Source: Geobacter sp. UBA1603 (GTDB taxonomy: Bacteria; Desulfobacterota; Desulfuromonadia; Geobacterales; Pseudopelobacteraceae). From it: DNA of 24,653 nucleotides. Below are positions 1-24,653 of this stretch, piece after piece. The stretch is taken from contig DCNF01000043.1 in the NCBI GenBank assembly GCA_002322035.1, positions 49,023-73,675 of the forward strand, given 5' to 3'. The first letter of the stretch is position 1; each line of letters begins with the position of its first letter. A model generated the notes under the pieces. That model searched no databases and had not been told where the DNA came from. It saw nothing but the letters and a program-made list of their open reading frames with translations. A program made the position numbers and the translations under genes.

Positions 1-2376
<2,376 letters not shown>

Positions 2377-2385
2377 TCTGTCCTT

Positions 2386-3510
2386 CTAGAGCCTCATCGG
2401 CATGATAACTGCCAAAAAACTGTCAGAAGCTTCCGGTACAATGATCGATGGCGAAAGCTCGTCTCTGAATTTCATCTCAACCCGGTCCGTCTCGGCCACC
2501 GCCAGCACGTCCAGCAGGTAGCGTGCATTAAAACGAACGGCAAAATTTTCGCCGCTGTAGACCACATCAAGCTCTTCCCTGGCATCGCCCAGTTCCGGGT
2601 TACTGGAAGAAATTTTAACCCCTCCGGACGAAATATCGAGCATAATCCCTTTGAATTTTTCACTGGAAAGGATCGCCATTCTCCGTACCGAGTGGATGAA
2701 ATCCTCTTTCGCAACCGTTACCACCCGGTCATTGGCAGCCGGGATAACCCGATTGTAGTCGGGGAATTCACCATCCACAAGCCGCATGACCATGTAGGAA
2801 TCACCGCGCTTGATCACCGCACTGTTGTCCATGAAACCGAAGAGCAGATTTCCACTGTCCTCTTCAGTTACCTTTTTCATTTCAAAAACTCCTTTTCTGG
2901 GAAGGATAACCCCTTTAAGGAGTTCCGGGCCAACTGTTCCCTTCAGTCTGCCGGTTGCAATCGAAAGGCGGTGACCGTCCGTGGCGACCATTTTGAGAAC
3001 ATTCTGTCCGTCTGCCGTAACCTCAACTTTGGCAAAAATACCGTTAAGATTATATTTTGTTTCATCATTACAGATGGCGTAAGCCGTTTTTTCGATCATC
3101 CCCTTCAGGAGCGAATTTTCGATCTCAAAGAGGCTCTCCTGTTTCACATCGGGAAAATAGGGAAACTCGTCCGGGGAAAGGCCGACAATATTGAACTGGA
3201 CTTTGCCGCAGGTAATCTCAACCCAGTCGTTCTCCTTGGTGACAAACCTGATTTCCTGGTTGGGAAGTTCCTTGACTATCTCAAACAGTTTCTTTGCGCT
3301 GACCGTTATCCTGCCTGACGTTTTAACCAGTGCTGAGTAACTGCTTTTCATGCCGACTTCCAGATCGGTGGCAGTCAGGTTGATCCTTTCACCATCAGTG
3401 GCTTCGATCAAAACATTTGACAGAATCGGCATGGAAGTACGTTTTTCAACGATACCCTGAACTTTCTGCAGCGCTTTGAGAAACATTTCTTTTTCAATGG
3501 TAAATTCCAT
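2386..3510 (-). CDS. dnaN: DNA polymerase III beta subunit (sliding clamp)
   Basis: Ring-shaped processivity clamp for DNA polymerase III. It is 374 residues long, as expected. It opens MEFTIEKEMFLKALQKV and continues EKRTSMPILSNVLIEA, typical of the first clamp domain. The C-terminus ends in VIMPMRL, the conserved end of beta clamps that forms part of the partner-binding groove. ATG at 3510 has a strong AAGGAG (3517-3522 on the plus strand, reverse sense) seven bases upstream. It is separated from dnaA by a 216-base gap carrying DnaA-box-like sequences, so it may have its own promoter as well as readthrough from dnaA. Confidence 0.98.
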   Translation of the reverse strand: MEFTIEKEMFLKALQKVQGIVEKRTSMPILSNVLIEATDGERINLTATDLEVGMKSSYSALVKTSGRITVSAKKLFEIVKELPNQEIRFVTKENDWVEITCGKVQFNIVGLSPDEFPYFPDVKQESLFEIENSLLKGMIEKTAYAICNDETKYNLNGIFAKVEVTADGQNVLKMVATDGHRLSIATGRLKGTVGPELLKGVILPRKGVFEMKKVTEEDSGNLLFGFMDNSAVIKRGDSYMVMRLVDGEFPDYNRVIPAANDRVVTVAKEDFIHSVRRMAILSSEKFKGIMLDISSGGVKISSSNPELGDAREELDVVYSGENFAVRFNARYLLDVLAVAETDRVEMKFRDELSPSIIVPEASDSFLAVIMPMRL

Positions 3511-3726
3511 GATCAGCTCCTTACCTGAATATTCTTTCTTTTATAATAAAATAAACCTTGTTGTATATTGTAGGAGTCAGAAAAATGTTGATAACTCGGT
3601 AACAGACGGGAATACATCCATAATCAGACCGGTATCCCTGTTGACAGCCAGAGGCTAATTTTCACGGTTATCACCAACCGGTATGTTATCAACACATATC
3701 AACATCTCTTCAACACATGGATATAC
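3511..3726. promoter_or_regulatory. dnaA-dnaN intergenic region with DnaA-box-like sites
   Basis: No gene is visible. Two copies of TTATCAACA, one mismatch from the TTATCCACA DnaA box, lie at 3586-3594 (minus) and 3686-3694 (plus). Weaker matches are TTATCACCA at 3668-3676 and ATATCAACA at 3696-3704. The part next to dnaN (about 3531-3575) is AT-rich and could hold a dnaN promoter on the minus strand. Short stems occur (for example CGGTT/AACCG around 3665-3680), but none is followed by a T-run, so no intrinsic terminator is called. This may be one lobe of a bipartite origin, with the other lobe beyond the dnaA start. Confidence 0.5.
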
Positions 3727-5079
3727 TCATTTGAGCAATGCCTGTTTAAGGTCTTCCACCATCCGGACCAGTTTTTGATCCTCCTGCAGTGCCTTTTCAA
3801 TTTTCTTTGCAGCATAAATCACCGTTGAGTGATCCTTGCCGCCGAATTTTGATCCGATATCAGGATAAGAAGCCTTGGTCATGTCACGACAAAGCCAGAT
3901 CGCCAGCTGACGGGCCTGGACCAGATTTTTGGGACGTTTGTCGGATTTGAGATCGGATATTTTTACTCCGAACTGGTCCGCCACAGCTTTCTGGATTGCT
4001 TCGACCGTAACATCCTTGCGCTTGTCTCCAAGAATATCCTTCAGACTCTCCTTGGCCATTTCAAGGGTTATGGGGATATTCTGCAGGCTGCTGTATGCAC
4101 CGAGACGGATCAACATCCCTTCCAGTTCACGAATATTGCGGGTATCGCTTGATGCAAGAAAATAGGCAACGTCTTCAGGCAGCCTAATGCGGGTTATTTC
4201 TGATTTTTTCTTGAGAATAGCTATTTTTGTTTCCAGATCGGGGGGTTGGATATCGGCGATCAGACCCCATTCGAACCGGGAACGGAGTCGTTCTTCGAGA
4301 TCGGAGATTTCCCGGGGAAATTTGTCCGATGTGATAACAATCTGTTTATGGGCTTCATGGAGGGCGTTGAAGGTATGGAAAAATTCCTCCTGTGTTCCAG
4401 TTTTTCCTGAAATAAACTGGATGTCATCAATCAGGAGGACATCCACGGTTCTGAACCGGTTGCGAAAATGGTCCATTTTTTTCAGACGGAGGTGGTTTAC
4501 CATCTCATACATGAATTTTTCGGCCGAGCAGTAGCAGACGTTCAGTTCCGGCGATGTGCTTCTGATGGTATGGCCGATGGCGTTCAACAGATGACTTTTA
4601 CCAAGCCCCACACCGCCATAGATAAAGAGCGGATTGTAGGTATCAGCCGGGTTGTTTGCCACTGCCATGGCCGCCGCGTGGGCAAAATGGTTCCCGGTAC
4701 CGCTGACAAACAACTCAAACGTGTATTTAGGGTTGAGCGGGGTAAAAACCTGTTCCTGCAGTATCGGCCGTCCCTGGTCGTGCTCTGTTTGATTTTTGAT
4801 AATCTGTTCTTCGGCCGGAAGTTCTTCAACGCTGTTATCATGTTCACGAACGATAAAATTAATTAATGGGTTGCTTCCGGTCGTGACCGACAGGGCTCCG
4901 GTCAGCATCGGGAGGTAATGATCTTCAAGCCATTCTTTGAAAAATGATGTCGGAACGGAGAGATAAACCGAATTACCTTCATGGTGGCTGTAACTTACCG
5001 GTTTTATCCAGGTATCGAAATCTCGGTCAGGAAGGACTTTTTCCAGGTTCTCGGATGCTTTTTGCCAGGCTTGGTGCAT
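3727..5079 (-). CDS. dnaA: Chromosomal replication initiator protein DnaA
   Basis: AAA+ initiator that binds DnaA boxes and melts oriC. From ATG at 5079 it is 450 residues, the usual length. Domain I is MHQAWQKASENLEKVL to about residue 75. A variable linker runs to about 110. The AAA+ core has Walker A GGVGLGKS (155-162) and Walker B VLLIDD (214-219). Domain IV carries the DNA-binding signature around 387-425 (QARQLAIWLCRDM, FGGKDHSTVIYA). A longer frame opens with TTG at 5124, but that TTG lies in a perfect DnaA box and adds 15 residues with no family support, so 5079 is preferred. The Shine-Dalgarno match at 5079 is weak. Promoter and autoregulation probably lie in the box-rich region upstream. 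Confidence 0.97.
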   Translation of the reverse strand: MHQAWQKASENLEKVLPDRDFDTWIKPVSYSHHEGNSVYLSVPTSFFKEWLEDHYLPMLTGALSVTTGSNPLINFIVREHDNSVEELPAEEQIIKNQTEHDQGRPILQEQVFTPLNPKYTFELFVSGTGNHFAHAAAMAVANNPADTYNPLFIYGGVGLGKSHLLNAIGHTIRSTSPELNVCYCSAEKFMYEMVNHLRLKKMDHFRNRFRTVDVLLIDDIQFISGKTGTQEEFFHTFNALHEAHKQIVITSDKFPREISDLEERLRSRFEWGLIADIQPPDLETKIAILKKKSEITRIRLPEDVAYFLASSDTRNIRELEGMLIRLGAYSSLQNIPITLEMAKESLKDILGDKRKDVTVEAIQKAVADQFGVKISDLKSDKRPKNLVQARQLAIWLCRDMTKASYPDIGSKFGGKDHSTVIYAAKKIEKALQEDQKLVRMVEDLKQALLK

Positions 5080-5114
5080 AGAAACCGCTTCTCTGTATCT
5101 CGGGGATGTTTCAG

Positions 5115-5123
5115 TTATCCACA
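5115..5123 (+). promoter_or_regulatory. Perfect DnaA box
   Basis: TTATCCACA matches the DnaA box consensus exactly. It lies 36 bases upstream of the preferred dnaA start, in the dnaA leader, where DnaA could repress its own gene. It is also the reason the alternative TTG start at 5124 looks open. Confidence 0.75.
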
Positions 5124-5192
5124 ATAATGGAAACAGGAAAATCAGTAATGGAATGTAGCGGGTTAGGTTTGTCTTTACCGGTACGGGAAAAA

Positions 5193-5226
5193 GTTATCAA
5201 CATAATTTTCAACACCTGTTGATAAC
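5193..5226. repeat. Inverted pair of DnaA-box-like sequences
   Basis: GTTATCAACA (5193-5202) and its exact reverse complement TGTTGATAAC (5217-5226) flank a 14-base AT-rich spacer. Each arm holds TTATCAACA, one base from the DnaA consensus, in opposite orientation. The AT-rich run begins immediately to the right. Confidence 0.7.
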
Positions 5227-5369
5227 TATTTTTCATAATAAATTTAAGCAATTAAGTGCTATTTTAATGAAATTAGAGATAGAAGAGGTTCAGAAGATTA
5301 TCAGAGGCCGCTGGATTTTTCAAGGCAAATAACCGGTAGGCGAGAGCTTGGGATAACATGATAAATCTC

Positions 5370-5398
5370 TTGACAATATTATGGTGTTGTGGTTAAAA
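5370..5398 (+). promoter_or_regulatory. Candidate rpmH operon promoter
   Basis: A perfect -35 hexamer TTGACA lies at 5370-5375. Seventeen bases downstream is TTAAAA (5393-5398), a poor -10 with three of six matches. The predicted start would be about 30 bases before rpmH. A near-consensus DnaA box (5388-5396, minus) overlaps the -10, so DnaA could in principle affect it. The -35 is the only strong part. Confidence 0.4.
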
Positions 5399-5435
5399 GT
5401 CCATTTCCTGAAAAATACATGTAAGGGGTAGTGCC

Positions 5436-5585
5436 ATGAAAAGAACCTTTCAGCCCAGCAATACATCACGCAAACGGACCCACGGTTTCTTGGTCCGTAT
5501 GTCGACCAAAAACGGCCGTCTGGTCATCAAGCGCAGAAGAGCCAAAGGGCGCAAGAATCTGTCCGTCCGCATTGCAACCAAGTAA
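5436..5585 (+). CDS. rpmH: 50S ribosomal protein L34
   Basis: Small, very basic large-subunit protein, 49 residues. The start [18 protein letters not shown] and the core [14 protein letters not shown] match the L34 family closely, though the end RIATK is a little longer than the usual 44-46 residues. AAGGGG at 5423-5428 is a strong ribosome-binding site seven bases before ATG. It is the first plus-strand gene after oriC and probably begins the rpmH-rnpA-yidD-yidC operon, as in many bacteria. Confidence 0.96.
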
Positions 5586-5607
5586 CTGCGTTGGAAATGG
5601 ACCGGTT

Positions 5608-5979
5608 GTGTCCGGTTCCGTTTTTCCTTCGTCGGTTCGGTTGCGGAAGCGTCAGGAATTTCTGCGTTTGTCCCGCAATGCCCGTACCTACTCTGTACAG
5701 GGATTTCTCGTAGTCTGGGGCTCCAATGACCGGCAGACGGCACGAATCGGTTTGACGGTCAGTAGAAAAGTCGGCGGTGCCGTTGTGAGAAACCGGATTA
5801 AGCGGTATATCCGGGAAATATTCAGACGGTTTCGCTGTTTTCTCCCGCAGGTTGATATTAATGTAATTGCCCGCCGTGAATCTGCTGATATGGATTATCA
5901 GGCAGTTGTGCGGGAAATGGAACGTGCCTTCCGGCACATTGGTCCTGCCCCATGCTCAAGCGCAGTGCACTCCTCGTAA
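5608..5979 (+). CDS. rnpA: Ribonuclease P protein component
   Basis: Protein subunit of RNase P, which with the RNA subunit trims the 5' leader of precursor tRNAs. The diagnostic basic helix is present (VVRNRIKRYIREIFRRF), preceded by RIGLTVSRKVG, and the N-terminal VRLRKRQEFLRL is typical. The frame is open back to a TTG at 5572 inside rpmH, but GTG at 5608 gives MSGSVFPSSVRLRKR, 123 residues, matching family length and avoiding overlap with rpmH; it is preferred, although its Shine-Dalgarno is weak. The 3' end overlaps yidD by 28 bases. Confidence 0.92.
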   Translation: MSGSVFPSSVRLRKRQEFLRLSRNARTYSVQGFLVVWGSNDRQTARIGLTVSRKVGGAVVRNRIKRYIREIFRRFRCFLPQVDINVIARRESADMDYQAVVREMERAFRHIGPAPCSSAVHSS

Positions 5980-6164
5980 TCAGGCTGTATCAGGCGCTTG
6001 TTTCACCGATTCTGCCCCCGGCCTGCCGATTTTACCCTTCGTGTTCCGAGTATTCACGCCAATCAGTTGAGCGGTATGGTTGCTTCCGTGGCGCCCTGCT
6101 GACAGTTCGGCGGATTATGCGATGTCATCCGTTCCACCCGGGCGGTTTTGATCCGGTACCCTAG
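5952..6164 (+). CDS. yidD: Membrane protein insertion efficiency factor YidD
   Basis: Small protein (70 residues) that assists YidC-dependent membrane insertion. The family motifs are all visible: [32 protein letters not shown] and the C-terminal [16 protein letters not shown] at 5952 lies inside the end of rnpA (28-base overlap in another frame), a common arrangement that suggests translational coupling. yidC starts 22 bases downstream. Confidence 0.95.
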
Positions 6165-6186
6165 CTCAGAAATATCTGGAGAATTT

Positions 6187-7776
6187 ATGGAAAAGCGTGC
6201 GTTTTTGGCTGTTATCCTCTCAATAGCGGTTTTCTATGCTTTTTCGCTGTTCATGGGGCCAGACAATAAACCGGCCGGCCCGGTCACCAACCAGAAGGCG
6301 GCCACTCCCGCCCTGCAAGCCCCAGCCACTCCCCCCCCTGCCTTACCGCCTACCCCATCGGTGCCTGCCATAACGGGGCCCCAGAAGGATGCTACGGTTG
6401 ATACGCCGCTTTTTACGGCTGTGTTTTCTTCCCGCGGTGGCTCCCTTAAGAGTCTTACTCTTAAAAACTACCATGACAAAAACAGTGCAGCCGCACCGCT
6501 GGTGGTACTTGGGACTGACAGCGATCCCTCGATCAGCAATTTTTCGACCCGGGCGGCAGGATTTGCACTTGCCGACAGCGCCGGCTTTACGGCTGACCGT
6601 GAACTGCTGAAAATTGATGCCGCCGGGAAAGGGCAACTGGCCTTTAGCCATGTTTCGCCCCATGGCTACACTGTTCAGAAGGTTTACTCTTTCACCGCCG
6701 ATTCCTATGGCATTACCCTGGAAACACGATTGTTCAACAATACAGCAGCCCCTCTAGTCGGTACCTTCCAGCAGGTGCTGACCTTCCCGGTTGAACCCAA
6801 GACCAAGGACAGCCGCTACGAATCCTTCGGCCCCTATCTGTTTGCAGACAATGCACTACAGGTTGACAAGGCTAAAGATGTTGCCAGTGCCACAAAGAAA
6901 TATGAGAAAGGTGTCCAGTGGGCCGCCTTTGCCGACAAGTATTTCATGAGCGCGATTCTGGCCGAAAAGGGGAGCATCGCTTCAGTTGAGCTGAAAAAGA
7001 ATGCTGCCGGTTTCCTCGAGTCAGTCGTTTCTTCGCCGCAATTGACCGTTAATCCCGGAGCGGCGGCAGTTGTGCAACATCGCCTGTTCGTGGGCCCTAA
7101 AGATATCGATATTCTCAAGGCTCAAGGAAACGCACTTGAGCAGGCGCTTGACTTGGGCTGGTTCACCGCAATTGCCAAGCCGATGCTCTATACACTCAAA
7201 TATTTTTATGGCCTGGTTGGCAACTACGGCCTGGCGATTATCATCATTACCATTATTCTCAAGCTGATTTTCTTCCCGTTGACCCATAAGAGCTACAAGT
7301 CGATGAAGGATATGCAGAAAATCCAGCCGGAGATGAACAAAATCCGCGAGAAGTATAAAAACGACCGTGATGCCATGAACAAGGCTGTCATGGAGCTCTA
7401 TCGCGATCACAAGGTGAATCCTCTCGGGGGGTGTCTGCCGATGGTCGTTCAGATCCCGGTGTTCTTTGCCCTCTACAAGGCGCTGATGTTTTCGATCGAA
7501 CTGCGCCATGCCCCGTTTTTTCTCTGGATAACCGACCTGTCTGACAAGGACCCCTATTATGTAACTCCGATCATCATGGGTGCGACCATGTTCATCCAGC
7601 AGAAAATGACCCCTTCCCAGATGGATCCGATGCAGCAGAAAATCATGCTGATGCTGCCTGTTGTCTTTACGTTCATGTTCTTGAGCTTCCCCTCTGGACT
7701 GGTGCTGTACTGGCTGATCAACAACGTGCTGACGATCGGTCAGCAGATGTACATCAACAAATTAGTCAAGGATTGA
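6187..7776 (+). CDS. yidC: Membrane protein insertase YidC
   Basis: Insertase that places proteins in the inner membrane alone or with SecYEG. From ATG 6187 it has 529 residues, typical of the long Gram-negative form. The first membrane segment is at about 5-23, followed by a Pro/Ala-rich linker (about 28-62) and a large periplasmic beta domain. The conserved C-terminal insertase core starts near [21 protein letters not shown] and contains the cytoplasmic hairpin ([18 protein letters not shown]), [20 protein letters not shown] and the final [14 protein letters not shown]. The frame is open 13 codons further upstream, but ATG 6187 has GGAG at a good distance and gives the expected start [13 protein letters not shown] terminator follows. 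Confidence 0.97.
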
Positions 7777-7801
7777 CGATGCCGAGGTGATAAGGCATTA
7801 T
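7773..7801 (+). promoter_or_regulatory. Weak candidate promoter before the EndoQ gene
   Basis: TTGACG (7773-7778, overlapping the yidC stop) and CATTAT (7796-7801) are 17 bases apart and match five and four of six consensus bases. The predicted start, about 7808, would fall inside the 5' arm of the yidC terminator, so such a transcript would lack the full hairpin. This rests on base matching only. Confidence 0.3.
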
Positions 7802-7804
7802 CGG

Positions 7805-7840
7805 AGCGTCCGTGCATTACAGCATGGGCGCTTTTTTCTT
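7805..7840 (+). terminator. Intrinsic terminator after yidC
   Basis: The arms AGCGTCCGTGC (7805-7815) and GCATGGGCGCT (7822-7832) form an 11-bp stem with two G-U pairs and a 6-base loop. The T-run TTTTTTCTT (7832-7840) follows directly. It lies 28 bases after the yidC stop and 14 bases before the preferred EndoQ start, so it closes the rpmH-yidC operon. Confidence 0.8.
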
Positions 7841-7853
7841 GATCGGAGCGTTC

Positions 7854-9146
7854 GTGGAGTATCGTGCCGACCTGCACATTCATTCCCCCTATTCCCGGGC
7901 CACCAGCCCCGAAAGCACCATGGCCGGTCTGGCCGGCTGGGCGAGAGTCAAGGGCATTGCCGTTGTCGGAACCGGAGACTTTACCCATCCAGCGTGGTTC
8001 AGGCAGGTGAGTGAAAACCTGGAACCGGCCGAGCCAGGTCTGTTCCGCCTGAAACATGAAGAAAGTATCCGGCTACCGTTCCCTGGAGTGATAACCGATG
8101 ATGGGCCGGTGCGCTTCATGCTCTCCGCTGAGATCAGCTGCATCTACAAACGCCACGGCCGGGTCCGCAAGGTCCATAATCTGCTTTACGTGCCTGATAT
8201 GGCTTCGGCCGCGCGCCTGAATCAACGGCTGGCGGCGATCGGCAATATCGTTTCGGACGGAAGGCCGATCCTGGGGCTGGACAGCCGGGACTTGCTGGAG
8301 ATTCTGCTGGATGAAGCGCCGGAAGGCTTTCTTGTGCCGGCCCATGCCTGGACGCCATGGTTTTCTCTGTTCGGATCGAAATCAGGTTTCGACTCTATCG
8401 AGGAGTGCTTCGGCGACCTGTCGTCCCATATTTTTGCCATTGAGACCGGCCTGTCTTCGGATCCGGACATGAACCGCCGTGTCTCCGGCCTGGACCGGAT
8501 GGCGCTGATCTCCAACTCCGACTGCCACTCACCCTCAAAGCTGGGGCGCGAAGTTAACCTCTTCTCGACCGGCCTGGATTACTTTTCTTTGCGGGACGCC
8601 CTTCGCGGCAATTGCCGCGAGACCTTTCGCGGAACCGTGGAATTTTTTCCAGAAGAAGGAAAATACCATGCTGACGGGCACCGTGAATGCGGTGTTCGTC
8701 TCGATGCAGCCGAAAGCCGTGCCCGGCGTGGAATCTGCCCGGTATGCGACAGGCCGCTTACGATCGGAGTTATGAGCCGCGTGCTGGAACTGGCCGACCG
8801 GAGTGAGCCGTTTTTCCCAGGGGACGCCCCGGAGGTGTTCAGCCTGGTACCGCTGCCGGAACTGCTCGGTGAACTGCTTGATGCTGGTCCCTCCACCAAA
8901 GGGGTCACGGCAGCTTACCAGCGTGTACTCTGCGAGTTTGGCTCCGAGTTCGGGCTGCTGCTCCAGGCGCCACTGGAAGAGATCGGGCATTTTTCACCAC
9001 TGCTGGCCGAGGCGGTGCGGCGTATGCGTCAGCGAGAGGTTCTTCGCTGCCCGGGCTTCGATGGCCAGTACGGGGTCATCAGAGTTTTTGCTGAAGGCGA
9101 ACAGGCCCGGCTCGGGCTTGAAGCCGGTATTCTGTTGAAACGGTGA
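7854..9146 (+). CDS. Endonuclease Q family PHP-domain protein
   Basis: Recognised as the EndoQ family: PHP-fold nucleases that, where characterised in archaea and some bacteria, cut DNA 5' to deaminated bases such as uracil and hypoxanthine. From GTG 7854 it has 430 residues. Metal-binding PHP motifs are DLHIHS (residues 6-11), GTGDFTHP (39-46), AHAWTPW (163-169) and SNSDCHSP (220-227). A zinc-finger-like module follows, with His272, His276, Cys279, Cys295 and Cys298 (CPVC), then LTIGVMSRVLELADR and a helical tail. The frame is open back to 7812, but that start lies in the terminator stem; GTG 7854 has GGAG five bases upstream and leads straight into VEYRADLHIHS. The selenoredoxin gene starts 9 bases after its stop. 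Confidence 0.85.
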   Translation: MEYRADLHIHSPYSRATSPESTMAGLAGWARVKGIAVVGTGDFTHPAWFRQVSENLEPAEPGLFRLKHEESIRLPFPGVITDDGPVRFMLSAEISCIYKRHGRVRKVHNLLYVPDMASAARLNQRLAAIGNIVSDGRPILGLDSRDLLEILLDEAPEGFLVPAHAWTPWFSLFGSKSGFDSIEECFGDLSSHIFAIETGLSSDPDMNRRVSGLDRMALISNSDCHSPSKLGREVNLFSTGLDYFSLRDALRGNCRETFRGTVEFFPEEGKYHADGHRECGVRLDAAESRARRGICPVCDRPLTIGVMSRVLELADRSEPFFPGDAPEVFSLVPLPELLGELLDAGPSTKGVTAAYQRVLCEFGSEFGLLLQAPLEEIGHFSPLLAEAVRRMRQREVLRCPGFDGQYGVIRVFAEGEQARLGLEAGILLKR

Positions 9147-9155
9147 GGTGACACC

Positions 9156-9692
9156 ATGGCCAGTCTTGTCGGAAAAGCAGCGCTGCCGTTTATGCTGAAA
9201 GGTTTGGGTGGCGACATCCATTCATGTGATGACTATCGTGGCAGCTGGCTTCTCCTGATGTTCCACCGTCATCTGGGGTGACTGCCCTGCCGGGCGCACA
9301 TCACGCAGTTGCGTGACCACGAGAACGAACTTAACATGCTTGGAGTGAAAGTCGCCGTTGTGACGTTTTCCCACGACTTCATGGCTCGGGCCTATGTTGA
9401 GGACACTGGCCTGGCCTGGCCGCTGCTGCTGGACGAGGACCGCCAGTTGTACCGGTCCTACGGTATGCTGTCGGCATCATTCTGGGACCTGTGGGGCCCG
9501 TCCTCCTGGATTGCCTATGGCAGGGAGATCATGAAGGGGAATATGCCGAAACCGCCTGCTGGAGATGTCTATCAGCGGGGCGGGGACGTGCTGATAGATC
9601 CCGATGGAATTGTCCGCCTTCATCATGTTGGCAGCGGGCCGGCCGACCGCCCTTCAGTTGAAAGCATTCTGGCACTGATCAGAAAGACATGA
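9156..9692 (+). CDS. Peroxiredoxin-like redoxin, predicted selenoprotein (Sec42)
   Basis: Thioredoxin-fold redoxin of the AhpC/TSA or peroxiredoxin-like group. ATG 9156 (AGGTG five bases upstream) opens MASLVGKAALPFMLKGLGG, and the frame meets TGA at 9279-9281, then continues without a stop to 9692. Reading TGA as selenocysteine gives 178 residues with FHRHLG-U-LPCR, a UxxC redox motif (Sec42, Cys45) just after the first core strand, where family members carry CxxC. Sequence on both sides of the TGA reads as one continuous fold (LLLMF before; HITQLRDHENEL, VKVAVVTFS after; LLDEDRQLYRSYGM; GGDVLIDPDGIVRLHHVG). A bacterial SECIS-like hairpin follows the TGA. The gene sits between the EndoQ gene and mnmE and overlaps mnmE (ATGA). 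Alternatives are a real nonsense mutation or a base error; both seem less likely. The peroxidase or reductase substrate is unknown. Confidence 0.85.
9279..9316 (+). promoter_or_regulatory. TGA(Sec) codon and candidate bacterial SECIS hairpin
   Basis: After the TGA (9279-9281), TCACGC (9301-9306) and GCGTGA (9311-9316) form a 6-bp stem around the 4-base loop AGTT (9307-9310). The loop starts 26 bases after the TGA and has G in its second place. This fits the known bacterial SECIS pattern: a small apical loop with a G in the first two positions, about 16-37 bases from the UGA. A second short stem, GCCC/GGGC (9283-9294), lies nearer the TGA. Confidence 0.7.
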
Positions 9693-11065
9693 GTATGTAT
9701 ATTGAAGATACCATCGCCGCCATCAGCACACCGCCGGGACAGGGGGGGATCGGCATCGTGCGCGTTAGCGGACCGGATGCCCGATCGATCGGCCGCCGCC
9801 TGTTTCGGTTTGCCAGGGGTGATGATTTTGCCAGCCACCATCTGCATTACGGTGTGATTACCGATGATGCGGGCGGTGACGCGATTGATGAGGCTATGGC
9901 GGTGCTGATGAGCGCGCCCCGCTCCTATACCCGCGAGGATGTTCTCGAAATCCACTGTCATGGGGGCCTGCTGGTGGTTGAGCGGGTGCTCGCGGTTGTC
10001 CTGAAAGCGGGGGCGCGACTGGCGGAACCGGGAGAGTTCACCCGGAGGGCATTTCTGAACGGGCGGATTGATCTGCTGGAAGCCGAGGCGGTAATGGATG
10101 TCATCACATCCCGCAGTGAGGCATCCCTGGCATTGGCCAGGAAGCAGCAGGACGGGGCCTTGTCGCGCCGGATCGGAGCGGTCCGTGACTCACTCCGCCA
10201 GGCCCTCGCTCTGCTGGAGGCCTTTATCGACTTCCCGGAAGACGATATAGGGACTGCCGACACCGACGCAATCCGTAATTATGTTTACCGGTCCTGTATT
10301 GATATTGACAGCCTTGTCAGCCGGTTTGACGAGGGTCGCATCATGCGTGACGGTATTGCGGCGCTGATTGTCGGTAAGCCGAATGCCGGCAAATCAAGCC
10401 TGTTGAACCTGTTGCTGGGGCAGCAGCGTGCGATCGTGACCCATATTGCCGGAACAACCAGAGACATCATTGAGGAAACAGCCTCATTTGGTGGGCTGGC
10501 AGTTCGACTGCTTGATACGGCCGGTATACGCCACACGGACGATGTTGTGGAGCAGGAGGGGATCGACCGGGCCCTGGAGTGTATTCCCCTGGCGGATCTG
10601 GTGCTGTTTGTCCTCGATATGTCACGCCCCTTTGATCACGAAGACGGTCTGATTTTGAGCCGTCTGTCCGGCAAGACGGTCTTGCTCGTCTGCAACAAGA
10701 GTGACCTTGTTGTGGATACCGGTTTGCCTCCCGAGCTTGACGCTTTCGAGCGCTGCATGGTCTCATCGCATACCGGGCAGGGCATCGAGGAGCTCAAGGC
10801 CAGAATCCGTTCGACATTTCTGGGGGCGGGGGTGCTTGACAGCCGTGAGTTTGTTGCTATCTCCCGGGCCCGGCACCGTGATGCGCTGGTTTCAGCCCGT
10901 CAGGTGCTGGCCGGTTTTCTGGACGGTCTGGCTGGAGGCCGTGAGCTGGAAACCCTCTCAATTGATCTGCGCGACGCGCTCGATGCCGTCGGCCGGGTGA
11001 CCGGCGAAACCACCCCTGATGATGTCCTGGACATCATCTTTTCATCATTTTGTATTGGGAAATAG
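9689..11065 (+). CDS. mnmE: tRNA modification GTPase MnmE
   Basis: GTPase that with MnmG adds carboxymethylaminomethyl (or aminomethyl) groups to U34 of certain tRNAs. It has 458 residues. The N-terminal folate-binding domain starts YIEDTIAAISTPPGQGGIGIVRVSG. The inserted G domain has G1 GKPNAGKS (229-236), TTRD of G2, G3 DTAG (276-279) and G4 NKSD. The essential C-terminal CIGK (455-458) is present. ATG 9689 overlaps the redoxin stop (ATGA); a second ATG at 9695 is possible. mnmG follows after a 36-base gap that holds a parS site. Confidence 0.97.
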   Translation: MSMYIEDTIAAISTPPGQGGIGIVRVSGPDARSIGRRLFRFARGDDFASHHLHYGVITDDAGGDAIDEAMAVLMSAPRSYTREDVLEIHCHGGLLVVERVLAVVLKAGARLAEPGEFTRRAFLNGRIDLLEAEAVMDVITSRSEASLALARKQQDGALSRRIGAVRDSLRQALALLEAFIDFPEDDIGTADTDAIRNYVYRSCIDIDSLVSRFDEGRIMRDGIAALIVGKPNAGKSSLLNLLLGQQRAIVTHIAGTTRDIIEETASFGGLAVRLLDTAGIRHTDDVVEQEGIDRALECIPLADLVLFVLDMSRPFDHEDGLILSRLSGKTVLLVCNKSDLVVDTGLPPELDAFERCMVSSHTGQGIEELKARIRSTFLGAGVLDSREFVAISRARHRDALVSARQVLAGFLDGLAGGRELETLSIDLRDALDAVGRVTGETTPDDVLDIIFSSFCIGK

Positions 11066-11071
11066 TCTGAA

Positions 11072-11087
11072 TGTTTCACGTGAAACA
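11072..11087. other. parS: parS centromere site 1
   Basis: TGTTTCACGTGAAACA, a perfect 16-bp palindrome identical to the general bacterial chromosomal parS sequence bound by ParB/Spo0J. It lies in the short gap between mnmE and mnmG, just upstream of the mnmG ribosome-binding site, about 5.6 kb from the putative oriC. Origin-proximal position is what is expected of parS. Confidence 0.92.
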
Positions 11088-11101
11088 GGGCAGGTGGATA
11101 G

Positions 11102-12991
11102 ATGCATTGCTATGAAACACCATACGACGTCATTGTCGTCGGTGCCGGACACGCCGGCTGCGAGGCGGCCCTGGCGGCGGCGCGCATGGGGTGCTCGACC
11201 CTTTTGCTGACCATCAACCTGGACGCTGTGGCATTAATGTCCTGCAACCCTGCCATCGGAGGACTGGCCAAAGGTCATCTGGTCCGGGAGATTGATGCGC
11301 TGGGTGGCGAGATGGCTAAAAACATTGACGCCACCGGCATTCAGTTTCGTGTTCTCAATACCCGAAAGGGGCCGGCGGTGAGGGCGTCGCGTGCCCAGGC
11401 CGACAAACAGCTTTACCGGCTTCGGATGAAACGGACACTGGAAAACCAGGATCAACTGTTTCTCAAGCAGGGGGAGGTTACCGGGCTGTATCTGGAGGGG
11501 GGTGAGCTGCGGGGAGTTGATACCCGTTCCGGAATCCGTTTTATCGGCAAGACGGTGGTTCTCACCACCGGCACATTCATGCGGGGCCTGATTCACATCG
11601 GCTTGACAAATTATCCGGGAGGCCGTGCTGGCGATCTTCCGTCGGTCGGCCTTTCGGATCAGCTCAGGCAGCTTGGATTTGAAATTGGGCGTCTCAAAAC
11701 AGGCACCCCCGCCCGGCTGGATCGCCGCACCATCGATTTCACAAAGCTGGAACCGCAACACGGAGACAGTCCGCCCCAGCCGTTTTCCTTTTCGACCGAA
11801 CGGATAACCATGCCGCAGGTGCCGTGCCATATCGCCTACACCAATCCCCGATCCCACGACATCATCCGTTCCGGCCTCGACCGCTCACCACTCTATGCCG
11901 GTGTCATCGAGGGCATCGGTCCGCGCTACTGCCCGTCGATTGAGGACAAGGTGGTTCGTTTTCCTGACAAGGAACGCCATCAGACCTTCATCGAGCCGGA
12001 GGGTCTTGAGACCGTGGAGGTTTACCCCAGCGGCATGTCAACGTCTCTGCCGATCGATATTCAGATTCCTTTCTATCGATCGATTGTCGGCCTTGAGCGC
12101 GTTGAGATCATGCGTCCGGCCTATGCCATCGAGTATGATTACGCCGACCCGATTCAGTTGCATGCGTCGCTGGAAACAAAGCGGATTCGCGGCCTTTACC
12201 ATGCCGGCCAGATCAACGGGACTTCCGGCTACGAAGAAGCGGCCGCCCAAGGGCTGATGGCCGGCATCAATGCCGCTCTGGCGGTCAAGGGGAGAGCCCC
12301 GCTGGTGCTTGGCCGCCACGAGGCTTACATCGGCGTCATGATTGATGATCTGGTTACCCTTGGCACCAAGGAGCCGTACCGGATGTTTACGTCGAGGGCC
12401 GAGTATCGGCTGCTTCTGCGTGAAGACAATGCTGATCTACGTCTGCGGGAGCATGGCCACGCTGTCGGGCTACTGCCTGAAGGCGAGTATGCCGCTTTTC
12501 TGGTCAAGCGAGAGCTGATTTATTCCGAGAGCATTCGCATTGCTGCCAGCCGTCTGGCCCTTGATGACAGCCAGGTGGCGCTGCTGGAATCCTACGGCGT
12601 CCACGACCTGCAAAAGGGGGTGACACTTGAGCACCTGCTCAAACGCCCGGAAATCACCTATGAACAGTTGACCGAGCTGGATGATGTTTCACGTGAAACA
12701 CCGGCTATAATCCGTGAGCAGGTTGAAATACAGGTCAAGTATCGTGGATATATTGATCGCCAGCTGGAGCAGGTTGAGCGCGCCCGGTCGTTTGAGTCAA
12801 CCCGCATACCGGAAAGCTTTGATTATGCGGTTGTCAGCGGCCTGACCAGCGAGGTGCGGGAAAAGCTGATCAAAAACAGGCCGGGCACTCTGGGTCAGGC
12901 ATCGCGAATTCCGGGCGTGACGCCGGCAGCGATTTCGGTCATATCAATCGCCTTGAAGATGCGTGGTGATGGAAAGGTGGCAGGCCGGTGA
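11102..12991 (+). CDS. mnmG: tRNA U34 carboxymethylaminomethyl synthesis enzyme MnmG (GidA)
   Basis: FAD-dependent partner of MnmE in tRNA wobble-uridine modification. It has 629 residues, the normal long form. The Rossmann FAD motif VVGAGHAGCEAALAAARMG begins at residue 12. Other family motifs are SCNPAIGGLAKGHLVREIDALGG, LNTRKGPAVRASRAQAD, GTPARLDRRTIDF, the active-site Cys region GPRYCPSIEDKVVRF, and GLYHAGQINGTSGYEEAAAQGLMAGINAAL. The C-terminal MnmE-binding domain includes EQVEIQVKYRGYIDRQ. AGGTGG precedes ATG 11102. Residues 528-533 (DVSRET) are encoded by a second parS palindrome, so this stretch may be constrained by DNA function as well as protein. Confidence 0.98.
   Translation: MHCYETPYDVIVVGAGHAGCEAALAAARMGCSTLLLTINLDAVALMSCNPAIGGLAKGHLVREIDALGGEMAKNIDATGIQFRVLNTRKGPAVRASRAQADKQLYRLRMKRTLENQDQLFLKQGEVTGLYLEGGELRGVDTRSGIRFIGKTVVLTTGTFMRGLIHIGLTNYPGGRAGDLPSVGLSDQLRQLGFEIGRLKTGTPARLDRRTIDFTKLEPQHGDSPPQPFSFSTERITMPQVPCHIAYTNPRSHDIIRSGLDRSPLYAGVIEGIGPRYCPSIEDKVVRFPDKERHQTFIEPEGLETVEVYPSGMSTSLPIDIQIPFYRSIVGLERVEIMRPAYAIEYDYADPIQLHASLETKRIRGLYHAGQINGTSGYEEAAAQGLMAGINAALAVKGRAPLVLGRHEAYIGVMIDDLVTLGTKEPYRMFTSRAEYRLLLREDNADLRLREHGHAVGLLPEGEYAAFLVKRELIYSESIRIAASRLALDDSQVALLESYGVHDLQKGVTLEHLLKRPEITYEQLTELDDVSRETPAIIREQVEIQVKYRGYIDRQLEQVERARSFESTRIPESFDYAVVSGLTSEVREKLIKNRPGTLGQASRIPGVTPAAISVISIALKMRGDGKVAGR
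12685..12700. other. parS: parS centromere site 2 (inside mnmG)
   Basis: A second exact copy of TGTTTCACGTGAAACA, 1.6 kb from the first, within the mnmG reading frame where it encodes the end of D528 through T533 (DVSRET). Two identical 16-bp palindromes this close are very unlikely by chance. Coding placement of parS is known in other bacteria. Confidence 0.92.
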
Positions 12992-13653
12992 CGCACAATG
13001 TGCCGCTTGCCGGTATCCTTACCGAAGGGTTTGCGGAAATGGGGCTTTTGGTCAGTGGTGACCAATTGGCATCATGTCTGCTGCTTGCGGCTGAATTAAA
13101 GAAATGGAACAGGAGAGTAAACCTTACCGCCATCACCGATGATCGGGGGATCGCCGCCAAGCACCTGATCGACTCGTGTATGCTCGCATCAACGCTTCCC
13201 GAGCGGGGTCAGCTGCTTGACATCGGTTCGGGCGCCGGGTTTCCGGCAATCCCGATCGCTTTGTTCAGGCCGGATATGTCGGTCGTCTCAATCGATGCGG
13301 TCGCCAAGAAGATCAGTTTTCAGCGGCATGCTGCCCGGCTGCTTGGGTTGAAAAATGTTGAAGCCGTCCATGTCCGTGCCGAAGACCTCGCCAGATCCCG
13401 GCCGCACTCTTTTGATCTGGTTGTCTCCCGGGCATTCTCGCGGATTGATCTGTTCGTCGAACTGGGGGCCCCCCTGATGAAGCGGGGAGGCTGTCTGGTC
13501 GCCATGAAAGGACCGGCCACCGGTGATGAGCTTGATGCTGCCGGCAGGGTGCTGGAGCAAAATGGACTGATCTGCACCGAGACTACCCACTATTGTCTGC
13601 CGTTTGGCAGCGGAGATCGAAGCCTGATTCACATTTCGCGCAACTATTCGTAA
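12988..13653 (+). CDS. rsmG: 16S rRNA (guanine527-N7)-methyltransferase RsmG (GidB)
   Basis: S-adenosylmethionine-dependent methyltransferase that modifies G527 of 16S rRNA; loss gives low-level streptomycin resistance in several species. It has 221 residues. The fold is clear: ELKKWNRRVNLTAITD near the N-terminus, AKHLIDSCMLA, the SAM motif LLDIGSGAGFPAIPIAL, then SIDAVAKKISFQRHAARLLGL and VVSRAFSRIDLFVELGAPLMKRGGCLVAMKG. GTG at 12988 overlaps the mnmG stop (GTGA), implying coupling. In many bacteria parA and parB follow this gene; here a 239-base non-coding gap and then a lipoprotein follow. Confidence 0.96.
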   Translation: MTHNVPLAGILTEGFAEMGLLVSGDQLASCLLLAAELKKWNRRVNLTAITDDRGIAAKHLIDSCMLASTLPERGQLLDIGSGAGFPAIPIALFRPDMSVVSIDAVAKKISFQRHAARLLGLKNVEAVHVRAEDLARSRPHSFDLVVSRAFSRIDLFVELGAPLMKRGGCLVAMKGPATGDELDAAGRVLEQNGLICTETTHYCLPFGSGDRSLIHISRNYS

Positions 13654-13800
13654 ATAAAAGGTTTTTGAGATGGCCTAATTTTAGCCGATCTGGCTTGCTT
13701 TCGGGGTGCAGCGAAGGGTTCCGCCTGCTTTCGGCGAGAAATCGGTTCTCAGGGCATTTATTGCAGCGGATTAATCGGCCCGCTGTTTTAGGCGCCCGGC

Positions 13801-13828
13801 CATCCCAGAATCAGCATCCCAGAATCAG
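13801..13828. repeat. Tandem 14-base direct repeat
   Basis: CATCCCAGAATCAG occurs twice with no spacer (13801-13814 and 13815-13828). A reverse-complement copy of its second half, CTGATTCTG, follows at 13841-13849, so either copy can pair with it. Confidence 0.85.
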
Positions 13829-13849
13829 GTTGCAGGCATGCTGATTCTG
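13806..13849 (+). terminator. 12-bp hairpin, possible terminator or regulatory stem
   Basis: CAGAATCAGCAT (13806-13817) is an exact reverse complement of ATGCTGATTCTG (13838-13849), with a 20-base spacer. Only CTTTAG follows, a poor U-run, and the stem is not GC-rich, so a classic intrinsic terminator is uncertain. The second repeat copy can form a competing 9-bp stem with an 12-base loop. Confidence 0.35.
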
Positions 13850-13892
13850 CTTTAGAGTAAAATACACATTACGACTCCATGGAGATGATACC

Positions 13893-14618
13893 ATGAAAAA
13901 AGCACTCGCACTTTTGCTGATTGTGTTTCATCTGACCGCTTGTGCCACATATCAGAGCAGATCGGTTTCCTTCAGACCTCCCCAGGATTATGCCAACTTC
14001 CATGATCTTTCCGGGCTTCAGGTCGGAGCGGAATCGTTTGCCGACAGGAGTGCTGCCGAAGATGCCTTTGGTTTCGATATCCGTGCTGCGGGGCTGCTCC
14101 CGGTCCAGGTCGTGATCGACAACCGAAGCGGGCAGAATGTACAGGTCGTGTCAGGCCAGACATTCCTGATTGATGACACCAACCGTTACTGGAAACTTCT
14201 TTCGACCCGTGAAGCAGCTGAACGGGTTCAGAAAGAGACCGAAACCGGTGCTATCACCAGCAGTGCCGGCAAAGGAGCTGCCTGGGGGGCTGCTGCCGGG
14301 GCACTGCTTGGGCTGGCGCTCGGGATTGTTTCCGGGGGAAATGTAGGTGAGGCGGTTGTCAAGGGAGGGGTGCTCGGTGGTGCAGGTGGTGCGGTGATCG
14401 GCGGCGCTGACAAGGCTGGCGATGACCGTCAGCGCGAGTACAGGATTGCCGATGATGTAAGAGAAAAAGGGCTGGAGGGAAAACAGATGTCCCGGGATGC
14501 GCTTGCCAGCGGGTTTATCTTTTTTCCGGGAGAGGCCAGGAGTGCCAAGGAACTTCGCCTGCAAATCAGATACAGTGGTACTGGCGACGTCAAAATCATC
14601 ACGCTTAAGCTGAAATAG
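13893..14618 (+). CDS. Glycine-zipper lipoprotein, function unknown
   Basis: No specific family is recognised. It has 241 residues. The N-terminus is a lipoprotein signal, MKKALALLLIVFHLTAC, with lipobox LTAC and lipidation expected at Cys17; no Asp follows the Cys (Ala18), so outer-membrane sorting is plausible. A first domain (about 25-110) has a beta-rich look (LPVQVVIDNRSGQNVQVVSGQTFLI). Residues 127-175 are a Gly/Ala-rich glycine zipper (GAAAGALLGLALGIVSGG, GGAGGAVIGG), which could insert in or pack against a membrane. A final beta-rich part has GFIFFPGEARSAKELRLQIRY. GGAG at 13881-13884 precedes ATG. It is the first gene of the packed downstream string, 8 bases before the thioesterase gene. 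Confidence 0.75.
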   Translation: MKKALALLLIVFHLTACATYQSRSVSFRPPQDYANFHDLSGLQVGAESFADRSAAEDAFGFDIRAAGLLPVQVVIDNRSGQNVQVVSGQTFLIDDTNRYWKLLSTREAAERVQKETETGAITSSAGKGAAWGAAAGALLGLALGIVSGGNVGEAVVKGGVLGGAGGAVIGGADKAGDDRQREYRIADDVREKGLEGKQMSRDALASGFIFFPGEARSAKELRLQIRYSGTGDVKIITLKLK

Positions 14619-14626
14619 GCATACCG

Positions 14627-15025
14627 GTGAAGGTGCGGGTCTACTACGAGGATACGGATGCGGCGGGGGTTGTCTACCATGCCGGCTACCTTCGATTTTT
14701 TGAGCGGGCCCGAACGGAGTTTTTCCGTGACCATGGCTTTAACGTGGCAGAACTTGCAGCTGCAGGCAATGTGTTTCCGGTCGTTCGGATGGAAATCGAA
14801 TTCAAGGCCCCGGCACTTCATGATGATCTGCTTGAAATTATTACCCTGCCGGAAGAATGCCGTGGAGCTTCGATCCTGATCCACCAGCAGGCTGTAAGGG
14901 CGTGTGACCGCAAGCTTCTGGTTGAGGCACACGTAACGCTGGCCTGTATCGGTCGCGACCAAGCTGCACGCCGTATTCCCCCGCAGATCAGAAATATGCT
15001 GCTTCAGCAGCTATCGGGGCAATGA
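14627..15025 (+). CDS. ybgC: YbgC-type acyl-CoA thioesterase (hotdog fold)
   Basis: Hotdog-fold thioesterase of the 4-hydroxybenzoyl-CoA/YbgC family; members hydrolyse short or medium acyl-CoA esters. It has 132 residues. The signature VRVYYEDTDAAGVVYHAGYLRFFERARTE opens the protein, with catalytic Asp11 and His18. GTG 14627 is the only sensible start and lies 8 bases after the lipoprotein stop. In many proteobacteria ybgC sits with tolQRA and pal; no tol gene is visible here, so an envelope role cannot be inferred from context. The next gene starts after 1 base. Confidence 0.88.
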   Translation: MKVRVYYEDTDAAGVVYHAGYLRFFERARTEFFRDHGFNVAELAAAGNVFPVVRMEIEFKAPALHDDLLEIITLPEECRGASILIHQQAVRACDRKLLVEAHVTLACIGRDQAARRIPPQIRNMLLQQLSGQ

Positions 15026-15026
15026 G

Positions 15027-16157
15027 GTGAACGTAGAGACCGGTGTCGTGGTGTCGGCCGTCACATCGCTGGCAACAGGGGTAGCAGCCGGTTTTGTGAT
15101 GCATCGATCTGATTTTTGTCTGGCGGGTATGCTGCGGGACCTGTTCCTGTTCCGCCGGACGTTTATGCTTCGCATGTTTGCCCTCATGCTGCTGGTTACC
15201 ATGCTGCTGGTTGAAATTGGCCGGCTGACCGGCCTGGTCCGCATGTTTCCCTTTCCTGGTTTTGGAATGCCGGGAGCTGCAACGGTGATCGGCGGTATGC
15301 TGTTTGGCGTGGGCATGGTTCTGGCGGGCGGATGCGTGGTGGGTACCCTCTATCGGATGGGTGCGGGGAGCGTGTTGAGCGCCGTTGCCTTTGCCGGTCT
15401 GATTGTCGGCAGTGTTTTCTATGCCGAGTTTCATCCGGTCTGGAAGAACTTTGCCGACGCGACGCTTTTTTTCCGTGGTCCGGTTACGCTGTCCCAATTG
15501 ACTGGCGTTTCCCATTCATTGCTGGTGCTGTGTTGTGCGGCCGTGCTGCTGACGGTGCTGATTATGTGGGGTCGGCGTGGAGAGCTGGTCAGACGCTCTA
15601 CAGCAGAACGATACCTGCAGCCGTGGAAAGCGTCACTGGTGTTGGCCTGCCTGACGTTCTGGTCTGTGTCTGTCATTGGCGTGCCAATGGGAATAACCAC
15701 AACCTATTCTAAAATCGGGGCCTGGCTGGAGTCGCTGATTGCCCCCGGTCACACGGCCGGCTTGGGCTACCTCAAGGCGATTGCATTTGATTATCAGAAT
15801 ACGCTGCTGGGAATCAGCTATCGGGGAGGCCCGGGACCGGCGCTTGACGGTGTTAGCCTGATGCAGTATCCGCTGGTCGCCGGTATTATTGCCGGCGGAA
15901 TGGCTTCGGCGATCCTGATCAGGGAATTCAGGCCGCACTGGAATGTGCCGGCATCCCAGTATGTTTCTGCCTTGGCCGGCGGTATACTGATGGGGCTGGC
16001 CGCCCGGATGGCTCCGGCCTGCAACGTCTGGCATCTCATGGGCGGCCTGCCGATCATGGCGCTGCAAAGTATGGCCTTTGTTGCCGGGGTTGTGCCCGGA
16101 GCCTGGCTAGGTGGGCGTCTGCTCACACACATTCTGTCGTTCAATCAGTCTCGATAA
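15027..16157 (+). CDS. YeeE/YedE family sulfur-compound transporter
   Basis: Polytopic inner-membrane protein of the YeeE/YedE family, members of which import thiosulfate or are linked to selenium metabolism. It has 376 residues and roughly nine or ten hydrophobic segments. Conserved Cys and Gly motifs are visible: VAAGFVMHRSDFCLAGMLRD (Cys near residue 32), GVGMVLAGGCVVGTLYRMGAGS, and MGLAARMAPACNVWHLMGGLP near the end. These Cys residues probably relay the substrate through the pore. GTG 15027 has AGG directly before it and follows the thioesterase stop by 1 base. A TusA-like sulfur carrier follows 10 bases later, the usual partner. Whether the substrate is thiosulfate, another sulfur species or a selenium species cannot be told from sequence. 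Confidence 0.85.
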   Translation: MNVETGVVVSAVTSLATGVAAGFVMHRSDFCLAGMLRDLFLFRRTFMLRMFALMLLVTMLLVEIGRLTGLVRMFPFPGFGMPGAATVIGGMLFGVGMVLAGGCVVGTLYRMGAGSVLSAVAFAGLIVGSVFYAEFHPVWKNFADATLFFRGPVTLSQLTGVSHSLLVLCCAAVLLTVLIMWGRRGELVRRSTAERYLQPWKASLVLACLTFWSVSVIGVPMGITTTYSKIGAWLESLIAPGHTAGLGYLKAIAFDYQNTLLGISYRGGPGPALDGVSLMQYPLVAGIIAGGMASAILIREFRPHWNVPASQYVSALAGGILMGLAARMAPACNVWHLMGGLPIMALQSMAFVAGVVPGAWLGGRLLTHILSFNQSR

Positions 16158-16167
16158 GGGGGGGCAG

Positions 16168-16410
16168 ATGCCCAGCAAAGAAATCGATATGCGCGGACAG
16201 ATTTGCCCTTCCACGCTGCTGACGGCGCTACGGGAAATGAATGCCAATAAGGATCTGATCCGCTCCGGAGACCTTGAACTGCTCTTTGTGACCGATAACC
16301 GGGATGCAACCGTGACAATCCCGGAGTCGGCAGCAAACATGGGCTATGAAGCCAAGGTCGAAAAATCCGGCGATGGCTACCAGATCAGGATCTGTAAACA
16401 CACGAGCTGA
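16168..16410 (+). CDS. TusA-like (SirA family) sulfur carrier protein
   Basis: Small 80-residue protein of the TusA/SirA/YedF fold, which carries persulfide sulfur on one Cys. The N-terminal motif IDMRGQICPSTLLTALREM has the conserved Cys-Pro; the usual CPxP is CPST here, so the second Pro is lost. ATG 16168 has a strong run of G (AAGGGGGGG) upstream. Because it follows the YeeE/YedE gene by 10 bases it most likely accepts the imported sulfur (or selenium) species. It is too short to be the two-domain selenium-linked YedF. Confidence 0.85.
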   Translation: MPSKEIDMRGQICPSTLLTALREMNANKDLIRSGDLELLFVTDNRDATVTIPESAANMGYEAKVEKSGDGYQIRICKHTS

Positions 16411-16419
16411 AGGACTAAC

Positions 16420-17436
16420 TTGATTGTCATGAAATCATTGCTGTCAAAATTGTTCGGGGATTCAGAGCTGGAAGCGGTCTTGTCCGAAAACAGGCAACTG
16501 CGCGAACGCCAGTTCAAGCAGGTTGAATATATCCGGAGAAAGACGAACCAGCTGCTTCTGCTAATGGGCACATTACCGATCAGGCCTGAAGAGCTTGACG
16601 ATGACAACCTGCTGGGAATTGACCCGATCGGGACGGTTGCCGAGTCCTTCGGTCAGATACTTGAGCATGAAAAACAACTCAACAACGAGTTGCAGATCGC
16701 CCATGATGAAATCAGGGCGATCATCTCTTCTGTCGGGATCGGAATCGTCGTTGTTGACAGCGAGATGCGTATCAAAATGTATAACCAGCGGGTCAAAGAG
16801 CTGTTTGAGCTGGCGCCTGAAGAGCTGACGGGGCAGACCTGTTGCCAGGCCCTGTGCGGTTCTGGTCAGCCGCCGTCCTATTGCACTTTTGAGCGGGTCA
16901 TGGAGTCGCGGCGCACGGTGCACCAGCCTGACTGGCAGCAGGGAAACCGCCATTTCGATGTTATCGGAACGCCGGTCAAGGACAAGTTCGGTGATGTGAC
17001 CCATGTGGTGCTTGCCTACAACGATATTACGCTTCGTATAGAGTACGAGCAGCAGCTTCGGGAACGTGAAAAGATATATCTCGACTTGTTTGAGAATGTC
17101 GGCGACATGGTACAGTGCGTCATGCCGGACGGGACATTCATGTTTGTCAACCGGGCCTGGCGTGAACAGTTGGGATACAGCGCCGATGAGCTGGCAGGGC
17201 TTAAGGTCTGGAACATTATTGCCCCCGAGCACCGCAAGCAGTGTCTGGAAATCTTTAACAGCCTGGTGCAGGGGAAACAAACCGAGATGGTCTCAACGGT
17301 CTTCTTCAGTAAAGACGGTCGTGAAATCCCGGTGGAGGGGCACGCCTGTTCCAGTCGGGCCCAGGGGAAAACAATTGCCACATTCGGTATGTTCCGCTGC
17401 CGGGCCGTTTCTGTCGCACCGGGGTCAGAGGGATGA
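16420..17436 (+). CDS. Double-PAS sensor protein without output domain
   Basis: 338 residues. An N-terminal region with coiled-coil tendency (about 15-45 and 78-100) leads to PAS domain 1 (about 98-205, IISSVGIGIVVVDSEMRIKMYN ... HVVLAYNDITLRIEYEQQL), a linker helix, and PAS domain 2 (about 217-330, LDLFENVGDMVQCVMPDGTF ... VNRAWREQLGYSADEL). No kinase, cyclase, EAL or DNA-binding domain follows. PAS 1 carries four Cys in a short loop (141, 142, 146, 155: TCCQALCGSGQPPSYC), which could bind a metal or sense redox state. TTG 16420 has AAGGA five bases upstream; ATG 16429 is the alternative. It overlaps mqnC by 4 bases. Partner and signal are unknown. Confidence 0.8.
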   Translation: MIVMKSLLSKLFGDSELEAVLSENRQLRERQFKQVEYIRRKTNQLLLLMGTLPIRPEELDDDNLLGIDPIGTVAESFGQILEHEKQLNNELQIAHDEIRAIISSVGIGIVVVDSEMRIKMYNQRVKELFELAPEELTGQTCCQALCGSGQPPSYCTFERVMESRRTVHQPDWQQGNRHFDVIGTPVKDKFGDVTHVVLAYNDITLRIEYEQQLREREKIYLDLFENVGDMVQCVMPDGTFMFVNRAWREQLGYSADELAGLKVWNIIAPEHRKQCLEIFNSLVQGKQTEMVSTVFFSKDGREIPVEGHACSSRAQGKTIATFGMFRCRAVSVAPGSEG

Positions 17437-18482
17437 CGGTGTTTCCGACAGCCGGCCGCATCTGCCGCGATGAGGCGTGTGCGCTGTTAACCGGAGGAGA
17501 GCTGGTTCTTCTGGGAAAGCGTGCTGATGCCATCTGCCGGGTGAGGCATCCCCAGAAGCGGGTTACCTTCGTTATCGACCGTAATGTCAACTATACCAAC
17601 GTATGCACTTCAAAATGCTCGTTCTGTGCGTTTTACCGTGAGCAGGGGGCCCCTGACGGTTATGTCTTAAGCCTTGAGGAAATCTGCGCCAAGGTCGCCG
17701 AACTGGTCGAGCAGGGGGGGACCCAGCTGCTGATGCAGGGGGGGCTTAACCCCGACCTGAAGATCGACTTTTTCGAGCATTTGTTTCGCCAGGTCAAGCA
17801 CCGTTTTCCGGTCGTGCAGAACCACTCCCTATCACCGGCCGAGATCTGCTGTATCGCCGAGACGTCCGGCCTGTCGGTTGACGACACGCTGGAGCGCCTC
17901 AAGCGGGCCGGGCTCGACTCGCTGCCGGGGGGCGGCGCCGAGATTCTGGTGGACGAGGTGCGCGGCAGTATCTCCCCCAACAAGATCGGCTGGCGGCAAT
18001 GGGCCGACGTGATGCTCACCGCGGCCCGGCTCGGAATGCCGACCACTGCCACGATGATGTTCGGCAGTCGGGAAAAGCCGGAGGATATCGTTGAGCATCT
18101 CTTCCGGATCCGTGAGCTTCAGGATCAGGGTGGTTCGTTCACCGCCTTCATCCCCTGGACCTACCAGCCGGGTAACACCGAACTGGGCGGAACCACCGCC
18201 AGCGGTGTCGAGTATCTGAAAGTGCTGGCTTTGTCGCGAATCGTGCTCGACAACGTGCCCAACATCCAGGCCAGTTGGGTGACCCAGGGGGCCAAGATGG
18301 CCCAGGTGGCGCTTTTTTTTGGCGCAAACGACCTGGGTGGCACCATGCTTGAAGAAAATGTCGTCGCGGCAGCCGGCTGCAGCTTCCGCATGTCCCAGGA
18401 TGAGATGATCAGCTTGATTCGCAGTGCCGGCTTTATTCCGGCCCAGAGGTCAACGACCTATCGGATACTCAGGGAGTTCTGA
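17433..18482 (+). CDS. mqnC: Cyclic dehypoxanthinylfutalosine synthase (radical SAM)
   Basis: Radical SAM enzyme of the futalosine route to menaquinone; it cyclises dehypoxanthine futalosine. It has 349 residues. The FeS-cluster motif is Cys58, Cys62, Cys65 in NVNYTNVCTSKCSFCAFY. Other MqnC-like stretches are LLMQGGLNPDLKIDFFEHL, AGLDSLPGGGAEILVDEVR, TTATMMFGSREKPEDIVEHL and FTAFIPWTYQPGNTEL. The sister enzyme MqnE is the main alternative; the IDRNVNYTN and FIPWT motifs favour MqnC. ATG 17433 overlaps the PAS gene stop (ATGA). No other mqn gene is in the window. Confidence 0.9.
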   Translation: MTVFPTAGRICRDEACALLTGGELVLLGKRADAICRVRHPQKRVTFVIDRNVNYTNVCTSKCSFCAFYREQGAPDGYVLSLEEICAKVAELVEQGGTQLLMQGGLNPDLKIDFFEHLFRQVKHRFPVVQNHSLSPAEICCIAETSGLSVDDTLERLKRAGLDSLPGGGAEILVDEVRGSISPNKIGWRQWADVMLTAARLGMPTTATMMFGSREKPEDIVEHLFRIRELQDQGGSFTAFIPWTYQPGNTELGGTTASGVEYLKVLALSRIVLDNVPNIQASWVTQGAKMAQVALFFGANDLGGTMLEENVVAAAGCSFRMSQDEMISLIRSAGFIPAQRSTTYRILREF

Positions 18483-18496
18483 GCGAACGGAGAGAT

Positions 18497-19630
18497 GTGC
18501 CCGCTTACGAATTGATAGAAAATGCCTCGGCCCTGGCCGGACTCTGTGGTCATCTGGCCGGCGAACGCGAGCTGGCACTCGATCTGGAGATGGACTCGCT
18601 GCACCATTACCGGGAGAAGGTCTGTCTGATGCAGGTGTCGACTCGCTCAGCCAGCTGGCTGATCGACCCGCTGGCGCTCGACAGCCTCGACCCGCTGGGC
18701 GCGGTGCTGGGCAATCCAGAAACTCAGGTGGTCATGCACGGCGCCGATTACGATATCCGCTCCATGCACCGGGATTTCGGACTTGAAGTGGGGCGGCTTT
18801 TTGACACCATGATCGCCTCCCGTTTTCTCGGTATTCGTGAATTCGGCCTGGCAGCGCTTCTTAAGGAGCATTTTGGCGTCGAGCTGGACAAGAAATACCA
18901 GAAGGCCGATTGGAGCAAGCGACCGCTCTCGACGGAGATGAGCGCCTATGCCGTCGCTGACACGGCCCATCTCCTGCCGCTTTCTGACCTGCTGCGGCGC
19001 GGGCTGAAGCAGGCGGGGCGGCTGGCCTGGCTGGAGGAGGAGTGCCGGTTGGTCATCCAGGCACGGGTTGCCGAGAAGGAAGGGTCGCTATTTCTGTCCT
19101 GCAAAGGTGCCGGCAAGCTCAGGGGGCGCAGCCTGGCCGCCCTTGAGAACCTGCTGCAGCTGCGGGACCGCACGGCCCGGCAGCTTGACCGTCCCCCGTT
19201 TAAGGTGATCCCGGCCGATCTGTTGATTGAAATCGCCGGGGCAATGCCGCAGACAGCCCCTGATCTTGATGCTGTCAATGGAATGACCCCCAAGCTGGCC
19301 AGCCGTTTCGGCGAGCGGATGCTGTCGGCTGTGGCAGCTGCTGCGGCCGTGCCGGTGCAGAATCTGCCCCGTTTCCCGCGGCAGCGGAAGCCGGAACCGT
19401 CGGAAGGGACAAAAGAGCGCCTTAAGAAGCTGAAATCATGGAGAGAGACGCGCAGCAGCGGGTTGAGTCTCGAACCGGGTGTCCTGGCTCCCAACTGGCT
19501 GCTGGAAAGCGTGGCCGATGCCATGCCGGCCACCTGCAGGGCTCTGGAGACGATCGGCGGTATGCGGGCCTGGCAGCGAGAGCTGTTCGGCCCGGAACTG
19601 CTGACAGCGGAAGGCTCACTTCAGGAGTAA
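18497..19630 (+). CDS. rnd: Ribonuclease D
   Basis: 3'-5' exoribonuclease of the DEDDy class that trims tRNA and other small RNAs. It has 377 residues. Catalytic residues are visible: Asp29 and Glu31 (ALDLEMD), Asp86 (HGADYDI), Tyr151 and Asp155 (SAYAVADTAHLLPL). An HRDC domain follows at about 205-290 (LLQLRDRTARQLDRPPFKVIPADLLIEIA), and a second HRDC-like stretch sits at the C-terminus (about 325-370), as in E. coli RNase D. GTG 18497 has GGAGAG just upstream and follows mqnC by 14 bases. Its place between quinone and lipid A genes looks incidental. Confidence 0.92.
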   Translation: MPAYELIENASALAGLCGHLAGERELALDLEMDSLHHYREKVCLMQVSTRSASWLIDPLALDSLDPLGAVLGNPETQVVMHGADYDIRSMHRDFGLEVGRLFDTMIASRFLGIREFGLAALLKEHFGVELDKKYQKADWSKRPLSTEMSAYAVADTAHLLPLSDLLRRGLKQAGRLAWLEEECRLVIQARVAEKEGSLFLSCKGAGKLRGRSLAALENLLQLRDRTARQLDRPPFKVIPADLLIEIAGAMPQTAPDLDAVNGMTPKLASRFGERMLSAVAAAAAVPVQNLPRFPRQRKPEPSEGTKERLKKLKSWRETRSSGLSLEPGVLAPNWLLESVADAMPATCRALETIGGMRAWQRELFGPELLTAEGSLQE

Positions 19631-19636
19631 TTACCC

Positions 19637-20572
19637 ATGGGACATCCCTACGTCAGCATTGTCATACCGGTCTATAACGAGGAGTCGAACCTCGGCCCGC
19701 TCATGGAACGCCTCTATTCTGCGGCCCAGGGGCTCGAGAGGCCGTTTGAGATTATCTTCACAAACGATGGTTCCCGTGACCGTTCCCTTGAGATTCTACG
19801 GGGCATGGTGGAAACGTATCCGGGCGTCAAGGTGATCGAATTCAACGGCAATTTTGGCCAGCACATGGCGATCCTGGCGGCCTTTGAGATGTCGCGGGGC
19901 GAGATCGTGATCACCCTCGATGCCGACCTGCAGAATCCGCCGGAAGAGATCCCCCGCCTGGTGGCAGAGATCGAAAAGGGGCATGACGTGGTCGGTACCA
20001 TCCGCCAGCAGCGCCAGGATTCTGCTTTCCGCAAAATGGCATCGCGCATCGTTAATATCACCACCAACAAGATGACCGGCATGGCCATGAACGACTACGG
20101 CTGCATGCTGCGGGCCTATCACCGTTACGTGGTGGAGAACATCAACCGCTGCCGGGAGACGACAACCTTCATACCGGCCCTGGCCCAGACCTTCGCCAGT
20201 AACCCGACCGAGATCGAGGTCGCCCATTCCGAGCGGGCTGCCGGTGAGAGCAAATATTCCCTCTATCGGTTGATCCGCCTCAACTTCGATCTGATGACCG
20301 GTTTCTCGGTGGTGCCGCTGCAACTGTTTGCCCTGTTCGGCATCATCACCTCGGTGTTGTCCCTGGCCTTTGCCCTGTTCCTGCTGATCCGGCGCTTTAT
20401 CGTCGGAGCCGAAGTGGAAGGGGTCTTCACCCTCTTCGCCATCCTGTTTTTCTTCATCGGTATCATCATCATGGGGATCGGCATCGTCGGCGAGTATGTG
20501 GGCAGGATCTATCAGGAGGTCCGCAAGCGGCCGAGGTTTGTGGTCCGGAGGACGTATGGGTTTGAAGAATAA
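19637..20572 (+). CDS. arnC: ArnC-like undecaprenyl-phosphate glycosyltransferase
   Basis: Family 2 glycosyltransferase with 311 residues, matching ArnC, which transfers 4-formamido-arabinose from UDP to undecaprenyl phosphate for lipid A modification. Visible: SIVIPVYNEESNLGPL at the start, FTNDGSRDRSL, DAD at 95-97 (ITLDADLQNPPEEIPRL), AHSERAAGESKYSLYRLIRLNFDLMTGFS, then two membrane segments (about 228-250 and 262-288) and a basic tail. Dolichyl-phosphate-mannose-type enzymes look similar; the call to ArnC relies on the next two genes, which match both halves of ArnA. It starts 6 bases after rnd and overlaps the formyltransferase by 17 bases. Confidence 0.8.
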   Translation: MGHPYVSIVIPVYNEESNLGPLMERLYSAAQGLERPFEIIFTNDGSRDRSLEILRGMVETYPGVKVIEFNGNFGQHMAILAAFEMSRGEIVITLDADLQNPPEEIPRLVAEIEKGHDVVGTIRQQRQDSAFRKMASRIVNITTNKMTGMAMNDYGCMLRAYHRYVVENINRCRETTTFIPALAQTFASNPTEIEVAHSERAAGESKYSLYRLIRLNFDLMTGFSVVPLQLFALFGIITSVLSLAFALFLLIRRFIVGAEVEGVFTLFAILFFFIGIIIMGIGIVGEYVGRIYQEVRKRPRFVVRRTYGFEE

Positions 20573-21467
20573 CCGGCTCGTCGTCTGCGCCTATCATAAC
20601 GTGGGCTACCGCTGCATCGAGGAACTGCTGCGACAGGGGGCTGATATTTCCCTGATCTTTACCCACGAGGATTCTCCGACCGAGCAGATCTGGTTTGCCT
20701 CGGTTCGCGAGTTGGCGGAGCGAAACGGTATTCCGTATCTGACGACTGACATATCGCTGCCGGAGAACGTGGAAAAGGTGCGGGAGATCGCCCCGGATTT
20801 CATGTTCTCCTTCTATTACCGGAATATGATCAGGTCGGAGGTGCTGGCGATTCCGAAGCAGGGGGCGCTTAACCTGCATGGCTCCTACCTGCCGAAGTAC
20901 CGCGGACGGGTGCCGGTCAACTGGGCCGTGATCAACGGCGAGACCGAGACCGGCGCCACCCTGCACTACATGGTGGAAAAACCGGATGCCGGCGACATCG
21001 TCGACCAAGAGAAGGTGCCGATCCTTTTCGAAGATACGGCCCACGATGTCTTCGGTAAGGTGACGGATGTTGCAGCCCTTGTGATGGCCCGTAGTTGGCC
21101 ACTTCTTAAGGAAGGGCGGGCGGCACGCATCCCCATGGATCTGAAGGCCGGCAGCTACTTCGGCGGCCGCAAACCGGCTGACGGCCGCATCGACTGGTCG
21201 CAACGCGCCGTACAGATTTATAATCTCATTCGCGGAGTGACCCATCCCTATCCGGGGGCCTTTACCCACCTGAACGGAAGGCGGGTCATCATCTGGTCAT
21301 CCCGGCCCATTGAGGGCACCGGCGAGCCGGGACATGTTTTGTCTTATAATCCGCTCGTGGTAGGCACTGGCGAGGGACTGTTGGAAATCAGGTCGCTGCA
21401 GTTTGAAGGGGAAGAGGAACAGAGCGCGAACCGGATAATGAACGAAACGGTATTACATTTCGAATAA
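20556..21467 (+). CDS. ArnA-type formyltransferase, stand-alone
   Basis: Matches the N-terminal half of ArnA, which puts a formyl group from N10-formyltetrahydrofolate on UDP-4-amino-arabinose. It has 303 residues. Catalytic residues align: Asn106 and His108 in GALNLHGSYLPKYRGRVPVNW, and Asp144 in EKPDAGDIVDQE. The C-terminal part (FGGRKPADGRIDWSQRA, IYNLIRGVTHPYPGAFT) matches ArnA and methionyl-tRNA formyltransferase relatives. The frame is open to 20496, but ATG 20556 has GGAGG at a good distance and gives the expected start before RLVVCAYHNVGYRCIEELL. In enterobacteria this domain is fused to the decarboxylase; here it is a separate gene. Other sugar N-formyltransferases are possible. Confidence 0.85.
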   Translation: MGLKNNRLVVCAYHNVGYRCIEELLRQGADISLIFTHEDSPTEQIWFASVRELAERNGIPYLTTDISLPENVEKVREIAPDFMFSFYYRNMIRSEVLAIPKQGALNLHGSYLPKYRGRVPVNWAVINGETETGATLHYMVEKPDAGDIVDQEKVPILFEDTAHDVFGKVTDVAALVMARSWPLLKEGRAARIPMDLKAGSYFGGRKPADGRIDWSQRAVQIYNLIRGVTHPYPGAFTHLNGRRVIIWSSRPIEGTGEPGHVLSYNPLVVGTGEGLLEIRSLQFEGEEEQSANRIMNETVLHFE

Positions 21468-21478
21468 AGGAGCAGTTC

Positions 21479-22519
21479 ATGAAAGTATTAATTCTCGGTG
21501 TCAACGGTTTTATCGGAAATGCCCTGACCCACCGCATCCTCACCACCACCGATTGGGAAGTGTACGGCCTCGACATGGCCTGCGACAAGCTGGAGCGCTC
21601 CCTGGGTGATTCCCGTTTCCACTTCCTTGAGGGGGATATCACCATCAACAAGGAGTGGATCGAGTACAACATCAAGAAGTGCGACGTGGTGCTGCCACTG
21701 GTGGCCATCGCTACGCCGGTGACCTACGTCAAGGATCCGCTGCGGGTTTTCGAGCTTGATTTCGAGGAAAATCTCAAGATCATCCGCATATGCCACAAGT
21801 ATAAGAAGCGGGTTATTTTCCCCTCCACCTCCGAGGTGTATGGCATGAGCCCTGATAAGGAGTTCGACGAGGATAACTCGCCGCTGATGCTGGGGCCCAT
21901 CGCCAAGGAGCGCTGGATCTATTCCTGCGCCAAGCAGATGCTTGACCGGGTCATCTACGCCTACGGTGCCCACGAAGGATTGAAATTCACCCTCTTCCGC
22001 CCCTTCAACTGGATCGGCCCCAAGCTGGACAGCATCCATACCGCCAAGGAAGGCAGCTCGCGTGTCCTGACCCAGTTCCTCTACAACATCCTGGCCGAGG
22101 AGCCGATCCAGCTGGTGGACGGCGGCAACCAGCGGCGCTCCTTCACCTTCATCGAGGACGGTATTGACGCCCTGATGAAGATCATTGAGAACAAAAATGG
22201 CTGCGCTGACGGCAGGATCTTCAACATCGGCAACCCGAACAACGACCTGTCGGTCAGGGAACTGGCCGAAAAGCTGCGGGCCATGGTTGCCGAGTTTCCG
22301 CTTTACAGGGAGAAGGCCGAAAAATGCCGTATTGTCGAGACCTCCTCCGACACCTTCTACGGCAAGGGATACCAGGACATGCTGACCCGGGTGCCGTCGG
22401 TCAAACGGGCCAAGGAGTGCCTGGGGTGGGAGCCGACCACTACGGTTGACGATGCCCTGCGCAAAACCCTCGAATTTTACCTGGTGGACGAGCGGGAAAA
22501 GCTGTCAGAGTTTCTCTAG
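21479..22519 (+). CDS. ArnA-type UDP-glucuronate decarboxylase, stand-alone
   Basis: Matches the C-terminal half of ArnA, an NAD-dependent short-chain dehydrogenase that oxidises and decarboxylates UDP-glucuronate to UDP-4-keto-pentose. It has 346 residues. Visible: LGVNGFIGNAL (NAD binding, residues 7-15), FPSTSEVYGM, the Y-x-x-x-K pair Tyr148/Lys152 in RWIYSCAKQMLDRVIYAYG, FRPFNWIGPKLD, SSRVLTQFL, and the Arg-containing GGNQRRSFTFIEDGIDAL, equivalent to the Arg that separates ArnA from plain UDP-xylose synthases. AAAGGAGC precedes ATG 21479. gspH follows after 3 bases. Confidence 0.9.
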   Translation: MKVLILGVNGFIGNALTHRILTTTDWEVYGLDMACDKLERSLGDSRFHFLEGDITINKEWIEYNIKKCDVVLPLVAIATPVTYVKDPLRVFELDFEENLKIIRICHKYKKRVIFPSTSEVYGMSPDKEFDEDNSPLMLGPIAKERWIYSCAKQMLDRVIYAYGAHEGLKFTLFRPFNWIGPKLDSIHTAKEGSSRVLTQFLYNILAEEPIQLVDGGNQRRSFTFIEDGIDALMKIIENKNGCADGRIFNIGNPNNDLSVRELAEKLRAMVAEFPLYREKAEKCRIVETSSDTFYGKGYQDMLTRVPSVKRAKECLGWEPTTTVDDALRKTLEFYLVDEREKLSEFL

Positions 22520-22522
22520 ACG

Positions 22523-23023
22523 ATGAATCGCCATGGTTTCACCCTGATCGAGATCGCCGTGGTCATTGCCATTATCGGCATGGTCATGGCGATCGTTATT
22601 CCCCGCCTCCCCTCTTCGGAAAGCGAAGATCTGAAAAGCTCAGCCCGTACCCTTGCAGCGACCCTGCGCTATGCCCAGGAGCGGGCAGCCACCAATCGCA
22701 CGATATACTATCTGAAACTGGAGCCGGGCGGCAATTCCGCCACCATGACGGAGGCCGCTGGCGATGGCAGTGAAAAAAAGCCCTCTGATCCGTTGCTCCA
22801 AAAACGGATCCTTCGTGAGCGGATTGTTGTGTCCGACGTCAGAATCCCTCGCCTGGGCACGATCAACGATGGCCAGCTGCGCCTCGATATCGGACCGGGC
22901 GGCCTGCGTGAACTGGCGGTCATCCATCTGCGCTCGCCCGGAGGCCAGCAGTGGACCGTGACGGCTTTCCCGTCCGGAGGCAAGGTCAAACTGTACGAAG
23001 GGTACGAGGAGAACCCCCAATGA
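22523..23023 (+). CDS. gspH: Type II secretion minor pseudopilin GspH
   Basis: Minor pseudopilin of the type II secretion pseudopilus. It has 166 residues. The prepilin peptidase site is MNRHG^FTLIEIAVVIAIIGMVMAIVIPRL: cleavage after Gly5 and the conserved Glu at +5, then one membrane helix. The rest is a GspH-like beta domain (ARTLAATLRYAQERAATNRTIYYL near the start). It begins 3 bases after the decarboxylase stop without a clear Shine-Dalgarno, so translation may be coupled. Its order with the next three genes, H-I-J-K, fixes the identity. The major pseudopilin GspG is not in the window. Confidence 0.88.
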   Translation: MNRHGFTLIEIAVVIAIIGMVMAIVIPRLPSSESEDLKSSARTLAATLRYAQERAATNRTIYYLKLEPGGNSATMTEAAGDGSEKKPSDPLLQKRILRERIVVSDVRIPRLGTINDGQLRLDIGPGGLRELAVIHLRSPGGQQWTVTAFPSGGKVKLYEGYEENPQ

Positions 23024-23355
23024 GGGGCTTTACGCTGCTGGAAGTTATGGTCTCCCTGGCGATCATGGCCGGCGTGATCCTGACGGTAGTCGGTTCGGTC
23101 AACTACCATCTGTTGGTTATCAGCCGCGAGCGGGACGATACCACCCTGACGCTGTTGGCCCGGTCCAAGCTGATGGAGCTTTCCCAGGCCGGGATCGGCT
23201 CCGGCCAGGGGACCTTTGCCCCGATGCGTTCCGATATCAGCTGGAAGGCAGAGCAGCGTGACACCGAGCTGCCGGTATTGAAAAAGCTTATTCTAACCGT
23301 GCACCGCACCGGTGACAAACGGGAGGTGACGCTTGTGCGTTATCTCTCACCGTAA
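23020..23355 (+). CDS. gspI: Type II secretion minor pseudopilin GspI
   Basis: Minor pseudopilin with 111 residues. It opens MRG^FTLLEVMVSLAIMAGVILTVVG: very short leader, prepilin peptidase site and Glu at +5. The following VISRERDDTTLTLLARSKLMEL is the usual GspI helix. The frame is open 23 codons upstream, but ATG 23020 overlaps the gspH stop (ATGA), has GAGGAG upstream and puts the prepilin motif at the start. It is believed to form the pseudopilus tip with GspJ and GspK. Confidence 0.9.
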   Translation: MRGFTLLEVMVSLAIMAGVILTVVGSVNYHLLVISRERDDTTLTLLARSKLMELSQAGIGSGQGTFAPMRSDISWKAEQRDTELPVLKKLILTVHRTGDKREVTLVRYLSP

Positions 23356-23950
23356 GGGATTCACACTGCTTGAGGTGCTGATTGCCGTGGCGCTGCTCGG
23401 CATCCTGGCGGCATCGCTCTACGCCAGCTATTTTGCGGTTATCAGGGCCCGTGAGCGGGCTGCTGAGGGGATGGAGTCTCGCCGCGAACTCGGGGCGACG
23501 CTTGACCTGCTGCGGCGGGAAGCATCCTCGGCCCTCTTTGCCCGAAGCGACAATCGTATGCGATTTGTCGTTGAGGATCGCGACATCTTCGGTAAGCCGG
23601 CTTCGGGCATCGAATTTGCTGCACTTGCTCCACCGGACCTGTCGCTGCGGAACAGCTCCGGCATGGTGGCGCTGCGCTACCGGCTTGAGGAACGCTCGAA
23701 GAAGCTTGTGCTGACCCGGGCCGAGCGGGATCTGCTCTTCGATCAGGCCGAGTGGCTGCCGTATCCGCAGATGGAGCGGATAAGCTCATTTCTGGTGGAA
23801 TGCTATGACGGCTCCACGTGGGTTAAAACCTGGGATACGGCGCTGACCGGGCGGCTGCCGGAGATGGTTCGTTTCACAGTGCAGGTGGATGATGACGGCA
23901 CGCCCCAGCAGTTTTCGATGGTTGCCACCCCGCGGATGGCAGCGCGATGA
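23333..23950 (+). CDS. gspJ: Type II secretion minor pseudopilin GspJ
   Basis: Minor pseudopilin with 205 residues, the typical GspJ length. The leader and cleavage site are MCVISHRKG^FTLLEVLIAVALLGILAASLYASYF, with Glu at +5. Next comes GATLDLLRREASSALF, then a beta domain (LRYRLEERSKKLVLTRAERD). The start is TTG at 23333, set by a strong GGAGG (23322-23326) six bases upstream; no in-frame ATG or GTG lies nearer. It overlaps gspI by 23 bases and gspK by 4. Confidence 0.88.
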   Translation: MCVISHRKGFTLLEVLIAVALLGILAASLYASYFAVIRARERAAEGMESRRELGATLDLLRREASSALFARSDNRMRFVVEDRDIFGKPASGIEFAALAPPDLSLRNSSGMVALRYRLEERSKKLVLTRAERDLLFDQAEWLPYPQMERISSFLVECYDGSTWVKTWDTALTGRLPEMVRFTVQVDDDGTPQQFSMVATPRMAAR

Positions 23951-24653
23951 GGTCGTTAAATGGTGACAACCGCGGGTTTGCCCTGGTGCTGACCCTGGTG
24001 GTGACCGCCCTCATGGTGGCGGTGGCGGCTGAGCTGATCCACCAGGTGTATGTCGATACGGCATTAAGTCGGGGGTTCCGCGATGGCCAGCAGGCTTCAA
24101 TCCTGGCTGAATCAGGCGCACAGGGAGGGGCAAAGCTGATCCAGCGGGTGCTGTCGTCCCGGGATTATACCTCACTGTCCGATGCCTGGTCCAAGCCCTT
24201 CAGGCAGGAAGACGGCAACGGTTCATTGGAGCTTTCCGTGGTCGAAGAAAGCGGTTGCATCAACCTGAATGGGCTGGTGCTTCCCAATGGTGAGCTGCAG
24301 CCTTTGGTTCATTCGGCGCTAAAGCGTCTCGGCTCCCGCCTGGAGATGCCGGAGAGCGCCTGGAATGCGCTGGCTGACTGGCTCGACAGCGATGACCAGC
24401 CCCGTTCCGGCGGTGCTGAAAGTCCGTCATACCTCTCGAAAAGGCCGGCCTATAAGGCCCGCAATACCGCTCTGTCGAGTGTGCGCGAGCTGACCCTGGT
24501 AAACGGGTTCACCCCCGAAATGGCGGCCCGGCTGAAGCCATTTGTCACCGTATTTTCAGGCCAGTCAGGCGTTCCGGTGTCACTGGTCAACATCAATACT
24601 GCGCCGAAAGAAGTTCTGGCAGCACTGGATGAAGCTATCGATGACCCCCTGGC
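23947..24653 (+). CDS. gspK: Type II secretion minor pseudopilin GspK, 3' end cut by window edge
   Basis: The largest minor pseudopilin, thought to cap the pseudopilus tip. About 235 residues are visible. The leader is MRSLNGDNRG^FALVLTLVVTALMVAVAAEL; as usual for GspK the Glu at +5 is missing (Leu here). Family motifs follow: SILAESGAQGGAKLI, SGCINLN, WNALADWLDSDDQPR, GAESPSYLSKRPAYKARN, and FVTVFSGQSGVPVSLVNINTAPKEVLAAL. ATG 23947 overlaps the gspJ stop (ATGA). The reading frame is still open at 24653. Confidence 0.92.
   Translation, partial: MRSLNGDNRGFALVLTLVVTALMVAVAAELIHQVYVDTALSRGFRDGQQASILAESGAQGGAKLIQRVLSSRDYTSLSDAWSKPFRQEDGNGSLELSVVEESGCINLNGLVLPNGELQPLVHSALKRLGSRLEMPESAWNALADWLDSDDQPRSGGAESPSYLSKRPAYKARNTALSSVRELTLVNGFTPEMAARLKPFVTVFSGQSGVPVSLVNINTAPKEVLAALDEAIDDPL

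Follow-up and report, generated by a model that had tools for sequence, protein, structure and literature searches.

An in-frame UGA very probably encodes selenocysteine in a SelL-related UxxC redoxin gene of Geobacter sp. UBA1603

Introduction

Peroxiredoxin-like (Prx-like) thiol:disulfide oxidoreductases of Pfam family PF00578 with a UxxC or UxxU motif are described as predicted prokaryotic selenoproteins in the available portions of two papers (PMC13188914, PMC9312934). A Prx-like thiol:disulfide oxidoreductase is likewise listed for G. sulfurreducens, G. metallireducens and others, in an excerpt that gives no motif (PMC1794560), and a passage of a further paper shows, for Geobacter and organisms of the Desulfotalea type, a UxxC family alongside TxxU peroxiredoxins (PMC1914089). 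Excerpts from other work report a Prx-like UXXC family in the Sargasso Sea (PMC1088965) and name SelL, a Prx-like protein, among the families of both prokaryotes and eukaryotes (PMC2398784).

Here we analyze a gene of this already known kind, the Prx-like UxxC selenoproteins of the SelL-related family, in a 24,653-nucleotide stretch of DNA from Geobacter sp. UBA1603 (hereafter, the window). An original prediction had proposed a redoxin gene with a selenocysteine codon at this locus, and it mentioned neither a SECIS element nor the known status of the family. The selenoprotein reading is strongly supported by our analysis, and we consider it very probable that positions 9156–9692 encode a member of the SelL-related, Prx-like UxxC family whose UGA is decoded through a stem-loop at 9301–9316.

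Results

A single TGA interrupts an otherwise open redoxin frame

Translation of the window confirms the reading frame that had been proposed: an ATG at 9156 on the forward strand is followed by a single in-frame TGA at 9279–9281 (codon 42), and then by no stop until 9690–9692. The product of these 178 codons, MASLVG...FHRHLG-U-LPCRAH...IRKT, carries the expected thioredoxin-like motif U-L-P-C, running from U42 of 178 residues to its partner C45 (TGC, 9288–9290). Seven bases 5' of the ATG lies a GAGG (9145–9148), the likely ribosome-binding site by the Shine-Dalgarno consensus. Both gene ends are placed as predicted, with the stop of the upstream gene at 9146, 9 bases ahead of the ATG, and the start of mnmE at 9689 forming an ATGA overlap. 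Standard gene calling was anticipated to retain only the part from about 9309, and the standard ORF list indeed holds a short ORF of 127 aa (9309–9692, forward strand) that begins at a TTG and does not include the active site. The corresponding model in the protein collection, P0002, is shorter still, at 118 aa beginning at residue 61.

Profile searches support one protein across the TGA. The Pfam profile PF00578 (AhpC-TSA) spans residues 5–154 (71 bits), and the NCBIfam profile NF040769 (SelL-related redox protein) spans residues 11–174 with 186.1 bits, exceeding its cut-off of 120. Since both profiles align through the TGA, its in-frame position is not a matter of chance, and the protein features on either side join into one redoxin, as had been claimed. 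Each of the 46 sequences in our alignment hits NF040769 at E ≤ 0.001. Across 24 comparisons with relatives, substitutions at codon positions 1, 2 and 3 amounted to 0.38, 0.29 and 0.68 upstream of the TGA (codons 5–41) and to 0.31, 0.21 and 0.56 downstream (codons 43–102). Third positions are thus the most variable on both sides, indicating that a single coding frame has evolved across the TGA.

The TGA is conserved in all close homologous loci

We collected 34 close homologous DNA loci, which collapsed to 29 distinct sequences after removal of duplicates; from one set of 38 loci, we used the 11 of close type (L049–L059, 49–66% identity) and left out the other 27 (21–33%). In 29/29 distinct loci, codon 42 is TGA and codon 45 encodes cysteine (TGC in 26, TGT in 3). 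The named loci include Geobacter sp. UBA6151, Desulfuromonas, Desulfobulbaceae and Pirellulaceae, and the gene sequence in one genome of the same family as our own (G034, locus L020) is the same as that of Geobacter sp. UBA6151 (L049), which fits the earlier guess of a Geobacter-type organism. Among 57 relatives, a set that includes the own genome, a strong homologue (E ≤ 4.8e-75) occurs in 10, each with exactly one in-frame TGA. Matches of any kind at E ≤ 0.001 occur in 52/57, and those outside the 10 all have E ≥ 3e-8 and no internal stop. Across the phylum, the gene was matched at 1e-30 in 8/395 genomes, and every match carried one TGA; two of these genomes are already among the 57 relatives. 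One locus, L097, has an additional TAG within the match that is apparently the gene's own stop, as translation shows none earlier.

These data bear on the reading of the TGA as a true stop or a sequencing error, which would make the locus a dying gene or the source of a short protein with an internal start. An ORF from the TTG at 9309 does exist, codon 52 is TTG in 25/25 sequences, and most database models among the matches listed start past residue 42. Against this, the TGA is common to all 29 distinct loci, the 41 codons upstream of it are conserved as protein, and the short product would have neither the redox motif nor, judging by the structural model, the first strands of the fold. We therefore regard this reading as very improbable. 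An error in the own genome, in particular, is very unlikely because 29 distinct sequences share the same TGA; a TGC or TGT at this position, named at the outset as what resequencing might reveal, has not come true.

Database proteins are mostly truncated ahead of the active site

Taking the best 120 of 1003 matches from one protein search and the best 120 of 282 from another gave 236 different proteins; they include P0002, the model of our own gene, and P0005, the query of the second search, and distant Cys homologues fall outside this count. Residue 42 is absent from 225 of the 236 proteins among these listed matches, while 6 have CxxC and 5 have WxxC. Of the 225 in this listing, 221 have nothing aligned ahead of residue 42, 3 have 2–3 residues there, and P0122 has 32 but is missing the motif region; absence of residue 42 among the matches listed is therefore nearly always a later model start. 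The gene, truncated in collections ahead of its active site, is corrected here, and nearly all of the close relatives listed (225/236) are cut short in the same way.

The tryptophan forms (P0003, P0004, P0007, P0059 and P0124), 5 of the 11 proteins having residue 42 among the matches listed, could be taken to mean that the TGA is read as tryptophan under a reassigned code. P0004, however, is identical at 156/177 positions to L057, whose DNA has TGA, so the W forms are probably a translation-table artefact in which TGA was read as Trp. The other 6 of the 11, P0005, P0006, P0123 and P0125–P0127, have Cys, a tryptophan would destroy the UxxC motif, and both our gene (9690–9692) and the gene upstream of it end in TGA. 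A reassigned code is accordingly hardly conceivable here. Separately, P0124 is 309 aa long, with about 130 extra residues (an extra Pfam domain, PF19135) ahead of the redoxin, a possible fusion or gene-calling artefact.

Homologues with Cys or Sec at residue 42, which had been suggested as a check on the selenocysteine reading, are thus found in both forms: TGA in 29/29 distinct DNA loci and Cys in 6/11 of the database proteins listed that have this residue. To obtain a SECIS-negative control, we looked in genomes for DNA encoding the Cys form, taking protein P0005, itself of that form, as the query. Matches at 1e-25 were found in 4/392 genomes of the phylum of L058 (Pirellulaceae; L058 genome included) and in 4/154 genomes of one class (one genome common to both sets), and all were TGA forms. 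Cys forms are therefore known here just as database proteins.

A conserved stem-loop follows the UGA

Downstream of the UGA, positions 9301–9316 on the forward strand form a candidate bacterial SECIS stem-loop, TCACGC-AGTT-GCGTGA. Its 6-bp stem, apical loop AGTT (9307–9310) with G in second position, UGA-to-loop spacing of 25 nt and folding energy of -7.9 kcal/mol for 16 nt all lie within the limits given in the available part of a published description: a loop of 3–9 nt, a stem of 4–16 bp, G in the first two loop positions, a spacing of 16–37 nt and a minimum free energy of at most -7.5 (PMC13188914).

The core CGCAGTTGCG is identical in 25/29 distinct loci and carries one substitution in 3 more; the remaining locus, L096, deviates. 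In a covariation test on 25 distinct sequences, 7 pairs and 500 shuffles, 95.4% of cells were able to pair (shuffled mean 82.8), 17 cells were changed on both sides (shuffled mean 4.6) and the covariation score was 0.285 versus 0.074, with 0/500 shuffles as high in each case. Two other measures were unexceptional: 3 pairs had a double change (137/500 shuffles as high), and 6 further pair types occurred (108/500). Four of the seven pairs are invariant, and the outermost is unpaired in 8/25 sequences, the window among them. RNAalifold recovered the same 6-pair stem, and structure is indicated by the way paired positions in the flanks change together. Moreover, the codon of Leu52, which lies partly inside the loop, is TTG in 25/25 sequences versus 31/244 other Leu codons counted nearby; part of the cause could lie elsewhere, since codon 52 also starts the listed short ORF. 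The window sequence taken singly gives a moderate signal, with 514/20000 synonymous recodings forming the stem and 0.8% of 5000 recodings reaching the fold energy of 51 nt.

A search of the window against Rfam at gathering scores gave no match, and neither did a SECIS_1 search of the own genome. The latter is uninformative because the same model was silent in 14/14 control genomes, and neither null result counts against a SECIS element. A second, lower hairpin at 9283–9296 folds in the window and is absent from the consensus, and we set it aside. The distant homologue L096 (38% identity to P0005) has neither the CGCAGTTGCG core nor this stem in this register. By eye, we noted in it an alternative hairpin, CACCTG-GTT-CAGGTG, nearer the UGA, and a shift of the SECIS register is possible.

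The genome encodes selenocysteine machinery

The original prediction called for selA, selB, selC and selD in the genome, and all four are present in this assembly, which is 75.9% complete. We found selA (608 bits), selB (302 bits, or 330 with neighbours in frame), tRNA-Sec (selC; 76.5 bits, anticodon tca) and selD (358 bits; its matched region contains one in-frame TGA, in the motif AAGUAAKLG). The selD gene (L015, on contig C93) is thus itself a selenoprotein gene, with its TGA in AAG-U-AAKLG.

Among relatives holding the redoxin gene, selA occurs in 9/10 and is absent from G011 (88% complete, 460 contigs); it also occurs in 8/8 genomes behind L050, L051, L053 and L055–L059. Because 52/57 relatives overall have selA regardless, this co-occurrence discriminates little.

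Gene neighbors differ between loci

YidC, a TIGR00375-like gene, MnmE and MnmG stand beside the homologue in 0/33 other loci, in a search with duplicates included and flanks of 1.5–2.5 kb, some ended by contig ends. No neighbor was common to at least three loci in the 25 loci rechecked after an earlier look at 28. Four pairs of loci do share a neighbor: upstream in L050 and L052, a pyridine nucleotide-disulfide oxidoreductase (flavin disulfide reductase) together with a VTT-domain protein; downstream in L087 and L090, a rhodanese-like protein; in L056/L092, a GAF-HD protein; and in L021/L049, a thioesterase-like protein. A fifth pair, L022/L053 (24% identity), was rejected, as by eye the two appear to belong to the large group of ABC ATPases.

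The disulfide reductase and rhodanese neighbors fit, weakly, a thiol-redox role, and the disulfide reductase upstream in L050/L052 is a faint hint at the electron donor. The shared-neighbor pairs are not enough to assign a function, and the gene's fit to its operon in the window seems to be a local feature. Together, the unshared neighbors and patchy distribution (10/57) suggest that the gene has often been moved or lost. Concerning the gene upstream in the window (7812–9146), its earlier identification as EndoQ was not confirmed: the name is uncertain because the gene has no Pfam match and its TIGR00375 score, 170 bits, is under the family cut-off of 326.6.

The product has a predicted peroxiredoxin/thioredoxin fold, with U42 aligned to the ResA motif

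The predicted structure of the product (pLDDT 92.4) has a peroxiredoxin/thioredoxin fold; the model places it within the predicted peroxiredoxin fold class and puts U42 directly ahead of a helix at residues 43–53. A search of solved structures with the family profile ranked the disulfide reductase ResA first (1.3e-11), with U42/C45 aligned with its CEPC motif. U42/C45 also align with the CxxC of human prostamide/PGF synthase. No structure of selenoprotein L is among the matches listed in the structure search, and its absence there carries no weight. We saw no leader sequence in the product by eye.

In the peroxiredoxin register, C45 falls at the position of the peroxidatic Cys and U42 at that of the Thr, so that the window product has U where the classical active site T/SxxC (or TxxU) has Thr. 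This register raises the possibility of a peroxidase, not a disulfide reductase, in which C45 attacks peroxide and U42 resolves. Sec is found only at the first position and never at position 45 in 29/29 distinct loci, and the first position of such motifs is usually exposed; with ResA as the best structural match as well, we consider a peroxidase of this kind a real possibility, yet the less probable one.

For the UxxC selenoprotein we favor, SelB carrying Sec-tRNA would bind the 9301–9316 stem-loop, and the UGA at 9279–9281 would be decoded as selenocysteine to yield the 178-residue redoxin, which is probably cytosolic. The U42 selenolate, at the first UxxC position, would then probably attack a disulfide or peroxide substrate, C45 would resolve the intermediate to a selenenylsulfide, and thioredoxin or a similar reductant could reduce it.

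Discussion

Most selenoproteins have many Cys relatives. In this branch, Sec is kept in 29/29 distinct DNA loci, in deltaproteobacterial relatives and in Planctomycetes, with the SECIS core nearly unchanged. We tentatively raise the idea, which we think rather doubtful, that the branch is a redoxin nearly always needing selenium. If true, the reaction with the substrate would seem to demand more than sulfur can do; and should Cys forms prove as nearly absent as they look here, the family would be a good test case for selenium retention in redox enzymes.

Comparison with known systems places the gene closest to the SelL-related redox proteins of NF040769, from which we found nothing setting it apart. 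It resembles the Prx-like thiol:disulfide oxidoreductase (representative WP_010940744.1), as far as the excerpts on that protein go, in Pfam family, UxxC motif and bacterial group. Human prostamide/prostaglandin F synthase (PRXL2B; 9us9, 9usa), an enzyme defined by prostaglandin H2 reduction, has Cys in place of Sec and 22–23% identity. ResA, whose CEPC aligns with U42/C45, is a membrane-anchored extracytoplasmic protein, whereas the window product has no visible leader. SelL proper uses a eukaryotic SECIS element, and in place of its UxxU all 29 distinct loci have a Cys codon at 45. In the available text on SelL, it is a Prx-like protein of fish and sea squirts, and thus a named relative (PMC2398784), with two Sec two residues apart (PMC3316567); in the window gene, the second of these is Cys.
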